Assembly (NCBI GenBank): GCA_012838385.1
Contig: DUPL01000044.1
Coordinates: 1 to 64,000, forward strand
Direction: 5' to 3'
Length of the DNA stretch: 64,000 bases
Source: Clostridiaceae bacterium
GTDB lineage: Bacteria; Bacillota; Clostridia; UBA1212; DUPL01
The position numbers were made by a program, and so were the translations under genes. The notes under the pieces were generated by a model. It had not been told where the DNA came from. It did not search any database and worked only from the letters and a program-made list of their open reading frames with translations. Positions 1 to 64,000 of this stretch are shown here, in pieces. How positions within the stretch are numbered: the stretch's first letter is position 1; each line of letters begins with the position of its first letter.

Positions 1-1019
1 AAACATGACGCTGGTACATTTTATGGAAGATTCTACACACGAAACAGAAGCTTCTCTGTGCTTGCTGCCTTTGGGTACAAGGAGCTGGCGGATAGGGCTG
101 TGGGGTATGCCAACAGAAAGATGATGTGGCTAAAGTTTGGAGAGAGACGGCAGAGTACATGAAAAAGGGAATAGAGTCATACATGCTAAGACCCGAAACC
201 AACAAGTGGCATAGGTTTGGATTCCTGCATGACCCTGTCCTTTCAATGCTTGCAGATGTGTACGGTTTTGACAAGGATGACGTCCCGCAAAAGGATTGGC
301 TTGAATATTCAAATAACACCTACCCCGATGATGTAAGGTCTGTGACCATTAGCGACCATCATGGAGGAAGGGGTGGTCTTGGTTACAATCACTGCATTAT
401 GACTCAAAATGTTCTGCTTACAGACCATATGAATGATGCCACAAAGTTTGTGGAAAACCTTACTAAAATATGCTATGCCCCAAGAAGGGACAACCCATAT
501 ATCGCACCTGAGAAGTTTTCATATGATTCGGTTAATGGTCTGTATATGAAGCAGGGAGATTTGGGCAACCTTTATCAATTGGTGGAGGTGTTGAGATGCT
601 ATCGTACAGTACTGGGCATATGTTTCAGCAATGATGGAGTATTGAAAATAATCCCCAGACTGCCATACGAGTGGGGTGTGGAAATTGCAAATATGCCAAT
701 TGAAGGTACAGATGCTCATCTGGCATTAAATGTAACATACCCAAAGGATGGAGTTCAATTGGCTGTTCTTCAGCTATCCAAAGAATGTGCTGTTGGCAGG
801 GCAAAGATCCGTTTTGGTCCTTTCCCAATGAATACAACGTCATGCAGCGTGCAAATAAATGGAAAAGATGTTGGTTGTGAGCTTGTTGAATCAGGAGACA
901 GCAAATGGGCAATAGTTGAGTTTGTTCCAACCGAGAGAACGGAAATTGCTGCTTTGTATGCTTGCGGTTGTACTCTGCCACAAGAGTTTAAAATTAAAGA
1001 AAACATTACCAACAGTTGA
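1..1019 (+). pseudogene. 3' part of a frameshifted carbohydrate-active-like protein
   Basis: The gene enters from the left edge and is read in two frames. Frame 1 from base 1 gives a plausible protein stretch (AGTFYGRFYTRNRSF..., ELADRAVGYANRK) but stops at 160-162. The homologous continuation (DDVAKVWRETAEYMKKG...) is in frame 3, open from base 96 to the TGA at 1017-1019. The reading switches between about 110 and 128, equal to one missing base. The frame-3 part has an aromatic-rich stretch (RRDNPYIAPEKFSYD, NGLYMKQGDLGNLYQ) and a beta-rich tail with IPRLPYEWG, reminiscent of (alpha/alpha)6-barrel glycosidases, but I do not recognise the family. It may be a decayed gene or a one-base sequencing error. 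Nothing upstream is visible, so length and start are unknown. Confidence 0.6.
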
Positions 1020-1082
1020 TTGTCACTGAATCTTATAGGGCATAATAAATAGGAAGAATTATACATGTTATTGTACATATAA

Positions 1083-1112
1083 TTGACAAAACGAGTGCAT
1101 AAGGTGTATGAT
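1083..1112 (+). promoter_or_regulatory. sigma-A promoter of metG
   Basis: TTGACA at 1083-1088 and TATGAT at 1107-1112 are separated by 18 bases. The leader is about 40 bases long, with a GAGGTGG/AAGGCAGG ribosome binding site just before the ATG at 1157. There is no room for a T-box leader. Confidence 0.8.
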
Positions 1113-1156
1113 TTAGTGAGCTATTTATTAATTCGAGGTGGAAAGGCAGGATATAT

Positions 1157-3094
1157 ATGGATAATAGAAAGACTTATTATATAACAACACCAATTTACTA
1201 CCCAAGTGACAATCTCCACATTGGGCATTCATATACTACGGTCGCTGCGGATGCAGAGGCAAGATATAGAAGACTGAGAGGCTATGACGTAATGTTTCTG
1301 ACCGGAACTGACGAGCACGGTCTTAAAATACAGAGAAAAGCCGAGGAAGCAGGCATCAGTGCTCAGGAGTATGTGGACAGAATTGTTGCGAACATAAAGA
1401 AGCTGTGGAAGATACTTGATGTATCAAACGATAAATTCATTAGAACCACCGATGATTTTCACGTCAAGGCAGTACAGAAAATTTTTGAGGAACTGTACAA
1501 AAAGGGTGACATATACAAAAGCGAGTATGAGGGATGGTACTGCACCCCTTGTGAATCCTTCTGGACAGAATCCCAGTTGCAAGATGGAAACTGTCCTGAC
1601 TGCGGAAGGAAAGTGGAGCTTACCAAGGAAGAAAGCTACTTCTTCAGACTGTCAAAGTATCAGGACAGACTGATTGAGCATATAGAGAACAATCCTGATT
1701 TCATACAGCCGGAATCCAGGAAGAATGAAATGATAAACAACTTCCTGCGTCCTGGTCTTGAAGATTTGTGCGTGTCAAGAACCACTTTCAACTGGGGTAT
1801 ACCCGTTACCTTTGACGACAAGCACGTCATTTACGTGTGGGTGGATGCCCTTTCAAACTACATTACCGCCCTTGGATACAACCAGGAAGACGATTCTGAT
1901 TTCAGGAAGTACTGGCCTGCGCAGGTGCATCTTGTAGGAAAGGAAATTGTTAGGTTCCATACTATAATCTGGCCTGCTATACTGATGGCCCTTGACCTGC
2001 CTCTTCCAAAGCAGGTATTCGGGCATGGCTGGCTGCTTCTGGACGGAGGTAAAATGTCAAAATCCAAAGGCAACGTGATAGATCCGGTGGTTTTGGTCGA
2101 CAAATACGGTTCCGATGCCATTAGGTATTTCCTTTTGAGGGAAGTTCCCTTTGGATCAGACGGGCTGTTCAGCAACGAAGCCCTCATAAACCGAATAAAC
2201 TCCGACCTTGCAAACGACCTTGGAAACCTGGTTTCAAGAACAGTGACAATGCAGGAGAGATTCTTTGGGGGCGTAATGCCCGAGAAACATGAAAAGAATG
2301 CCATAGATGAGGAGATTAGGGAATACATGCTGTCCCTTGTCCCGGTAGTTGAGGGATATATGGACAAGCTGCAGTTTTCCAATGCTCTTGCAGAGATATG
2401 GAAGAGAGTTTCGAGACTTAACAAATATATTGATGAGACAACTCCCTGGCTTTTGGCAAAGGATGAAACCAAAAAGGACAGGCTTGCTGGAGTCATGTTT
2501 ACTTTGCTGGAATCCATAAGGATTGTATCGATACTCCTACAGCCCTTCATGCCCGCAACACCACTAAAGATTTGGAAGCAGATTGGCATAGGAAGCAACA
2601 ATTCCTGGGATAGTGCAAAAGAGTGGGGACTCTATCCAACAGGTGCAAAGGTCTTAAGAGGAGAGATTTTGTTCCCAAGGATTGATGTAGCGAAGGAACT
2701 TGCCGCTCTGGAAGCAATGAATGAGAAGAAGAATGAGAAGAAGGAAGAAAAGAAGGAAGAGGAACCTGACAACTTGATTACCATAGACGAGTTTGCCAAG
2801 GTGGAGATGAAAGTTGCTCTGGTCGAGGAGGCAAGTGTCGTTGAAGGATCCGACAAACTGCTTTTGCTGAAACTTGATCTGGGTAACGAAAAGCGTCAAG
2901 TTGTATCAGGTATAGCAAAATACTATACACCGGAAGAAATGGTTGGGAAGAAGGTTGTCTGTGTGACGAACCTGAAGCCTGCTGTTCTTAGGGGAGTTGT
3001 GTCAGAAGGCATGATTCTTGCTGCCACCAAGGGCAAGAAACTCACCTTGGTTACCATAGACGGTGATTTGCCTGCAGGAAGCAAAATTTCGTAG
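1157..3094 (+). CDS. metG: methionyl-tRNA synthetase
   Basis: Charges tRNA-Met (elongator and initiator) with methionine in the cytosol. The 645-residue protein has the class I signature HIGH at residues 21-24 and KMSKS at 299-303. A zinc-knuckle pair (CTPC ... CPDC, near residues 128-153) marks the MetG subclass with a connective-peptide zinc site. After an acidic/lysine-rich linker (repeats of NEKK/EEKKEE near residue 530) there is a C-terminal EMAP-II/OB-fold tRNA-binding domain (ITIDEFAKVEMKV onward), which usually drives dimerisation. Length and domain order match the Bacillus/Clostridium enzyme. Its own promoter lies at 1083-1112, so it is probably monocistronic. tig starts 95 bases downstream with a separate promoter. 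Confidence 0.97.
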   Translation: MDNRKTYYITTPIYYPSDNLHIGHSYTTVAADAEARYRRLRGYDVMFLTGTDEHGLKIQRKAEEAGISAQEYVDRIVANIKKLWKILDVSNDKFIRTTDDFHVKAVQKIFEELYKKGDIYKSEYEGWYCTPCESFWTESQLQDGNCPDCGRKVELTKEESYFFRLSKYQDRLIEHIENNPDFIQPESRKNEMINNFLRPGLEDLCVSRTTFNWGIPVTFDDKHVIYVWVDALSNYITALGYNQEDDSDFRKYWPAQVHLVGKEIVRFHTIIWPAILMALDLPLPKQVFGHGWLLLDGGKMSKSKGNVIDPVVLVDKYGSDAIRYFLLREVPFGSDGLFSNEALINRINSDLANDLGNLVSRTVTMQERFFGGVMPEKHEKNAIDEEIREYMLSLVPVVEGYMDKLQFSNALAEIWKRVSRLNKYIDETTPWLLAKDETKKDRLAGVMFTLLESIRIVSILLQPFMPATPLKIWKQIGIGSNNSWDSAKEWGLYPTGAKVLRGEILFPRIDVAKELAALEAMNEKKNEKKEEKKEEEPDNLITIDEFAKVEMKVALVEEASVVEGSDKLLLLKLDLGNEKRQVVSGIAKYYTPEEMVGKKVVCVTNLKPAVLRGVVSEGMILAATKGKKLTLVTIDGDLPAGSKIS

Positions 3095-3100
3095 TTTTAG

Positions 3101-3129
3101 TTGCCGGTAATATTTATTTATGGTATACT
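3101..3129 (+). promoter_or_regulatory. extended -10 promoter of tig
   Basis: TTGCCG at 3101-3106, a 17-base spacer and TATACT at 3124-3129, with an extended -10 TG at 3121-3122. It lies 7 bases after the metG stop and drives tig and possibly clpP-clpX. Confidence 0.7.
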
Positions 3130-3189
3130 TTGAAAATGCACCTGGAACAAGGGTTTTGGGCATGAATTAGAGTAGGAGGAATAATTTTT

Positions 3190-4542
3190 ATGGTTGTAAA
3201 ATTTGAAGAGATTAGTGCAAACAAGGTGAAATTATATATAGAATCAACACCTGAGCAGGTTAAGGAGAAAATTGCAGAAGCATATAGACGCAACAGAAAA
3301 AAATACAATGTAAAAGGGTTCAGACCTGGCAAGGCTCCTCAGAAGATTATTGAGCAGTACTATGGCAAGGAAGTATTTTTTAGCGATGCCTTTGATCTGT
3401 TTGTCAATGAGGAATATTTCAAGGCTATTGATGAGAAGAAACTTGTTCCCTATGGCGATCCAAAGATTGCCGATGTAGTAATAGAAGAGGATAAAATGGC
3501 TTTCAGCGCAGAAGTTTCAATTATGCCAATGCCTGAGTTTGGAGAGTTCAAGGGTATTGAGGTTCCCGAGTTGAGTGACGAGGTTACAGACGAGGAGCTG
3601 GAGGCTGAAATCAAGCAGGAAATCAAAAGAAATTCAAGGCTTGTTGAGGTTACAGACAGGCCTGCACAAAATGACGACGTTTTGACCGTTGATTTTGTTG
3701 GTACGGTTGATGGTGTTGAGTTTGAAGGCGGAAAAGCCGAAGGAGCTTCCGTTACATTGGGAGAGGGCAGATTCATTCCCGGGTTTGAAGAGCAGCTCGT
3801 TGGAGCTACTGCCGGAAGCGAAGTAACCGTTAATGTCACATTCCCTGAAGACTACTTCGGCGAAGATCTGGCAGGCAAGGATGCGGTGTTTAATGTTAAG
3901 GTACATGATGTTAAGGCTTGGGAAGAGCCTGAGTTCAATGACGATTTTGTATCTGATATCAGTGAGTTTGAGACAGTTGACGAGTACAAACAAAGTATCA
4001 GGGAAAAGCTTATGGAAGCAAAGCGTCTTGAAAATCGCAAGATTCAGGAAGATCATGCCGTAAGGACATTGGTTGAGACTTCCACAATTAACCTGCCTGA
4101 GGAAATGATAGAAAACAACATAGAGAGAGATTTTAACAGATTTGCTGAAAATATACAGATGTACGGCATGCAAATTGATGACTATGCCAGAATGATTGGC
4201 AAAACAGTTAATGAGATGAAGGAAGAAATGGCAGAGGAGTCCCGCAGGAGACTTTTTGAAAACTATGCATTGGTTAAGCTTGCCGAGAAGGAAGAATTGA
4301 TGCCAAGTCCGGAACAGCTGGATGAGCTTATCAAGCTTAATGCAATGGAGTTTAGAATGACAGAGGAGAATTTCAGGAAGGAAATTCAAAAGAATCCTGG
4401 AATTTTAGACTATTTGGTTGAAGAAGGTATGAGAGATTCTGCAATCAAGCTGATTATGGACAATGTTGTTTACGTTGATCCTGACAAGTTTCAGGTCGAA
4501 GAAGAGGTAGAGGAAGAGAATAAAGAGGAGAAAGAGGAATAA
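3190..4542 (+). CDS. tig: trigger factor, ribosome-associated chaperone/PPIase
   Basis: Trigger factor binds ribosomal protein uL23 at the exit tunnel and shields nascent chains. The 450-residue protein has the N-terminal ribosome-binding signature GFRPGKAP at residues 43-50, a central FKBP-type prolyl isomerase domain (about 155-245, with DFVGTVDG and FIPGFEEQL) and a long helical C-terminal domain ending in a very acidic tail. The length is normal for the family. ATG at 3190 is preceded by AGGAGG at 3174-3179. It is followed 34 bases later by clpP and then clpX, the conserved tig-clpP-clpX order that links folding and degradation. Confidence 0.97.
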   Translation: MVVKFEEISANKVKLYIESTPEQVKEKIAEAYRRNRKKYNVKGFRPGKAPQKIIEQYYGKEVFFSDAFDLFVNEEYFKAIDEKKLVPYGDPKIADVVIEEDKMAFSAEVSIMPMPEFGEFKGIEVPELSDEVTDEELEAEIKQEIKRNSRLVEVTDRPAQNDDVLTVDFVGTVDGVEFEGGKAEGASVTLGEGRFIPGFEEQLVGATAGSEVTVNVTFPEDYFGEDLAGKDAVFNVKVHDVKAWEEPEFNDDFVSDISEFETVDEYKQSIREKLMEAKRLENRKIQEDHAVRTLVETSTINLPEEMIENNIERDFNRFAENIQMYGMQIDDYARMIGKTVNEMKEEMAEESRRRLFENYALVKLAEKEELMPSPEQLDELIKLNAMEFRMTEENFRKEIQKNPGILDYLVEEGMRDSAIKLIMDNVVYVDPDKFQVEEEVEEENKEEKEE

Positions 4543-4576
4543 ATTTAATTAAAATATATAAAAAAGGAGTGATATT

Positions 4577-5161
4577 ATGCCAAGCATTCCATTTGTTGTA
4601 GAACAGACGAGCAGAGGAGAGCGTCATTATGATATATATTCACGCCTCCTGAATGATAGAATAATAGTACTAAGTGATGAAGTAAATGACGTTACCGCCA
4701 GTCTGGTGGTAGCACAGCTTTTATATCTTGAATCGGAGAATCCCGACAAGGATATACAGTTATACATCAACAGTCCTGGAGGAAGTGTAACTGCAGGAAT
4801 GGCGATTTTCGACACAATGGAGTTTATCAAGTGTGATGTTTCCACAATTTGTGTCGGTATGGCGGCCAGCATGGGTGCGTTGCTGCTTGCAGCAGGTACA
4901 AAGGGCAAGAGGTATGCTTTGCCCAACAGTGAGATAATGATTCACCAGCCATTGGGAGGCGCAAGAGGTCAGGCTACTGACATCAAGATCCATGCTGATC
5001 ATATTATTAAAACAAGAGAAAAGTTGAACAGAATACTTAGCGAAAAAACGGGTCAGCCTTTAAGCAAGATTGAGAAGGATACGGACAGAGACAACTTTAT
5101 GACGGCTCAGGAAGCTTTGGAATACGGTCTTATCGACAAGGTTATGACAAAAAGGGCATGA
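4577..5161 (+). CDS. clpP: ATP-dependent Clp protease proteolytic subunit
   Basis: Serine peptidase that forms a 14-mer barrel and degrades proteins fed by ClpX or other Clp ATPases. The 194-residue protein shows the full catalytic triad: Ser98 in GMAASMGA, His123 in IMIHQPLGG and Asp172 in DTDRDNF. The SPGGSVTAG oxyanion-region motif sits at 66-74. The N-terminus ([16 protein letters not shown]) is the usual short propeptide/axial loop. The ATG has AAGGAG directly upstream. It lies 22 bases before clpX and is probably co-transcribed with tig and clpX. Confidence 0.98.
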
Positions 5162-5183
5162 CCCAGAGAGGTAAAGGTGAAAA

Positions 5184-6494
5184 ATGGCAAAGTACGATGA
5201 TCGTCAGGTAAGATGTTCTTTTTGTGGAAAAAGAGAACAGCAAGTACGCAGGTTGATTGCAGGTCCTGGTGTGTATATTTGTGACGAATGCGTTGACCTT
5301 GCGGTTGACATAATTGAAGAGGAATTCGGAGATGAATATGACGATTTGGAAGAACAGCCTTTTGAACTGCTGAAACCGGCGGAAATGAAGGCTGCACTGG
5401 ACGAGTACGTGATCGGCCAGGAAGAAGCCAAGAAAGCTCTTTGTGTGGCAGTATATAACCACTACAAGCGTATAAATGAATTAAGAGACAAGAACAAAAA
5501 GGAAGATGTTGAGATTTCAAAAAGCAATGTTCTGTTGATAGGCCCCACTGGTGTTGGAAAGACTTATCTGGCCCAGACCATGGCAAAGTTGTTAAATGTG
5601 CCTTTTGCCATAGCGGATGCGACAAGTCTTACAGAAGCAGGCTATGTGGGTGAGGACGTTGAGAATATTCTGCTGAGACTATTGCAGGCTGCCGATTTTA
5701 ACATAGAGCTTGCTCAAAGAGGAATCATATTCATTGATGAAATTGACAAGATAGCCAGACGCGGAGACAATCCATCCATTACAAGGGATGTAAGCGGTGA
5801 AGGTGTACAACAAGCACTTTTGAAGATACTTGAAGGTACGGTTGCCAATGTACCTCCCCAGGGTGGAAGGAAGCATCCGCATCAGGAGTTTATCCAGATA
5901 GATACAACAAACATATTATTTATATGTTCTGGTGCTTTTGATGGTCTTCCAAAGATCATTGAAAACCGCATAGGAAAGAATACCATAGGTTTTTCAGGTG
6001 TTGTTCGTTCCAGCGATTCTTTGGATACCGACGAACTATTATCAAAAGTACAGCCTCAGGACCTGTTAAAATTCGGTCTGATTCCCGAGTTTATTGGCCG
6101 TGTGCCTGTTATAGTAACACTACAGTCACTGGACAAGGAAACTCTTAAGAGGATCCTCACAGAACCAAAGAATGCGATTATCAAGCAGTACAAGAAGCTG
6201 TTTGAGTATGACAAGGTAGAGCTTGAATTCAATGATGAGGCTTTGGATGCGATTACTGAAATTGCAATTCAGAGAAAGACCGGAGCAAGAGGATTGAGGG
6301 CAATTGTTGAAAAGGCTCTTATGGATGTAATGTACGAGATTCCATCGGAGGAGAATGTGGAGAAGTGCATTATAACCAAGGATGCTATTGAGAAGAAGGA
6401 GAAACCCATCCTGGTCCATGGTAAGGACAAAAAGGCGCTTCCTCCGGGAAAGGGCCCGGGGTCCAAGGGTCAGAGGATGGAGACTGTATCATAA
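5184..6494 (+). CDS. clpX: ATP-dependent Clp protease ATP-binding subunit ClpX
   Basis: AAA+ unfoldase that recognises tagged substrates and threads them into ClpP. The 436-residue protein has the N-terminal C4 zinc finger (Cys11, Cys14, Cys33, Cys36), Walker A GPTGVGKT at 120-127, Walker B FIDEID with Asp185/Glu186, and the ClpP-docking IGF-type loop (KNTIGFSG). The C-terminal sensor-2 region (GARGLRAI) is intact. A glycine/proline/lysine-rich tail ends the protein. The TGA-to-tsaD gap holds a perfect palindrome and a new promoter, so clpX probably ends the tig-clpP-clpX unit. Confidence 0.98.
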
Positions 6495-6503
6495 ATTTAA
6501 CCC

Positions 6504-6517
6504 GGGAAATATTTCCC
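6504..6517. repeat. 14-bp perfect palindrome after clpX
   Basis: GGGAAATATTTCCC at 6504-6517 lies 10 bases after the clpX stop and 6 bases before the -35 box of the tsaD promoter. It is not followed by a T-tract, so it is more likely an operator than a terminator. The binding protein is unknown. Confidence 0.5.
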
Positions 6518-6522
6518 AAAAG

Positions 6523-6551
6523 TTGACACATTATTTTTACAGTGATAACAT
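6523..6551 (+). promoter_or_regulatory. promoter of tsaD
   Basis: TTGACA at 6523-6528, a 17-base spacer and TAACAT at 6546-6551, with TG at 6543-6544 as an extended -10. The predicted transcript starts near 6558 and would begin just before the stem-loop at 6567-6593. Confidence 0.6.
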
Positions 6552-6566
6552 AAATATTGAAGTAGT

Positions 6567-6593
6567 AACGGGGTCAATTCTATTGACCCTGTT
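6567..6593 (+). promoter_or_regulatory. stem-loop in the tsaD leader
   Basis: A 12-bp stem (arms 6567-6578 and 6582-6593, core GGGTCAAT/ATTGACCC, one G-T pair) with a 3-base loop TCT. The following TTTCG and later TTTTT do not form an immediate T-tract. It may terminate clpX read-through weakly or stabilise/regulate the tsaD leader. Confidence 0.45.
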
Positions 6594-6632
6594 TCGATAT
6601 CTTTTTACATTTTATCTTGAGGAGCAAGCAAA

Positions 6633-7655
6633 TTGAAAGACATATATATTCTTGGAATAGAGACAAGCTGTGATGAAACAAGTGCGTCAATCGTCAAAAA
6701 CGGACGGGAGGTATTGTCGAATATCATCTCGTCGCAGATTGATTTGCACAAGGAATACGGTGGTGTGGTCCCTGAAATCGCCTCGCGAAAACATGTGGAG
6801 CTTATCATACCTGTCATAAATGAGGCAATAAAGAGTTCAGGTATTAAAAAGGAAATGATAAGCGCAGTGGGAGTTACTTTCGGGCCTGGGCTGATTGGCG
6901 CTCTTTTGGTAGGGCTTTCTGCTGCAAAGGCTATGTCATATGCATTGAATGTGCCACTGGTTGGCGTCCACCATATTGAGGGACATATTGCTGCAAATTT
7001 CATAGAGCATAAAAGTTTGGAACCTCCGTTTATAAGTCTTGTAGTATCTGGAGGTCACAGCCATATAATCGAATGTACCGACTATGGAGAATTTAAAATT
7101 CATGGAAGAACCAGGGACGATGCTGTTGGTGAGGCCTATGACAAGATCGCCAGAACATTGGGGCTAGGATATCCGGGAGGGCCTGTAATTGACAAGATAG
7201 CCAAAGAAGGAAGTGCTGTCATACAGTTTCCCAGAGTACATTTTGAAAACCTTGATTTTTCCTTCAGCGGGCTAAAGACCGCAGTTATCAACTATGTGCA
7301 TAATGAGAAAATGAGGGGAAACGAGCTTAACATCACTGACGTTTGCGCATCCTTCCAAAGCGCAGCGGTAGACATTCTTGTTGAGAATACCATTAAAGCG
7401 GCAAAGCTGACAGGCCTTGGTAAAATTGTTCTGGCAGGTGGTGTAGCATCAAATTCATGCCTTAGGGCTAGGATGAATGAGGAAGCTTCAAAAGAGGGTA
7501 TGGAAGTATATATTCCGTCTCCCATACTGTGTACGGATAATGGTGCCATGGTGGCGTCTGCTGCATACTTTGCATACATTAAGGGAAGGAAGTCAAAACT
7601 TAATTTGAATGCAATGGCAAATGTGTCTTTGGAGGAAATAGCAAAGCATGCATGA
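6633..7655 (+). CDS. tsaD: tRNA N6-adenosine threonylcarbamoyltransferase
   Basis: TsaD transfers threonylcarbamoyl to A37 of ANN-decoding tRNAs, acting with TsaB and TsaE. The 340-residue protein has the ASKHA-type N-terminus ([11 protein letters not shown]), the metal-binding HIEGH at residues 114-118, the SGGHSH loop and [10 protein letters not shown], and the second nucleotide-binding segment [12 protein letters not shown]. The start is the TTG at 6633, with GAGGAG at 6619-6624 eight bases upstream; no ATG alternative fits the conserved N-terminus. TsaB and TsaE are not in the window. Confidence 0.96.
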
Positions 7656-7670
7656 TATTTGGAGGAGGCT

Positions 7671-7985
7671 ATGTATAACTGCAACTTCTGCAAGCATAAA
7701 AGTGTGAATACAATAGGTGGCGGATTTTTATGTAGGATACATGGTCCTGTGTCCTGGGCATGCTTATGCAAGGAATTTGTGAGGGATGAGACAAAAATTA
7801 AAGGAATAAAATGTAAGGATTGTGTTTTCTTCAAACGAATAGAAAGCGTTGATGATACGGATAATAATGGAGCTAATAATGTATGGTGGGGCACATGCCT
7901 TAAATATTTGCTTAGAGAATTTGATGGCAATAGTAGACAAACCTGTTCCCAATTTATCGAAAAAGCACAGAAATATATTACATAA
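7671..7985 (+). CDS. small Cys-rich (zinc-ribbon-like) protein, unknown function
   Basis: I do not recognise a named family. The ATG at 7671 is preferred over an in-frame TTG at 7659 because GGAGGAGG (7661-7668) sits right before it. The 104-residue soluble protein carries CxxC-type pairs (NCNFCKH, ACLCKEF, KCKDCVFF) plus later single cysteines (GTCLKY, QTCSQF), which suggests metal binding. It begins 15 bases after tsaD and is probably co-transcribed. The DnaA-box region starts right after its stop. Confidence 0.7.
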   Translation: MYNCNFCKHKSVNTIGGGFLCRIHGPVSWACLCKEFVRDETKIKGIKCKDCVFFKRIESVDDTDNNGANNVWWGTCLKYLLREFDGNSRQTCSQFIEKAQKYIT

Positions 7986-8035
7986 CTGGCAGAAAAAGCA
8001 AAATATGTACTGGCTATATAGTGAATTGTTAGTAG

Positions 8036-8143
8036 TTATACACATTATCCACAGAGTTATCCACAGGTTGATTGTTTAAAATTATATAGAAATACAAGCT
8101 TTCTGAAAAGTTATCCACATTTTGTTGAAAAAAATTATGCACA
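8036..8143 (+). promoter_or_regulatory. cluster of five DnaA boxes
   Basis: Five matches to TTATNCACA lie on the + strand within 108 bases: TTATACACA 8036-8044, TTATCCACA 8045-8053, TTATCCACA 8057-8065, TTATCCACA 8111-8119 and TTATGCACA 8135-8143. Three are exact R-type boxes. The 3' flank (about 8120-8225) is very AT-rich with A- and T-runs, like an unwinding element. No dnaA, dnaN or rpmH gene is nearby and gene direction does not change here. It is therefore a DnaA-binding cluster of origin-like design whose role (origin, titration site or regulation) is open. Confidence 0.85.
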
Positions 8144-8232
8144 TGCATCTCCTAAAATTTGTGTGAAAAATGGTATCAAAAATTAATTTTATAGAATACT
8201 TGATTTTTTTATTAAAATATGATTTGTGAGGT

Positions 8233-8261
8233 TTGCATCACGGTTACCTGCATAGTATAAT
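8233..8261 (+). promoter_or_regulatory. promoter of the DUF402 gene
   Basis: TTGCAT at 8233-8238, a 17-base spacer and a perfect TATAAT at 8256-8261. Transcription would start near 8268. This makes the in-frame TTG at 8233 an unlikely start codon, because it would precede the transcript. Confidence 0.75.
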
Positions 8262-8286
8262 AGCAAAAAGCAATGGAGTGAAAACT

Positions 8287-8778
8287 GTGCGGATAATTCG
8301 AAAGCGGCTAATACCTAACGAGGAAGTGGACATATCACAAGATGAGGTTCTTATCAGGAATAGCGACCATATAATCACCAGATGGCTGCCAATAAAGCCA
8401 AGGGGAGATATAGGTTGGGGGATATCCTATCTTGACCTTAACGGAAACCGTAAAATAAGTGCTTTTTACGGGAAGAATGGAAAGTTAATGTACTGGTATT
8501 GCGATATAGTAGATGTTACATATTTAGAGTATTCCGATTTGTATATAATTAAGGATTTGCTTGTGGATGTTAAGCTCGTACCAGGACAGCCGCCTGAAAT
8601 CCTTGACCTGCATGAACTGGAGATGGCTTTAAAACAAGGACTGATTAACAAAGAAGAATATGCTTTGGCTGTTAGGGTGTCAAAAGCAACTTTGGAATTG
8701 TTAAAACATGAAATACCTGATAAAATTAAAGAGATACTAAAGTATGGACCACCGGTTGGGTTTGAAATAGAAACCTGA
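8287..8778 (+). CDS. DUF402 family protein (possible nucleotide phosphatase)
   Basis: The 163-residue protein begins at GTG 8287 (MRIIRKRLIPNEEVD), with GGAG at 8275-8278 eight bases upstream and inside the transcript predicted from 8256-8261. The core motif order fits DUF402: WLPIKPRGDIGWGISY, then KLMYWYCDIVDV, then DLLVDVKLVPG and DLHELEMALKQGLI. Some family members hydrolyse nucleoside di/triphosphates (the staphylococcal Ntdp type), and the conserved Asp/Trp/Tyr cluster is compatible with that. The substrate here is unknown. It is followed by a membrane protein gene 39 bases downstream. Confidence 0.8.
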   Translation: MRIIRKRLIPNEEVDISQDEVLIRNSDHIITRWLPIKPRGDIGWGISYLDLNGNRKISAFYGKNGKLMYWYCDIVDVTYLEYSDLYIIKDLLVDVKLVPGQPPEILDLHELEMALKQGLINKEEYALAVRVSKATLELLKHEIPDKIKEILKYGPPVGFEIET

Positions 8779-8817
8779 ACAATAGGTCCATGTTCATTGT
8801 AAAAGAAAGGGCAGGTT

Positions 8818-9285
8818 ATGAAGAAAAACGCAGAAGTAAAGGACAAGTCTAAAAAGGTACACGGTTTATCACTTATTGGAATTATCGCTTGCACGGTTAT
8901 TAATATTTTTGTATTCATACTACAGGTAATGGGGATTAATTTTAAGATATATATACCCTACAGTATTCATGCCACCCATTATTTTCTTCAAATAGGATAT
9001 TCTTTAAGCGAGAAAACCGGTGCATACATGAAGTTCATGGGAGGCGTTGCCGCATCCATGCTGCTGGTGGGGATTTTTATCCTGCTTTATTTCTGGTCAT
9101 TTAAAAATGCTGAGGCTTTCCTTTATGCCTTTATACTGTACCTTTTGGACACGGCTTTTATTTTCTATGTCATTTTCAAGTTTGATGACAGTTATGCCTT
9201 TGTCGATTTTGTATTTCATTTGTGTGGCCTTCTGGCACTTATTCTGGCATTCAGTGAAGAAAAACACAATAAAAAATATAAATAA
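8818..9285 (+). CDS. small integral membrane protein, unknown function
   Basis: The 155-residue protein has a lysine-rich N-terminus and about four hydrophobic helices (near residues 18-40, 72-92, 97-117 and 124-145), with a basic tail (EEKHNKKYK). No catalytic or binding motif is evident and I recognise no family. The ATG has an AAAGGGCAGG ribosome binding site. It ends 23 bases before the phosphohexomutase gene and may be co-transcribed with it. Confidence 0.7.
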   Translation: MKKNAEVKDKSKKVHGLSLIGIIACTVINIFVFILQVMGINFKIYIPYSIHATHYFLQIGYSLSEKTGAYMKFMGGVAASMLLVGIFILLYFWSFKNAEAFLYAFILYLLDTAFIFYVIFKFDDSYAFVDFVFHLCGLLALILAFSEEKHNKKYK

Positions 9286-9308
9286 CAAAAATATATGGAG
9301 GAATTGTA

Positions 9309-10844
9309 ATGCAAAAAGTTGAATGGAAGAAGTTACAAAACGGAAGCGACATAAGAGGAGTTGCGCTGGCTGACGGCGGCAATCCCGTTAATCTTACCAC
9401 CGATGTTGTAAAGACGATTGGCAGTGCTTTTGCTCTTTGGCTGGCGGATAAGAAGTCAAAGGAGGTAAAGGAACTTTCGATTTCCATCGGACATGATTCC
9501 AGGCTTACAGCAAAAAGCCTTAGTGCAGCTGCAATTGATGGAATCACAGACTTTGGCGCTGATGTGGTTAACTGCAACCTTTGTTCAACACCTGCCATGT
9601 TCATGACAACTGTAACGGAAGGACATGAATATGACGGTGCTGTCATGCTTACAGCAAGCCATCTTCCTTTTGACAGAAATGGTATGAAATTCTTTACAAG
9701 GGAAGGCGGACTAGAGAAGCAGGACATATCAAAGATACTTGAATTGTCTGAGAAGATATATAATGGTGAAATCAAACCTGATGCCAACAAGAAGGGAAGT
9801 GTAAAGGATATTGATTTCGTTTCGGTTTACGCAGAGGGCCTGGTTGCAAAGATTAGAGATGCTACAGAAGAAGAAAAGCCCCTTGAAGGTTTTAAGATTA
9901 TTGTGGACGCAGGTAACGGAGCAGGCGGATTCTTTGCTGACAAGGTGCTTGAAGTTTTGGGTGCTGATACCAATGGAAGCCAGTTCCTTGATCCGGACGG
10001 AACATTTCCCAACCATATTCCAAATCCCGAGGACAAGGAAGCTATGGAATCCATTTGCGATGCCGTTATAAAGAAAAACGCGGATTTGGGTATAATTTTT
10101 GATACGGATGTGGACAGGGCAGCGGTCGTTGACAGGTTTGGAAGGGATATAAACAGGAATAGAATCATTGCTCTGATTTCAGCGATTGTGCTGGGTGAAA
10201 GAAAAGGTGCAACCATTGTTACCGACTCCATAACCTCTGAAGGCCTAAAAAAGTTTATAGAAGAGGATTTGGGAGGAGTTCACCACCGTTTCAAGAGAGG
10301 ATACAAGAATGTTATCAATGAGGCCATAAGGCTCAATGAGGAAGGCACATATACGCCTGTGGCTATTGAGACATCGGGGCACTGTGCTCTTATGGAAAAC
10401 TACTTCCTTGATGATGGTGCATATCTGATTGCCAAGATATTGATTCAAATGGCAAAGCTCAAGAAGGAAAACAGGACGATTGACCAGTTAATAGAAAACC
10501 TTGAAGAGCCCAAGGAAGAGAAGGAATTCAGGATGAAAATAAATCTTGATGACTTCAAGGAGTACGGTCAAAAGGTTATAGACGGTCTTGCAGACTATAC
10601 AAAAGAGCAGGAAGGTTGGATTGTTGAGCCTGTAAACCATGAAGGCATAAGGGTCAAGTGCCACAAGGGCAATGGAGATGGATGGTTCCTGCTCAGACTA
10701 TCACTGCATGATCCGATACTGCCTTTGAATATCGAGTCGGATTCCGATGGCGGAGTCAAGGTTATAGCAAAGAGTTTGCTTGAGTATCTTGAGCATTACG
10801 ACAAGCTGGATTTGTCGGGTATTAAGAGTTTTATAGAGGAGTAA
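9309..10844 (+). CDS. alpha-D-phosphohexomutase (phosphomannomutase/phosphoglucomutase type)
   Basis: Interconverts hexose 1- and 6-phosphates, supplying sugar nucleotides for cell-envelope polymers. The 511-residue protein has the phosphoserine loop TASHLP with catalytic Ser117 (the usual form is TASHNP), the Mg-binding loop DTDVDR at 265-270, and the sugar-binding loop region IETSGHCAL where most relatives have GEESGH. The C-terminal domain (VKCHKGNGDGWFLLRLS) binds the phosphate. The altered sugar loop and Leu in the phosphoserine loop make the exact substrate uncertain. The ATG follows GGAGG. The ABC transporter genes start 3 bases after its stop. Confidence 0.85.
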   Translation: MQKVEWKKLQNGSDIRGVALADGGNPVNLTTDVVKTIGSAFALWLADKKSKEVKELSISIGHDSRLTAKSLSAAAIDGITDFGADVVNCNLCSTPAMFMTTVTEGHEYDGAVMLTASHLPFDRNGMKFFTREGGLEKQDISKILELSEKIYNGEIKPDANKKGSVKDIDFVSVYAEGLVAKIRDATEEEKPLEGFKIIVDAGNGAGGFFADKVLEVLGADTNGSQFLDPDGTFPNHIPNPEDKEAMESICDAVIKKNADLGIIFDTDVDRAAVVDRFGRDINRNRIIALISAIVLGERKGATIVTDSITSEGLKKFIEEDLGGVHHRFKRGYKNVINEAIRLNEEGTYTPVAIETSGHCALMENYFLDDGAYLIAKILIQMAKLKKENRTIDQLIENLEEPKEEKEFRMKINLDDFKEYGQKVIDGLADYTKEQEGWIVEPVNHEGIRVKCHKGNGDGWFLLRLSLHDPILPLNIESDSDGGVKVIAKSLLEYLEHYDKLDLSGIKSFIEE

Positions 10845-10847
10845 AAC

Positions 10848-11546
10848 ATGCTTAGAATAAATGAACTGACAAAATTCTATGGACAAACATGTGCTGTTAA
10901 CAATGTCAGCCTTGAGGTACCTGCAGGGTGCATTAGCATCCTGCTAGGTCCTAATGGAGCTGGAAAATCCACTGTTATCAAGAGCATTGCCGGGCTCTTA
11001 AGATATTCTGGAAGGGTAGAAATAAGTGGACATGAAAACAAGTCCGTGGAAGCTAAAAGATACCTTGGCTATGTTGCCGAGTTTCCAGCCATGTACGAGC
11101 TGCTTACAGTAAGGGAGCACCTGGAGTTTATAGCGAGAGCGTACAAGCTCAAGGATTGGGAGGATAGAGCGGAAAGACTGCTTGAAGGTTTTCAGCTGAC
11201 GGACAAAGCGGATAAACTGGGTTCGGATTTGTCCAAAGGTATGCAGCAGAAACTTAGCATAATCTGCGGAGTTTTGCCTCAGCCGAAAGTATGTCTGTTT
11301 GATGAGCCTTTGGTGGGGCTTGATCCTCACGCAATCAAGGAGTTCAAGAATCTGGTTGTTCAGATGAGGGACGAAGGCTGTACAATTTTAATAAGCACGC
11401 ATATGATTGACAGCGTGAAAGAGTTCTGGGACAGCACCTATATTATGATGGATGGAAAGATTGCATATCATACCACAAGAGAGATAGCGGAAGAAATGAA
11501 CATTGATATCGAGAAAATCTTTTTTGATATAACGGAGAAAAAGTAA
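10848..11546 (+). CDS. ABC transporter ATP-binding protein
   Basis: The 232-residue ATPase has Walker A GPNGAGKS (residues 34-41), signature LSKGMQQKLS and Walker B VCLFDEPLVGLD followed by the H-loop ISTHM. It resembles exporters of the ABC-2 type. The permease gene begins one base after its stop (11548), so the two form a transporter. The substrate cannot be read from sequence. Confidence 0.9.
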   Translation: MLRINELTKFYGQTCAVNNVSLEVPAGCISILLGPNGAGKSTVIKSIAGLLRYSGRVEISGHENKSVEAKRYLGYVAEFPAMYELLTVREHLEFIARAYKLKDWEDRAERLLEGFQLTDKADKLGSDLSKGMQQKLSIICGVLPQPKVCLFDEPLVGLDPHAIKEFKNLVVQMRDEGCTILISTHMIDSVKEFWDSTYIMMDGKIAYHTTREIAEEMNIDIEKIFFDITEKK

Positions 11547-11547
11547 A

Positions 11548-13101
11548 ATGGGTCCATGCATTTATGTTATAAAACGTAGTTGTATAAACTGGTTAAAGAA
11601 ACTGAAGGAAAAGCCTGCAGTCATAGTTGGTATTGCGGTCTTCTTTTTCATATTCATAATGCCTCTTTTGTTTCAAGGAAATAGTGTTGATACTACCAGA
11701 GCCGGCGGCCTCAACATATTGTACCTGATATTCTTCGGGTTATCATTATTCTTTGTAGGTGCTTCATTAATAGCAGGGCTTTCCACAGGCACATCCTTCT
11801 TCACGATGTCCGATGTAAACCTTATGTTCACATCCCCCATATCTTCAAACAAGATACTGCTTTATGGGATTATAAAGCAAATGGGCAGGTCTATTGTTGT
11901 GTCCGTGTTCATGCTGTTTCAGATTGCAAATTTAAGGGCGAATTTTACCTTAAGCATATTTAAAAGTGTTTATGTGATTATTATATACATGATGCTTGTA
12001 TTTATATCCCAGATGGTATCTCTTGTTATCTATTCCTTTACGAATGGGAATCAGAGGAGGAAAAGTGCTGTCAAATACACAGCGATGATTCTTCTTCTGA
12101 TTGTTATAGCATACATTGTGTATGGTATGATCAACAGGGGAACTGAGGTAATACAGGAATTTTTTATCTTTGCTGTTCCAGTCTCAGGATGGCTTTTGGG
12201 AATGCTTGTCGGCGTTTTGAGCTCAAATTTCGTTTTGCTCGCCATATCCACAGGGGTGATTATTACGTTTGTCCTTGCGGTTATCGGTGTCATGATTAAG
12301 TACAAACCCGACTATTACGAAGACTGCCTGATAAACTCAGAAAACGCATACCATGCAAGACAGGTAATGAAAGGCGACAGGTCGGCTCAGGCTAACATAA
12401 AGAAGAAGATCAGATACAAGAATGTGAAAACCATTAAGTTTGGTGGTGGATGGGGGGCATCCAGTTTCTTCTACAGGCATATGGTGGAGATAAAACGGGC
12501 TGAGAGGTCGGTATTGTTTGGCACGTCTTCTGTACTGTTCCTTGCTCTGGGAGTTGGTATAGGACTTGTTGCAAAGTCGGATTATGATTTTGTATATGCA
12601 GGTTTTGGGATAATGTGCTACGTTGGGCTTTTTCTGGTGGGTGTAACAAAACTGACGCAGGAACTTTCGAGGCATTTTATATATCTTGTGCCTGACAGCC
12701 CTTTCAAAAAGCTCCTGTATGCATCCTTGTCCAGCATTGTCAGACCGTTTATAAGCGGCATACTCTTATTCCTGCCGCCTGTATTCATAAGTGGATTTCC
12801 AATTGTGAGAAGCATAGTGCTGATTCTGTGCTTCGCCTCGGTAAACTGTATATACATTTCAGCAAATATTGTAATGCACAATATTTTTGGCAAGCACAGC
12901 AGCATGTCGATCATAATGTTTATATATTTTCTGTTTGCAGTGCTGTTCTTGAGTCCTGCCGCAGGTTTTGGGGTATTGTTTGGCATTTTATTCAGCTCAG
13001 TATCAATTGGTTTTCTTATTGCTTCTCTTGTCAACTTTGGCACAACCATGATAGTTCTGTTTATCTGCAGAAATCTAGTGCACAATATTGAGTTTAAGTA
13101 G
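11548..13101 (+). CDS. ABC exporter membrane subunit
   Basis: The 517-residue protein has roughly twelve hydrophobic segments, a basic N-terminus and a cytoplasmic loop around residues 255-300 rich in Lys/Arg. It matches the layout of the large putative-ABC-exporter permeases found next to single ATPases in Clostridia. It partners with the ATPase at 10848-11546. The ATG follows the upstream stop by one base, so translation is probably coupled. Function in export or envelope stress is inferred only from type. Confidence 0.8.
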   Translation: MGPCIYVIKRSCINWLKKLKEKPAVIVGIAVFFFIFIMPLLFQGNSVDTTRAGGLNILYLIFFGLSLFFVGASLIAGLSTGTSFFTMSDVNLMFTSPISSNKILLYGIIKQMGRSIVVSVFMLFQIANLRANFTLSIFKSVYVIIIYMMLVFISQMVSLVIYSFTNGNQRRKSAVKYTAMILLLIVIAYIVYGMINRGTEVIQEFFIFAVPVSGWLLGMLVGVLSSNFVLLAISTGVIITFVLAVIGVMIKYKPDYYEDCLINSENAYHARQVMKGDRSAQANIKKKIRYKNVKTIKFGGGWGASSFFYRHMVEIKRAERSVLFGTSSVLFLALGVGIGLVAKSDYDFVYAGFGIMCYVGLFLVGVTKLTQELSRHFIYLVPDSPFKKLLYASLSSIVRPFISGILLFLPPVFISGFPIVRSIVLILCFASVNCIYISANIVMHNIFGKHSSMSIIMFIYFLFAVLFLSPAAGFGVLFGILFSSVSIGFLIASLVNFGTTMIVLFICRNLVHNIEFK

Positions 13102-13128
13102 TGTCGAAAAGGGTCGAAAAACGTCGAT
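13102..13128 (+). promoter_or_regulatory. three 10-bp-phased GTCGA repeats (possible Spo0A-type boxes)
   Basis: TGTCGAAAA (13102-13110), GGTCGAAAA (13112-13120) and CGTCGATAG (13122-13130) repeat every 10 bases, one helical turn. The first contains TGTCGAA, the core of Spo0A boxes. They lie between the exporter stop and the pilus locus. Confidence 0.4.
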
Positions 13129-13169
13129 AGGTACATTATTAAAAAATATGGATATGTGTTGTTTGAAAT

Positions 13170-13205
13170 GGTAACCTCCTTGCATAAGGAGGTGCCATTT
13201 TTTTT
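13170..13205 (+). terminator. terminator-like hairpin that contains the cpaF ribosome binding site
   Basis: Arms 13170-13181 and 13186-13196 form a stem with one bulged A (core ACCTCCTT/AAGGAGGT, loop GCAT) followed by eight T (13198-13205). It has the form of a rho-independent terminator. Its 3' arm is also a perfect AAGGAGG ribosome binding site for the TTG at 13204. It could end the exporter transcript, attenuate the pilus operon, or hide the ribosome binding site. Confidence 0.7.
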
Positions 13206-14373
13206 GGATATAAGATATCTAGTCGATATAGTTGACCAATATGTCAACTCGAAGATGGACTTGACAAGGGAATATTCAGATTATGAATTGAAGGCGCTGA
13301 TTGGCGGTTGCGTTGAAAAACTGGCAAAAAGGATACCCATGTCTCTGGAAATGAGGGAGGAGATACTTTTAAGGGTCTTCAACAGCAAGAGAAAGCTGGG
13401 AATCCTTCAACCACTTCTGGAAGACGTTACGATTAACGAAATCATGATAAACGGCACCGATGCCATATTTGTTGAGAGAAATGGAGTTATGGAGGCAGTC
13501 AAGGAAAGATTTGATTCCAAAGATAAACTGTTTAATCTGGTGCAAAACATTGTATCGAGAGTAAACAGGACAGTGAACGAGAGCAATCCGATTGTGGACG
13601 CAAGACTTGAAGATGGATCAAGGATTAATGTGGTTCTGCATCCGGTGGCAATAAACGGACCTGTCGTTACTATTAGAAAGTTTTCAGACAAGCCCTTTAC
13701 CATGGAAAAACTTGTTGATATCGGAAGTATCACTCTAGAAGAGGCTGAGTTTTTGATAAAGGCGGTAAGAAGTCGCATGAACATATTTGTGTCAGGAGGC
13801 ACATCAACAGGGAAAACAACATTTTTGAATGTGATTTCAACTTATGTAGACAAGGATGAGAGGATTGTTACTATTGAGGATTCTGCGGAACTTATGCTTG
13901 CGCATGAAAATATTGTGAGACTTGAGACAAGAGATAAAAACAGTGAGGGCAAGGGAGGGATAAGTATGAGGCAGCTAATTAAAGCGAGTTTAAGGATGCG
14001 TCCTGACAGGCTTATTGTTGGAGAGGTAAGGGATGAAAGTGCTCTTGATATGCTGGTTGCACTGAATTCAGGACATGATGGTTCCATGTCCACGGGACAT
14101 GCCAATTCGCCCTCGGATTTGCTTGTCAGGCTAGAGACCCTTGCCCTGTGGGAGGGAAATGTAAGTTCCGAGGCAATAAAGAGGCAGATGGCATCAGGTA
14201 TTGATTTGATCGTTCATCTAAAGAGAAATCATTTGATGGAGAGGAAAGTTTCCGAAATTGCAGAAGTTTGCGGTTACGAGGATGGAGAGGTTGTTTTAAA
14301 CACATTGTTCAGAGATGGTAAAAAGGTATCTGGTCTGAAGGTAAAAGGATACAAGGTGGAGGGTACTGAATGA
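13204..14373 (+). CDS. cpaF: CpaF/TadA-type pilus assembly ATPase
   Basis: Hexameric secretion ATPase that powers assembly of Tad/Flp pili. The frame is open from a GTG at 13156; I favour TTG 13204 (389 residues) because AAGGAGG at 13186-13192 precedes it by 11 bases, while upstream candidates lack a ribosome binding site and would read through the hairpin. Motifs: VTINEIMING in the N-terminal domain, Walker A GGTSTGKTT at 198-206, the Asp box TIEDSAEL, and RMRPDRLIVGEVR of the Walker B region with the histidine box GHDGSMSTGHANS. The stop overlaps tadB by 4 bases. The start remains less certain than the function. Confidence 0.9.
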   Translation: MDIRYLVDIVDQYVNSKMDLTREYSDYELKALIGGCVEKLAKRIPMSLEMREEILLRVFNSKRKLGILQPLLEDVTINEIMINGTDAIFVERNGVMEAVKERFDSKDKLFNLVQNIVSRVNRTVNESNPIVDARLEDGSRINVVLHPVAINGPVVTIRKFSDKPFTMEKLVDIGSITLEEAEFLIKAVRSRMNIFVSGGTSTGKTTFLNVISTYVDKDERIVTIEDSAELMLAHENIVRLETRDKNSEGKGGISMRQLIKASLRMRPDRLIVGEVRDESALDMLVALNSGHDGSMSTGHANSPSDLLVRLETLALWEGNVSSEAIKRQMASGIDLIVHLKRNHLMERKVSEIAEVCGYEDGEVVLNTLFRDGKKVSGLKVKGYKVEGTE

Positions 14374-15125
14374 ACAAGACAAGGCTTGTAGATTACAAAA
14401 AGTACGTATTTTCTTTTAAGGACTGGTGTGTTTTTGCGTTTGTGTTGACCGCCATTTCCGTTATGTTTGGCCTTGTTTTGTTTGAAAGTTTAAAGATTGG
14501 CATTGTCTTTTCCATTATTTCCTCTCCTTTTGTTTTTGCAAGATTGAAAAAATACTTTATGAGAAAAAGGCTTGAAGAATTGGAAAGACAGTTTTGTGAT
14601 GCGTTGCAGCTTATGTCTGCTTCTCTTTCCGCAGGCTTGAGTTTTACAAGCTGCATAAGTGAAATTGCGAGTGGCGATTTGTCTGTTGACGGCAACCTAA
14701 GGCTTGTGCAAAAGGAGTTCGCAAATATGCAAAGACTCATTGCTCTTAACATATCGCCTGAAGAAGCTGTGGAGGCTTTTGCAAAGAGGACCGGCAGCAG
14801 GGATATACAAAACTTTTCAAACGCACTTTATGAAAGTCTGCAGGCTGGAGGCAATCTTGTGCAACTTGTCCGTAATTCAGCCAGTGCATTAAGGGTTAAG
14901 TATGACTCGGAAGATGAGATAAGGAGCCTTTTGAATCTTCCCCGATTCAATCACAGGATAATGATGGTCATGCCGTTTGTTTTAATACTTATGGTAAAGG
15001 CTATAGCGCCAGGATATGTGGAACCTTTATACACGGAAGGAGCAAGGTGGATTTTGTTTCTTGTAGCATTTCTAATTATTTTGTCTTGGTATATAGGAGA
15101 GAGAATATCAGATATCAAGTTCTGA
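14370..15125 (+). CDS. tadB: TadB-like pilus assembly inner-membrane protein
   Basis: Polytopic platform protein expected to work with the CpaF ATPase and TadC. The 251-residue protein has two N-terminal membrane helices (about 18-55), a cytoplasmic T2SSF-type helical domain (FCDALQLMSASLSAGLSF ... ALYESLQAGGNL) and two C-terminal helices (about 190-245). ATGA overlap with cpaF indicates translational coupling. Confidence 0.88.
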   Translation: MNKTRLVDYKKYVFSFKDWCVFAFVLTAISVMFGLVLFESLKIGIVFSIISSPFVFARLKKYFMRKRLEELERQFCDALQLMSASLSAGLSFTSCISEIASGDLSVDGNLRLVQKEFANMQRLIALNISPEEAVEAFAKRTGSRDIQNFSNALYESLQAGGNLVQLVRNSASALRVKYDSEDEIRSLLNLPRFNHRIMMVMPFVLILMVKAIAPGYVEPLYTEGARWILFLVAFLIILSWYIGERISDIKF

Positions 15126-15136
15126 GGATGATTGTA

Positions 15137-15862
15137 ATGGGTGTTGTGGAGAGTATAAAAAAGTATTATGAAGGGGTTTGTGAAAAGTATGTAAGTTTAT
15201 ATGGGAAAAAAAGAGGCAGCCACGAGTTCAGGAAGGCTGTCAATAAAGCAGTTGTTGGTTATGTTGCTTCTTTTATACTTTTTCCATTGACTTATGTTTA
15301 TGGAAAATCTCTTTTTTTGAGCGTAGTTGTGTTTCTTGTTTTAATCATCTCTTTCATACTCTTGCCCAACTCGCTTATTGAAAGCAAAATGAAGGATTTG
15401 AGAAGATCTTTCAGTTTAAATATGCCGGATTTTCTTGAAAGGGTGGCCATTCTTCTCGACAGCGGCCAGAACCTTTGGGCATCCATTGAGAAGGCGGCCA
15501 TGGTTAATGACGATGAGTTTAGTCTGGAAGGTGAGATATCCAGGACAATGAAGGAGATAAATGAATGCAGAGGTTCTGAAAAGGATCCTTGCGATGCGTT
15601 TTCTGACATGGCAAAACGCCTTGAATCATCGCATGTCAGCTCTTTTGTTTCATTAATTGTTCAGAATTCAAGAAAGGGGCAAGCAGAACTGGTTGAAATT
15701 ATTCGAATGCAGGCTGCAATATACAGAAATGACAGAAAGAATGTTGCCAGGAAACTGGGAGAGGAGGCGACCACGCTGATGTTGATACCGACTACCATTG
15801 TTTTTATTGGCATTCTAATTATGCTTCTTTCACCTGCATTTTTAGTAATATATTCGATTTAG
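15137..15862 (+). CDS. tadC: TadC-like pilus assembly inner-membrane protein
   Basis: Second platform protein of the Tad system. The ATG at 15137 (241 residues) has GAGG at 15124-15127 nine bases upstream; the longer open frame to 15047 lies inside tadB. The protein has paired membrane helices near residues 38-80, a T2SSF-like domain (DFLERVAILLDSGQNLWASI ... FVSLIVQNSRKGQ) and a C-terminal helix ending in LLSPAFLVIYSI. It is followed 13 bases later by the pilin-like gene. Confidence 0.85.
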   Translation: MGVVESIKKYYEGVCEKYVSLYGKKRGSHEFRKAVNKAVVGYVASFILFPLTYVYGKSLFLSVVVFLVLIISFILLPNSLIESKMKDLRRSFSLNMPDFLERVAILLDSGQNLWASIEKAAMVNDDEFSLEGEISRTMKEINECRGSEKDPCDAFSDMAKRLESSHVSSFVSLIVQNSRKGQAELVEIIRMQAAIYRNDRKNVARKLGEEATTLMLIPTTIVFIGILIMLLSPAFLVIYSI

Positions 15863-15875
15863 GGGGGATTCTGCA

Positions 15876-16067
15876 ATGTTTCTGAAAGCATACTTTGCCA
15901 TCAGGAAGATTCTTGACAAAAGAGGTGTGGGCACTGTCGAGATATTGATTATACTTGCGGTACTTGTTGCCCTTGCGCTTATTTTTAGACAGTTTATTAT
16001 TGAAGTTGCGGAAAGAATATTTGATAAAATTCGTGAAAATGCCGACAAGGCCATAGAAGGGCTGTGA
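15876..16067 (+). CDS. Flp1-like type IVb prepilin
   Basis: The 63-residue protein has a short basic leader (KILDKRG), a prepilin-peptidase-like site after Gly17 with Glu at mature position 5 (VGTVE), a hydrophobic helix (about 22-42) and an amphipathic tail. This is the layout of Flp1-like pilins of Gram-positive Tad loci. It is the probable structural subunit assembled by CpaF-TadB-TadC. No prepilin peptidase is encoded in the window. Confidence 0.8.
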   Translation: MFLKAYFAIRKILDKRGVGTVEILIILAVLVALALIFRQFIIEVAERIFDKIRENADKAIEGL

Positions 16068-16069
16068 GT

Positions 16070-17173
16070 ATGGAAAGTGTAGTTCTGTATGAAGAAAGAA
16101 AGAAGATAAATATTAGTCATGACAGAGGTGGTGTGAGAATTACGGTAAGTACACCCGTGTCACCGTCTGAAATAAAGGAAAAGCATGCAGTTGTGGCTGA
16201 TGTGGCAGATAATGTATACATTCCATCCGAGATAACCCAGGAAGCCAAGGCTTATTCCTTTTACATAAGAAAGAGGCAGACGGTAAAGGATTTTCTTATT
16301 CAAAACGAATGCACAATTTCTGATCTTGTGAGTTTGATAAAGTCCGTCAATGAAATCCTTCAACTCGCAGACAGACTGCATTTAAACCGATATGACTTTA
16401 TTTTCGACTACTCTTGTATTTTTACTGGTCAGACCCTTGATACTGCGGAATTTGTTTACGCACCGGGTGCTGATTTGGATAGGGAGCAAAACAGCATTTC
16501 AAACATGCTGCTGATTGCCTCCTTGCATGTTGCTTGCGATGAAAACTCACAAGAGGCAGTGGCATTGAAAGAAGCAACAGGCATTATTATTGAATGGGAA
16601 GCATCAGGCACTTCTCCTTTTCCATTTGAAGAGGTATTGGCGGTTCTTGATGTTGAAGAGAAAAACGAAGGAATCTTCTTTACTACCTGGAAACCATTCT
16701 TATGCTTTCAATTCATAATGCTGCTTGTCTTTATTTTTATCGTATCCCTTGTTCCTTTCAGAGAGAACGGAGTTTTCATTTGGATTGCATTTGTTTTGTT
16801 GACAGTATGTGTTGATTATCTATTGATTCCAGGAAAAAAGAAAAACAAGCCTGAATTCAAGTTGTTAAGAAGAAAAGTTTTAAGAGGCATGGGGGGTTTA
16901 AAAGGAAAGATAATTTATGTGGACTGGGATACAATAAAGATTGGAAGGGATGCAGAGTGGGCGGATGTTGTTATTTCAAACATCTTTGTCAGTAGAAAGC
17001 ATGCAATTCTTTATTTTAAAGACAATATTCTGTATGTGAAGGATCTGTCGTCAAGAAATGGCACTTTTCTTAATGGAGTGAGGCTTGAAGCAAATGTTGA
17101 GGTGGTAGTTGAAGCAGGAAGTACGGTTGTATTTGGTCATGATAGTGTTATAATAAAGTATTGTTATTTTTAA
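16070..17173 (+). CDS. FHA-domain membrane protein of the Tad locus
   Basis: The 367-residue protein has an N-terminal DUF6382-like region, two membrane helices near residues 205-250, and a C-terminal forkhead-associated domain (IKIGRDAEWADVV, VSRKHAILYF, SSRNGTFLNG) that binds phosphothreonine. The ATG at 16070 is preferred over GTG 16064, because AGAAGG (16055-16060) is 9 bases from the ATG. It abuts the pilin gene by 2 bases, which ties phospho-signalling to the pilus. The kinase partner is not in the window. Confidence 0.85.
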   Translation: MESVVLYEERKKINISHDRGGVRITVSTPVSPSEIKEKHAVVADVADNVYIPSEITQEAKAYSFYIRKRQTVKDFLIQNECTISDLVSLIKSVNEILQLADRLHLNRYDFIFDYSCIFTGQTLDTAEFVYAPGADLDREQNSISNMLLIASLHVACDENSQEAVALKEATGIIIEWEASGTSPFPFEEVLAVLDVEEKNEGIFFTTWKPFLCFQFIMLLVFIFIVSLVPFRENGVFIWIAFVLLTVCVDYLLIPGKKKNKPEFKLLRRKVLRGMGGLKGKIIYVDWDTIKIGRDAEWADVVISNIFVSRKHAILYFKDNILYVKDLSSRNGTFLNGVRLEANVEVVVEAGSTVVFGHDSVIIKYCYF

Positions 17174-17192
17174 GCTTTCTATTTTTTAGTAC

Positions 17193-17221
17193 TTGAATAA
17201 TTAAATTTTATATGTTATGAT
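17193..17221 (+). promoter_or_regulatory. promoter of the mreB-like gene
   Basis: TTGAAT at 17193-17198, a 17-base spacer and TATGAT at 17216-17221, with TG at 17213-17214. It lies 19 bases after the FHA gene. Confidence 0.6.
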
Positions 17222-17259
17222 TTCAAAGGTTATTTAAATTAATTTCAGGGGGAAATTTA

Positions 17260-18282
17260 GTGGGTTTTTTTAGACAAAACATTGCTGTTGACCTGGGTAC
17301 TGCTACTATTCTTGTAAGTGTCGAAAACAAGGGCGTAGTTATTAAAGAACCATCAATAGTGGCAATTAAAGATGCAAGCAACAAGATTCTGGCAATAGGT
17401 GAAGAGGCAAGGAGCCTGATGGGTAGAACTCCTTTTGATATTTCGACTGTAAAGCCGATTCAAAATGGTGTTATATCCAGCTATTATACCACTATGCGCA
17501 TGCTTAAATATTACTACAAAAAAGCTCTCAGAAACCCGCTTAAGAAAATCCTTAAACCCGATGTGATTATATGTGTTCCAAGTCAAACTACTGACGTTGA
17601 AAAGAGAGCGGTCAAGAAGGCGTCCCAAGATGCTGGTGCTGCAAGAACCTTTATTATTAGCGAGCCATTGGCTGCTGCAATAGGTGCCGGAATAGATATT
17701 TCAAAGCCTACAGGAAACATGATTGTAGACGTTGGGGGAGGAACCACGGATATTGCAGTAATCTCTTACGGTGGCATTGTAGTAAACAAAAGTGTAAAAG
17801 TTGCTGGAGATGCCCTGGATGAAACCATAAAGAACTATTTGAAGAAAACTCACAATCTGCTTATAGGTGACAGGACTGCAGAACAAATAAAGGTGGAGAT
17901 AGGATGCGTTTACCATGGAATACGCAATGAATCCTTGGAGATTAGAGGCAGTGACCTTATAACAGGTCTTCCAAACGAAAGAATAATTACTTCCGAAGAA
18001 ATCCTTGAGCCTTTGATGGAGGCGGTAATTCCAATTCTTGATGGAATTCACGCAGTGCTTGAAGAGACACCTCCTGAGCTTGCTGCTGACATATACAGTA
18101 GAGGCATAATCCTTACAGGAGGGGGCGCAATGATAGCAGGTCTTGATGAGTTAATCAGAAAGAGTACCGGTATAGATGCGATAATTGCGGACGAGCCTCA
18201 GTACTGTGTGGCAAAAGGATGCAACATGTTTATTATGTCCATGTCATCTAAAGAGAAAATTGAAGCGGGTAAGATTAGCTAA
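17260..18282 (+). CDS. MreB/Mbl-like actin
   Basis: Bacterial actin homologue that forms membrane-associated filaments guiding cell-wall synthesis. The 340-residue protein has phosphate-1 (IAVDLGTATILV), phosphate-2 (MIVDVGGGTTDIAVIS) and adenosine (IILTGGGAMIAGL) motifs and the typical N-terminal MGFFRQ membrane anchor. It starts with GTG at 17260 behind AGGGGG. mreC and mreD are not adjacent, so it is more likely an Mbl/MreBH-type paralogue than the mreBCD operon copy. It sits right after the pilus locus with its own promoter and a strong terminator. Confidence 0.92.
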   Translation: MGFFRQNIAVDLGTATILVSVENKGVVIKEPSIVAIKDASNKILAIGEEARSLMGRTPFDISTVKPIQNGVISSYYTTMRMLKYYYKKALRNPLKKILKPDVIICVPSQTTDVEKRAVKKASQDAGAARTFIISEPLAAAIGAGIDISKPTGNMIVDVGGGTTDIAVISYGGIVVNKSVKVAGDALDETIKNYLKKTHNLLIGDRTAEQIKVEIGCVYHGIRNESLEIRGSDLITGLPNERIITSEEILEPLMEAVIPILDGIHAVLEETPPELAADIYSRGIILTGGGAMIAGLDELIRKSTGIDAIIADEPQYCVAKGCNMFIMSMSSKEKIEAGKIS

Positions 18283-18297
18283 AAAGATAGCAATTAC

Positions 18298-18326
18298 GGC
18301 AGGTATTATTACCTGCCTCTTTTTTT
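18298..18326 (+). terminator. rho-independent terminator of the mreB-like gene
   Basis: 8-bp stem GGCAGGTA/TACCTGCC (18298-18305, 18310-18317), loop TTAT, followed by TCTTTTTTT. Confidence 0.9.
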
Positions 18327-18378
18327 GTCTTTTAGGTAAATAATTGGTCTGATTGAAGTCTTTAACCGGGTGCTTCAA

Positions 18379-19434
18379 TTATATGTTTAAGCTCATAGGG
18401 TCAAATATCGTCGCCTCAATATGTTGCACGGGTCTTTCTTTTGTAGCTATGTAATATACCACTACACATTTGTCATCCGGTCTTGCAACAATTCTTGGAT
18501 ATCCCATATCCATGTCTATGGCATCTTGCCTGATGGCCCTGTCACTGTGAAAAGTTAAACCTCCGTCTGTTGATATGCAAACTCTTAAAGAAGAGTTACC
18601 AGGCTCCCGCCTTCCGTATGCAAGAACCAGGGTGCCGTCCGAAAGTTTGCACATTGCAGGCGGATTGCCATTTGTGTTGGCTGCATTGTTTATGTTATAC
18701 GTATCCGCTGCGCGAACCGGAGTGTGCCATGTCCTGCCATTGTCGTTCGATCTTTTAACCTCAATCCAAACATCATCCATGGGCGGTCTTTTCATTCTTC
18801 TTCTTAGTGCGGCGACCAATGTGTTGTCGTCAAGACGGACCACACTTGGCATAACCGATCTTGGCGCATCATCTGTAATATCCCCTACAAAACTCCAGCT
18901 TTTACAGCCATCTTCTGTTATGGCAACAAAAGCACGGTCGTAAAAGGGTTTGTTTATTGGGTTTTCCAATACATTGTGTGACATAAAGACCCGCATCTTT
19001 TTGTTTCTTTCTATCAGATAGCTGGTTCTTGAGGTGTTTTCTCTGCCAAACGAAGGAAATTCAAAAGGACCATCCCAGGTTTTGCCTTTGTCGCATGAAA
19101 CTATGTACACATCTCCCTTGATTGTTATGGCTGGTCGGCCTACTCTCATTACAAAGTTTTCATCAAACTCAAAACCTTCTTCGGGCACCTGTTTTAATTC
19201 TTTTTCATAAATTGAGTTGTCAAAATCAACTTCTGCCCATGTCAGTCCGCCATCTACACTGCGAGAAAACACGCACTGCATATCTGACTCTATAACCCGA
19301 TGAAATAGATTGTTTTCTTGAAATCTTCCTCTATTGAAGGAAACAAGTATCTCGCTTCCCCAACTCCAGATACCTCCGTTTGCCGGCCAACCTGAATACT
19401 CGTTATCGTTGTAGCAAACCACACTGTGTGTCAT
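18379..19434 (-). CDS. sialidase/BNR-repeat family protein
   Basis: The 351-residue protein carries repeated Asp-box motifs of the six-bladed neuraminidase propeller (SVDGGLTW, SCDKGKTW, TEDGCKSW, SNDNGRTW, STDGGLTF) spaced through the chain. The N-terminus MTHSVVCYND has no signal peptide, so it appears cytosolic. Arg residues (RGRFQ, ALRRRMKRP) could contribute to an arginine cluster, but I cannot assign the triad. It may act on sialic acid-like or other sugars, or be a binding propeller. It is convergent with the mreB-like gene and lies downstream of murC on the same strand. Confidence 0.8.
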   Translation of the reverse strand: MTHSVVCYNDNEYSGWPANGGIWSWGSEILVSFNRGRFQENNLFHRVIESDMQCVFSRSVDGGLTWAEVDFDNSIYEKELKQVPEEGFEFDENFVMRVGRPAITIKGDVYIVSCDKGKTWDGPFEFPSFGRENTSRTSYLIERNKKMRVFMSHNVLENPINKPFYDRAFVAITEDGCKSWSFVGDITDDAPRSVMPSVVRLDDNTLVAALRRRMKRPPMDDVWIEVKRSNDNGRTWHTPVRAADTYNINNAANTNGNPPAMCKLSDGTLVLAYGRREPGNSSLRVCISTDGGLTFHSDRAIRQDAIDMDMGYPRIVARPDDKCVVVYYIATKERPVQHIEATIFDPMSLNI

Positions 19435-19482
19435 GAAACAACCCCTCCAATTCTACATTGAGTTATAAAATTACTAAATTTA

Positions 19483-19507
19483 ATGGCAGGGACAAATACC
19501 CTGCCAT
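19483..19507 (-). terminator. weak terminator-like hairpin after murC
   Basis: 9-bp stem ATGGCAGGG/CCCTGCCAT (19483-19491, 19499-19507). On the minus strand it is followed by an A/T-rich but interrupted T stretch, so termination may be partial and allow read-through into the sialidase-like gene. Confidence 0.5.
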
Positions 19508-19520
19508 ACCAAGTAGGTGT

Positions 19521-20939
19521 TTATTCATTTAAAAACGATACTATATCATTCACATTACCAGCGCCTAGAAGCAGGATAGTGTCGTTTTCTCTTACTTCTT
19601 TCTTTAAATACTCAGCTATTTCCTTAAAATCGCTGATGTATTTTGTATTAATACCTTTTGAGAGAAATTTCTCTGCAAGCATTTGCGAGTTTATGTCTCC
19701 CGGGTTTTTCTCCCTTGCAGCATAAATATCTGTTACAACCAGGTTATCTGCATCTAGTAAAGCCTCTGCAAAGTCGTCCCCGAAAGCTTTTGCTCTGGAA
19801 TATGTATGGGGCTGGAATACGCAAAGGACTCTTCCTTTGGTAATTTGTTTTGCGGAATCAAGAGTCGCCTTAATCTCAGTAGGATGATGGGCGTAGTCGT
19901 CAATAATTGGCGCACCGTTTATAAATCCGCGATTTTGAAAACGTCTGTCGGGTGAAACGAAATTCAGAAGCCCTTCTTTTACTGCTTCTTTTTCGCAGCC
20001 TAGGTTTATGCAAACTGCGCAGGTTGCCAGAGCATTCAGAACATTATGTTTGCCAGGTACTTTCAATACCAGGTCAGTAAGAATTCCGTCATTGTTATAC
20101 ACCTTGAAACGAGTTTCGTTTTCCTTGTACTGTATGTCTTTTGCTATGAAGTCGCAATCGTCGGAAAATCCATATGTATAGACCTTGCAGTCTGCTGCTT
20201 CTGCTGCAAACAACGCAGGTTTGCTTTCCGCACAAACAACCGCAAAGCCTTCTTTGGGAATAAGTTTAATAAATTTTTTAAACGCATATATTATATCATC
20301 TATATCCTTGAAATAGTCTAGATGTTCTGCTTCAATGTTTAGAATAACGCCTGCATAAGGAGAAAGGTTTAAAAAATTCTCATGATATTCACAGGCTTCC
20401 GTAACAAAGTACGGGCTTTTTGATGATCTGACATTTCCTCCAAGAACAGGTAAGTTCCCGCCAATATGTACGCTGGGATCAAGATTTGCGTGGAGCATGA
20501 CATGAGCCAGCATTGAAGTAGTAGTTGTTTTTCCATGAGTTCCTGCAATGCAAATGGAGTAATCGTGTTCCCTTGTTAAAAGGCCGAGAAAATGGCCTCT
20601 TTCCATAACCGGGATGCCCTTTTCAATGGCTTTCAAATATTCGGGATTGTCTTTCGAAATTGCAAGAGTATAAACAACCAGATAGGTGTCGTCGGGGACA
20701 TTGAGCGCATCGTGCCCTATATATAATTTGGCACCTTTTTGTCTCAGTTTTTGTGTATTGCAGGATTCGACTCTATCGGAACCGCTTACACGAAAGCCTC
20801 GTTCAAGTACGATCTCAGCCAGACCGCTCATGCTGGAGCCGCCTATCCCTATGAAATGTATTCTACATCCTGCTGGCAGGTTGAGATCAGATTCCCTGGA
20901 AGGGTTCTCGCGCTCTATATGATTGCCTGTCAAGTTCAT
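19521..20939 (-). CDS. murC: UDP-N-acetylmuramate--L-alanine ligase
   Basis: Adds the first residue, L-Ala, to UDP-MurNAc in cytosolic peptidoglycan synthesis. The 472-residue protein has the N-terminal nucleotide loop GIGG (31-34), the ATP P-loop GTHGKTTT at 133-140, and the Mur ligase segments FVTEACEYHENF and DDYAHHPTEI, followed by LCVFQPHTYSR in the C-terminal domain. Length is normal. The ATG at 20937-20939 is preceded by a GGTGATC-type site. It is a lone mur gene here rather than part of a division cluster. Confidence 0.97.
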   Translation of the reverse strand: MNLTGNHIERENPSRESDLNLPAGCRIHFIGIGGSSMSGLAEIVLERGFRVSGSDRVESCNTQKLRQKGAKLYIGHDALNVPDDTYLVVYTLAISKDNPEYLKAIEKGIPVMERGHFLGLLTREHDYSICIAGTHGKTTTTSMLAHVMLHANLDPSVHIGGNLPVLGGNVRSSKSPYFVTEACEYHENFLNLSPYAGVILNIEAEHLDYFKDIDDIIYAFKKFIKLIPKEGFAVVCAESKPALFAAEAADCKVYTYGFSDDCDFIAKDIQYKENETRFKVYNNDGILTDLVLKVPGKHNVLNALATCAVCINLGCEKEAVKEGLLNFVSPDRRFQNRGFINGAPIIDDYAHHPTEIKATLDSAKQITKGRVLCVFQPHTYSRAKAFGDDFAEALLDADNLVVTDIYAAREKNPGDINSQMLAEKFLSKGINTKYISDFKEIAEYLKKEVRENDTILLLGAGNVNDIVSFLNE

Positions 20940-21063
20940 TTATCAGATCACCGCATCCTTTATCACACTAAATTGATACATAAATATATTATTCCTTGAA
21001 TTATCAAATTGTCCGGAATCAGAACAATTATATCACATATGTTCGTTTATTGCTGAATATTTT

Positions 21064-21092
21064 TTGACCATGGTATAAAAAAACAGTATAAT
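21064..21092 (+). promoter_or_regulatory. promoter of the fused ABC transporter gene
   Basis: TTGACC at 21064-21069, a 17-base spacer and a perfect TATAAT at 21087-21092, about 60 bases before the ATG at 21152. Confidence 0.75.
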
Positions 21093-21151
21093 TCGAAATA
21101 TGTATTTTAAAATGCTGTATTAGTAAAATATATTGAGAAGGTAGAGGGTTT

Positions 21152-23467
21152 ATGTTAAAACTTGTAAATGTTACAAAAAGTTATGTTACCGGCGATTTCA
21201 AGCAGGTTGCTTTAAATAATGTGAGTCTTGCATTCAGGGAAAATGAGTTTGTTGCAATTCTGGGTCCTTCAGGAGGCGGAAAGACGACGCTATTAAACAT
21301 CATAGGCGGCCTGGACAGATATGACAGTGGCGAGATGTATATAAACGGCAGACCCACATCCGACTTCAAGGGTGTGGAGTGGGACGCTTATAGGAACAAC
21401 AGCATCGGCTTTGTTTTCCAGAATTACAACCTTATTTCCCATATATCTATCCTTGAAAATGTAGAGATGGGAATGACTCTTTCTGGAATGTCTGCCAGCG
21501 AACGAAGGGAAAGGGCCCTTCGATTGCTTGACAGGGTAGGTCTTAAAGACCATGTCAAAAAGAAACCCAACCAGCTGTCAGGCGGACAGATGCAGAGAGT
21601 TGCGATAGCAAGAGCGCTCGCAAATGATCCTGATATTATTCTGGCGGATGAGCCAACTGGAGCTTTGGATAGCGAAACAGGAGTACAAATACTTGACCTT
21701 ATAAAAGAGATTGCGAAAAACAAACTTGTTATAATGGTTACACACAATCCCGAACTGGCAAACAAGTATGCCACCAGAATTGTCAATTTGGTGGACGGAC
21801 GGATTGTAAGCGACTCCAACCCGTATGAGGAGGAAGAACACAAGCAGTCAGGATACAAACTCAAAATGACTGCCATGAACTTTTTTACTGCTTTGAAACT
21901 ATCCTTTAACAACATAAAGACAAAGAAATTTAGAACAATACTTACCTCTTTCGCAGCAAGCATTGGAATCATAGGGATTGCACTCATTCTCGCTCTTTCG
22001 AACGGGTTTCAGATAGAAATAGACAAGTTTGAGGAAAACACCATGTCTGGATTCCCCATAATCATAGGACAGCAGGCGACAACTGTTGATATTGCCGATA
22101 TGGGTAAAAAGTTTGGAGAGGAGAACAGGAAGTACAAGGAGTTTACAGACAAAAAGGAAGTAATTCCTTTTGACAGGAGCGAAAGTGAATTAATTCATAT
22201 GAACAATATTACAGAGGAATATATAGAGTATTTAAAGAGCATTGATCCGAATCTGCTTTTGGGAACCACATATACACGCATGACATCTTTGAACTTATTG
22301 AAACTTGACAGAGACAATGTGGCAAAGATTGTATCGATGCAAGACCTGGATATGAGTGTGCTTCCAAAAAAGTTTGGTGAAGAAGGTTTTGTTGAAAAGA
22401 ACTATGACATACTTTATGGAAAAATGCCAGAGAACAAAAACGAGTTATTGCTGGTTGTGGACAAATTCAATAGACTGGACAAAAGAGTGCTGGAAACGCT
22501 AGGTTTTTCAACTTATGAAAGTATAGCTTTTGAGGACATAATCGGTACCGAGTTAAGAGCCATTCCTAATAATGACTATTACGTGGAACGGGATGGATTC
22601 TTTACACTGGTTGGCAACCCTGCGGACATGACTGAAATATATAATAGGGAAACGGCAATACCTTTAAAAATTGTAGGAATCCTAAGGATAAAGAAAGACA
22701 AGATGCTGGATGTAATCCGTACAGGCGTGGCATATTCTGAAGAACTGATGGAATATATTCTGGAGGATTCGGAAAACAGCGACATTGCAAAAGCCCAAAG
22801 GGAGGCTGATTACAATGTGCTTACAGGCCAACCTTTTGATTTGACAACGGAAAAGGGAAAGGAAGACAAGGAAAATGTTCTCCGGGTAATTGGAGCAAAC
22901 TCTGTTCCTTTAATGATAACAATCTTTCCTAGAGATTTTGATTCAAAGGATGACGTATTGGCGTTTTTGGATGCGTACAATGAAGGCAAAGACAGCAAGG
23001 ACAGGATAATATATACAGACATGGCCGAGCAGATAACAAAGCTTACGAAAAAGATAATAGATTCAATATCCATTGTCCTTATAGCTTTTGCTTCAATTTC
23101 TTTGTTTGTTTCGTCTATAATGATTGGAATAATTACGTACATTTCCGTACTGGAAAGAACAAAAGAGATTGGAATTCTGAGGTCATTAGGAGCAAGAAAA
23201 TCGGATATTACCTTGGTATTTAATGCAGAAACCTTTATTATAGGGGTGTTTTCAGGATTAATTGGAATAGCCATAGCGTCTTTGCTGGTCATACCTACAA
23301 ACATGATAATTGCAAATTATTCAAATCTTGAAAACGTAGCAAAGCTTTCGCCTTTGCATGCAATTATTCTGATTCTTGTAAGCTTGTTCTTTACAATTGT
23401 TGGAGGATTCATACCAAGCCTGATAGCTGCGAAAAAGGACCCTGTGGAAGCACTGAGAACCGAATAA
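21152..23467 (+). CDS. MacB-like fused ABC ATPase/FtsX-type permease
   Basis: The 771-residue protein joins an N-terminal ATPase (residues 1-225: Walker A GPSGGGKT at 38-45, signature LSGGQMQRVAIARALA, Walker B IILADEPTGALD) to an FtsX/MacB permease. The permease has one helix near 265-285, a large extracytoplasmic domain of about 300 residues and three C-terminal helices (about 635-765) ending in the AAKKDPVEALRTE tail common to this family. Such mechanotransmission transporters export peptides or lipids or remove antimicrobials. No two-component system is adjacent. Own promoter and terminator indicate a single-gene unit. Confidence 0.9.
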   Translation: MLKLVNVTKSYVTGDFKQVALNNVSLAFRENEFVAILGPSGGGKTTLLNIIGGLDRYDSGEMYINGRPTSDFKGVEWDAYRNNSIGFVFQNYNLISHISILENVEMGMTLSGMSASERRERALRLLDRVGLKDHVKKKPNQLSGGQMQRVAIARALANDPDIILADEPTGALDSETGVQILDLIKEIAKNKLVIMVTHNPELANKYATRIVNLVDGRIVSDSNPYEEEEHKQSGYKLKMTAMNFFTALKLSFNNIKTKKFRTILTSFAASIGIIGIALILALSNGFQIEIDKFEENTMSGFPIIIGQQATTVDIADMGKKFGEENRKYKEFTDKKEVIPFDRSESELIHMNNITEEYIEYLKSIDPNLLLGTTYTRMTSLNLLKLDRDNVAKIVSMQDLDMSVLPKKFGEEGFVEKNYDILYGKMPENKNELLLVVDKFNRLDKRVLETLGFSTYESIAFEDIIGTELRAIPNNDYYVERDGFFTLVGNPADMTEIYNRETAIPLKIVGILRIKKDKMLDVIRTGVAYSEELMEYILEDSENSDIAKAQREADYNVLTGQPFDLTTEKGKEDKENVLRVIGANSVPLMITIFPRDFDSKDDVLAFLDAYNEGKDSKDRIIYTDMAEQITKLTKKIIDSISIVLIAFASISLFVSSIMIGIITYISVLERTKEIGILRSLGARKSDITLVFNAETFIIGVFSGLIGIAIASLLVIPTNMIIANYSNLENVAKLSPLHAIILILVSLFFTIVGGFIPSLIAAKKDPVEALRTE

Positions 23468-23472
23468 ATAAT

Positions 23473-23508
23473 AAAAGAATCGGCACAAACTCTAATGCCG
23501 ATTCTTTT
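23473..23508. terminator. bidirectional terminator between ABC gene and DUF1540 gene
   Basis: A perfect 13-bp stem AAAAGAATCGGCA/TGCCGATTCTTTT (23473-23485, 23496-23508) with a 10-base loop. T-runs exist on both strands, serving the + ABC gene and the - DUF1540 gene. Confidence 0.85.
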
Positions 23509-23591
23509 CTCCATATTCAATTTTTTGTTGCGTCCTTGGCAACACTAGTATTATACTCAAAAAAAGACAAATTATTCATTAATTGAGAAAT

Positions 23592-23774
23592 TTATCTGTC
23601 TACCAGTGCCCTGCTCTTATAGCTTGCACACATGCTTTCATCAATATCTTCAGTTGCGCAGTTCATTTTAGGCGTAACCTTTATAGCTGACAAAGTACAG
23701 CTGTTTTCAAGCGTATCGTTAAAAGAGCAGCTTGCCACATCACAAGAAATAGACTGACATTTTTTATGGCTCAT
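23592..23774 (-). CDS. DUF1540 Cys-rich small protein
   Basis: The start ATG at 23774 (MSHKKCQS...) has AGGTGG just upstream, giving 60 residues. The cysteine pattern (CQSISCDVASCSFN, then CTLSAIKV, then NCATEDIDESMCASY) is that of DUF1540, a clostridial family often represented by small proteins thought to bind metal and linked with sporulation. Function is not established. It is divergent from the riboswitch operon. Confidence 0.8.
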   Translation of the reverse strand: MSHKKCQSISCDVASCSFNDTLENSCTLSAIKVTPKMNCATEDIDESMCASYKSRALVDR

Positions 23775-23874
23775 TTTAGTTCCACCTTTCAAGTCAACCT
23801 TTGTACGGAATTACCGTACAGTTGTATTTTGTCCTGAAAAACGTTATTCTTTCATGTAATTTTAGCCTGATATA

Positions 23875-23903
23875 TTGACAATGGTAATCGGTTAGTATAT
23901 AAT
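23875..23903 (+). promoter_or_regulatory. consensus promoter of the cofactor-uptake operon
   Basis: Exact TTGACA (23875-23880), 17-base spacer and exact TATAAT (23898-23903). Transcription would start near 23910, about 245 bases before the first gene, leaving room for the riboswitch. It is the best sigma-A match in the window, so control is probably exerted after initiation. Confidence 0.9.
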
Positions 23904-23949
23904 CTAAATGCTTTGATATTTTTTTAACAATATTAAAGTGAAAAAAATA

Positions 23950-24052
23950 CTGGTTCCGAGTGTTTTCTACCTAAAGCCAAAATGGCCATGGGGAAACACC
24001 GATAGGGTTGAAAGAGAAATTTTTCAGCCTTCCGGAGTTGAAAAGGAACAGG
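23950..24052 (+). ncRNA. Moco/Tuco-type riboswitch aptamer (candidate)
   Basis: The leader folds into a compact structure. Stem GTGTTTTC/GGGAAACAC (23960-23967 with 23992-23999) encloses CC/GG and the hairpin GCCA-AAA-TGGC (23976-23986). A second hairpin GGTTGAAA/TTTCAGCC spans 24006-24029. A closing stem can form between TTCCG (23954-23958) and CGGAG (24033-24037), or alternatively GTTCC (23953-23957) with GGAAC (24045-24049). The architecture and the downstream genes (ECF transporter, MobB, molybdopterin-fold proteins) point to the molybdenum/tungsten cofactor class (Moco RNA motif). I matched this from memory of the class, not by a covariance search. Confidence 0.7.
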
Positions 24053-24085
24053 AAAGAAATCACCCTTATGGGTGGTAATTTCTTT
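24053..24085 (+). promoter_or_regulatory. intermediate hairpin of the riboswitch expression platform
   Basis: AAAGAAAT (24053-24060) pairs with ATTTCTTT (24078-24085), and CACCC with GGGTG around a TTAT loop, with a GTA bulge. It brings GGAACA (24045-24050) next to TGTTCC (24095-24100), which could form an antiterminator by pairing 6 of 6 bases. Confidence 0.6.
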
Positions 24086-24088
24086 ATG

Positions 24089-24125
24089 TTCTCTTGTTCC
24101 GGACGGAATCAAGAGAATTTTTTTT
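24089..24125 (+). terminator. riboswitch-controlled rho-independent terminator
   Basis: Arms 24089-24100 (TTCTCTTGTTCC) and 24105-24117 (GGAATCAAGAGAA) form a 12-bp stem with one bulged T and loop GGAC, followed by eight T (24118-24125). It lies between aptamer and first gene, so it decides operon expression. Confidence 0.9.
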
Positions 24126-24154
24126 GATAAAGAAATTAAAAGGAGAAGAATAAA

Positions 24155-25351
24155 ATGAAAAAGCATCTATTAATCTTGGCGATATTTGTATTAGTTTTAG
24201 CACTGGCTGCTGGGTGTGCAAATAATAACGGTCAGAACACCACACCAACACCTACTGATGCACCCCAGTCCTATGAGGATGACGACTATATTCTTGAAAT
24301 TGTAGGAATCGGGGATGAAACCATCAAAGTGACAAAAGGGCAAATCAGGGAACTTGCCGCAGGTGGCAAACTTGTTGAGTACGGCGAAGACCAGCCTGCA
24401 TACGCATCCGACAAGACTGACGATGATGGCAACAAAATTCCACACACATTGAAAGGAGTATATTTCGACGATATACTTGAAGTTTATGCAGATGACGCAA
24501 AAACTTCCGATTTTACAAGCATGTCTATTTATGCCGAAGACGGTTACGAGACAATTCTTTCAGCTGATGTCTTCAACGTAGAACAAGGCGGAGTTAAAAT
24601 GATTGTTGCCTTTGAGTATGACGGCATTGAGCTTAATCCAAATGAGAAGAGCGGAGCTTTGAGAGTTGTTTTTCCTGACAAGCCGGCAAATACCTGGGCA
24701 AAACAGGTTTCCAAGATAGTTTTGGCAAGTGAGGAAGATGAGGAAACAGTTCCGGAAACTGAAAGCGTATACTTCTCAGAATCAACCGGAGACAAATATG
24801 ACGGTAGTTATGAGGTAGACGGTACTACATATTATGGAACAAGCTTCAAAAAAATATTTGACGACGGAATATTGAAGAGCGGTGATAAGGCCCAGATGTT
24901 CGTATATTCGTGGGATGGAACCGAGTATACAAGCTTGAAGACAAAAGAGTATTACGAGGATGCGTTCTTGGTTTATGCATCAAAGGATGCTGACAGTGAC
25001 GAGTTTGCTCAAGAGAAGGACGCACCGGTATTCAATGGGGCAAACATTTTAAAAGGCATGAAGGTAAAACACACCATGTATGTGACTGTTGAAAACACTT
25101 CTTTTGCAGTACTTGACAAAGTTTTTGAAAAGCTTGATTCCAAAGGCAAAGGCAGTATTCTTGTTAGTGAGCTGCTTGATGAAATAAATATGAAAGAAGC
25201 GTCAATCTATACCATAACCGGGGTTGACGGCACTGAAAAACAGGCAAAGAAAGAAGATTTAAAGGATATAAGGATTGAGTCAACAGATGAAGGATACGTT
25301 GTTTCAGTTGATGGCAGTGAGTTTGTAATATTGAGCATACAGGCGAAATGA
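24155..25351 (+). CDS. lipoprotein with sulfite-oxidase-type molybdopterin-binding fold
   Basis: The 398-residue protein has a lipoprotein signal (LALAAGC, lipid Cys near residue 21) and a Thr/Pro/Gln-rich linker. Residues about 45-190 follow the order of the oxidoreductase molybdopterin-binding (SUOX) domain: TLKGVYFDDILE, IYAEDGYE, MIVAFEYDG, and GALRVVFPD with WAKQVSKIVL. A second, weaker copy may occupy 200-398 (SFKKIFDDG, then SELLDEINM). The lipid Cys is the only cysteine, so the Cys that ligates Mo in true enzymes is absent. It is probably a binding protein on the outer face of the membrane. It is first gene after the riboswitch, and its stop overlaps the next ATG. Confidence 0.75.
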   Translation: MKKHLLILAIFVLVLALAAGCANNNGQNTTPTPTDAPQSYEDDDYILEIVGIGDETIKVTKGQIRELAAGGKLVEYGEDQPAYASDKTDDDGNKIPHTLKGVYFDDILEVYADDAKTSDFTSMSIYAEDGYETILSADVFNVEQGGVKMIVAFEYDGIELNPNEKSGALRVVFPDKPANTWAKQVSKIVLASEEDEETVPETESVYFSESTGDKYDGSYEVDGTTYYGTSFKKIFDDGILKSGDKAQMFVYSWDGTEYTSLKTKEYYEDAFLVYASKDADSDEFAQEKDAPVFNGANILKGMKVKHTMYVTVENTSFAVLDKVFEKLDSKGKGSILVSELLDEINMKEASIYTITGVDGTEKQAKKEDLKDIRIESTDEGYVVSVDGSEFVILSIQAK

Positions 25352-25914
25352 GGAAGGTTATTAAATCATATTCTGTTTTGGATCTGGTATTAATAGCGAT
25401 GCTAGCAGCCCTTGCTACAGGCTTCAAGACTGTTGCAAACACACTGGTCAAGTTAATAACAGGTCCTTTGGGAATCCCAGGAGGGGCTTTGGCAGGCGGA
25501 TTTTATATGATGTGGCTTGCCATTGGGCATTCGGTAGTTCGTAAATTTGGGGTATCTTTCATGATATCCCTTGTCCAGGCTCTCGTACTATTTACAACCA
25601 GCGCACCAGGCAGCCACGGCATCTGGACTTTCATAACGTATTTGATTCCCGGACTTTGCGTTGACATTGTGTTTCTCTTTGCAAGAAAAAACAATGCCAA
25701 TGTTCTGCATTTCATGATTGCCGTGATGATGGCAAATGTACTGGGCACACTAGGGAGCTTTTTGCTATGGTTCAGGTTATCCTGGTTGTGGCTTGCGTTT
25801 AGCCTGACTGCAGCGGCTTTATCCGGAGCAATTGGAGGGCTTGTGGCATATTCTGTTGATAAGGGAATTAGGAGAATTGGTTTAATTTTCAAAGAGGATG
25901 GGGCAGATCAATGA
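25348..25914 (+). CDS. ECF transporter substrate-binding (S) component
   Basis: The 188-residue membrane protein has about six helices and the S-component look: a short N-terminus (VLDLVLIAMLAALATGFK), a Gly-rich loop (GPLGIPGGALAGGFYMMW) and a C-terminal helix with SVDKGIRR. The A, A' and T genes follow in the same operon (27891-29920), so this is a complete ECF importer of group I type. The substrate is not known from sequence. Riboswitch control and MobB suggest a molybdopterin-type cofactor or precursor. ATGA overlap on both sides indicates coupling. Confidence 0.85.
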   Translation: MRKVIKSYSVLDLVLIAMLAALATGFKTVANTLVKLITGPLGIPGGALAGGFYMMWLAIGHSVVRKFGVSFMISLVQALVLFTTSAPGSHGIWTFITYLIPGLCVDIVFLFARKNNANVLHFMIAVMMANVLGTLGSFLLWFRLSWLWLAFSLTAAALSGAIGGLVAYSVDKGIRRIGLIFKEDGADQ

Positions 25915-27356
25915 AAAGAGCACTATTGATACTGACAGTTGTCTTGTTGGTGATTTTTGCAGGATGCACGAACAAGGAAAGTGAACCAGGCAAATACATA
26001 ACCGTAAACGGGGATATAGAAGGCGTCTCTGTAGAAGTGAACTTGAGTGATATTTCAAAAGAAGAGATAGCAATAAAGGATACACTTTACAAAGGGGTGC
26101 GTTTGTCAAAGGTTCTTGAGAAGGTTTCACTACTGGCACCTGTTGATAAGAGCTATGTAATGATAACAGCCATAGACGGAGTGTCTGCACTAATTGATGC
26201 GGAGACTGCCAACTTGTGTCATGTTGTCGAAGTAGAAGGAGTTTTGAACATAAAGGCTCCGGAACATCCGAGGGTTGTTGGTATCAAGCATGTTCTTGAG
26301 ATTACAATAGTTGCCCATGAGGATGTGGAAATTTCTGATGAGAATTCTCTAAAAATTGTGGATCAAGAGGGTGACAGACGTATAAGTTTTGGAAACTGCA
26401 AGCTCCTTATGTTTGAGAAATCAGGTGAAAGTAGACAGAACGGAAATCTCGCTGTGAAGTATGTAAAGAAAGCGCCATTAAAGGCGGAAGAATTCATCGG
26501 CGATGATTTCGTACTTTACTTCGACAACTATGACATGCTGAAAGTGGATAGGGATTATGCAGGTGTTTTTGTTTGGGAAAATGGCAGAATATATTATGAA
26601 ACGGACGAGAGGTACGATAGTCCTGTTACAGGTATTGTGACAGGCGTCGACACCGTTATATTCGATGCCTTTGACATGATGAAGATATTATTGGATAAGA
26701 ATGAAATGGTTATGTTTATCCTGCCTGACGGGTTGTCTTACGAGCAGGTGGAATATTACAAGGATAACCTTACAATATTATCAGGCAATTACAAAAAAGC
26801 AGCCAGCGTGAACCCAGCCATATCAAATGTGGCTTTGGCAGCAATAATTACCGGACAATCACCTTTTGCAACAGGCATAACAAAGAGGGAAGTAAAAGCT
26901 CCTAACGTAAAGGACATTTTTGAATACGTTGTCAGTAAAGGGAAAACGGCATCATATATTGAAGGGAATTCAGTATTGGTTGTAACCTCGGAAAAGCCAA
27001 AACTGAATGTAGCCAACTCGGAAGGATATACTGATAAAGGCGTATTTGAAACAGCCATGTATGAACTGGGCAAAAATCCTGATTTTTTATTCATACATTT
27101 CCACGGCATTGATGATGTAAATCACGAGTACTCTCCTTTGTCAGAGGAAGCCAAGCAGAAGATATATGAAATAGAAGGATATATTAAAGAGCTGGTTAAA
27201 AACTTTTATGGGCATGTGATAATTGTGCCTGACCATGGAGCAGTGACTATAGAAGACACGGATGGGACAAAAAGAGGAAAACACAGCTTGTTCAAGTATG
27301 GAGACATGTATGTGCCCTTCTACTATTTTGAAAGGGGTAGTTTGATTGAAGAATAG
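25911..27356 (+). CDS. lipoprotein: molybdopterin-fold plus alkaline-phosphatase-superfamily domain
   Basis: The 481-residue protein begins with a lipoprotein signal (LLVIFAGC). Residues about 30-140 look like a SUOX-type fold (LYKGVRLSKVLEKV, then VMITAIDGVSALIDAE, then VVGIKHVLEITIV). The C-terminal 230 residues form an alkaline-phosphatase-superfamily domain with all expected ligands: Asp273 (FILPDGLS), nucleophile candidate Ser305 (NPAISN before ITGQSPFATGI), Asp401/Asp402 and His405 (GIDDVNH), Asp441/His442 (VPDHG), His458 (GKHS). It should hydrolyse a phosphoester or pyrophosphate outside the cell, for example a nucleotide from a dinucleotide cofactor. Overlaps both neighbours. Confidence 0.8.
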   Translation: MKRALLILTVVLLVIFAGCTNKESEPGKYITVNGDIEGVSVEVNLSDISKEEIAIKDTLYKGVRLSKVLEKVSLLAPVDKSYVMITAIDGVSALIDAETANLCHVVEVEGVLNIKAPEHPRVVGIKHVLEITIVAHEDVEISDENSLKIVDQEGDRRISFGNCKLLMFEKSGESRQNGNLAVKYVKKAPLKAEEFIGDDFVLYFDNYDMLKVDRDYAGVFVWENGRIYYETDERYDSPVTGIVTGVDTVIFDAFDMMKILLDKNEMVMFILPDGLSYEQVEYYKDNLTILSGNYKKAASVNPAISNVALAAIITGQSPFATGITKREVKAPNVKDIFEYVVSKGKTASYIEGNSVLVVTSEKPKLNVANSEGYTDKGVFETAMYELGKNPDFLFIHFHGIDDVNHEYSPLSEEAKQKIYEIEGYIKELVKNFYGHVIIVPDHGAVTIEDTDGTKRGKHSLFKYGDMYVPFYYFERGSLIEE

Positions 27357-27894
27357 GAATGTGCTTATTGCACTGGTTATATTGGTTGTACTTTCTATTC
27401 TGTTTGGTGTTATGCTGTTTGTCTTTATGAATGAAAACAAGAAAAACGTGGAGCAGTATGAAAAAAGGGAAATTGCAATTACCATCAATGGAGAGAGGGA
27501 AGTATATACCTTTGAAGAATTGATGGAGATAAGCCAGCCGGTTGATTTTAAGGCAATATACAAGCCTAGCAACAAGGAACCCATAGAAAAGACCTATACC
27601 GGAATAGAATTGAGGGACCTGCTTGAGAAGTTGGGGGCAGACTTGGAGAACATGAAACAGATTACATTTACTGCAAAAGACGGTTTTCAGAAAGTGTACC
27701 GGGCAGAGGATGTAAGGAAGGAAACCAATGTATTTATAACGCATTTGGTGAATGGAAAGCCTTTCAACGAAGGCATTGATGTGATGGCATATGAAAAGGA
27801 ACAGGAAGATGGCGGACCTTTTGTGGTAATAAAGGCGGAAGACAAAGTAAGCCAGAACAGAGTAAAAATGCTTGTAGAGATTGTGGTGGAATGA
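27346..27894 (+). CDS. membrane-anchored molybdopterin-fold protein
   Basis: The 182-residue protein has an N-terminal anchor helix (about 5-28) and an outside domain with the same SUOX-like order as the two preceding lipoproteins (KTYTGIELRDLLEKLG, then ITFTAKDGFQKVYRAEDV, then GGPFVVIKAEDK, then VKMLVEIVV). No cysteine is present. Start is TTG 27346, with AAAGGGG about 9 bases upstream and an 11-base overlap with the phosphatase gene. It is probably a third capture or docking protein for the ECF transporter. Confidence 0.7.
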   Translation: MKNRNVLIALVILVVLSILFGVMLFVFMNENKKNVEQYEKREIAITINGEREVYTFEELMEISQPVDFKAIYKPSNKEPIEKTYTGIELRDLLEKLGADLENMKQITFTAKDGFQKVYRAEDVRKETNVFITHLVNGKPFNEGIDVMAYEKEQEDGGPFVVIKAEDKVSQNRVKMLVEIVVE

Positions 27895-28556
27895 AACTTA
27901 CAGTAGAAAATCTAACAGTAATGTTTAAAAACAGAATTATACTTGATAATGTATCATTACAAGTTGAAGCAGGAGAAATTGTTGCAGTAGTCGGACCAAA
28001 TGGCAGTGGAAAATCCACACTTTGTACTGCAATTGCAGGTGTGTCTCAAAATTATGGACTGAGTACTGTTGGCAGAATAAGGATAGGTGACAAAGAGTTG
28101 TCCCAACTCAGTATTCATGAAAGATGCGCCTTGCTTGGTGTCATATTCCAGAATTCTGATAACTTTCTTTTTTCTCAATATGTTGAGGACGAGCTTCGGT
28201 TTGCGCCTGAAAATCTATGTGTTCCCAGGGCGGAAATTGAAACAAGAATAAAAGAAGCTTTGGATTTTACCGGTATTAGCTATTTAAGACATAGAAAAAT
28301 TCAGGAGCTTTCGGGAGGGGAGAAGAAGCTGGTTTCAATTGCGTCTGTTTTAACCATGATGAGCAAATTCCTAATAGCGGATGAAATAACTTCCGGAGTA
28401 GACGAGGACAGGAAGGTTCAGATACGGGAGATTCTAAGAAAACTAGCCAAAGACAATATTGGAATACTAATGATATCCCACAACAGAAACGATATTGAAA
28501 TTGCTGACAGAATATATGTATTAAAGGATGGCAAATTGCATGATAGAACTGATTGA
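27891..28556 (+). CDS. ECF transporter ATPase A
   Basis: The 221-residue ATPase has Walker A GPNGSGKST at 35-43, Q-loop VIFQNSDNFLFS, signature LSGGEKKL and Walker B FLIADEITSGVD with ISHN. The Q-loop fits energy-coupling factor ATPases. It overlaps the next ATPase gene and works as heterodimer with it. Confidence 0.9.
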   Translation: MKLTVENLTVMFKNRIILDNVSLQVEAGEIVAVVGPNGSGKSTLCTAIAGVSQNYGLSTVGRIRIGDKELSQLSIHERCALLGVIFQNSDNFLFSQYVEDELRFAPENLCVPRAEIETRIKEALDFTGISYLRHRKIQELSGGEKKLVSIASVLTMMSKFLIADEITSGVDEDRKVQIREILRKLAKDNIGILMISHNRNDIEIADRIYVLKDGKLHDRTD

Positions 28557-29193
28557 CGTATCCTTTGCGTATAACAAGAACAACATGGTTCTGAGAAATA
28601 TTACATATACATTCAAAGAAGGTGTACTGTATGTTTTGGGCGGAAAAAACGGCTCAGGCAAAACCACAATGGGAAAACTAATGTGCGGCCTTGTAAAGAC
28701 AAAACAAGGTATTGTCAAGGTAAGCGGAACCAATATATATAAAAAGACTGTTGGCGAGATATCAGAACATGTAGGGTATTTGTACCAGAATCCTGATTTG
28801 CAATTATTTGCACCGACCGTTTATGAAGAACTTGTTTTTCCTTATGAACTGAATGGAACACTGACTTATGAAATAAAAGAGAGGGCGGAAAAGCTGCTCC
28901 AGGTCTTCAAGCTTGAAGACAAAAAGGACACCTTTCCTCTGCTCATGTCCTTGGGAGAAAGACAGAGGCTTGCTCTTGCCACAATAATGATGAGGGACAC
29001 CAAATTCATTATATTTGATGAACCGACATCCTCCATTGATGCGGAATGCAAAGCAATGATACATGAATTTATATTAAGCTTTGTTGAAAATGGAGGAGGA
29101 GCTTTTATAATATCACATGATGAGGATTTCAATTTGAACGGAGTAAACGGCATGAATCTGAGGATGGAAGGTGGAATGCTGTATGAAAAGTAG
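28540..29193 (+). CDS. ECF transporter ATPase A'
   Basis: Second ATPase of the ECF module, 217 residues from ATG 28540 (MIELIDVSF); ATG 28528 is in frame but lacks a ribosome binding site. Motifs: Walker A GGKNGSGKTT, Q-loop YQNPDLQLFAP (diagnostic for ECF ATPases), signature SLGERQRLAL in place of LSGGQ, Walker B FIIFDEPTSSID, ISHDED. The altered signature resembles asymmetric ECF pairs. Overlaps A by 17 bases and T by 11. Confidence 0.9.
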   Translation: MIELIDVSFAYNKNNMVLRNITYTFKEGVLYVLGGKNGSGKTTMGKLMCGLVKTKQGIVKVSGTNIYKKTVGEISEHVGYLYQNPDLQLFAPTVYEELVFPYELNGTLTYEIKERAEKLLQVFKLEDKKDTFPLLMSLGERQRLALATIMMRDTKFIIFDEPTSSIDAECKAMIHEFILSFVENGGGAFIISHDEDFNLNGVNGMNLRMEGGMLYEK

Positions 29194-29920
29194 ACTGGAT
29201 CCAAGAATCACCATGTTGTTTATTGTACTGACATCCACACTGTCCGTCCTTGCCTCAAATGTATATTGGCTGCTGCTGGTCTTTTTATTGACCCTGTTGT
29301 TAAACATTGTATTCAGATTAAATCCATTGAAGACTCTGTACAGAATGAGAAGGCTTGTGTCAATGATAATCTTCATAGCCTTTTTCCAAAGCCTCACAAC
29401 TTCGGGAGGGAGACCAATTATTACTTTGCTCGGTGCAAATATTGTAACTTCCAAAGGACTTGTGGACAGCTTGTCTTTTGTACTCAGGATGGGCAACATA
29501 ATGCTGGCCGTCATGCTCGGTACAAAACATGACAGTCGTGATATGATAGACGGACTTGCAAAACTCAAGATTCCTTATGAGCTGGCCTTTATGACAGGAA
29601 TAGCACTCAAGTTTATTCCACTGTTTGGTCAGGAGTTTGCCGATAGAATAAAAGCCGTAAGTTTGAGAGGAATAAATATTAAGAAACTCAAGCTGTCAAA
29701 AAAGATAAAAATCTATTCACACATTTTGGTGCCTGCAATTTCCGGCAGCATTATCAAGAGCAGGGATATTGCCTCATCCATGGAGACAAGGGGATTCAGG
29801 GCGTATCCTGATAGAACCAATTTAAGAGTATTGAAACTAAAATTAGCAGACTATATCGCAATGATAATTGCATCATCAATATTTTTACTAATCATATACT
29901 TTATGTTTGCAAGGAGGTAG
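29183..29920 (+). CDS. ECF transporter transmembrane (T) component
   Basis: The 245-residue protein from ATG 29183 (GGTGG eight bases upstream) has about five to six helices and the EcfT signature near residues 200-222: SRDIASSMETRGF with YPDRT, where the long helices contact the ATPases. It completes the S-A-A'-T set in one operon, indicating a dedicated transporter rather than a shared module. MobB follows 2 bases after its stop. Confidence 0.9.
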   Translation: MKSRLDPRITMLFIVLTSTLSVLASNVYWLLLVFLLTLLLNIVFRLNPLKTLYRMRRLVSMIIFIAFFQSLTTSGGRPIITLLGANIVTSKGLVDSLSFVLRMGNIMLAVMLGTKHDSRDMIDGLAKLKIPYELAFMTGIALKFIPLFGQEFADRIKAVSLRGINIKKLKLSKKIKIYSHILVPAISGSIIKSRDIASSMETRGFRAYPDRTNLRVLKLKLADYIAMIIASSIFLLIIYFMFARR

Positions 29921-29922
29921 TT

Positions 29923-30663
29923 ATGAAAGTATTAACGGTAACGGGGCTTAGCGGAAGCGGAAAGACCACCGTAATAGAGAATTTGATAAAAGAACTAAAA
30001 AGAAGAGGTTATTCCATAGGAAGTGTAAAGGAGATTCATTATGAGGCGTTTGCCATTGATACTCCTGGAAAGAACACCTACAGACACAGACAAGCAGGAG
30101 CAGAAATTGTAACAGCAAGAGCTCACAATGAAACAGACATATTGTATCCCGGACACCTGCCGATTTACGAAGTGCTCTCCCACTATAATCAGGACTATGT
30201 TTTGCTTGAAGGAGTAAGGGACTGTGTGGCTCCGGAGATTGCTGTTTGCAAGGAAGATGCTGAGCCTGAAATAACTCCTCTTACGTTTGCAGTAAGTGGA
30301 AGGTTTGCAAACACCGGTGTTACGGAGTACAAGGGTCTTCCTGTAATATCAGCAGTTGATGACATAGGAAGACTGGCAGACCTTGTCGAGGAAAAGGTTC
30401 CGAGTTTAATGCATGATATAGAGTATGAATGCTGTGGTGAATGCGGTACGGATTGTAGAGGATTTCTTGCAAGGCTTCTGAAGGGAGAGGTTGTCAGTTC
30501 CGATTGCGTACTGAGTCAAAGAGAAGTCAAGTTGATTATCGACGGTCAGGATATTGTAATGGTGCCTTTTGTTCAAAGGATACTGAAAAACGCAGTGGTG
30601 GGAGTTGTATCGGAACTTAATGGGTACAAGGAAGGAAAGAAGATAGTAATAGAGATAGAATGA
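29923..30663 (+). CDS. mobB: MobB-like molybdopterin-guanine dinucleotide protein with Cys cluster
   Basis: MobB binds GTP and assists MobA in attaching GMP to molybdopterin. The 246-residue protein has an N-terminal P-loop (GLSGSGKTT, residues 8-16) and the MobB motifs KEIHYEAFAID, TYRHRQAGAEIV and DYVLLEGVRD. A C-terminal extension carries a Cys cluster (Cys170, Cys171, Cys174, Cys178, Cys195: CCGECGTDC ... SSDCV), which probably binds an Fe-S cluster or a metal. MobA is not in the window. Position inside the ECF operon links it to processing of the imported compound. Confidence 0.88.
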   Translation: MKVLTVTGLSGSGKTTVIENLIKELKRRGYSIGSVKEIHYEAFAIDTPGKNTYRHRQAGAEIVTARAHNETDILYPGHLPIYEVLSHYNQDYVLLEGVRDCVAPEIAVCKEDAEPEITPLTFAVSGRFANTGVTEYKGLPVISAVDDIGRLADLVEEKVPSLMHDIEYECCGECGTDCRGFLARLLKGEVVSSDCVLSQREVKLIIDGQDIVMVPFVQRILKNAVVGVVSELNGYKEGKKIVIEIE

Positions 30664-31313
30664 TGGGCGAAATTATTAAGCGGTTCGAGAGCAAGAAAAA
30701 CAGTGTTTTTCTAGTAAGTGTGGAAGGAATCATGCAAGTTGTAAAGGTGCATGAATCAGAGGAAAAAGCCTACTTTGAATCAGAGGTTTTAAAAAGGCTT
30801 TACTTGTATGCTAACGTACCAAAGGTTATTAAGGTAGAATCAAACAGGATCTACATGGAATACATAGAGGGAAAACTTGCTGTTGACTACTTTCTCGAAT
30901 GCGATACTGAAGAAGTAAAAGAACTGGCAAGACAGATGCTATCCTTTTGCCGGGTTTACTCAGACCAATTTGATAACTTCCGTTTGTCGGATACAAACTT
31001 CCGGAATTTTATCGTGGTTGAAATGGACGAAGAAATTGAATTGTACGGTGTTGATTTTGAGGAAAGGGAAGAAGGCACACTGATAAAAAGTGCAGCTGAA
31101 CTGTGTGCTTTCTCGTTTTTGTATGATGTTGATGCTTATAAGAAGAAAACCTTTTACAATACAATTGCATCAAATTGCTCCGAGCAGGAAGTTGACTTTT
31201 TAAACGACTATATTTTTAATAGCTTGAATAAGCTTATTAAAAGACGCAGATTGAATTTAAATGTTAAAAGTGTCTTTGAAGAATTGGTAATTGGCAACGG
31301 GCATATGGTATAA
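30660..31313 (+). CDS. small protein-kinase-fold phosphotransferase, unknown substrate
   Basis: The 217-residue protein shows a minimal kinase/APH-type fold: candidate ATP Lys29 (VVKVHESEE), helix-C Glu near 37-40, hinge YMEYIEGKLA, catalytic Asp111 and Asn116 (SDTNFRN) and metal Asp132 (GVDFEE). The glycine loop is short. It is related in layout to RIO/Kae1-associated and small-molecule kinases. ATGA overlap with mobB places it last in the cofactor operon. By analogy with vitamin salvage operons, it could phosphorylate an imported dephospho-cofactor, which is my inference. Confidence 0.7.
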   Translation: MMGEIIKRFESKKNSVFLVSVEGIMQVVKVHESEEKAYFESEVLKRLYLYANVPKVIKVESNRIYMEYIEGKLAVDYFLECDTEEVKELARQMLSFCRVYSDQFDNFRLSDTNFRNFIVVEMDEEIELYGVDFEEREEGTLIKSAAELCAFSFLYDVDAYKKKTFYNTIASNCSEQEVDFLNDYIFNSLNKLIKRRRLNLNVKSVFEELVIGNGHMV

Positions 31314-31314
31314 T
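31284..31314 (+). promoter_or_regulatory. possible promoter of the SDR gene
   Basis: TATAAT at 31309-31314 with TG at 31306-31307 (extended -10) and TTGGTA at 31284-31289, spacer 19. It overlaps the end of the kinase-like gene. Confidence 0.45.
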
Positions 31315-31359
31315 ATATAATCCATAGAGTTTGAATATGCGAAAAGGGAGTGAGATGGC

Positions 31360-32094
31360 ATGAAGGTAACACTCAAGGACAAGGTTGTAGTTGTAACTGG
31401 TGCGGGAGGCGGCATCGGCAGCGCCATCTGTGAGGGGGTGGCTAAAGAGGGTGCGAGGATTGCACTTTGCGGCGGCAACAACCTGGAAAAGCTGAATGCC
31501 TCAGCGGACATTATTAGGGAATACGGTGTTGACCCATATGTTCTTCCAGGTGATCTTGCCAACATGGATTTTCTGACAACTTGCATTGACAAAATAGCAC
31601 AGCATTTTGGCAGAATTGACATACTTATTAACAATGCCGGAATTGCACACAATGCTCCATTTGAAGAAACAAAAATGGAGGATTTTGACAGGATAATGAA
31701 TATAAACGTAAAGGTGCCTTTTGTTTTATGCCAGAAGGTGCTTCCATATTTGCGTGAATCGAATCATGCTACAATTATCAACATTGCATCTGTTGTTGCC
31801 CACAAAGGGTATGTAAATCAGGCAATATACACTGCATCCAAGCATGCCCTGCACGGGTTTACAAAATCGCTTGCAAACGAGGTCTATGCTGAAAATATTA
31901 GAGTTCATACTGTTTGTCCGGGTGGAGTATTTACCGATATGGTTAAGGTAACACGTCCGGATCTGACTGGTGAGGATATGATTATGCCTGAAGAGATTGC
32001 GGATATTGTCCTATTCCTCCTTACAAGAAGAGGCAATGCTGTCATTGACGATATCTGCGTGCGGAGAGCTGCAAAAAATCCATTTGATGTATGA
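31360..32094 (+). CDS. short-chain dehydrogenase/reductase
   Basis: The 244-residue NAD(P)-dependent oxidoreductase has the Rossmann motif TGAGGGIG (residues 13-20), LINNAG, the catalytic Ser (INIASVV), Tyr and Lys (YTASK) and CPGGV. It resembles 3-oxoacyl-reductase-like SDRs; the substrate is unknown. It lies 46 bases after the cofactor operon with a possible own promoter, and ends at a bidirectional terminator. Confidence 0.88.
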   Translation: MKVTLKDKVVVVTGAGGGIGSAICEGVAKEGARIALCGGNNLEKLNASADIIREYGVDPYVLPGDLANMDFLTTCIDKIAQHFGRIDILINNAGIAHNAPFEETKMEDFDRIMNINVKVPFVLCQKVLPYLRESNHATIINIASVVAHKGYVNQAIYTASKHALHGFTKSLANEVYAENIRVHTVCPGGVFTDMVKVTRPDLTGEDMIMPEEIADIVLFLLTRRGNAVIDDICVRRAAKNPFDV

Positions 32095-32097
32095 AAA

Positions 32098-32134
32098 AAA
32101 GAGGAAAAAACCATAATGGAGTTTTTTCCTCTTT
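32098..32134. terminator. bidirectional terminator
   Basis: Perfect 14-bp stem AAAGAGGAAAAAAC/GTTTTTTCCTCTTT (32098-32111, 32121-32134), 9-base loop. On the minus strand it is followed by TTTTTTT-like sequence. It separates the SDR (+) from the MoaD-like gene (-). Confidence 0.85.
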
Positions 32135-32138
32135 GCTT

Positions 32139-32399
32139 TTATCCCGCAATTATGACAGGAAATATTTTTATCCTGTCGCCATCTTTAATCGGATCGTTCC
32201 AGTTGTGTTTGACACTGTTTATGGTTGCAAATCCAACTTCTTCATCAGGAATGTTCAATAACGAAACAAGTTCATCCAATAGGATTTCATCTCTTCCGTC
32301 AATTGAGAGTTCAAAACTGTTCTCGTCGTCCTTGAACCTTTCCTTGTTGTACTTTTTCAATGTGTGAAACAGCTCAACAGTTATAACCATCTTAGACAA
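32139..32399 (-). CDS. MoaD/ThiS-like small sulfur-carrier protein ending in Ala-Gly
   Basis: The 86-residue beta-grasp protein (ITVELFHTLKKYN ... LLDELVSLLNIPDEEVGFATING-like core, then IKDGDRIKIFPVI) matches MoaD/ThiS. These are adenylated by MoeB/ThiF-type enzymes at a C-terminal Gly-Gly and carry thiocarboxylate sulfur into pterin dithiolene. This one ends in Ile-Ile-Ala-Gly, not Gly-Gly. It overlaps the AOR gene by 8 bases, as MoaD-like genes often do next to tungsten oxidoreductases, and it may serve tungstopterin maturation. A MoeB-like gene lies at 34741. Confidence 0.8.
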   Translation of the reverse strand: MSKMVITVELFHTLKKYNKERFKDDENSFELSIDGRDEILLDELVSLLNIPDEEVGFATINSVKHNWNDPIKDGDRIKIFPVIIAG

Positions 32400-34170
32400 A
32401 CTCCTTTATTGACTCATCTTCTTCAGCCAAAATTTCCTCGCAACGCCTTGCATATTCTTCTGCAATCTCGTTTGCCATATACTGATCAAGTTTGCCTGTT
32501 GTTGTTGGTGTTTCAAAAAATCTCTTGGGAAGCTTTACATCCTGTATTGCAAAGCCCAAGGATTTCTTAATCTCTAGCTTTGTTCTCAGGATACGCTTTG
32601 CAATATCTGTCAGTGTTTCGTCAGTATAGTCAAGCCCAACGCATTTAAGGACCATCCTGATATTTTCCCTGCTGTATACTTTACGTGCAAACAGGCATAT
32701 GATTAAAGAATTCAGCAGGCAGCGCTCGATTTCCTCGCTAATAAGGTAGTCTACGAGTTTTTCCTTGTCAAGCTCCTTGTCCCTGTTGGACTGGTCATAT
32801 GAATAGCCTGCATTACAGAGGTGAGAATGTCTTGCGCCTACCAATGCGCCTACAAGAGAGCCGTAGCCCGTGTGGTAACCAGGCATTTCGTTACCAGCAA
32901 TCTGCATGCCAAAATCATAACCGCCATACTTCTTGGCTACGTGTTTTACTCCCTTGCCCATATCGGTATAGAGCTGATTGACACCTTGTGCAATGTAGTC
33001 GACAGCTTTAGCAAGGTTTACATAATCGCCCATCTTCAAAGGCAGAATGGTTTGCTCTTCTGTAATGATGCCCCTTTCAAGAGCTTCACAAGCCCATCCC
33101 AGAACAACACCGCAGGACATGGCGTCAAGCCCGTTTCTTTCAACAGCATCGATAACGTATAAAACTCCATCCGTATTATCAACACCAAGGAATGAGCCAA
33201 GTGCATAAATTAGTTCGTAGTCGTATCCGACCGAAATCGCTTCGTACTCATAGCCGTGGTCAAATTCACGTCTGAACTGTCCTATGTGTATGCATCCAAC
33301 AGGACATCCTGTGCATGCCATTTTTCTAATCAGGTTGTTCTTCGCAAAGGCCTCTCCTGAAATATTTTCAGCATGCTCAAAAGTTCCAGAGGTAAGGTTT
33401 CGGGTCGGAAGACCTCCCATGGCGCTCAATGGCTCTACGTTTATGGGAGTGCCGGCATCATGATATTTTGCCATTACTTCTGTTTCGGTTACCTGTTTGT
33501 ACAGTTTGGAGTAGGTCTTGAAATAGTCCTTGAAATTGGGTATTGGCATGGGAAGATCGCCTGTAACCTGCATTGCTTTCATAAGCTTGCTGCCAAAAAC
33601 GGCACCCAGGCCCAGTCTTCCAAAATGTCTGTATGTGTCAACGCAAACACTTGCATAGGAGCACAGATTTTCACCTGCAGGACCTATGCGGATGATGGAA
33701 CGCTTTCCGCTTCCATGCTCCCTGTTTCTGATATATGAGCCTACCTTGTCGGAGTCCATTCCCCAAAAAGCGCGTGCGTCCTTTATTTCCACTCCTGTTT
33801 GTGTAACTGTAACATAACAAGGTTTTTGAGATTTACCTGTAATTACTATGGCGTCATAGCCTGCATGCAGCATTGTGAAGGCGAGTCTGCCACCTGCATA
33901 GGACTCACCCAGTTCTCCTGTTAGAGGAGAAACAAACATGGCTACAGTCTTGGTTATGACTGGAAATACAGATGAAGCTGCGCCAATTGCAAAAATTATA
34001 GGTTGATCCTCATGAAGGGGAGGCAAATCAGGATTCATGTTTTCCTGTAGGAGTTTTGAGGCAACTCCCACACCTCCCAAATAGGCTCTAAGATCCTTTC
34101 TCTTGTCAACCCTTATGCGGCCTGTTGAGAGATTTATATTCAAAACTCTTATGTAATCTTTATAAAACAT
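32392..34170 (-). CDS. aor: tungsten-type aldehyde:ferredoxin oxidoreductase
   Basis: Oxidises aldehydes to acids, or the reverse, with a tungsten bis-pterin and one 4Fe-4S cluster, exchanging electrons with ferredoxin. The start is ATG 34168-34170 (MFYKDYIRVL), with GGAGG nine bases upstream on the minus strand; 592 residues. Motifs: LGGVGVASKLL and PLTGELGESYAGG in the N-terminal pterin-binding domain, the cluster motif CTGCPVGC near residue 290, and LGWACEALERG later. It overlaps the ferredoxin gene by 11 bases and the MoaD-like gene by 8. Confidence 0.92.
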   Translation of the reverse strand: MFYKDYIRVLNINLSTGRIRVDKRKDLRAYLGGVGVASKLLQENMNPDLPPLHEDQPIIFAIGAASSVFPVITKTVAMFVSPLTGELGESYAGGRLAFTMLHAGYDAIVITGKSQKPCYVTVTQTGVEIKDARAFWGMDSDKVGSYIRNREHGSGKRSIIRIGPAGENLCSYASVCVDTYRHFGRLGLGAVFGSKLMKAMQVTGDLPMPIPNFKDYFKTYSKLYKQVTETEVMAKYHDAGTPINVEPLSAMGGLPTRNLTSGTFEHAENISGEAFAKNNLIRKMACTGCPVGCIHIGQFRREFDHGYEYEAISVGYDYELIYALGSFLGVDNTDGVLYVIDAVERNGLDAMSCGVVLGWACEALERGIITEEQTILPLKMGDYVNLAKAVDYIAQGVNQLYTDMGKGVKHVAKKYGGYDFGMQIAGNEMPGYHTGYGSLVGALVGARHSHLCNAGYSYDQSNRDKELDKEKLVDYLISEEIERCLLNSLIICLFARKVYSRENIRMVLKCVGLDYTDETLTDIAKRILRTKLEIKKSLGFAIQDVKLPKRFFETPTTTGKLDQYMANEIAEEYARRCEEILAEEDESIKEFV

Positions 34171-34579
34171 CGTCGACTTCCTCCATTGTAAGACATTGAT
34201 GTGGACAGAATCTTGTGCAGGATCCACAGTGTTTGCAGATTATTGGCAAATTCTCTTCCTCGTCAAAAAACACCGCACCAACTATGCAAGCATCAACACA
34301 CTTTTTGCATCCGGTACACATATCCTTGTTAAGCAGGACACCGCCTCCTTTACGTTCAACCAACGCACCTGTAGGACAAGCTTCAAGACATGCTCTGTCA
34401 TCCTTGCATGCGTGGCATACAGTTGCATAGAATCCGTGTTTCAAGCCTCCGTTTGTCTTTATTTTTATTGCACTTTTTGAAATGGAGAAGTTGTGTTTGT
34501 TGACAGCTGCACATACGGTCATGCATGAAAAGCAGCCAATGCACTTCCTCATTCCGTCTGTTCTAAGCGCTCTTGCCAC
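34160..34579 (-). CDS. four-cluster ferredoxin partner of the AOR
   Basis: The 139-residue protein has sixteen cysteines in four 4Fe-4S motifs: CIGCFSCMTVC, CHACKDDRACLEACP, CTGCKKCVDAC and CKHCGSCTRFCP, the layout of HycB/AorB-type electron carriers. It starts with GTG at 34577-34579 behind GGAAG. It is the first gene of the ferredoxin-aor-moaD-like operon and should pass electrons between AOR and the cell's ferredoxin pool. Confidence 0.92.
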   Translation of the reverse strand: MARALRTDGMRKCIGCFSCMTVCAAVNKHNFSISKSAIKIKTNGGLKHGFYATVCHACKDDRACLEACPTGALVERKGGGVLLNKDMCTGCKKCVDACIVGAVFFDEEENLPIICKHCGSCTRFCPHQCLTMEEVDDVL

Positions 34580-34617
34580 TTAAATGACTTCCTTTCTAAA
34601 AAAATTGTACAGTATCT

Positions 34618-34645
34618 ATCATATCATATATTTTATGTATTTCAA
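34618..34645 (-). promoter_or_regulatory. promoter of the ferredoxin-aor-moaD-like operon
   Basis: On the minus strand: TTGAAA (34640-34645), 16-base spacer, TATGAT (34618-34623), about 40 bases before the GTG. Confidence 0.55.
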
Positions 34646-34690
34646 TATACTTTGTTAAAAAATAATCAATTTCTACATGTCCAATTTTAT

Positions 34691-34719
34691 TTGTATTATT
34701 GAGGGAAAATTAGTATACT
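34691..34719 (+). promoter_or_regulatory. promoter of the MoeB/ThiF-like gene
   Basis: TTGTAT (34691-34696), 17-base spacer, TATACT (34714-34719). It is divergent from the ferredoxin-aor promoter in a 161-base shared region. Confidence 0.6.
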
Positions 34720-34740
34720 AATAATATAGGGGTGAACAGA

Positions 34741-35469
34741 ATGAGTACACACAAATCAAGCAAAAGATATGAAAGGCAGATGAATTTACAGAGTCTTCCC
34801 GACAACTTTCAGGACTTATTGCGTAATAGCAAGGTGTTGATTCTGGGAGCAGGAGGCTTGGGCTGTGCAGCCTCCATTTATGTCGCTGCAGCTGGTGTTG
34901 GAAAAATAACGGTGGTGGACAGGGACACTATAAACGAGCCCGACTTGAACAGACAGATACTCTATACACCGGAGGACATAGGAAAAAAGAAAGCCAAAAC
35001 ATGTGTGGAGAGGCTACATAAATTCAACCCGGATATAGAATGTGTGGGATTGGCAAAGGAGATAAATGACAAACTACTAAAGGACCTTGTTCCGAAGCAT
35101 GATATTGTCATGGATTTATGCGACAACTATTCCACGAGAATAAAAATAGCTGAAGCATGTCAAAAATATGGTAGGCAATGTGTGGTTGCAGCTGTAAATG
35201 GACTTGAAGGATTTGTGATGGTTACAGACAAAGGTTCTGCATGTTTTGGTTGCCTTTATCCTGACGAAGTAAAGCTTTCAGTCAGCCCGCCGAGGGTTTT
35301 GGGAGCAGCAGCAGGAAATGTGGGAGTTCTAGCTGCCATGCGATGCATACTGACTTTATGTAATGTTGGAAAGGTCGGTGTCATGTATTGTCTTGATTTT
35401 ATAAACATGATTATTGACGAGATAGAGATAACGAAAAGCACCAATTGTCATGTTTGCTGCAAGGCTTGA
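34741..35469 (+). CDS. MoeB/ThiF-like adenylyltransferase
   Basis: E1-like enzyme expected to adenylate the C-terminus of a MoaD/ThiS protein. ATG 34741 (MSTHKSSKRYERQMNL, 242 residues) has AGGGGTGA upstream. Motifs: RYERQM, the nucleotide loop GAGGLGC, DRDTINEPDLNRQ, DNYSTR, and paired zinc cysteines (ACFGC ... CHVCC). It is divergent from the AOR operon and is the likely activator of the MoaD-like protein at 32139. A terminator hairpin overlaps its stop codon. Confidence 0.88.
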   Translation: MSTHKSSKRYERQMNLQSLPDNFQDLLRNSKVLILGAGGLGCAASIYVAAAGVGKITVVDRDTINEPDLNRQILYTPEDIGKKKAKTCVERLHKFNPDIECVGLAKEINDKLLKDLVPKHDIVMDLCDNYSTRIKIAEACQKYGRQCVVAAVNGLEGFVMVTDKGSACFGCLYPDEVKLSVSPPRVLGAAAGNVGVLAAMRCILTLCNVGKVGVMYCLDFINMIIDEIEITKSTNCHVCCKA

Positions 35470-35482
35470 CGCCTTGTTTTTT
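35460..35482 (+). terminator. terminator overlapping the moeB-like stop
   Basis: Stem CAAGGC/GCCTTG (35460-35465, 35471-35476), loop TTGAC containing the TGA stop, then six T (35477-35482). Confidence 0.7.
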
Positions 35483-35502
35483 AGTCTTAAAAGTGGGATA
35501 AT
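35474..35502 (+). promoter_or_regulatory. promoter of prs
   Basis: TTGTTT (35474-35479), 17-base spacer, GATAAT (35497-35502) with TG at 35494-35495. The -35 box overlaps the preceding terminator. Confidence 0.5.
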
Positions 35503-35540
35503 ATATATCTCACCGTAAAGTTGATAAAGCGGAGGTTGTT

Positions 35541-36515
35541 ATGAATTATAGAGAATTGAAGATATTTGCAGGGAACTCGAACATACCTTTGGCCAGGTCG
35601 ATTGCCAAAAGACTTGGAAGAGACCTGGGGAAATGTACGGTGGGAAAATTCAGCGATGGAGAGACCAGCATAGATATTGCAGAAGCGGTGAGAGGAGATG
35701 ACGTCTTTATCGTACAATCTACCTCAAGACCTGTAAACGATCATCTGGTTGAACTTCTTATTCTTATTGACGCAATGAAGAGAGCATCTGCGGGAAGGAT
35801 TACTGCGGTAATACCCTATTTTGGCTACGCACGCCAGGACAGAAAGGCAAAGAGAAGGGACCCCATATCAGCAAAGCTGGTTGCAAATATGATTACCTGT
35901 GCAGGTGCCGACAGGGTACTTTCCATGGATCTGCATACAGCACAGATTGAAGGTTTTTTTGATGTGCCTGTGGATCATCTGTCTGGTGCTCCAATACTGG
36001 CAGACTACTTCATGAAAACCTTTGATGATGAGGAATTTGTAGTTGTAGCCCCGGATGTGGGAGGCGTGGCAAGGGCAAGGAAGTTTGCCCAGAAGCTTGA
36101 TGCATCGCCTCTTGCAATTATAGACAAGCGTCGTCAGGCGGCCAATGAATGTGAGATTATGAATATAATTGGAGATGTAAAGGGAAAACACTGCATAATG
36201 ATAGACGATATAATTGACACGGCAGGCACTGTATGCAAAGGCGCCGAACTTTTGATGGAGAAGGGAGCGAAGACGGTATACGCATGCTGTACTCACGGTG
36301 TGTTTTCAGGAAACGCAATTGAGAATATAAATAATTCTGCGATAAAGGAACTGATTATGCTGGATACCATTAATACTAACCATGATATTTCTCCAAAGAT
36401 TAAGATTCTTTCATCCGCACCTTTCTTTGCATGGGCAATAGAAAGAATATCCGGAGACAAATCGCTGAATCAATTCCATGACACGGACTGGCAGGAAGAT
36501 ATATTTATACTTTGA
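35541..36515 (+). CDS. prs: ribose-phosphate pyrophosphokinase
   Basis: Makes PRPP from ribose 5-phosphate and ATP for nucleotide, His and Trp synthesis. The 324-residue protein has FAGNSNIPLARSIAKRLG at the N-terminus, the flexible loop region YFGYARQDRKAKRRDPISAK, LSMDLHTAQIEGFFD, and the PRPP-binding loop IDDIIDTAGT. The length matches class I enzymes. GGAGG precedes the ATG. pth starts 11 bases after the stop and mfd overlaps pth, a common Firmicute order. Confidence 0.96.
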   Translation: MNYRELKIFAGNSNIPLARSIAKRLGRDLGKCTVGKFSDGETSIDIAEAVRGDDVFIVQSTSRPVNDHLVELLILIDAMKRASAGRITAVIPYFGYARQDRKAKRRDPISAKLVANMITCAGADRVLSMDLHTAQIEGFFDVPVDHLSGAPILADYFMKTFDDEEFVVVAPDVGGVARARKFAQKLDASPLAIIDKRRQAANECEIMNIIGDVKGKHCIMIDDIIDTAGTVCKGAELLMEKGAKTVYACCTHGVFSGNAIENINNSAIKELIMLDTINTNHDISPKIKILSSAPFFAWAIERISGDKSLNQFHDTDWQEDIFIL

Positions 36516-36526
36516 CGGGGGATGCG

Positions 36527-37129
36527 ATGTTAAGAAAGATTTTTGGAAATACAAGCAGTGAAAACACCTATGTTGTGATAGGTTTGGGCAACATAGGTGA
36601 CGAATATGCCAACACTAGACACAATATGGGCTTCATGGCCATCGATATTTTAGCCAGCAGACTGGGCATAAATATTTCTAGACGGAAATATCAAGGCTAT
36701 TACGGTGAAGGCAGGTATGAAGGGAAAAAGGTTGTATTGGTAAAGCCTGCTACGTATATGAACAGAAGCGGCGACTGTGTTGCCCAATTACTAAACAGAT
36801 ACAAGATTTCTCTGGACAAACTGATTATTCTCTATGACGATGTGGATATAAAGGCGGGAAGTATAAGAGTAAGGGCTAAAGGCAGTGCGGGAAGCCACAA
36901 CGGAATGCGTTCGGTATTGAAAGCGACAGGAAGTGAGGAGTTTCCAAGAATAAGGATAGGTATCGGAAAAAATCCGCCGGATGTGGATATTGTCCAATAC
37001 GTACTTGGAAGAATAGGAAAGGAAGAAGCCTCTGTATTGCGAAAAGGTATTGAAAAAGCGTCGGAAGCTGCATTGCTGATTATGAGTGAAGGAATTGAAA
37101 GGGCAATGAATATATGCAACCAAAACTGA
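36527..37129 (+). CDS. pth: peptidyl-tRNA hydrolase
   Basis: Releases tRNA from prematurely dropped peptidyl-tRNA. ATG 36527 is chosen over TTG 36512 because of GGGGG upstream; 200 residues. The family core is present: VIGLGNIGDEYANTRHNMGF with catalytic His, KPATYMNRSG with the conserved Asn, LYDDVD, GSAGSHNGMRS and RIRIGIGKNP. mfd overlaps its 3' end by 16 bases, so translation is likely coupled. Confidence 0.96.
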   Translation: MLRKIFGNTSSENTYVVIGLGNIGDEYANTRHNMGFMAIDILASRLGINISRRKYQGYYGEGRYEGKKVVLVKPATYMNRSGDCVAQLLNRYKISLDKLIILYDDVDIKAGSIRVRAKGSAGSHNGMRSVLKATGSEEFPRIRIGIGKNPPDVDIVQYVLGRIGKEEASVLRKGIEKASEAALLIMSEGIERAMNICNQN

Positions 37130-40100
37130 ACCTTTTGTTTGAACCGGTCAGACAATGGGAAGACCTAAAAAGATTGGTCGGTTCAATTAAGAATAAGGAC
37201 AAAACAACAGTGACAGGCCTTTCTGAATCAAGAAAGGTCCATTTTGCGTGCCTGTTGGCAAGAGAAACAGGCAAAAAGATTCTGTATGTCGCGTCAAATG
37301 AATATGCTGCGTTAAGGGCATATGAGGATTTTTCCTTCTTTGCACCTGACAAGGTTGTTTTGTTTGAACCTAATGAATACATGCTCTATGATGTGGAAGC
37401 CAGAAGTACTGATGTTGGAATCAGGAGAATGATGGCGCTGGAGAAAATCGTCAAGGGAGAATGGGAGATGGTTGTTGTCAGCGTAAATGCGTTAATGCAG
37501 TGGATGCCTTCTCCCAAGGACTTTGTAAACTCCTTTTTATTTATAAAAAAAGACGATATATTTGAAACAACAGAGATTGCTGAAATGCTTGTACAAAGGG
37601 GATACGAAAGAGTAACCCAGGTCCTTTCAAGGGGACAGTTTTCCTTGAGGGGAGACATACTTGATGTTTACCCAGTATCTTCAGAGCAGGCATACAGGAT
37701 TGAGTTTTTTGACAACATAATAGACCAGATAAGGATAATGAATGTAAACACCCAAAGGTCTGGTGATACTGTCGATAGTCTGAAAATACTTCCTGCAAGG
37801 GAGAATCTTCTTTTTGATGTTTACCATGAACTAAAGGTGCTGGACAAGATACAAAGATCGCTTGAAAGACTAACAACGTCTTTGAAAGAAAGAGGAAAAA
37901 CAGGCAATGCCAGAAGGATTGAACTCCAGGTAAAATCCGATATGGAAAAACTGTCGTCAAGGGGTACTTTTCCCGGCTATGACAGATATATCCCGTTCAT
38001 TATCGGTCATGAATACACTCTTCTTGACTATATGGAAGAAGTGCTTGTATTCATGGATGATCCGGATAGAATGGAGGATACTGTCAACACAATAATTGAA
38101 GACCATGCAAGGATATGCGACTCCATAAGCGAGAAAAAAGGCCTTCTCTCAGAAACTTATGACATGCATATGGATTTTCCAACGTTGGATAGGAAGACAA
38201 TCAAATTTCCTAAAGTGGAACTAGTTTCAACCGACAGTGCAGATTTCACCATTCCATCGAAGCAGGTTCTGTCTTTTGTCAGGAATCCTTCATTGTTTCT
38301 TGAGCAGATTAGTACATGGATTGATGACGGTTACCTTGTTGTGATTTTGGTAGGTTCCGAGAGCAAAGTACGACGCATGGCGGAAATGCTTGCTGAAGAC
38401 GGTATTGATCCTTCCAGGGTTAACATAATGGTGGGAGGACTTCAATCGGGATTTGAATATCCGGACTTCAAGCTTGCTGTTATCAGCGACAGTTCATTGC
38501 TGAAAGGAAGAACTGCAAAAAGACGAGCATCCCTTAAGGATGGAAAACCCATAGCAAGTTTTGCAGAAATAAAGCCTGGGGACTATGTTGTCCATGATAC
38601 TTATGGAATAGGAGTATTTACGGGTCTTGAGACAATAGAAATAGATAATGTAAAAAGAGATTATATCAGAATAAAATATGCAGGCAGCGATTCATTGTTC
38701 ATACCCACAGACCAGCTGTCTGCGATACAAAAATATATTGGACCTGAAGCGGGTTCTTTAAGACTTAACAAGCTTGGTGGAAGCGAGTGGAAGAATACCA
38801 CCGGCAAAGTAAAGGAATCACTGAGGGTATATGCAAAGGAATTGGTTGAGCTTTATGCTAAAAGGGCAAATACAAAAGGGTATGCATTTTCAAAGGATAC
38901 GGTTTGGCAAAAGGAGTTTGAAGACAGCTTTATATACGAAGAGACTGAAGACCAGCTGAAATGCGTGGAAGAGATAAAGGCCGACATGGAAAAGTCCATG
39001 CCAATGGAAAGGCTTCTTTGCGGAGATGTGGGTTATGGAAAAACAGAAGTTGCTTTAAGAGCTGCATTTAAAGCAATATGCGATGGCAAACAAGTGGCAT
39101 TTTTAGTACCAACAACCGTACTTGCACAGCAGCATTACAAGAACTTTGTAGAAAGATTCAAGGATTTTCCTGTAAAAGTTGAGCATTTGAGCAGATTCAG
39201 GACAAGCGCCGAGAAAAACAAAATATTAAGAGAATTAAAAAAAGGCAGTATAGATCTATTGGTTGGAACCCACAGTATTATACAACGAAACATAGAATTT
39301 AAGGATTTGGGTCTGTTGATTATAGATGAGGAGCAGCGTTTTGGTGTCATGCACAAAGAAAAGCTCAAGCAAGACTGGCCGGGTGTGGATATTTTGACAT
39401 TGTCTGCAACACCAATACCAAGAACTCTTCACATGTCCCTTTCCGGCATAAGGGATATCAGCATCATACAGGATCCTCCCGAAGCCAGATATCCTGTGCA
39501 AACATATGTCATTGAGTGGGAAGAGCCTGTTATACGTAATGCAATATACAGGGAGATGAGCCGAAAGGGTCAGATATTCTACCTGTACAACAGGGTAAGG
39601 GGTATTGAAGAAAAAAGAAGACAGCTGTCAGAGCTTGTTCCTGAAGCAAGGATTGTAGTTGCCCATGGTCAGATGTCGGAAAGGACCCTCGAGGAAACCA
39701 TGCTGGCCTTTGGCAGGGGTGATTATGATATCCTTTTGTGTACCACAATAATTGAATCAGGACTTGATATGCCAAACGTCAATACTGTAATTGTGGAAGA
39801 CGGTGACAAGCTTGGACTTGCCCAGTTGTATCAGATAAGGGGAAGAGTAGGAAGATCGGACAGACTTGCCTATGCTTATATCACCTACAAGAAAGACAAG
39901 GAACTGAATGAGATTGCCGAAAGAAGACTTAGGACCATTAGGGAGTTTACCGAGTTTGGATCCGGATTCAAGATTGCATTGAGGGACTTGGAAATAAGGG
40001 GAGCTGGAAGTGTTCTTGGTGAAAAACAGCATGGACAGCTGGCAGCGGTCGGTTACGACATGTATTGCAAGCTGCTTGCAGAGGTTGTTCAGGAAGAGCG

Positions 40101-40506
40101 AGGTATCGAGCCTTCTGAAATCAAGGAGGAAATCAGTGCCAAAGTAGAGTTTCAGGTGGATGCATATATTGACTCTGCGTACATTGAAGACGAAGAGGCA
40201 AGACTTGTAATGTACAAGAAAATTGCAGGCATACAAAGCAGGGAAGATATTGGAGAGGTTGTAGACGAACTCATAGACAGGTTTGGAGATGTGCCTGAGA
40301 GCGTTTACAATCTTATTCAAATCTCATATATCCGCTATCTTGCCGGAAAGTGCAAATTTGCATCCGTTGTATGTAAGAACACTCATGTTGCCTTTGTTGA
40401 TGCAAACAACAAAACTGCCTTTACCCTTCCTGCCAAAAACAAAAAGCCTGAGGAGCTTTTAAAGGAAACTGTTGACGTGCTTGAAGGAATAGTTGGTAAT
40501 AGATGA
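37114..40506 (+). CDS. mfd: transcription-repair coupling factor
   Basis: Removes stalled RNA polymerase and recruits UvrA. The 1130-residue protein has the UvrB-like N-terminal region (TQVLSRGQFSLRGDILDVYP), the RNA-polymerase interaction domain with KPGDYVVHDTYGIGVFTGL (about residues 485-510), and a RecG-type helicase with Walker A GDVGYGKTEVA, DEEQRFGV, SATPIPRTL and QIRGRVGRS. The TRCF C-terminal domain follows. Length is normal for the family. Confidence 0.97.
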   Translation: MQPKLNLLFEPVRQWEDLKRLVGSIKNKDKTTVTGLSESRKVHFACLLARETGKKILYVASNEYAALRAYEDFSFFAPDKVVLFEPNEYMLYDVEARSTDVGIRRMMALEKIVKGEWEMVVVSVNALMQWMPSPKDFVNSFLFIKKDDIFETTEIAEMLVQRGYERVTQVLSRGQFSLRGDILDVYPVSSEQAYRIEFFDNIIDQIRIMNVNTQRSGDTVDSLKILPARENLLFDVYHELKVLDKIQRSLERLTTSLKERGKTGNARRIELQVKSDMEKLSSRGTFPGYDRYIPFIIGHEYTLLDYMEEVLVFMDDPDRMEDTVNTIIEDHARICDSISEKKGLLSETYDMHMDFPTLDRKTIKFPKVELVSTDSADFTIPSKQVLSFVRNPSLFLEQISTWIDDGYLVVILVGSESKVRRMAEMLAEDGIDPSRVNIMVGGLQSGFEYPDFKLAVISDSSLLKGRTAKRRASLKDGKPIASFAEIKPGDYVVHDTYGIGVFTGLETIEIDNVKRDYIRIKYAGSDSLFIPTDQLSAIQKYIGPEAGSLRLNKLGGSEWKNTTGKVKESLRVYAKELVELYAKRANTKGYAFSKDTVWQKEFEDSFIYEETEDQLKCVEEIKADMEKSMPMERLLCGDVGYGKTEVALRAAFKAICDGKQVAFLVPTTVLAQQHYKNFVERFKDFPVKVEHLSRFRTSAEKNKILRELKKGSIDLLVGTHSIIQRNIEFKDLGLLIIDEEQRFGVMHKEKLKQDWPGVDILTLSATPIPRTLHMSLSGIRDISIIQDPPEARYPVQTYVIEWEEPVIRNAIYREMSRKGQIFYLYNRVRGIEEKRRQLSELVPEARIVVAHGQMSERTLEETMLAFGRGDYDILLCTTIIESGLDMPNVNTVIVEDGDKLGLAQLYQIRGRVGRSDRLAYAYITYKKDKELNEIAERRLRTIREFTEFGSGFKIALRDLEIRGAGSVLGEKQHGQLAAVGYDMYCKLLAEVVQEERGIEPSEIKEEISAKVEFQVDAYIDSAYIEDEEARLVMYKKIAGIQSREDIGEVVDELIDRFGDVPESVYNLIQISYIRYLAGKCKFASVVCKNTHVAFVDANNKTAFTLPAKNKKPEELLKETVDVLEGIVGNR

Positions 40507-40541
40507 TTTTTAATCATTATTCAAAGTTTATAAAATATTTA

Positions 40542-40570
40542 TTGATATATTCGTTTTTAAGTAGTATAAT
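40542..40570 (+). promoter_or_regulatory. promoter of the PrsA-like gene
   Basis: TTGATA (40542-40547), 17-base spacer, TATAAT (40565-40570), 50 bases before the ATG. Confidence 0.7.
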
Positions 40571-40620
40571 CTTAAAGGCAATTCTGCATTAAATAAGTTT
40601 AGAGGGCGGTAGAGAATATA

Positions 40621-41847
40621 ATGGCTACGAATGTAAAGGTCAAAAAGAAAAAAGGAACATATGACAATCCCAAACTCTTTACGTACATTACGATTGGTTT
40701 GGCTGCAATTATCATACTAATAACAGTTATTGCTATTGTAATATATACGACGGGAAATTATGTAGGATACGTTAATGGAAAGAAATTATACGATTATGAA
40801 TATGAATACTATTTATATCTTGAGTTGTCTGAGATGCAGGCGGAAATTGACGTGGAAGGTTTGTCAGACCAGGAGAAGACCGAGAAATACAGGGAGTTCT
40901 GGAACACCCCTGATGAAAATGGAGTATATCCTGAAGAAAAAGCAAAGATGAATGCACTGGAAGAAGCAAGAAAGTTCAAGGCGTTCTATCTCTTGGCTAA
41001 AAAAGAAGGGTACAAGCTGTCCAAAGAAGAGCAGAGCAATATAAAGACAAATATAGATTTTACGCTTCAGCAGTGGATGAGTCAGTATGCCAACATGGGA
41101 ATGAGCGTGCCAAGAGAAGCTCTCATTAGAAATCTGTGCGGCACAATGACTTTGAACCAGTACAAGAAGTACATGATTCAGTATGCAACCATTGAGAAGT
41201 ACAAGGATGCTCTCAAGGAGACATACACAATTAGCGATGAAGAAATTAGAAACATTTACAATGAAGACAGGGACAAGTACAGAGTCGTTGATATTAGAGT
41301 TTTGTTCATGGAAGCTGTTAATGAAGAAGGCGAAGACATGACAGAGGAAGAATACGAGGAACTCCTTGAAAAGGCAGAGGAAATTGCCAAGTCCTTCAAT
41401 GAGACAGGAAAGTATGATGATAAGGAGTTTCCAGAGTATGTGAAGGAAAACACCGATGAGTATACAACCGATGGTATCCACAGAATTATTAAAGAGAGCA
41501 GGGAGCACAACGTCGAAAAGATAAATGAATTTGCATACGAGCTCGAAAAGGAAGACTTTAATGAAGACGGCGTTACAGAACATGTTGTCATTGAAGACGA
41601 GGATAAAAAAGGAGTATATATAGTTCGCGGTGAGAAGATTATTGATATTGACACCGAAAAGGATGAGGAAGACGAAAACGAGGTGTCTGGTCAGGATATT
41701 AAAGACAGGATTATTGCTGAAAGAAAAGAAGAAATCGCCGTTGAAGACCTCGAAAAGGCTGTTGACAATGAAACTTACGCAGTCAAAAAGGTTAAAGACA
41801 AGGTAATGCAGAAATACGTTGACGAATGGGATTTGAGAAATCAGTAA
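40621..41847 (+). CDS. PrsA/SurA-like membrane-anchored foldase
   Basis: The 408-residue protein has a basic N-terminus, one membrane helix (about 22-45) and a charged outside part. Residues 50-200 resemble the SurA-type N-terminal helical domain (YVGYVNGKKLYDYEYEYYL, then LNQYKKYMIQYATIEKY). Residues about 205-340 follow with ISDEEIRNIYNEDRDKYRVVDIRVLFM and a DKKGVYIVRGEKI segment that recall a degenerate parvulin domain. Downstream of mfd, such genes are common in Clostridia. The anchor is a helix, not a lipid. Isomerase activity is uncertain. Confidence 0.7.
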   Translation: MATNVKVKKKKGTYDNPKLFTYITIGLAAIIILITVIAIVIYTTGNYVGYVNGKKLYDYEYEYYLYLELSEMQAEIDVEGLSDQEKTEKYREFWNTPDENGVYPEEKAKMNALEEARKFKAFYLLAKKEGYKLSKEEQSNIKTNIDFTLQQWMSQYANMGMSVPREALIRNLCGTMTLNQYKKYMIQYATIEKYKDALKETYTISDEEIRNIYNEDRDKYRVVDIRVLFMEAVNEEGEDMTEEEYEELLEKAEEIAKSFNETGKYDDKEFPEYVKENTDEYTTDGIHRIIKESREHNVEKINEFAYELEKEDFNEDGVTEHVVIEDEDKKGVYIVRGEKIIDIDTEKDEEDENEVSGQDIKDRIIAERKEEIAVEDLEKAVDNETYAVKKVKDKVMQKYVDEWDLRNQ

Positions 41848-41853
41848 ATAAAG

Positions 41854-41876
41854 CCCCTCCAGAAATGGAGGGGTTA
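41854..41876 (+). terminator. hairpin after the PrsA-like gene
   Basis: GC-rich stem CCCCTCC/GGAGGGG (41854-41860, 41867-41873), loop AGAAAT, followed by TTAATTATT, a weak T-tract. Confidence 0.65.
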
Positions 41877-41886
41877 ATTATTGGGC

Positions 41887-41915
41887 TTGTACAAACCTTT
41901 GTTTTGTGTTAGTAT
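41887..41915 (+). promoter_or_regulatory. promoter of the surface protein/GH3 pair
   Basis: TTGTAC (41887-41892), 17-base spacer, TAGTAT (41910-41915) with TG at 41907-41908. The -10 box is imperfect. Confidence 0.45.
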
Positions 41916-41944
41916 TAAGATAGTTCATGACAAAGGGGTGCCTT

Positions 41945-43753
41945 ATGAACATTGTTCGATTTAATAAATGCCTATTAATGTTGCTTGGCGTTATTTTCTT
42001 TTTTCAGACTGTTCATGCCAATTTAAAAGACTACGAAACCATCTACGTAGATGACATGGCTTACGCAATGGAGAATACATATATAAAAGAAGAAATTAGA
42101 TTTGAAGTTCCCTATGCTCTTTCAAAGTACAATGTGACAAGAACAGATGATGGGGGCTATTTGTTTCTTCATGTTGATGGGAATAGATTAAGCTCTGTTA
42201 AATATGACGCAGAGGGAAAATGTGTGTTTGGAGACCCTCTTGATTCTGGCAACTACAAACTTATACTCGAGGATGAAGAAAAACAAGTGGAAGTTTTAAA
42301 GTCAAGATTTAATCTTGCTGATATGCAGGAGTATAATCTTGTTAATCATGTGGCTTGTTTTGACGATGAATATTTCTATCTGCCGATAATTTCAACTGAC
42401 GAAAGTATTGTCATATCAATGGTTAGGTTCAGTTTGGTTGACGGAATGCCTGACTATGCATACAAGGAAGATTTGTTTGAAACTGAGAAAGACAATTGCT
42501 TTTCCTTTGGAGCTGTTCATGCAGGAGATGGTATTGTTGTGGTGAATATAGACAAATATGTTTATGAAGAAGACAACCTTGTTTCCCTAATGCATGAGAT
42601 TTGGCTTGCTGGTTTGGGTTTTGAAAAGAAGCTTGTTTACTCTGAGGAGAAAAGGATAGATGAGCTTGAGGAGGGAGCGATTGTCAGAAAGTCAGCAGTT
42701 TCCCATATGGCAGTTTCTTATGAAAACGACGTATATTTTGTAGAAGGTGTTATGTATGGTGAATATAATAAGGATGGCGAACATGAAGTGGAATGCCAAG
42801 TGTACAGGCTTGGAGAGGATTCTTTTGCAGCAAGCGTAAACGAGCTTGTTGAGATGGATTATACTTTGGAAAATGGTGAATACTACTCCGTAAACCTGCT
42901 GCCGTCCAACAAGGGTCTTGGATGCATATTCAACTTCTGCGACGTCCAAAGCGATCTGGACAGCATATATACATATTATTCGGCAATTATTCTTTTATCG
43001 TATGAGGATATGAGCGTTCAATTCATAGCATATTATCCAGAAAGTGAATTGGTTGATGTAAATGACACTGAAATGCTGAGATATCAGAATTACCTTGACC
43101 TTCTAGAAATTAATGATGAGCTGACTACTGTTTGGGAGTACAGAATGCCGACAGAAGATGTCATCTTTTTGGGAGAGTTGAAGAGTTTAAGTTTTGTTAT
43201 GCTGGATGATGAGGGTAATGTAAAGGATACCCTTATCATGAAAGAGTCATTGACAAACGCAGAAGCCATCTATGGATGTGCAGGGACAAACAGATTGTAT
43301 GTATTTGATGACATACCTGAGTACGACAAATACACACAGGTTCTTTCTCCGGATACGATTGTATCTTTTGTATCTATGGGTTACGGAGTTGCTTACACTG
43401 TAACGGGACTAACTGCAGTGGTAGTTGAAGTTGATGAAGAAGCAAACGTAATTGAAGGTTTAAGAATAAACAATATAAATATTGATGAATTGTCAGAAGA
43501 AGTTTATGTGGAATTTGAAGAACAAAGGCTTGAAAATTGCATGTTTTCCCACGATAAGGAAGGAGATTACATCGTCACTATTGTAGTTGTTTCAAGTGAT
43601 GGTAGAGAGTTCAGGTTTGAAAGAGAAGTAACTGTAATTCCGTCAAGTGTTGTGAATCCTCCTACCGGGGAGCCATGGCTGGCATTGTCACTGGTTGTGG
43701 CTATTGTCATGCCGCTTGTGTTATGCAAAACGGAGAGGAGAAAACATGCCTAA
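41945..43753 (+). CDS. secreted surface protein with sortase-like C-terminal signal
   Basis: No known domain is recognised in most of the 602 residues. ATG 41945 has AAAGGGGTG upstream. There is an N-terminal signal peptide (LLMLLGVIFFFQTVHA) and an acidic beta-rich body with repeated ILxxDEEKQ/VDDxxYxMEN-like stretches. The C-terminus has NPPTG at about 571-575, a hydrophobic helix and the basic tail KTERRKHA, the layout of a cell-wall sorting signal. No sortase is in the window. The next gene begins at the base after its stop. Confidence 0.7.
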   Translation: MNIVRFNKCLLMLLGVIFFFQTVHANLKDYETIYVDDMAYAMENTYIKEEIRFEVPYALSKYNVTRTDDGGYLFLHVDGNRLSSVKYDAEGKCVFGDPLDSGNYKLILEDEEKQVEVLKSRFNLADMQEYNLVNHVACFDDEYFYLPIISTDESIVISMVRFSLVDGMPDYAYKEDLFETEKDNCFSFGAVHAGDGIVVVNIDKYVYEEDNLVSLMHEIWLAGLGFEKKLVYSEEKRIDELEEGAIVRKSAVSHMAVSYENDVYFVEGVMYGEYNKDGEHEVECQVYRLGEDSFAASVNELVEMDYTLENGEYYSVNLLPSNKGLGCIFNFCDVQSDLDSIYTYYSAIILLSYEDMSVQFIAYYPESELVDVNDTEMLRYQNYLDLLEINDELTTVWEYRMPTEDVIFLGELKSLSFVMLDDEGNVKDTLIMKESLTNAEAIYGCAGTNRLYVFDDIPEYDKYTQVLSPDTIVSFVSMGYGVAYTVTGLTAVVVEVDEEANVIEGLRINNINIDELSEEVYVEFEEQRLENCMFSHDKEGDYIVTIVVVSSDGREFRFEREVTVIPSSVVNPPTGEPWLALSLVVAIVMPLVLCKTERRKHA

Positions 43754-45967
43754 ATGAGGATAAATGAATCGATCAAGGATAATCTCATACTTCTTGAAAA
43801 ACTTACACTGGGGGAAAAGGTTTCGCTATTATCATCCGATACCCCCTCCAAACTGAAGGGGGTTGCCAGACTTGGCGTGCCGTCCATATCCTTTACTACT
43901 CCAACCAAAGGATATTTAAGAGCTGGTCAGGGTGGATTTGCTAGTTTCGACAAACTGGATTTTACTTGTTTTCCCTCATTCAGCCTTGTCAGTTGCAGCT
44001 TTAACAGAGAGCTTCTTATTGAAATGGGTGAAGCTGTGGCAAAGGAATATCTTGCTAACGAGATTTCTACTTTTATTGTATCGTGTTCTGTTCTTGATTC
44101 TCCGTATTATGGAAGAGGATATGAATTGTTCGGGGAGGACCCTTATGTTGTCGGGGAACTGGTTTCCGCATTCGCTGTAGGACTTCAAACCTATGGAATA
44201 GGGGCAATTCTTTCCGACTTTGTCATTTATTCAGGAGAAAAGCAATATAAAAATATACATATAGATGATTTTTACTTGCACGAAAGATATCTAAAACCAT
44301 TCAAAACAGTCATAACCAAAACACAACCGTTAGGAATAATGGTAAATTCTCAAGTTATTAATGATACACAACTATACACCAGTCCAATGTTGAAAATGTT
44401 AAATAATGAATATTCTTTTAATGGTATTGTTCTGAGCGAATGGGGCGGTATTATGGATAGAATGGAATCTTTAAAGTCGGGAGTTCATATCGAGCTTCCT
44501 GGTTCCGGCTGCTTTGATGATGAAATCCTAGAGGCAGTTGAAGATGAAACATTGGATGTTCAAGTAATTGATTCATTGGTTTTGGATATCCTAAATTTTA
44601 TAGACATTACCAAAAAGAACAGGGTTAACGGTTATCAGTATGACAGAACATATAACCACAAACTGGCTGAGAAAGTTGCAGAAGAATCTATATGTCTGCT
44701 AAAGAATGAGGAAAACATACTGCCTCTTGATCCAAATGATAAAATTGCAGTGATTGGCAATGCCCAAATGCCAATGATACAGGTTGCAGGTTCTTCCTAC
44801 GTGCCTGTAAGCATAATCGACGACCCGCTTTATTGCATGAGGGAGGTGTCTCCAAGCCTGACTGGCAGCAATATTCTACATTCAGAAGGCTATGACAAAA
44901 CCACCGAGGAAATACGCAATGAGCTTGTTTATGAGGCGTTAAGAACTGTTATGGATGCAAAGGCGGCTGTAATGTTCCTGGGATTTGACAATTCTCAAGT
45001 CAGCGAATGCAGCGATTTTGAAAGTCTCGAATTGCCTGCAAACCAGCTGGATTTAATAGATTCAATTCTTCGGTATAACAAGAATATTGTGGTTGTGTTG
45101 AATACTCCAATATGTATCAAAATGCCCTGGCTTGACAAGGTAAAAGCGGTTGTTGACGCAAAAGTTCCGGGAGAGGCTTTTGGGCCTGCTGTTGCAAACA
45201 TATTGTTTGGCATAGTGAATCCTTCAGGAAAGTTGTCTTGTGCATATCCGGCACTGTTTCCTTTTGGACACGGTTTGTCTTACACAAGATTTGAGTACAG
45301 CGACATATATCTGGAATACGATGATGATGCGTATATGATTAGTTTTGTTCTTGAGAATACAGGGGAGGTGTCCGGCAAGGAGGTTGTATTTCTTTATGTT
45401 GAAACAAACAGACACAAAAAGCCGTATAAAAGACTTGTAGGATTTTGCAAGCCTGGTCTTGCCCCAGGAGAGAAAAAGAAAGTTACTTTCAGGGTGGCAA
45501 GTGAGGAACTTTCTATTTACGATAGGGAGAGAAAATGTGAAACATTATTCTCCGGAGACTACACTTTTCATATATGTGCATCCGAGCAGGATGTAAGATT
45601 AAGTATAACCACATATATTGAAGGGGAAAATCCAATAGAGAAGGATTTTCTGATTCCTGACAAAAGAGTTGAGTTTGAGGAAGTGGAAAAAAGGGATTTA
45701 TACACACTTGATTCAACTCTAAAAGAGCTTATGGACTCGCCTGCAGGTAAAAGGCTGTATCACTGGTGTTACAAACGGGCAAAAAAGCGAATGGGACTTG
45801 ATGCCGAGAATCCCGTTTTCGCTTTGAATCTGGATATGTTTCTCAATACTCCTTTGAGGAAGCTAGTGCTGTTTAGTGAAGGTAAACTCACATTTAAGAA
45901 AGCCCAAGGTTTGGTGGACATATGTAATGGAAAGCCTATCAGGGGAGTGTCCAAAGTACTGTTTTAA
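43754..45967 (+). CDS. GH3-family protein with eroded active site
   Basis: The 737-residue protein has the GH3 layout: N-terminal barrel, second sandwich domain (EESICLLKNEENILPLDPNDKIAVIG), PSGKLSCAYP, and C-terminal fibronectin-like domain (YDDDAYMISFVLENTGEVSGKEVV). Active-site motifs are altered. The nucleophile position usually reading SDW is SEW, with Glu229 in place of Asp, and the usual KHF/AYN motifs are absent (LSDFVIYSGE, MVNSQVIND). No signal peptide. It may be a sugar-binding pseudoenzyme or have shifted chemistry. It abuts the surface protein gene, suggesting one transcript. Confidence 0.8.
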   Translation: MRINESIKDNLILLEKLTLGEKVSLLSSDTPSKLKGVARLGVPSISFTTPTKGYLRAGQGGFASFDKLDFTCFPSFSLVSCSFNRELLIEMGEAVAKEYLANEISTFIVSCSVLDSPYYGRGYELFGEDPYVVGELVSAFAVGLQTYGIGAILSDFVIYSGEKQYKNIHIDDFYLHERYLKPFKTVITKTQPLGIMVNSQVINDTQLYTSPMLKMLNNEYSFNGIVLSEWGGIMDRMESLKSGVHIELPGSGCFDDEILEAVEDETLDVQVIDSLVLDILNFIDITKKNRVNGYQYDRTYNHKLAEKVAEESICLLKNEENILPLDPNDKIAVIGNAQMPMIQVAGSSYVPVSIIDDPLYCMREVSPSLTGSNILHSEGYDKTTEEIRNELVYEALRTVMDAKAAVMFLGFDNSQVSECSDFESLELPANQLDLIDSILRYNKNIVVVLNTPICIKMPWLDKVKAVVDAKVPGEAFGPAVANILFGIVNPSGKLSCAYPALFPFGHGLSYTRFEYSDIYLEYDDDAYMISFVLENTGEVSGKEVVFLYVETNRHKKPYKRLVGFCKPGLAPGEKKKVTFRVASEELSIYDRERKCETLFSGDYTFHICASEQDVRLSITTYIEGENPIEKDFLIPDKRVEFEEVEKRDLYTLDSTLKELMDSPAGKRLYHWCYKRAKKRMGLDAENPVFALNLDMFLNTPLRKLVLFSEGKLTFKKAQGLVDICNGKPIRGVSKVLF

Positions 45968-45976
45968 CAAATTAAA

Positions 45977-46006
45977 TTGCATATGGCAGTTATTGTATGA
46001 TATAAT
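45977..46006 (+). promoter_or_regulatory. promoter of pepF
   Basis: TTGCAT (45977-45982), 18-base spacer, TATAAT (46001-46006), 37 bases before the ATG. Confidence 0.65.
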
Positions 46007-46043
46007 GCATTGAATTTAAGTATAAAACGTGTAGGAGGCACTT

Positions 46044-47846
46044 ATGAATACTGATAAATTACTCGAGAGATCTGAGATTGATGACGGGTATAAATGGAGA
46101 GTTCAAGACATTTATGCCGATGATAATCTATGGGAAAAAGATTTTGAAAAGGTTAAGAACGCAATTGACTTACTCGCTTCTTTTAAAGGAAAGATAAGTG
46201 AAAGTGGAGAGAGTTTGCTTGAATTTTTGAAAAAAACGGATGAGGTTTCCCAACTGTTGGAGAAAATGATTGTTTATGCAATCATGCGTCGCGATGAAGA
46301 TACAAGAGAAAGCTTTTATCAGAAGATGTATGATAGATGTGGCTCTTTGTTTACAGACATAAATGCTGCGTTGGCTTTCTTTGAGCCCGAGCTTTTGGCA
46401 ATGGACAAAGAAAAAATTGACGCCTTTTTTGAAAACACTGAGGGATTGTCTCTGTACAGGTTTAAGATAGATGAAATAATGAGGAAAAAACCTCACATTT
46501 TGTCTGAAGCTGAAGAGAGAATAATGGCTCTTTCCGGCGATGCAATAGATACTGCCGACAATGTGTTTTCCATGTTTAACAATGCCGACTTGAAGTTCCC
46601 TGAAGTCAAGGATGAAGACGGCAATATGAAGGAGCTTACACAGGCCAGATACATTTCCTTCCTGATGTCTGAAAACAGGGAAGTCAGAAGGGGTGCATTT
46701 AAGGCATTGTATGAGACTTATGGCAAATGGAGAAACACTCTGGCTTCATGTCTTTCAGGGCAGGTCAAATCCAACAGATACGTTGCAAGAGCAAGGAATT
46801 ACGACTCCTGTATTGAAATGTACTTGGATAATGATTTTGTAAAGACGGATGTATACAACAACCTGATTGAGACTGTTGAAAGCAATTTGGACAAGTATCA
46901 GGAGTATATGGAGTTAAAAAGGAAAGCCATGGGGCTTGATGAGATTCACATGTATGATATATATGCTCCTATTGTGAAGGTTCCTCAAAAGAAATACACC
47001 TTTGAAGAAGGAAAGGAAATCGTCATTGAAGCATTGAAACCCTTGGGAGAGGATTATCTTAAACTGGTAAAGAAAAGCTTTGACGAAGGCTGGATAGATG
47101 TTTATGAGAATGTGGGGAAGAGATCCGGTGCTTACTCAATAAGTTGTTATGGAGTGCATCCATATGTGCTTCTAAACTGGCAGGGCACTTTAAATGATGT
47201 GTTTACACTTGCTCACGAATTGGGACATGCAATGCATTCATATTTGAGCAACAAGAATCAGCCTTTCGTATACGCAAGATACAAAATCTTTGTTGCAGAA
47301 GTTGCCTCAACAGTCAATGAGAATCTCCTTATAGATTACCTTATGAACAATACTGATGACGAAAACATCAAGGCTTATCTCGTAAATCACTATCTGGAGG
47401 AGTTCAGGGGTACTGTATACAGACAGGTCATGTTTGCACACTTTGAAAGGGACATGCACGCTCTTTACGAATCAGGACAAGCTTTGACACAGGAAACTCT
47501 GTGCAAGCTTTACTATGACCTCAACCTCAAATATTTTAGTCCTGCGGTGGTTGTGGACAAGGATATTGAGATGGAGTGGGCTCGTATTCCGCACTTCTAT
47601 TCATCCTTCTATGTATACAAGTATTCCACAGGATTTTCAGCAGCGGTCGCTTTTGCCAAGAACATCCTGAGTGGAGATAAAACTCTTGCTGACAAATATT
47701 TGAATCTTCTTAAGAGTGGAGGCAATAATTATCCTATAGAGCAACTTAAACTTGCAGGTGTTGATTTGTCAAAACCTGATCCTATAGAAGACGCACTTAA
47801 TGTATTTGGTGAAAATGTGAAAAAACTGAGTGCGTTAATTGTATAG
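46044..47846 (+). CDS. pepF: oligoendopeptidase F
   Basis: Cytosolic zinc peptidase of family M3 that cleaves short peptides. The 600-residue protein has the zinc motif HELGH at 391-395 with the third ligand Glu in the following helix (VAEVAST). The N-terminal helical domain and the C-terminal RIPHFYSSFYVYKYSTGF segment are typical of PepF. GGAGG precedes the ATG. It is followed by the glycosyltransferase genes 16 bases after its stop. Confidence 0.95.
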   Translation: MNTDKLLERSEIDDGYKWRVQDIYADDNLWEKDFEKVKNAIDLLASFKGKISESGESLLEFLKKTDEVSQLLEKMIVYAIMRRDEDTRESFYQKMYDRCGSLFTDINAALAFFEPELLAMDKEKIDAFFENTEGLSLYRFKIDEIMRKKPHILSEAEERIMALSGDAIDTADNVFSMFNNADLKFPEVKDEDGNMKELTQARYISFLMSENREVRRGAFKALYETYGKWRNTLASCLSGQVKSNRYVARARNYDSCIEMYLDNDFVKTDVYNNLIETVESNLDKYQEYMELKRKAMGLDEIHMYDIYAPIVKVPQKKYTFEEGKEIVIEALKPLGEDYLKLVKKSFDEGWIDVYENVGKRSGAYSISCYGVHPYVLLNWQGTLNDVFTLAHELGHAMHSYLSNKNQPFVYARYKIFVAEVASTVNENLLIDYLMNNTDDENIKAYLVNHYLEEFRGTVYRQVMFAHFERDMHALYESGQALTQETLCKLYYDLNLKYFSPAVVVDKDIEMEWARIPHFYSSFYVYKYSTGFSAAVAFAKNILSGDKTLADKYLNLLKSGGNNYPIEQLKLAGVDLSKPDPIEDALNVFGENVKKLSALIV

Positions 47847-47862
47847 TTTCATAGGAGGAAAT

Positions 47863-49965
47863 ATGCAAAAAAAGTTTATTGCCGTATTGTTGATACTGTT
47901 AGTATTCGCCTTTCCTTTGTTTTCATTTGCCGCCAGCAAGGTCATTGTTTCGGCGGATTTCAACACAAAGGAGAATAAAGGCTTTGTTGAAGATGCTTAT
48001 TTCAAAGATGAAGCCAAATACTATTGGAGTGAAAACGAGGGAAGGGATGGTAGCGGGTGTCTTGTTGTAGAGTGTACAACGGAGAATGATGCAAGATATG
48101 CATATACTGTAAAAGCCAAGAAAAACACCTACTACAGGATTTCTGCGTACATTAAAACCGAAAACGTTTCCTATAAGGATGAGAACGCAAAAGGCGCAAA
48201 CCTTTCTATAAAGGATCTGTTTGATGTACATGGCAACATATTTGGAACCCAGGATTGGACATATGTGGAGTTTTACGGTCTAACTGGTTCCTCCCAGACT
48301 TCATTTACTGTTTTTCTGCGCCTGGGCGGCTATGGGGGAACCAATACCGGAAAGGCCTATTTTGATGACTTCAAGGTAGAGGAGCTGGATTCCCTGCCTG
48401 TGGGTGCGGAGGTAACAGCTCTTTACAAGGAGTCTTCTGCAAATAACGATTTTCCGCCCATGTACACGGACCCCATGAGGGTGGCTGGTTTGCTCACCTT
48501 TTTCAGCGCTATAGTTTTCATTATTTACTACAGATACGTAACCCGGCATAAAGATGCGGTGCAGGAAGGGCTCTCCACACTGCAAAAAGTGGTGCTGCTG
48601 CTCTTCATTGGTCTTTTCTTGAGACTTATCCTCTCTATAACTGCACCACAGTGCTCCATAGATGTAAATCTTTTTTCCTATTGGGCAACGAATGCTGCGA
48701 AACACAATTTTAACATATATAACCAGGTGGATGGAATAGATTATCCTCCCGGGTATATGACAATCCTTATGCTGGTTGGAAAGATAATGAATCTTTTTAA
48801 TGCTTATGGAACGCTTCTGGGTAGAATGCTTATAAAAATGCCTGCCATTTTATGTGATATTGCTATAGCGTACATTATATACAAGCTGGCTGTTAAGAAA
48901 CTGAGCAGCAAATGGACCATTTTCTTGGTTTGTGCGTGGTTGTTCAATCCTGTTGTCCTTATTGACTCGGCAGCCTGGGGGCAGGTTGACTCAGTGCTGA
49001 CATTGGCGATGGTGTTGTGCATTTATTACATTACACAGGAAAAGTATGCGACGGCAGGAGTATGGCTTGCGGTGGCTGTTATGTTGAAGCCTCAGGCACT
49101 GTTCATTTCCCCAATACTGTTTTACGCACTGGTAAAACATTTTACTGTTTCAAAAGAACCGATTGTAGACAAGTTGTTGCATTTTGTCAAAACGTTGTGT
49201 GCGTTTTTGGTGACTTTTCTTTTGATTGCTCTTCCTTACTGGGTAAACATGAAGTCAATATGGCTATATGAACTGTTTCTCGGAACAGCAGATCATTATG
49301 ACTACATTACGGTAAACGCGCTTAACTACCACTTCCTTAAAGGAAACAATTGGGTTAGAGATAGCACTCCGTCTGTTTTTGGATGGTCACTGTTTGCCTG
49401 GGGCATGTTGGCAATTGTTGCTGCTTCCGTGATAACCTGGGTGGTGTACCAGATTAACAAGAAGGAAAAGTCTGTTCCATATCTTATGTCCGCAGTACTT
49501 ATATACCTTGTGGTCAACTTCGGGCCTAGAATGCACGAAAGATACTTTTTCCCGCTTATTGCGCTCATGTTGATTGCGTTGATATATATAAACAACAAAT
49601 GGTTGCTTTATCTGTTTGCGGTTACCTCCGGAGTAAATTTCCTTATTGTGATGGAAATCATGACGGATCTGACAGTAGGAGGATCTGGTGGTAAATACAG
49701 ACATTTCAACTGGCCACACGTGACAACGTTCAGAGGGACATTGGCGTTTATTAACGTGACGTGTTCGGTATTGCTGCTTGTCTTTGCAGTCATGCATACC
49801 ATGAAATTATTCAAAGGTGATAGTCATTTGTTGTGGAAAGATAAAACGGAAGAGATGATTGTGCCTGTCAGTGGTGGATTTATTGATAGAATAAAAAATA
49901 AGATGGCACGATTCAAGAGAAGCGATATTCAAGAGTGGAGTGTGGACAATGAAAAGAAGAATTAG
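47863..49965 (+). CDS. GT-C membrane glycosyltransferase with N-terminal carbohydrate-binding-like domain
   Basis: The 700-residue protein from ATG 47863 (AGGAGG upstream) has a signal peptide, an outside beta-sandwich of about 150 residues (YYRISAYIKTENV, FGTQDW, LRLGGYGGTNTGKAYFDDF), then about eleven membrane helices. Loop motifs YPPGYM and DVNLFSYW are like polytopic GT-C/DUF2029 glycosyltransferases that use polyprenyl-phosphate sugars. A cytoplasmic basic tail ends the protein. Its N-terminal domain is paralogous to that of the next gene, with which it overlaps by 17 bases. Confidence 0.75.
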   Translation: MQKKFIAVLLILLVFAFPLFSFAASKVIVSADFNTKENKGFVEDAYFKDEAKYYWSENEGRDGSGCLVVECTTENDARYAYTVKAKKNTYYRISAYIKTENVSYKDENAKGANLSIKDLFDVHGNIFGTQDWTYVEFYGLTGSSQTSFTVFLRLGGYGGTNTGKAYFDDFKVEELDSLPVGAEVTALYKESSANNDFPPMYTDPMRVAGLLTFFSAIVFIIYYRYVTRHKDAVQEGLSTLQKVVLLLFIGLFLRLILSITAPQCSIDVNLFSYWATNAAKHNFNIYNQVDGIDYPPGYMTILMLVGKIMNLFNAYGTLLGRMLIKMPAILCDIAIAYIIYKLAVKKLSSKWTIFLVCAWLFNPVVLIDSAAWGQVDSVLTLAMVLCIYYITQEKYATAGVWLAVAVMLKPQALFISPILFYALVKHFTVSKEPIVDKLLHFVKTLCAFLVTFLLIALPYWVNMKSIWLYELFLGTADHYDYITVNALNYHFLKGNNWVRDSTPSVFGWSLFAWGMLAIVAASVITWVVYQINKKEKSVPYLMSAVLIYLVVNFGPRMHERYFFPLIALMLIALIYINNKWLLYLFAVTSGVNFLIVMEIMTDLTVGGSGGKYRHFNWPHVTTFRGTLAFINVTCSVLLLVFAVMHTMKLFKGDSHLLWKDKTEEMIVPVSGGFIDRIKNKMARFKRSDIQEWSVDNEKKN

Positions 49966-52435
49966 TCGGATTGTTACTTTTGTCGCAATTTGTTTGTTTG
50001 CAATCATATATCTTGCAGGATGTGCAAAAACTGTTAACCTTAAGCACACCGGTTTTGAAGAGGGCAGCAAGGACTCCATAAAGGGCTGGATTTTGTACGA
50101 TTATCATGAACTGCATGGTGATCCTTTGAGAACCATATTTGACATTGTTCCTGGTGGAGTTTCAGGCAACTGCCTCAAGATTGAGAGTAAAAACCTCAAT
50201 GATGCCAGAGTGTATCAGGAGATCAAGGTAAAGAGAAATACCACATACAAGATAACCGTATATGTCAAGACGGAGAATGTTGAGGAAGGAGCAGGTGTCA
50301 ACATATCCGCCATTGATTGCGCCGATGTTCCAACAGAAAGTGTTTTTGGAACAAACTCTGAATGGCAGGAACTTACGGTTTATGCCAAAACAGGACCCAA
50401 GCAGAGGAGTTTGCAGCTCAGCCTTGGATTGGGCGGTTATGGGTCGGAGTCTTCTGGTGTAGCATACTTTGATAATGTTTCCGTTGAGGTTGCTAAAAAG
50501 GTTCCTCAAGGAGCAAGAGTGTTGAATGTGGAGCCGAGAAAGTCAAGTGATGATAAAGATGGCAAAACCAAACATGAAACATTAATGCAATTTTTGTTTA
50601 TAACCGCACTGGCAAGCCTTTTGATTTACATTGTAGCATTGTGTCTCAAGAGCGATAAGGAGAATTTTACAAATAAAGAAGCTTTGTCGTATGAAATAAC
50701 CAGACCGGGCAAGAGAGACTGGATTATTATTGGAGTTATGACCTTGGTTTGTGCTTTGTTTTCATACTACAAACTGGGCGATATGAAAGCTGCGTCAAAT
50801 TACTGGAAGGCAACAGAGGCCGGAGAGTATGTTATTGTAGAATTTGATTCTGTCAAAAATGTCAGGAGAATTGCATATTCCTGCAACATACCTGCCACAG
50901 CTTCTTACAGGGTTTTGTATGAGGATGAGAATGGAGAGTTCAAACAGACATCGACATTGACTCAAAAGGCTTTCTTTGAGTGGGAGGTTTTCAAAACCAA
51001 CTTTACAACAAAAAGAGTCAAGATAGAAGCAAGAAGCACAGGGCTTGGAATAAATGAGGTTGGCTTCTTTGAAACTGATGAAGATGGCAATCTTAAACAG
51101 ATACCAGTCAAGGTGGTTGAGCAAAAGTATACGGAAGTTGAAGGCTATGGCAAGCCTGAGTATCTGTTTGACGAACAGGATACTGTACCTGTTGCAAGAA
51201 CATACATGAATGGAACATATTTCGACGAAGTTTATTTCCCAAGAACCGCTTATGAGCATATTCATGGATTGAAGATTTACGAAACCACACATCCACCCAT
51301 GGGCAAGAACTTTATTGCGCTAGGGATAAAGATTTTTGGCATGAATCCTTTTGGATGGAGATTCATGGGAACGCTTGCAGGCGTGCTTTTAGTTCCAATT
51401 ATGTATCTGTTTGCACTTAAACTGTTTAAAAAGAGATTCTACGCATTTATTGCAGCTTTCCTTATGATGTTTGACTTCATGAGGCTGGCTCAGACAAGAC
51501 TTGCGACAATAGACTCGTACTCGTGTTTGTTTGTACTACTAATGTACTACTTTATGTACGACTACTTTGTCGTAAAATCCTACGATTTGACCTTTAGAAG
51601 GTCGTTAAGGCCGTTAATCTTCGCAGGTCTTGCCTTTGGTTTAGGAGCTGCAGCAAAGTGGACATCTCTCTATGCAGGTGCGGGACTTGCCCTACTGTTC
51701 TTCTTGGCAAAATATGCGGAGGCGGAGGACTATATAGCAAAGAGAACATCATCCCCGGATAATACAAAGACCTGGTGGTTAAAAAACAACTTCCTGCCAA
51801 CATGCCTTGCCTGCGTTGTGCTGTTTGTAGTAATTCCTGGAATAATATATGTTCTATCATACATCCCATATATTCCATCTAGTGGTGGAAAGGGACTTTG
51901 GGATATCGTGATTGACAACCAGAAACACATGTATAAATATCATGCAAACCTGAATGCAAAACATAGCTTTGGTTCTCCATGGTGGTCATGGCCGATAATG
52001 GTGAGACCCATCTGGTATTTTATAAAAGATGGTTCATCGCCTATGAGAAGCACTATTGTTTCATTTGGCAACCCGGCCATCTGGTGGGTTGGCATAGTGG
52101 CAATTGGATATACTGCTTTTATGGCATGGAAGAAGAGGGACAAATACATGATTCCTGTCATAGTGGGTTATGGTCTTCAGTACTTCCCGTGGATACTGGT
52201 AACCAGAGTTGCCTTCATTTATCACTACTTCACAGCAGTACCTTTCATGATTCTTATGATTGTGTATGCAATCAAGAACCTGCTTGAAGATGGAATAATA
52301 AAGAAGTCTACTGTATGGTTGTATCTGGGAGTTGTACTTGTTTTGTTTGTCATGTATTACCCAGTACTAACAGGTCTTGAGGTCAAGAGAAGTTTTGTTG
52401 ACATGTTGAAAATATTCTCAACCTGGGTATTTTAG
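49949..52435 (+). CDS. PMT-like (GT39) protein glycosyltransferase with carbohydrate-binding-like domain
   Basis: The 828-residue protein from ATG 49949 has a lipobox (IIYLAGC), an N-terminal beta-sandwich (YKITVYVKTENV, FGTNSEW, LGLGGYGSESSGVAYFDN), two helices, a second outside domain (about 275-390, discoidin-like), then the PMT part. This has the DE motif (FDEVYFPRTAYEHIHG) and THPPMGK, as in bacterial protein O-mannosyltransferases, and about nine helices. It is predicted to transfer a sugar from a polyprenyl carrier to secreted proteins. The GT2 gene at 52466 could make the carrier sugar. Confidence 0.8.
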   Translation: MKRRISRIVTFVAICLFAIIYLAGCAKTVNLKHTGFEEGSKDSIKGWILYDYHELHGDPLRTIFDIVPGGVSGNCLKIESKNLNDARVYQEIKVKRNTTYKITVYVKTENVEEGAGVNISAIDCADVPTESVFGTNSEWQELTVYAKTGPKQRSLQLSLGLGGYGSESSGVAYFDNVSVEVAKKVPQGARVLNVEPRKSSDDKDGKTKHETLMQFLFITALASLLIYIVALCLKSDKENFTNKEALSYEITRPGKRDWIIIGVMTLVCALFSYYKLGDMKAASNYWKATEAGEYVIVEFDSVKNVRRIAYSCNIPATASYRVLYEDENGEFKQTSTLTQKAFFEWEVFKTNFTTKRVKIEARSTGLGINEVGFFETDEDGNLKQIPVKVVEQKYTEVEGYGKPEYLFDEQDTVPVARTYMNGTYFDEVYFPRTAYEHIHGLKIYETTHPPMGKNFIALGIKIFGMNPFGWRFMGTLAGVLLVPIMYLFALKLFKKRFYAFIAAFLMMFDFMRLAQTRLATIDSYSCLFVLLMYYFMYDYFVVKSYDLTFRRSLRPLIFAGLAFGLGAAAKWTSLYAGAGLALLFFLAKYAEAEDYIAKRTSSPDNTKTWWLKNNFLPTCLACVVLFVVIPGIIYVLSYIPYIPSSGGKGLWDIVIDNQKHMYKYHANLNAKHSFGSPWWSWPIMVRPIWYFIKDGSSPMRSTIVSFGNPAIWWVGIVAIGYTAFMAWKKRDKYMIPVIVGYGLQYFPWILVTRVAFIYHYFTAVPFMILMIVYAIKNLLEDGIIKKSTVWLYLGVVLVLFVMYYPVLTGLEVKRSFVDMLKIFSTWVF

Positions 52436-52465
52436 ATAAAAAATATAAATGAAAGGGTTAGTTAA

Positions 52466-53431
52466 ATGGAAAAGATAGTTTGTTCAGTGGTTGTGCCTGT
52501 GTACAATGAAGAAGAAGTAATTAATGTAACATACAAACGGCTGAAGGACGTCATGGACGGTCTTGATATTACCTACGAAATTATATTTGTCAATGACGGC
52601 AGCCGTGATAGAACAAGAGAACTTGCAATGGAAATCTGTAAAAACGACAAGAATATCAAGTTTATAGATTTCTCAAGGAACTTTGGACACCAGACTGCAA
52701 TAACTGCGGGAATGGACTATGCATCCGGCGATGCAGTGGTCGTTATTGATGCTGACCTTCAGGATCCGCCGGAAGTTATTCCTGAAATGCTGGAAAAATG
52801 GAGAGAAGGATATGATGTAGTTTACGGACAGAGAGTTAAGAGGCAAGGGGAAACCTTTTTCAAGAAGGTTACAGCAAAGATTTTCTACCGCACATTAAAC
52901 AGGTTGACGGATGTGGAAATACCAGTTGATACAGGCGACTTTAGACTTATTGATAGAAAGGTATGCGATGCACTTAAAAAAGTGGATGAAAAGAACAGGT
53001 ACATCAGGGGAATTATCAGCTGGTTGGGCTTCAAGAGCATAGCTGTGCCATTTGTTAGAGAGAAAAGGTTTGCAGGAACAACCAAGTATCCACTCAAGAA
53101 AATGCTCAAGTTTGCAAGCGATGCAATAATATCCTTTTCTCACAAGCCCTTGAAACTAGCAACATATTTTGGATTCTTTTTATCCTTTGCAAGCTTTGCA
53201 TACCTGATAGTCACGATAATTTTGAAAGTATTCAGTATTATCCAGACCGTACCGGGTTGGGCATCAATAGTTGCCATAAATCTGTTCTTCAACGGTATAA
53301 TCCTGTTAATTCTAGGAATCATTGGAGAGTATATTGGCAGGATTTACGATGAGGCAAAAAACAGGCCGCTTTATGTTATACGCGAACTAGTCAATTTTGA
53401 CGAATCTAAAACCATAAACGGAGAAAGATAA
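52466..53431 (+). CDS. DPM1/GtrB-like polyprenyl-phosphate glycosyltransferase
   Basis: The 321-residue GT2 enzyme has VVVPVYNEEE, FVNDGSRDRT, the DxD-type IDADLQDPPE, and two C-terminal helices (about 232-295) of the GtrB/ArnC type. It transfers a hexose from a nucleotide sugar to undecaprenyl phosphate on the inner face. It starts 30 bases after the PMT-like gene and ends at a strong terminator. It probably supplies donor sugar to the two GT-C proteins. Confidence 0.88.
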   Translation: MEKIVCSVVVPVYNEEEVINVTYKRLKDVMDGLDITYEIIFVNDGSRDRTRELAMEICKNDKNIKFIDFSRNFGHQTAITAGMDYASGDAVVVIDADLQDPPEVIPEMLEKWREGYDVVYGQRVKRQGETFFKKVTAKIFYRTLNRLTDVEIPVDTGDFRLIDRKVCDALKKVDEKNRYIRGIISWLGFKSIAVPFVREKRFAGTTKYPLKKMLKFASDAIISFSHKPLKLATYFGFFLSFASFAYLIVTIILKVFSIIQTVPGWASIVAINLFFNGIILLILGIIGEYIGRIYDEAKNRPLYVIRELVNFDESKTINGER

Positions 53432-53450
53432 TTACCTTCAAAAATTTCTT

Positions 53451-53483
53451 AAAAGGTTCCTTTCATAAAAAGGAACCTTTTTT
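53451..53483 (+). terminator. terminator after the GT2 gene
   Basis: 12-bp stem AAAGGTTCCTTT/AAAGGAACCTTT (53452-53463, 53469-53480), loop CATAA, then T-run to 53483. Confidence 0.85.
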
Positions 53484-53598
53484 CGTTTGCTTGCTGGCTT
53501 TGTATGTATCTTTGTTTACTCGGACCAATTATTTGCAAGAATATGTTTTTTTCTATCGGGAAGAATAAGGATGTCAAATTCATAAAGGAGAAGGCATT

Positions 53599-53865
53599 AT
53601 GGAACTAAACAGTATAAATTACAAAGGGAAAAATTTCAGATTGGTTAGTGATGTCAAATCTGATGATGGCGATACATCAATGTACAAGGCAAAAGCTGTT
53701 GATGACACAGGCAATGCCTATGAAATCTATTGGGAAACTACTGATGAATGGGAAGATGCTCTTTTGGACGGACTGGTTGAGCCTGAATATGATTTTAGTC
53801 AGGCTTGCGACTGGCAAAACCCTTTAATGGTAAAGAGGATTCAACAAGAAAAATATATTCAATAG
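53599..53865 (+). CDS. small acidic protein, unknown function
   Basis: The 88-residue soluble protein (MELNSINYKGKNFRL...) has GGAG upstream and a start/stop pair isolated between two terminators. The sequence is acidic, with WETTDEWEDALLDG and FSQACDW. No family recognised. A tRNA-like or membrane role is not suggested; it may be a small regulatory or stress protein. Confidence 0.65.
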   Translation: MELNSINYKGKNFRLVSDVKSDDGDTSMYKAKAVDDTGNAYEIYWETTDEWEDALLDGLVEPEYDFSQACDWQNPLMVKRIQQEKYIQ

Positions 53866-53897
53866 CAAGAAGGCAAGTCTTATGACTTGCCTTCTTG
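53866..53897. terminator. bidirectional terminator
   Basis: Perfect 14-bp stem CAAGAAGGCAAGTC/GACTTGCCTTCTTG (53866-53879, 53884-53897), loop TTAT, between the + small gene and the - flavodoxin gene. Confidence 0.85.
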
Positions 53898-53924
53898 GTT
53901 TGCTATGTACAAAAAGGCCAGGAA

Positions 53925-54443
53925 TTATATTATCCTTTCCTCCTTAAGCTTGGAAACAGTTTGCTTGGCAAGAGTGTTGACTTCCTGCTCGTTTAAGCGA
54001 TATTTACTGATGGTTTGGGGAGTAGGCTTTGGTTCGGGTGGTAGAAGGTCTGCAATATGCAGTTCAATTACTTTTGTCGCCTCATAGCCTGTTATGTGTT
54101 TGAGTTTACTGGGTAATTCCGGGTTAGCATATCCACTTAAGGATATGTATGCATATTTTTGAGGATGTTTCTTTAACTCATTAAAGTATGGCCTTAAAGG
54201 AAATGCGGGTTGCCCCATCCATACTGGTGCGACAAATATAATTAAATCATAATCAGACATAACTTGTGGACTTGGCTCTGTCTGTGGTGTCCTGTGTAAA
54301 ACAAAGTCTGCTATTATAGTACCGATGGTTCGTTTCTTATTCTCGGTTATGCATATATGTTCCATGTTTAACTTTTCGGCAATACTTTTAGCAAAAATCT
54401 CGTTATTGCCTGTGTAGGAATAGGACATAATTAATAACTTCAT
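53925..54443 (-). CDS. flavodoxin-fold protein
   Basis: The 172-residue protein starts LLIMSYSYTGNNE, where the SxTGN phosphate loop binds FMN, and contains DYDLIIFVAPVWMGQPAFPL typical of flavodoxins. Its Pro-rich segment (PPEPKPTPQT) is unusual. It is a probable electron carrier or quinone-reductase-like protein. It lies 29 bases downstream of the GpsA-like gene on the same strand. Confidence 0.85.
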   Translation of the reverse strand: MKLLIMSYSYTGNNEIFAKSIAEKLNMEHICITENKKRTIGTIIADFVLHRTPQTEPSPQVMSDYDLIIFVAPVWMGQPAFPLRPYFNELKKHPQKYAYISLSGYANPELPSKLKHITGYEATKVIELHIADLLPPEPKPTPQTISKYRLNEQEVNTLAKQTVSKLKEERII

Positions 54444-54472
54444 AAATACACACTCCTGTTTAGAAAAAATAT

Positions 54473-55513
54473 TTATAATGTGAAGCTATCCCAAGGAATA
54501 TTTACCGCCTTTTTCTCAGTAAGTATTTCATCAATGTGTAACAGCAGCGGAAATTCCTCTTTCTTTAAAATTCCTTTCTCAATATTCAACTTTACTACCC
54601 TTGCAACTCTTTCAGATATGACCAATGATTCCAATGTCACTCCATCTAATTCTGCCTTGGCTTCGTCAATATCAAGTCCTCTTCCGAGTAAAATGCCGAT
54701 CATTCTTGTACGTCCACCGTAAACAGTAACATATAAATCGCCCACACCTACACACAAATTGTCCAAAGTCAAGGCATTCTGAAATTCCAGCAAACGATAC
54801 ATTTCCTTTACTGCATGACCAAAGACTGCCGCCTGTGAATTAAAATGTATTTCACTGTCCAAACCAAACGCCCTCTGATTCAATCCGATTGTTAATGCAA
54901 TTCCCAAAGCGTATGCATTTTTTAGGGCAACTGCACTCTCGATGCCAGTTATATCCGTTGAAAGACGAATGTGGTAATAGTCTGTCTGAAATACTTCCTT
55001 TAAATACTTAAGGTCGGCCATGTTTTCTCCACAAAAAGCAACTACTGTCTGATCTTGTGCTACCAGCTCATAACTGGTACATGGTCCACCAATCGCATTT
55101 AAAGAAACATTCTTGCCAAGTTCGTTCAGTTTATCCTTCCAAAAATCAAGATATGTTATCAGTTTGCCATCAGGGCTATCTATAAGACCCTTTGTTACAG
55201 CAAGCATTTTCACATTCTCTGGCAAAACTGGCAGTACTTTTTCTGCAAACCACGTCACTCCAAAACTACTCACGCCGCAGATAACAACATCAGTTCCCAA
55301 AAGGGCACTTTCCAGCTCTTCTATCTGATAAAAGTCAATTCCTTCAGGAAACTCTTTGTTAAATTTTGGATGTTTGTTTTCTATCTTGCAGCGGTTGATA
55401 ATTTCTCTATCGAGATGTGTTCCAACAATTCTTACCTCATTGCCATTCTCCCTTGCAGGGAACGCAAGTGCAGAACCCATCATGCCAGAACCTACTATTG
55501 TTACTAATGCCAT
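54473..55513 (-). CDS. GpsA-like NAD(P)-dependent glycerol-3-phosphate dehydrogenase family
   Basis: The 346-residue Rossmann protein has TIVGSGMMGSALAF, AVTKGL, IGGPC, the catalytic-Lys segment ALKNAYALGIALTIGL and VGDLYVT with GGRTRMIG, LGRG. It resembles GpsA (phospholipid precursor synthesis), but the C-terminal part diverges (the last residues are NIPWDSFTL) and it lies outside a housekeeping context, so it may act on another polyol phosphate. Transcribed with the flavodoxin gene. Confidence 0.8.
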   Translation of the reverse strand: MALVTIVGSGMMGSALAFPARENGNEVRIVGTHLDREIINRCKIENKHPKFNKEFPEGIDFYQIEELESALLGTDVVICGVSSFGVTWFAEKVLPVLPENVKMLAVTKGLIDSPDGKLITYLDFWKDKLNELGKNVSLNAIGGPCTSYELVAQDQTVVAFCGENMADLKYLKEVFQTDYYHIRLSTDITGIESAVALKNAYALGIALTIGLNQRAFGLDSEIHFNSQAAVFGHAVKEMYRLLEFQNALTLDNLCVGVGDLYVTVYGGRTRMIGILLGRGLDIDEAKAELDGVTLESLVISERVARVVKLNIEKGILKKEEFPLLLHIDEILTEKKAVNIPWDSFTL

Positions 55514-55584
55514 TTCATCACCATCTAATTTATATTTTACAAATATTGTAGAATCAGCTGAAAACTATGTCAATAAAGTTATAT

Positions 55585-56418
55585 TCATTTTGACACTTCT
55601 TCAAAATGAACGACATATACCACACCACAGCCGTTTTTCCAGTCATTACCCATGATGTATGTTTTACCTTTAACTATATTAATATTTTCAGGTTCAACTC
55701 CGTCAGGCACATCCAAAGGTATGGCCCAAACCAAATTGCAATCAAAGTCGTAAACGCGTATTTCTGCTTGGTATCCGTTTTGCGAGGACCTTACAAAGTA
55801 GATATACTCATCGTCGCAATAAACTCCTTGGGAAAGGCTTCCCGGTGCCTCTACCGATACGGATTTTACAAGATTCAGATCCCCATCCCATATATCCAGA
55901 GTTTCTCCTGCCCATTCACCGGAAGCATACATGTCTCTGCCTTCACTGTATGCCATGGCAAAGAAAGGTTTGGGCAGATCCGCAGTTTCAATAATTTCAA
56001 AGGTGTCTGGATCAACCAAGGAATATCTGTAATAATGATCATCGGGGGACTGACAGTGAGATACAAGAAACATTTTCTTCTTTGAGTTGTATGTAATATT
56101 GTTTGCATGATCCAATTCCAGAATGTCACTTACCTTGATTATCTTACCCTTCTTGTCAAGAACGTGAATTTTAGTAAGTTCATATCCTTGCGAATCTTTT
56201 TTAATCATGGCTACATAGAATTTCTCGCCGTCGAAATATCCGCCCTGCATTATATAGTAGCCTGGATCTTCAGGGATAAAGATAAAGAGTTTTTCTACTG
56301 TCGCTCTGTACTCTTGGTCTTTAGAAAGCTTTTGTATTCCCAGCTCTTTACTGCAGCCAACTGTAATAATCGAAAAGAAGCCTAGAAGTACAGCTGTCAT
56401 AACTTTTATAGTTTTCAT
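55585..56418 (-). CDS. lipoprotein with beta-propeller-like body
   Basis: The start at ATG 56416-56418 gives 277 residues, with AGGAGTGA upstream. There is a lipoprotein signal (FFSIITVGC). The body has repeated beta-strand units with Tyr/Asp (YYIMQGGYFDGEKFYVAMI, MFLVSHCQSPDDHYYRYSL, DLNLVKSVSV, YCDDEYIYFVRSS), like a propeller. No enzymatic motif is visible. It is probably in one unit with the dehydrogenase gene. Confidence 0.7.
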   Translation of the reverse strand: MKTIKVMTAVLLGFFSIITVGCSKELGIQKLSKDQEYRATVEKLFIFIPEDPGYYIMQGGYFDGEKFYVAMIKKDSQGYELTKIHVLDKKGKIIKVSDILELDHANNITYNSKKKMFLVSHCQSPDDHYYRYSLVDPDTFEIIETADLPKPFFAMAYSEGRDMYASGEWAGETLDIWDGDLNLVKSVSVEAPGSLSQGVYCDDEYIYFVRSSQNGYQAEIRVYDFDCNLVWAIPLDVPDGVEPENINIVKGKTYIMGNDWKNGCGVVYVVHFEEVSK

Positions 56419-56459
56419 AGTAAAAATCACTCCTGAACCAAACTGCATGTCAATTTTAT

Positions 56460-56473
56460 CACATGTTCATGTG
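56460..56473. repeat. palindromic site CACATG-TT-CATGTG
   Basis: A 6-bp inverted repeat with 2-base spacer, upstream of the lipoprotein gene and next to a TTGACA-like box on the minus strand. It is a possible operator. Confidence 0.3.
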
Positions 56474-56490
56474 TATTACTATTAAAGAAT

Positions 56491-56519
56491 AAAAAAAAAG
56501 GCCATATAAAATTGGCCTT
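56491..56519 (-). terminator. terminator of the tRNA-Lys gene
   Basis: On the minus strand: stem from 56519-56513 with 56504-56498 (AAGGCCA/TGGCCTT), followed by a run of T (A-run at 56491-56499 on the + strand). Confidence 0.85.
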
Positions 56520-56524
56520 CTTCC

Positions 56525-56600
56525 TGGTGCACCTTCAGGGACTCGAACCCGGGACCCACTGATTAAGAGTCAGTTGCTCTACCATCTGAGCTAAAGGTGC
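56525..56600 (-). tRNA. tRNA-Lys (anticodon CTT)
   Basis: The minus strand folds into a full cloverleaf. Acceptor stem is GCACCTT/AAGGTGC with discriminator A, followed by encoded CCA (56525-56527). D arm TAGCTCAG, anticodon arm ACTGA-CTCTTAA-TCAGT with anticodon CTT, and T arm GGGTTCGAGTCCC are present. It reads AAG Lys codons. It stands alone with its own terminator. Confidence 0.97.
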
Positions 56601-56703
56601 ATGTGCTGTTCAAACAGCAAAATAAATTATACACCTAAAATAAGCTTGTGTCAATAACTTTTTTTAAAATGCTGTCCTTACTAGGTTGTAAATTTTCTAA
56701 TAC

Positions 56704-56737
56704 AAAAAAAGCAACACCATGGTTACCATGGTGTTGC
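56704..56737 (-). terminator. terminator of the ABC-2 cassette
   Basis: 12-bp stem GCAACACCATGG/CCATGGTGTTGC (56711-56722, 56726-56737), loop TTA, and seven T on the minus strand (A-run 56704-56710). Confidence 0.85.
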
Positions 56738-56756
56738 ATCTGGATTGTCTGTAGGT

Positions 56757-57512
56757 TTACAGTTCCTGTTTTTCAAAGGAGACAATACCAAGGACAAGAA
56801 ATAATACAGTACATCCAATACATGTAAGCAGAGGGATGAGAAGATTTTCATAATTTCCGGAGAGTGCCGTAATTGAATTGTCCAAAAGCATTGCTGGTGT
56901 AAACTTGTTTACATATGGTATGGCAGCCAGAATAAATACGGCTATATATACTCCAAAACCAATCAAACAGGAGACAATAGTGTTTTTTCCAATACAACTT
57001 GCAAAAATTGCTCCGGCGGCAAACATAATACCTATAAGATAAAACAAACCAAATGATGCTATTGTATGTTTGTTTATGCTTTCGTTAATCAAAACTTTAA
57101 TCATTGCAGCAAAGGCTGCAGAGGAAACAACATATACAACAGTGTACCAAATTACATATGAGATGTATTTTGCAAGAACAAAAGTTGGTCTTGATATGTT
57201 CTTGGTCAGTGTAAGAATCGCAGTCCCTTTCTTCTTTTCCCTTACAACTGCAAGGCACGTAATGAAAATTAATGCCAGAAACCCTGATTGAAATTGATTT
57301 CCGTAGTACTGTGTATAGTATGACGCTAATGACATGTCAAACTGTTCAGCAGCACCAGGCAAACCAGACAACTCAAGGAGCTTTGGCATATAGTAGTAAA
57401 GAATAGGGGACATAAAACTGTTGACAATAAACAGGGCAAGCAATATCAATAGCTTCCATGTTTTTACGAATTCCTTCAGTTCTTTTTTCAGAAAAACAAT
57501 AAAGTTATTCAT
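56757..57512 (-). CDS. ABC-2 type permease
   Basis: Start is ATG at 57510-57512 (MNNFIVFLKKELKEF), 251 residues, with GGAGG about 12 bases upstream; its 5' end overlaps the ATPase gene by 8 bases. About six helices (near 20-40, 75-95, 105-130, 145-170, 180-200, 225-245). LLLALFIVNSFMSPILYYYMP near the N-terminus is like ABC-2 exporters. It is the partner of the ATPase at 57505. Last gene of the four-gene cassette. Confidence 0.85.
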   Translation of the reverse strand: MNNFIVFLKKELKEFVKTWKLLILLALFIVNSFMSPILYYYMPKLLELSGLPGAAEQFDMSLASYYTQYYGNQFQSGFLALIFITCLAVVREKKKGTAILTLTKNISRPTFVLAKYISYVIWYTVVYVVSSAAFAAMIKVLINESINKHTIASFGLFYLIGIMFAAGAIFASCIGKNTIVSCLIGFGVYIAVFILAAIPYVNKFTPAMLLDNSITALSGNYENLLIPLLTCIGCTVLFLVLGIVSFEKQEL

Positions 57513-58434
57513 GTGACACAACCTCCAGGAATATTGATTCAAGTCTTCTTGTTTGCACGTTGTAATTCATAAGCGCCAATGAGTGCTCATTGATTAATGC
57601 TGGTATTTCACGGCCTGCCAACATGTCGTCCAATGCAACAATCTGAATAATTCCGTTCTGATTTCTCCCTACAGACTTTATATACTCTTTGTTTTCAAGG
57701 GTGGAGACGAGTGTATTAATAGATTCATCTTCTCCCTTGACTGACATATTTATAATATGCTCTACTTGTTTCGCAGTCAGTTCGTTTATTTCTGTGTTTA
57801 CTTTCAGCACTCCTTTATCCATTATTAAAACAGTATCACAAACCCTTTCAACGTCTGCTATGATATGTGTTGAGAATAAAACAGTAACTTTACCCTTCAA
57901 TGATAGAATCAAATCAAAAATCGCTTTTCTTCCTATAGGGTCCAATGCGGATGCGGGTTCGTCAAGCAGCACAACGGATGGATCTCCAATAAGAGCCTGG
58001 GCAATACCAAGCCGTTGCTTCATACCTCTTGAATAACCCTTTATCTTTGTCTTAACACCACTCAGCCCAAAACGTTCAAGTAATTCAGCAGTTCTTTTCC
58101 TTATGTCTTCTTTGTCCATTTGTAACAGTTTGCCGCAAAAATGTAGATACTGTTCTGCTGTCATCCAATCATAAAACCCTGGCACGTCAGGCAAATATCC
58201 TACATGCAGCTTTCTTTCAAGTCCGCTTTTAACCTTCACTCCATTTACAAAAAGCTCACCTGACGTAGGCTTGATAAGTCCCATTAGCATTTTTATTGTT
58301 GTAGTTTTGCCAGCACCGTTTGGTCCTACAAAACCGCAAATCGTTCCTTTTGGCAACTTTACTGACAAGTTGTCAACAGCAGTCACATCGCCAAATTTTT
58401 TTGTCACGTTGTTTATCTCAATTGCATATTCCAT
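57505..58434 (-). CDS. ABC transporter ATP-binding protein
   Basis: 309 residues: Walker A GPNGAGKT, signature YSRGMKQRLGIAQAL, Walker B VVLLDEPASALD, STHI. A C-terminal extension of about 85 residues is typical for ABC-2 exporter ATPases of the NatA/CcmA group. It is the partner of the permease at 56757 and lies 4 bases after the first permease gene. Confidence 0.9.
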   Translation of the reverse strand: MEYAIEINNVTKKFGDVTAVDNLSVKLPKGTICGFVGPNGAGKTTTIKMLMGLIKPTSGELFVNGVKVKSGLERKLHVGYLPDVPGFYDWMTAEQYLHFCGKLLQMDKEDIRKRTAELLERFGLSGVKTKIKGYSRGMKQRLGIAQALIGDPSVVLLDEPASALDPIGRKAIFDLILSLKGKVTVLFSTHIIADVERVCDTVLIMDKGVLKVNTEINELTAKQVEHIINMSVKGEDESINTLVSTLENKEYIKSVGRNQNGIIQIVALDDMLAGREIPALINEHSLALMNYNVQTRRLESIFLEVVSHE

Positions 58435-58438
58435 AAAC

Positions 58439-59707
58439 TCACTCCTTTGTTCTTAAAACTTTGATAAGTTCTTTTATCTTTGGTGGCTTGCCGTACATTA
58501 AGACACCAACCCTGTAAATTTTAGCAGCAATATAACCTGTAAGAAGAATTGTTGCAATTAGGATGGCAATTGAAAGAGCTATTTCCCACATCGGTACCGA
58601 TGTCATAATAATTCTAAGAAACATACACATAGGTGAGAAGAAAGGTATGAAAGAGAATACTCTGACAACGATGCCTTTTGGATTAACAAGGTTTACCATA
58701 CTCACAAGAAAACCTGCCATATACAGGAATGTTACAGGCAAAATACTTGTGTTAACATCTTCAATCCTGCTTACAAGCGAGCCTACAGCGCCATAGAAAA
58801 AGGCATACAGGAAGAAGCCGAGCAGGAAAAACAGTATTGTGTAAAACAGTACATCAGCGGGCATGTCAAACAATGATGTTACCAATGGGTACTTGCTCCA
58901 TGTACTCTCATTTATTTTATAGAATCCAAAGGAAACACCCATTATGGCAACCAGTTGCGTAAGACCTGCAGTACCTGAGCCAAGAATCTTGCCAAACATG
59001 AAGTTGAGAGGTTTGGCTGATGATATTAGCAGCTCCATTGCCCTTGAGCTCTTCTCGGTGGCAACAGAAGTAGCTACAAGCTGTCCGTAAAGATTCACCG
59101 CAATATACAGGAACATAAGCAGGATGTATGCATAAAGGAAGGTTTGTTCAGCACTTTTGCCAAGTTCAATCAAATTGGATTTCACGGTACTTGCCAAAAT
59201 TCTTTGGATTTCTTCCAATGATACCCCTTGATTTTGCAGTTCGGTAATCTTGTAGTTGTACTCAAGAACGCTTGCTATCTGCTGCGTCAAGGTGTTGGTA
59301 ATCACATAATCCTTTACATAAAGGTCAAACTCAAGTGGTTTTGACATAACCAAAGCTGCGTAATATTCCTCTTTGTTAACCTTGTCTTTAAGTTCATCCA
59401 GATTGCTGTCTTCGGCAATAAAGTCATAATTAGGCAGGCTCAAGTTCAGAACTTCTTCTATCTGCACCCCTGAATTATTAATAACAGCAACCTTCAATTT
59501 ATCAGTACCAACAGGATCCGTACCAGGCTCATCGCCGGGTATGTCTTCGCTTTTGAACATACCAATAACTGTCGGAGTTGTTAAAACAACCGCTATAACC
59601 ACCATGATTATGATTGTGGTGATTAAATACACTTTATTCTTAAGTATTCCCATATACTCATAGGAAAATATGGTCTTGAACTGTTCCCAATCCCGTTTTT
59701 TTATCAT
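58439..59707 (-). CDS. NatB-like ABC-2 permease
   Basis: The 422-residue protein has a first helix (about 25-45), a large outside domain (about 60-195), then five helices (LLMFLYIAVNLYG onward). This layout matches NatB/YhaP-type ABC-2 permeases that export Na+ or peptides; the substrate is not known here. It overlaps the NatA-like ATPase gene by 4 bases. Confidence 0.88.
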   Translation of the reverse strand: MIKKRDWEQFKTIFSYEYMGILKNKVYLITTIIIMVVIAVVLTTPTVIGMFKSEDIPGDEPGTDPVGTDKLKVAVINNSGVQIEEVLNLSLPNYDFIAEDSNLDELKDKVNKEEYYAALVMSKPLEFDLYVKDYVITNTLTQQIASVLEYNYKITELQNQGVSLEEIQRILASTVKSNLIELGKSAEQTFLYAYILLMFLYIAVNLYGQLVATSVATEKSSRAMELLISSAKPLNFMFGKILGSGTAGLTQLVAIMGVSFGFYKINESTWSKYPLVTSLFDMPADVLFYTILFFLLGFFLYAFFYGAVGSLVSRIEDVNTSILPVTFLYMAGFLVSMVNLVNPKGIVVRVFSFIPFFSPMCMFLRIIMTSVPMWEIALSIAILIATILLTGYIAAKIYRVGVLMYGKPPKIKELIKVLRTKE

Positions 59708-60639
59708 ATGGCGTCACCTGCCTTATCCACAAATATCTCCTCCAAGGTGGGCTCAATAACATGAAAATCATCTATTTCGTAGTTTGCATCAACAAACATT
59801 CTAAGCATTGCATCCTTGGAGACATCGTCCTTTAGCTTCATAATAAATGAATAAGCTTCCTTCTCTGTATTTGCGCCAGCTTTTTGAGCCTCGAATGACA
59901 TCACATGGTCGTCTACAAAGTTCTTAATACTCTCAATATTTTGAGGTTTGGTAAAGGATACAAAAACATTGTCGTTCGGATAACTCTTCTTAATATTGAA
60001 AATGCTGTCGTGCAATACAATCGTACCACGGTTCAAAAGAGCTATCCTGTCACAGAATTCCTCTACATAATTCATCTGATGGCTTGAGAAGATCACAATT
60101 TTGCCGTCATCAACAAGCTCTTTAACAATGTTTTTTAGCAATACGGCATTTACCGGATCAAGTCCACTAAAAGGCTCATCAAGAATCACAATATCCGGAT
60201 CATTAACAAGGCTAGCTGCCAGCTGTATTTTCTGCTGGTTTCCCTTTGAAAGGGTATTTAACTTTTTGCTAAACTGATCCTCCAAACCAAGTCGTTCAAG
60301 CCACTTTACTGTATTAGCCTTTGCATCCTTCGTACTGAGACCTTTTAGTCTTGCCAGATAAATAAGCTGGCTTCCAATTGGCTTTTTGGGGTAAAGACCT
60401 CTTTCCTCCGGCAGATAGCCAATGCTGTAATTCTCTGGATAAAATGTCTTGTTGTCAAGAAGGATACTGCCTTCGTCAGCGTTGAAGAACCTCATTATAA
60501 TTCTCATAATGGTGGTTTTCCCGGCTCCGTTCCTGCCTAGTAGCCCTAATGCAGACCCACTGCTTGCAGAAAAGCTCACATCTTTCAAGACTCCTTTGGT
60601 TCCAAAGCTCTTGTATACGTTCTTAACTTCTAATGTCAT
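59704..60639 (-). CDS. NatA-like ABC ATPase
   Basis: 311 residues: Walker A GRNGAGKT, signature LSKGNQQKIQLAASL, Walker B IVILDEPFSGLD, SSHQM, and a C-terminal extension ending LEEIFVDKAGDAI. First gene of the cassette with promoter at 60667-60695. AGAAAGGAGCC is the ribosome binding site. Pairs with the NatB-like permease. Confidence 0.92.
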   Translation of the reverse strand: MTLEVKNVYKSFGTKGVLKDVSFSASSGSALGLLGRNGAGKTTIMRIIMRFFNADEGSILLDNKTFYPENYSIGYLPEERGLYPKKPIGSQLIYLARLKGLSTKDAKANTVKWLERLGLEDQFSKKLNTLSKGNQQKIQLAASLVNDPDIVILDEPFSGLDPVNAVLLKNIVKELVDDGKIVIFSSHQMNYVEEFCDRIALLNRGTIVLHDSIFNIKKSYPNDNVFVSFTKPQNIESIKNFVDDHVMSFEAQKAGANTEKEAYSFIMKLKDDVSKDAMLRMFVDANYEIDDFHVIEPTLEEIFVDKAGDAI

Positions 60640-60666
60640 GAGAGGCTCCTTTCTGTGTTTTAGAAT

Positions 60667-60695
60667 ATTTTACACAATAAGTGGAAAATTGTCCA
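60667..60695 (-). promoter_or_regulatory. promoter of the ABC-2 cassette
   Basis: Minus strand: TGGACA (60690-60695), 17-base spacer, TAAAAT (60667-60672) with an adjacent TG. Confidence 0.65.
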
Positions 60696-60710
60696 TAATA
60701 TAATAGAAGC

Positions 60711-60742
60711 AAAAAGAAAGGCAGCCAATCAGGCTACCTTTC
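60711..60742 (-). terminator. terminator of the CBM9-like gene
   Basis: Minus strand: stem GAAAGG-AGCC/GGCT-CCTTTC with one mismatch (60716-60726, 60732-60742), followed by TTTTT. Confidence 0.8.
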
Positions 60743-60776
60743 GGTTGAGTTTATTACATTTTTTTCAGGTAGGTAT

Positions 60777-61682
60777 TTATTGGTCCTTTTTTCTTGTTAC
60801 AAAGTAAACAACAACAGCTGCAACGATGATAACACCTATAACGATTGCGGCAATTACTGGTGCGCCAACGCCACCCTTGTCAGTGTCGTCATCCTTGTCT
60901 TCGTCCTTGTCGGTTGGAGCAGGAGTTTCTTCTGGCTCTGGGGTAGTTTCCTCCTCAAGGGTGATAGTGCCGAGCTTCAAGCTGCCGATATGGAATGGAT
61001 TTTCTACATCAGATACAAAATTATCTGGAGCTCCGATTTGTGCCCATCCCTTGTTGTCACGGATAAGGAATGCGGAGAGACCCCAGGTTTGTCCAGCTTC
61101 AAGTTTCTTATCGGAAGCATCAATGTCTCCATCTTTTACTTGCAGATATTTTACGGGTATCATGAACTCGAGAACAGTAGAGCCGTCATCTTCGACTTCG
61201 ATCGCATAATCAATATCTTCAAGATCTGCTTGCGAACCGCTGGCTTCTGAGTTGCCCACTGTGCCATGGTTGTGGATTGTAAATCTTATTTTATCCGTTG
61301 CATCGAAGAAGAATGAGAAGAACAAACCTTGTTGGTCGTCTCCCAGTACATCCCAAGGGTTCATGTCGAACTGTGGGAATAACTTGTTGTCACCCCAGTC
61401 GCCTTCTTCAACCTTAAGCTCGTAAGCAATATACAGACCTTCTTCAGTCCAGTTTATGTAGAAGCTGAATGGAAGTGGGTCTACATCGTATGATGAACTA
61501 AATGCGACGGTGTTGTCCTTGTTGAATTCATACTTTGTTCCGTATTCACCTTCAGAAATCTTGCCATCAATAGTAGCAGCACCTGCTTTTGCCTTGTATG
61601 CTGGAGCTTCAGCATGCACAGACATTACAGCCATCGAAAGAATCAATGACAAAACCATTAAAACTGTCAATAATTTTCTCAT
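60777..61682 (-). CDS. surface protein with CBM9-like domain and C-terminal membrane anchor
   Basis: The 301-residue protein has a signal peptide (MRKLLTVLMVLSLILSM... cleaved near AEA), a CBM9/DUF1083-like beta-sandwich (about 30-225: IDGKISEGEYG, FYINWTEEGLYIAYEL, GQTWGLSAFLIRD), an acidic Thr/Pro linker (PEPEETPAPTDKDED), a C-terminal helix (about 275-297) and RKKDQ tail. It is probably displayed on the outer face of the membrane and binds sugar. Own divergent promoter and terminator. Confidence 0.82.
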   Translation of the reverse strand: MRKLLTVLMVLSLILSMAVMSVHAEAPAYKAKAGAATIDGKISEGEYGTKYEFNKDNTVAFSSSYDVDPLPFSFYINWTEEGLYIAYELKVEEGDWGDNKLFPQFDMNPWDVLGDDQQGLFFSFFFDATDKIRFTIHNHGTVGNSEASGSQADLEDIDYAIEVEDDGSTVLEFMIPVKYLQVKDGDIDASDKKLEAGQTWGLSAFLIRDNKGWAQIGAPDNFVSDVENPFHIGSLKLGTITLEEETTPEPEETPAPTDKDEDKDDDTDKGGVGAPVIAAIVIGVIIVAAVVVYFVTRKKDQ

Positions 61683-61715
61683 TTAATTTACCTCCTGTAA
61701 CTAATATTCGGTCTA

Positions 61716-61744
61716 ATATTAACACAGCGACATATACATGTCAA
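61716..61744 (-). promoter_or_regulatory. promoter of the CBM9-like gene
   Basis: Minus strand: TTGACA (61739-61744), 17-base spacer, TAATAT (61716-61721); ACAGGAGG ribosome binding site follows. Confidence 0.75.
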
Positions 61745-61759
61745 ATAAAATATAATTTA

Positions 61760-61788
61760 TTGAACTTAAAAAAACATTATGATATGAT
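61760..61788 (+). promoter_or_regulatory. promoter of the amidase-like gene
   Basis: TTGAAC (61760-61765), 17-base spacer, TATGAT (61783-61788). It is back to back with the minus-strand promoter at 61716-61744. Confidence 0.6.
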
Positions 61789-61907
61789 ATAGAAAAAATA
61801 AACAATTGATAAAATTCAAGCAATGGAGTTACTAGCCATTATATACTAAAAACAGCTTGAATCAAGCAGGGTTTAGAGCAATATTTGCGGAAGAGGTTGT
61901 CTGCCAA

Positions 61908-63839
61908 ATGTACATAAGACGAAGCAATTTGAATGTGGCTGTCCAATATTTATTCGTTATAACTTTTATACTGGCTTTTGTGTTTGTTCCAAACAAGGAA
62001 GAGAACATAAAGGCTACTAACTTGGTGCTTGTTTTGGATCCAGGTCATGGTGGTAGCGACCCGGGAGCAGTATACTACTACGACGGTATCCCCATTAAAG
62101 AAGCCGAATTGGATATGAAAATTGCACTGGCAGTAAGACAGGAGCTTTTGAAATATGAAGGAGTTTCCGTATTCTTGACGAGAGAAGACAACTCCAAATA
62201 CCTTACATTGGACGAACGCGTCAATATCGCATCATCATTGAATGCCGATGCCATAATAAGCATATATAACAACGCATCAACAAACCAGCAAGCTCATGGT
62301 GCAGAGGTAATGGTCCCCTCGGGTAACGACGGATCTGGCCTTCACTTAATATCAAAAGCCCTGGGTGATTCAATACTTGATGAATTGACAAATCTGGGAA
62401 TACATAGAAGAGGGCTGATGCAAAGAATATCCTCTACATATAAATATAAAAATGGAAAACCTGCTGATTACTATGGGATAATAAGGCACAGCATGAATAA
62501 CTCCCTTCCAGGAATCATTGTCGAATGTGCATTTCTTAGCAATGAAAACGACTATAGAACGTTTCTTAATACCGATGAGAAACTTGAAAAGATTGGACAA
62601 GCAGTGGGCAGGGGTATCGCCAATTATTACGGTCTCATAGAAGGAGACAACCAAATGAACTCATTGGGCGATCTAAATCAGGACACCTTCATTTCCGCTT
62701 ATGATGCATATTTGCTAAACAAGCAAATAGGTCTTGGCCAGGTAGGAGATGCTGCCATATCAGACGTGAACTCTGACGGAGTAGTGAATATTCTTGATGT
62801 AAAGGAGATTCTTGAGTTCTCTGCTGGACTTAGAGATGATTTCTCGGGTGGTGTTACTCGCGCCATATTAAAGCCTGGACAAGTGGCAGCAGGAATAATC
62901 ATGACCCAGGAGGATGATCCTTACCTGAATGTAAGGACTGGTCCTGGTGTTTCCTATCCTGCAATCGGAGCATACAACAAAGGCACATATATCTATATCA
63001 CCAGTGGTCTAGGTGAAAACTGGTGCTATGCAAGAGGCACATGCGTGTTCTCTGGCAAAATCATTGAAGGCTACAGCAGCATGGCATACATTGATGTTAT
63101 TGAAAAGGAAGTAGAAGACACTGATTTTGAAGTGCAAATAAGTGGACCGAGCATTTCATTAAGCAATGATGAAGTTACCTCCGGTTGCATTGCAATACAG
63201 TTTAACTCGGACCATATTGAGATTGAGAGTATCGAAACAGATATGGAATATGTTACAACATTCGGCGAAAGTGGTGTTTTGAAGATATATTTCATTAATT
63301 CAAGCAACTTAAGCGATACAATTAACATATGCTTTGCAAGCATGGATTCAAGTGTGGATAAGGCGGATGTGACTTTAAGTTTTGCTGAATTGACTGATAT
63401 TGAAGGGAAAGAGCTGACGACAGAGCCAGAGACAATAACGCTGACTTTTGCAGAACCCATGCCCTTTGATCTAGAGATAAAAGATAGCTATGTGTATGGC
63501 TTTGAATGTGGTTTTACTGTCGGTGAAATACTTGAAAAATGCAAAGTTGTAGAAGAAGTATTTCTGGAAAACGGTGAGAATGCACAAGAGGATACGTTGC
63601 TTGCTACCGGGATGAAAGTTTCTATGGACGCCTCTGTTTATATTGTAGTAATTTTTGGAGATGTAAATGGTGATGGAATAGTAGACATATGCGACATTGA
63701 AAGCATTCAAAAACACCTGCTTGAAGCAAGTGTTCTTGATGGAGCGTATTACAATGCAGCTGATATAAATTGCGACAGTGCTATCAATGCCTTGGACATA
63801 GGTGCATGTCAAAAGTTCATCTACGAATCCTCACCGTAA
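61908..63839 (+). CDS. N-acetylmuramoyl-L-alanine amidase-like protein with two dockerin modules
   Basis: ATG 61908 (GGAAGAGG upstream) gives 643 residues; a TTG at 61857 is in frame but lacks a site. Order: signal/anchor helix (about 10-28); Amidase_3 domain (LDPGHGG with His47, Glu65 in KEAEL, IIVECAFLSN with Glu206); dockerin 1 (about 254-308, LNQDTFISAYDA / VNSDGVVNILD); SH3-like (YLNVRTGPGVSYP, about 335-385); cohesin-like sandwich (about 405-520); small module ending TGMKVSMD; dockerin 2 (584-643, VNGDGIVDICD / INCDSAINALD). The third zinc ligand, normally His in SIHNN, is Tyr120 (SIYNNAS), so activity is doubtful. Confidence 0.85.
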   Translation: MYIRRSNLNVAVQYLFVITFILAFVFVPNKEENIKATNLVLVLDPGHGGSDPGAVYYYDGIPIKEAELDMKIALAVRQELLKYEGVSVFLTREDNSKYLTLDERVNIASSLNADAIISIYNNASTNQQAHGAEVMVPSGNDGSGLHLISKALGDSILDELTNLGIHRRGLMQRISSTYKYKNGKPADYYGIIRHSMNNSLPGIIVECAFLSNENDYRTFLNTDEKLEKIGQAVGRGIANYYGLIEGDNQMNSLGDLNQDTFISAYDAYLLNKQIGLGQVGDAAISDVNSDGVVNILDVKEILEFSAGLRDDFSGGVTRAILKPGQVAAGIIMTQEDDPYLNVRTGPGVSYPAIGAYNKGTYIYITSGLGENWCYARGTCVFSGKIIEGYSSMAYIDVIEKEVEDTDFEVQISGPSISLSNDEVTSGCIAIQFNSDHIEIESIETDMEYVTTFGESGVLKIYFINSSNLSDTINICFASMDSSVDKADVTLSFAELTDIEGKELTTEPETITLTFAEPMPFDLEIKDSYVYGFECGFTVGEILEKCKVVEEVFLENGENAQEDTLLATGMKVSMDASVYIVVIFGDVNGDGIVDICDIESIQKHLLEASVLDGAYYNAADINCDSAINALDIGACQKFIYESSP

Positions 63840-64000
63840 ACTGCAAGATACATTTCTCTTGCGGTTTCTGCAGAGTCGATGCCTGTTTTGTTTTTCACTG
63901 GTGCAAACTCTTCCTCTCTTTCGATTCTGAAAATGCCCATATCATCCAGCATGCTGAAAGAATCGAATAAGAATGTTTCGAACTTGTAACTGTCAGGTTT
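63821..64000 (-). CDS. UDP-sugar pyrophosphorylase (UAP1-like), C-terminus, partial
   Basis: The minus strand is open from 64000 to the TAG at 63821-63823 (59 residues). The segment YKFETFLFDSF, REEEFAPVKNKTG and DSAETAR is characteristic of the C-terminal end of UDP-N-acetylglucosamine/UDPGP pyrophosphorylases of the eukaryotic type. Such enzymes activate sugar 1-phosphates with UTP. The gene continues beyond the right edge, and its last 19 bases overlap the 3' end of the convergent amidase gene. Confidence 0.75.
   Translation of the reverse strand, partial: KPDSYKFETFLFDSFSMLDDMGIFRIEREEEFAPVKNKTGIDSAETAREMYLAVYGEDS

Follow-up and report, generated by a model that had tools for sequence, protein, structure and literature searches.

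The molybdenum cofactor (Moco) is highly unstable, and most cells that need it are therefore believed to be self-sufficient makers (PMC9793310). Additionally, the way in which pterins pass across the membranes of bacteria is described as unknown (PMC13259868). YkoEDC of B. subtilis, a group I ECF transporter for thiamine, is under riboswitch control and is encoded with its own A and T components; its S component (fold in 5EDL) belongs to PF09819, and the locus analysed here is alike in each of these respects. As in our locus, the queuosine salvage operon QueK/QrtT/QueL of C. difficile keeps a riboswitch, an ECF S component and salvage enzymes together (PMC11477304). LhaSTA of S. lugdunensis is likewise an ECF importer and takes a large metal-containing cofactor from proteins (PMC7299338). 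PruR, an exported SUOX-fold protein which also lacks the metal cysteine, is reported to hold small pterins (PMC13259868). Lastly, Regulski 2008 (PMC2408646) covers the Moco/Tuco RNA regulons, whose P3-less type is present in our locus, and gives as exceptions P3-less RNAs of S. wolfei located ahead of putative sulphite oxidase genes.

We analysed an operon within a window of 64,000 nucleotides (the whole stretch of DNA). We put the probability that it serves the uptake and salvage of a molybdopterin-type cofactor, here probably with tungsten, at roughly 80%. This ECF-based salvage had been the reading of the first-pass annotation, made from the letters alone, and it is supported by co-occurrence with the RNA, the link to aldehyde:ferredoxin oxidoreductase (AOR), the missing MoaA, MoaC and MoeA, and the Cys-less, PruR-like SUOX domains. 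We know of no earlier dedicated importer of a Mo/W-pterin cofactor, and no described bacterial Moco importer was found in the open-licence papers that were searched.

Leader RNA and operon layout

As that annotation had proposed, a consensus promoter, a Moco-type aptamer and a terminator precede the genes (Table 1). The aptamer matched the covariance model with 66.7 bits, compared with a gathering cutoff of 36 (E 7e-14), and is thereby of the class first proposed. P3 is missing, with P2 and P4 joined through a short linker; P3 is likewise absent from the seed RNAs and, by inspection, from the aptamers of aligned relatives. P3-less Moco RNAs are the proposed tungsten-cofactor (Tuco) type, and by this feature of its sequence the operon's aptamer would be of the Tuco subtype. 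The terminator hairpin (approximately 24088–24118; −15.2 kcal/mol, z −3.9) is followed by U8 and is overlapped by the alternative hairpin. The host draft genome (2.57 Mb) contains a single RF01055 copy, the one ahead of the operon.

Nine co-directional ORFs follow the leader, with seven overlaps (4, 4, 11, 4, 29, 23 and 4 nt) and one 2-nt gap, in agreement with the tight spacing first described. Family searches also matched the original assignments, namely three SUOX-fold proteins (one with an AlkP domain), the S, A, A' and T components of an ECF transporter, MobB and a kinase-like protein. Beside the operon lies the only AOR of the host genome, a tungsten-type enzyme, and a search of that genome for PF00384 enzymes found none. 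This AOR is likely the operon's client enzyme. The claim that the window holds no moa or moe genes stands for moaA, moaC and moeA; it fails for a MoaD/ThiS-like and a ThiF/MoeB-like gene, which flank the AOR.

Table 1. Features of the operon, its leader and the neighbouring AOR genes
Feature	Position	Strand	Evidence
Sigma-70-type promoter	23875..23903	+	TTGACA-17-TATAAT matched at 12/12
Moco/Tuco riboswitch aptamer, P3-less type	23942..24064	+	RF01055
Expression platform	24048..24125	+	alternative hairpin 24048-24104 vs terminator hairpin
Gene 1, SUOX-fold lipoprotein	24155..25351	+	PF00174, 26.7 bits, above cutoff; lipobox by eye
Gene 2, ECF S component, YkoE fold, own subfamily	25348..25914	+	PF09819
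Gene 3, lipoprotein, N-terminal SUOX + AlkP/NPP-superfamily domain	25911..27356	+	PF01663; profile comparison
Gene 4, membrane-anchored SUOX-fold protein, PruR/SUOX-like, no Mo-cysteine	27346..27894	+	PF00174; AF2; Foldseek
Gene 5, ECF ATPase A	27891..28556	+	ABC_tran; TIGR04520 E 3e-52, under equivalog cutoff
Gene 6, ECF ATPase A'	28528..29193	+	ABC_tran; TIGR04520 E 3e-42, under equivalog cutoff
Gene 7, ECF T component (CbiQ family)	29171..29920	+	PF02361 E 3e-26
Gene 8, MobB GTPase + C-terminal Fe-S motif	29923..30663	+	PF03205 E 2e-24, TIGR00176, PRK14494-type
Gene 9, Bud32/RIO/APH-like kinase	30660..31313	+	weak RIO match; catalytic residues; PDB profile matches
MoaD/ThiS-like small protein, adjoins AOR	32139..32399	-	weak Ub-Mut7C match, C-terminal IIAG
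AOR	32392..34227	-	PF01314 + PF02730
4Fe-4S partner of AOR	34160..34579	-	
ThiF/MoeB-like adenylyltransferase	34732..35469	+	PF00899 E 6e-57

Carrier genomes and their cofactor biosynthesis genes

We kept 80 operon loci, mostly from Clostridia and additionally from Chloroflexota, Actinomycetota and Heimdallarchaeota, and the gene order is kept across phyla. Two checks that can be made in silico had been proposed at the outset, co-occurrence with Moco RNA motifs and the presence or absence of moaA and moaC. The first was borne out in several phyla, with a co-directional Moco RNA upstream in 56 of the 80 loci; of the remaining 24, 12 are truncated at less than 3 kb, and among the rest several come from archaea or have long leader operons. 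RF01055 was present in 48 of 50 carrier genomes. Among 393 class-level genomes, the S component occurred in AOR-positive genomes in 15 of 16 cases (Fisher 1e-13), and the carriers are largely AOR or molybdoenzyme organisms, consistent with the cofactor use supposed initially. In one variant, from a 100% complete genome without MoaC, the Moco RNA, S component, SUOX and MobA adjoin a molybdoenzyme. Some versions of the operon include FMN_bind proteins, ApbE, Fer4_5 membrane proteins and S-layer SUOX proteins. At locus L071 the Moco RNA also has a TupA-like binding protein placed under it, and locus L013 has a FecCD/Peripla_BP_2 ABC system.

On the second check, a large minority of carriers were without MoaA, MoaC and MoeA. 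None of the three was found in the host genome or in its congener, both of which keep AOR. Among 52 distinct carrier genomes (many of the compared genomes are MAGs), MoaC was not found in 18 and all three proteins were missing in 15, including one complete chromosome that encodes AOR and an in-frame-TGA formate-dehydrogenase-like enzyme. Thirteen of these 15 have AOR, one has DMSOR-family enzymes and one has neither. Judged by gene content, the operon resembles a salvage system, in that it appears to be kept where de novo synthesis is absent and client enzymes are present. Losses of MoaC, MoaA and MoeA are dispersed on the S-component tree, amounting to 12 changes, at least 4 of which are forced by well-supported branches.

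Approximately two thirds of carriers also possess MoaA and MoaC, and thus its occurrence extends beyond auxotrophs. The 18 MoaC losses among carriers compare with 5 of 37 in AOR-positive genomes lacking the S component (one of that group with only an AOR fragment), a modest difference without correction for relatedness (p 0.03). Because this excess is modest, we place weight on the complete-genome cases and on the scatter of the losses. Four near-complete, AOR-positive genomes without MoaC are also without an operon-type S component. MoaE was considered as a marker for cPMP import and proved uninformative, since PF02391 is also missing from most MoaA/MoaC-positive carriers.

Importer, SUOX-fold proteins and enzymes

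The AF2 model of the S component (pLDDT 92) contains six helices, and Foldseek gave YkoE (5EDL) as its best match (prob 1.0); when the S component was compared by profile with PDB sequences there was no match, and only the fold search recovered this relative. Together with the dedicated S, A, A' and T components in one operon, the six-helix S component places the transporter in ECF group I. Import of thiamine or a thiamine precursor would suit the YkoE fold and PF09819 membership, and the Tyr/Trp invariant in helix 2 among homologues may be equivalent to the YkoE Tyr46/Trp49 site, which they resemble. Since a tblastn search returned no plasmid-borne YkoE to serve as a yardstick, this comparison with the thiamine site is drawn from the YkoE paper. 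We consider thiamine an extremely unlikely ligand, because the S component forms a distinct subfamily (222–293 bits vs at most 118), a Moco RNA is present while Rfam scans of the window and of further loci showed no TPP riboswitch, and the operon is linked to AOR and to constant SUOX, MobB, AlkP and kinase partners.

The transporter could instead carry tungstate, molybdate or a metal chelate, with SUOX proteins and MobB as accessories. CbiMNQO is an ECF system carrying metal, the riboswitch class also governs molybdate and tungstate transporters (PMC2408646), and the transport genes at L071 and L013 point the same way. We regard this as unlikely, since metal alone would be useless to the 15 carriers without MoaA, MoaC and MoeA, the S component has the YkoE fold and not the metal-type CbiM/NikM architecture, and the operon includes pterin-protein-like domains, MobB, a kinase and an NPP domain.

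The cluster of the gene 1 SUOX lipoprotein was found in 58 of 81 sequences compared, and profile comparison recognised a SUOX domain at the N-terminus of the gene 3 product with 96% probability. The gene 4 model (pLDDT 94.7) begins with a helix at residues 4–39, and its Foldseek matches include SorA and PruR, the latter among its nearest solved relatives. SUOX-family molybdoenzymes have a metal-ligand Cys upstream of a W/Y-x-G-V motif. In 108 of 109 SUOX domains the 30 residues ahead of the YTGV motif contain no Cys, and gene 4 residues 58–91 are likewise free of Cys across 46 homologues. Gene 4 has the SUOX fold, the anchor and the missing Cys of PruR-type proteins, and the SUOX domains without the metal-binding cysteine resemble pterin-binding PruR. 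If the SUOX proteins were extracellular Mo/W oxidoreductases fed by flavin electron carriers, with the ECF operon supplying that respiration, the versions with FMN_bind, ApbE, Fer4_5 and S-layer SUOX proteins would be accounted for. The missing ligand Cys, export by lipobox or anchor signals and not by Tat, and the lack of flavin genes in the window and in most loci make such a role very unlikely.

PruR, the closest characterised Cys-less SUOX protein, binds tetrahydromonapterin (PMC13259868), and a PruR-like system might sense or recycle ordinary reduced pterins and not the molybdopterin cofactor. This appears highly improbable given the control by Moco RNA, the AOR and DMSOR clients, the MobB or MobA partners and the missing MoaA and MoaC. 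Additionally, molybdopterin is made from GTP, and ordinary pterins are not its precursors.

The AlkP/NPP di-metal site of gene 3 (D, T/S, D, H, D, H, H) is complete, and across 28 homologues its residues are invariant or almost so, the NPP metal ligands and nucleophile being conserved. MobB scored above cutoff for both PF03205 and TIGR00176, and its Walker A motif is kept in 59 of 61 homologues. In gene 9 the kinase catalytic residues K29, E40, D111, N116 and D132 are conserved, and PDB profile matches were to Bud32, RIO and amicoumacin kinase.

Proposed salvage route and comparison with known systems

The route we infer, including its ligand, any co-import of metal, the direction of the switch, the dephosphorylation and rephosphorylation steps and the roles of AlkP and kinase, would run as follows. 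When Tuco or Moco is low, the riboswitch would permit transcription, and when it is high the terminator would fold. SUOX-fold surface proteins would capture the pterin outside the cell, where the AlkP/NPP-type domain may remove a phosphate or nucleotide, and the group I ECF transporter with its membrane-anchored SUOX partner would take it in. Inside, the kinase probably re-adds phosphate, and MobB would process the cofactor ahead of delivery to AOR. Since MoeA is lost, metal insertion is unexplained unless the cofactor arrives metalated.

We lean towards a broader proposal, that this is the first dedicated importer and salvage pathway for a Mo/W-pterin cofactor. Auxotrophic bacteria and archaea would harvest the molybdopterin of others, perhaps with the metal already in place, its source possibly being dinucleotide forms or shed enzymes. 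An NPP-type hydrolase would trim it extracellularly, ECF transport would bring it in, and a new kinase together with MobB would rebuild it, with S-layer SUOX proteins as well as flavin electron carriers assisting in some lineages. If true, this would account for AOR and formate dehydrogenase organisms living without MoaA, MoaC and MoeA, add the Mo/W cofactor to the traded vitamins of anaerobic communities and assign new functions to ECF, NPP and kinase proteins. It would also offer a lead for getting Moco across membranes, relevant to research on Moco deficiency.

Compared with YkoEDC, the operon has an S component of its own subfamily, a Moco and not a TPP riboswitch, and SUOX, AlkP, MobB and kinase partners. 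QueK/QrtT/QueL differs in its ligand, queuosine or preQ1, and in its shared ECF module (PMC11477304). LhaSTA handles heme, is iron-regulated and has no Moco riboswitch, and its abstract describes no SUOX, AlkP, MobB or kinase partners (PMC7299338). PruR is proteobacterial, has DcpA as signalling partner, binds small pterins in a pocket probably too small for Moco, and has no transporter (PMC13259868). For the Moco/Tuco RNA regulons, the passages of Regulski 2008 consulted mention no importer or salvage operon (PMC2408646). The Syntrophomonadaceae loci suggest that the S. wolfei "sulphite oxidases" could be SUOX-fold surface proteins, and the salvage system could then account for these 2008 exceptions, in which Moco RNAs lie upstream of such genes.

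Control region and AOR neighbourhood

The first-pass annotation placed a promoter, a Moco-type aptamer and a terminator ahead of nine tightly spaced genes, and each element was recovered. The terminator downstream of the riboswitch (U8 tail, −15.2 kcal/mol) is followed by the nine genes; seven of their junctions overlap and one leaves 2 nt between genes. The 5′ arm of the terminator is shared with an alternative hairpin, which makes it plausible that ligand binding turns transcription off. RF01055 matches nowhere else in the host (2.57-Mb draft genome, 92.5% complete), and the aptamer lacks the P3 stem; Regulski et al. 2008 (PMC2408646) correlate P3-less Moco RNAs with tungsten-cofactor metabolism. 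The MoaD/ThiS-like and ThiF/MoeB-like genes near the aldehyde:ferredoxin oxidoreductase (AOR) are possible remnants of dithiolene sulfur transfer in a genome without MoaA, MoaC and MoeA.

Control elements and AOR-associated genes in the window
Feature	Position	Strand	Detail
Sigma-70 promoter	23875-23903	+	12/12 consensus match
Moco-class riboswitch	23942-24064	+	RF01055, 66.7 bits
AOR cluster	32139-34579	-	4Fe-4S partner; MoaD/ThiS-like small protein ending IIAG
ThiF/MoeB-like gene	34732-35469	+	divergent from AOR cluster

Conservation and linkage to Moco RNA

The S component was used to scan 84,980 species genomes; this returned 158 relatives, and 80 loci were kept, mostly from Clostridia but also from Halanaerobiales, Dehalococcoidia, one Actinomycetota MAG and Heimdallarchaeota. 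Counted over the kept loci together with the window, the gene clusters occur as follows: A in 74, T in 71, short SUOX in 68, MobB in 61, long SUOX in 58, AlkP in 55 and kinase in 46. With a covariance model trained on nine of the loci's own RNAs, a Moco RNA was detected upstream of the S gene, on the same strand, at 56 of 80 loci; 12 of the remaining 24 are truncated less than 3 kb from the S gene. RF01055 was found in 48/50 carrier genomes. The co-occurrence of S, SUOX and AlkP genes with Moco RNA, proposed as a check, was observed. Three Desulfallaceae-type genomes (G087, G091, G090) hold 16–31 Moco RNAs each, at least as many as the ~15 reported for S. wolfei in 2008.

The divergent, minimal variant L105 (G180:C2:6001-25900) consists of a Moco RNA, an S component, a SUOX-like protein (profile E 2e-13) and MobA. 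It adjoins a DMSOR-family, formate-dehydrogenase-like enzyme, and the genome, which is 100% complete, is MoaC-negative. Heimdallarchaeota loci L070, L080 and L062 keep the S component, a SUOX protein and MobB together.

Extra members of some operons are FMN-binding lipoproteins, ApbE, Fer4_5/FMN membrane proteins and S-layer SUOX proteins; an electron supply that holds extracellular pterin in its reduced form is a possible interpretation. In the first 9 kb of L022, L029 and L047, the riboswitch heads a long operon in which S-layer (SLH) SUOX proteins (~385 and 1,140–1,340 aa) and a membrane protein of Fer4_5/FMN_bind type come ahead of the ECF genes. At L013 (6270-9206) and L067 (4639-8372), the Moco RNA is separated from the ECF operon by a FecCD/Peripla_BP_2-type ABC importer (Pfam-checked in L013) and a conserved 248-aa protein with no Pfam match. 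Just 3′ of the ECF genes in L071 (6455-9913), a surface protein combines SUOX, a Shr-like haemoglobin-interacting domain and Fn3-associated repeats, which suggests cofactor capture from shed proteins.

Cofactor synthesis in carriers

A salvage system is expected in cofactor users unable to make the cofactor. We searched 54 carrier genomes (52 distinct; many are MAGs) for MoaC, MoaA, AOR and MoeA. In the host and its congener, the search found no MoaC, MoaA, MoeA or DMSOR-family enzyme and one AOR each, that of the host adjoining the operon. MoaC is absent in 18/52 distinct carriers, and 15, including the host, lack all three synthesis proteins (G000, G001, G059, G060, G061, G065, G066, G072, G076, G081, G094, G096, G100, G102, G106). 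Thirteen of the 15 encode between one and eight AORs, among them the Heimdallarchaeota genome G100 with five. G076 has no AOR but two DMSOR-family enzymes, one within the same gene cluster; in G096 neither enzyme type was found. The chromosome of G106 (Clostridiaceae M8S5) is complete, so missing contigs do not explain its absent Moco genes; it encodes an AOR and a DMSOR-family enzyme with an in-frame TGA, probably selenocysteine. The loss label requires 12 changes on the S-component tree, at least four forced by well-supported branches, so the pattern has more than one origin.

Among 393 independently sampled genomes of the class, each at least 90% complete, 15/16 carriers have an AOR (Fisher 1e-13, relatedness uncorrected). 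MoaC also occurs in 13 of these 15, indicating that salvage often supplements synthesis. Four near-complete genomes that are AOR-positive and MoaC-negative but do not carry this S component (G267, G287, G351, G426) may use a second acquisition route.

Both the Moco RNA linkage and the carriers that lack MoaA, MoaC and MoeA while encoding AOR or DMSOR-family enzymes support the cofactor-salvage interpretation first proposed for the operon. Import of tungstate or molybdate only would be useless to carriers without MoaA/MoaC. The absence of MoeA from 15 carriers suggests that the imported species is metalated, or that metal is inserted by another route; MoeA encoded within some operons, such as L018, fits import of metal-free MPT. 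MoaE does not discriminate between cargoes, as a PF02391 hit is also lacking in most carriers that have MoaA/MoaC. We conclude that the operon most likely (probability roughly 0.8) encodes an importer of Mo/W-pterin cofactor that works by ECF transport and processes its cargo outside the cell.

Operon proteins and known relatives

Family, profile and model matches agreed with the gene content initially assigned. PF09819 identifies gene 2 as an ECF S component, and genes 5–7 are ECF ATPases and the T component. The AlphaFold2 model of gene 2 (pLDDT 92, six helices) is closest to YkoE (PDB 5EDL; probability 1.0, TM 0.72); the fold is common to both, but gene 2 belongs to its own subfamily, with 222–293 bits for true members against no more than 118 for the next relatives. 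Gene 8 encodes MobB, whose Fe-S motif is present in 50/55 full-length homologues. Gene 9 has a kinase fold with conserved K29, E40, D111, N116 and D132, its nearest kin being Bud32/RIO and amicoumacin-type kinases.

Gene 1 is a SUOX-fold lipoprotein. Gene 3 fuses a SUOX domain (hhalign 96%) to an AlkP/NPP domain that conserves the metal ligands D273, D401, H405, D441, H442 and H458 and the Thr/Ser nucleophile (305). This extracellular NPP-type domain would strip phosphate or nucleotide, which the intracellular kinase would put back. Gene 4 is a SUOX domain with a membrane anchor, and its model (pLDDT 94.7) matches sulfite dehydrogenase and PruR.

In sulfite-oxidase enzymes, the metal-ligand cysteine sits upstream of the W/Y-x-G-V motif. 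Cysteine is missing within 30 residues upstream in 108/109 SUOX domains having Y-x-G-V, and none of 46 homologues has one at window residues 58–91. The operon SUOX domains are probably binders rather than enzymes. Since the PruR pocket is, according to a review, probably unable to accommodate Moco (PMC13259868), the analogy with PruR for pterin binding may serve as a lead, not as proof. PruR binds pterin in the periplasm and lacks the same cysteine (PMC13259868), an absence that the operon SUOX domains share.
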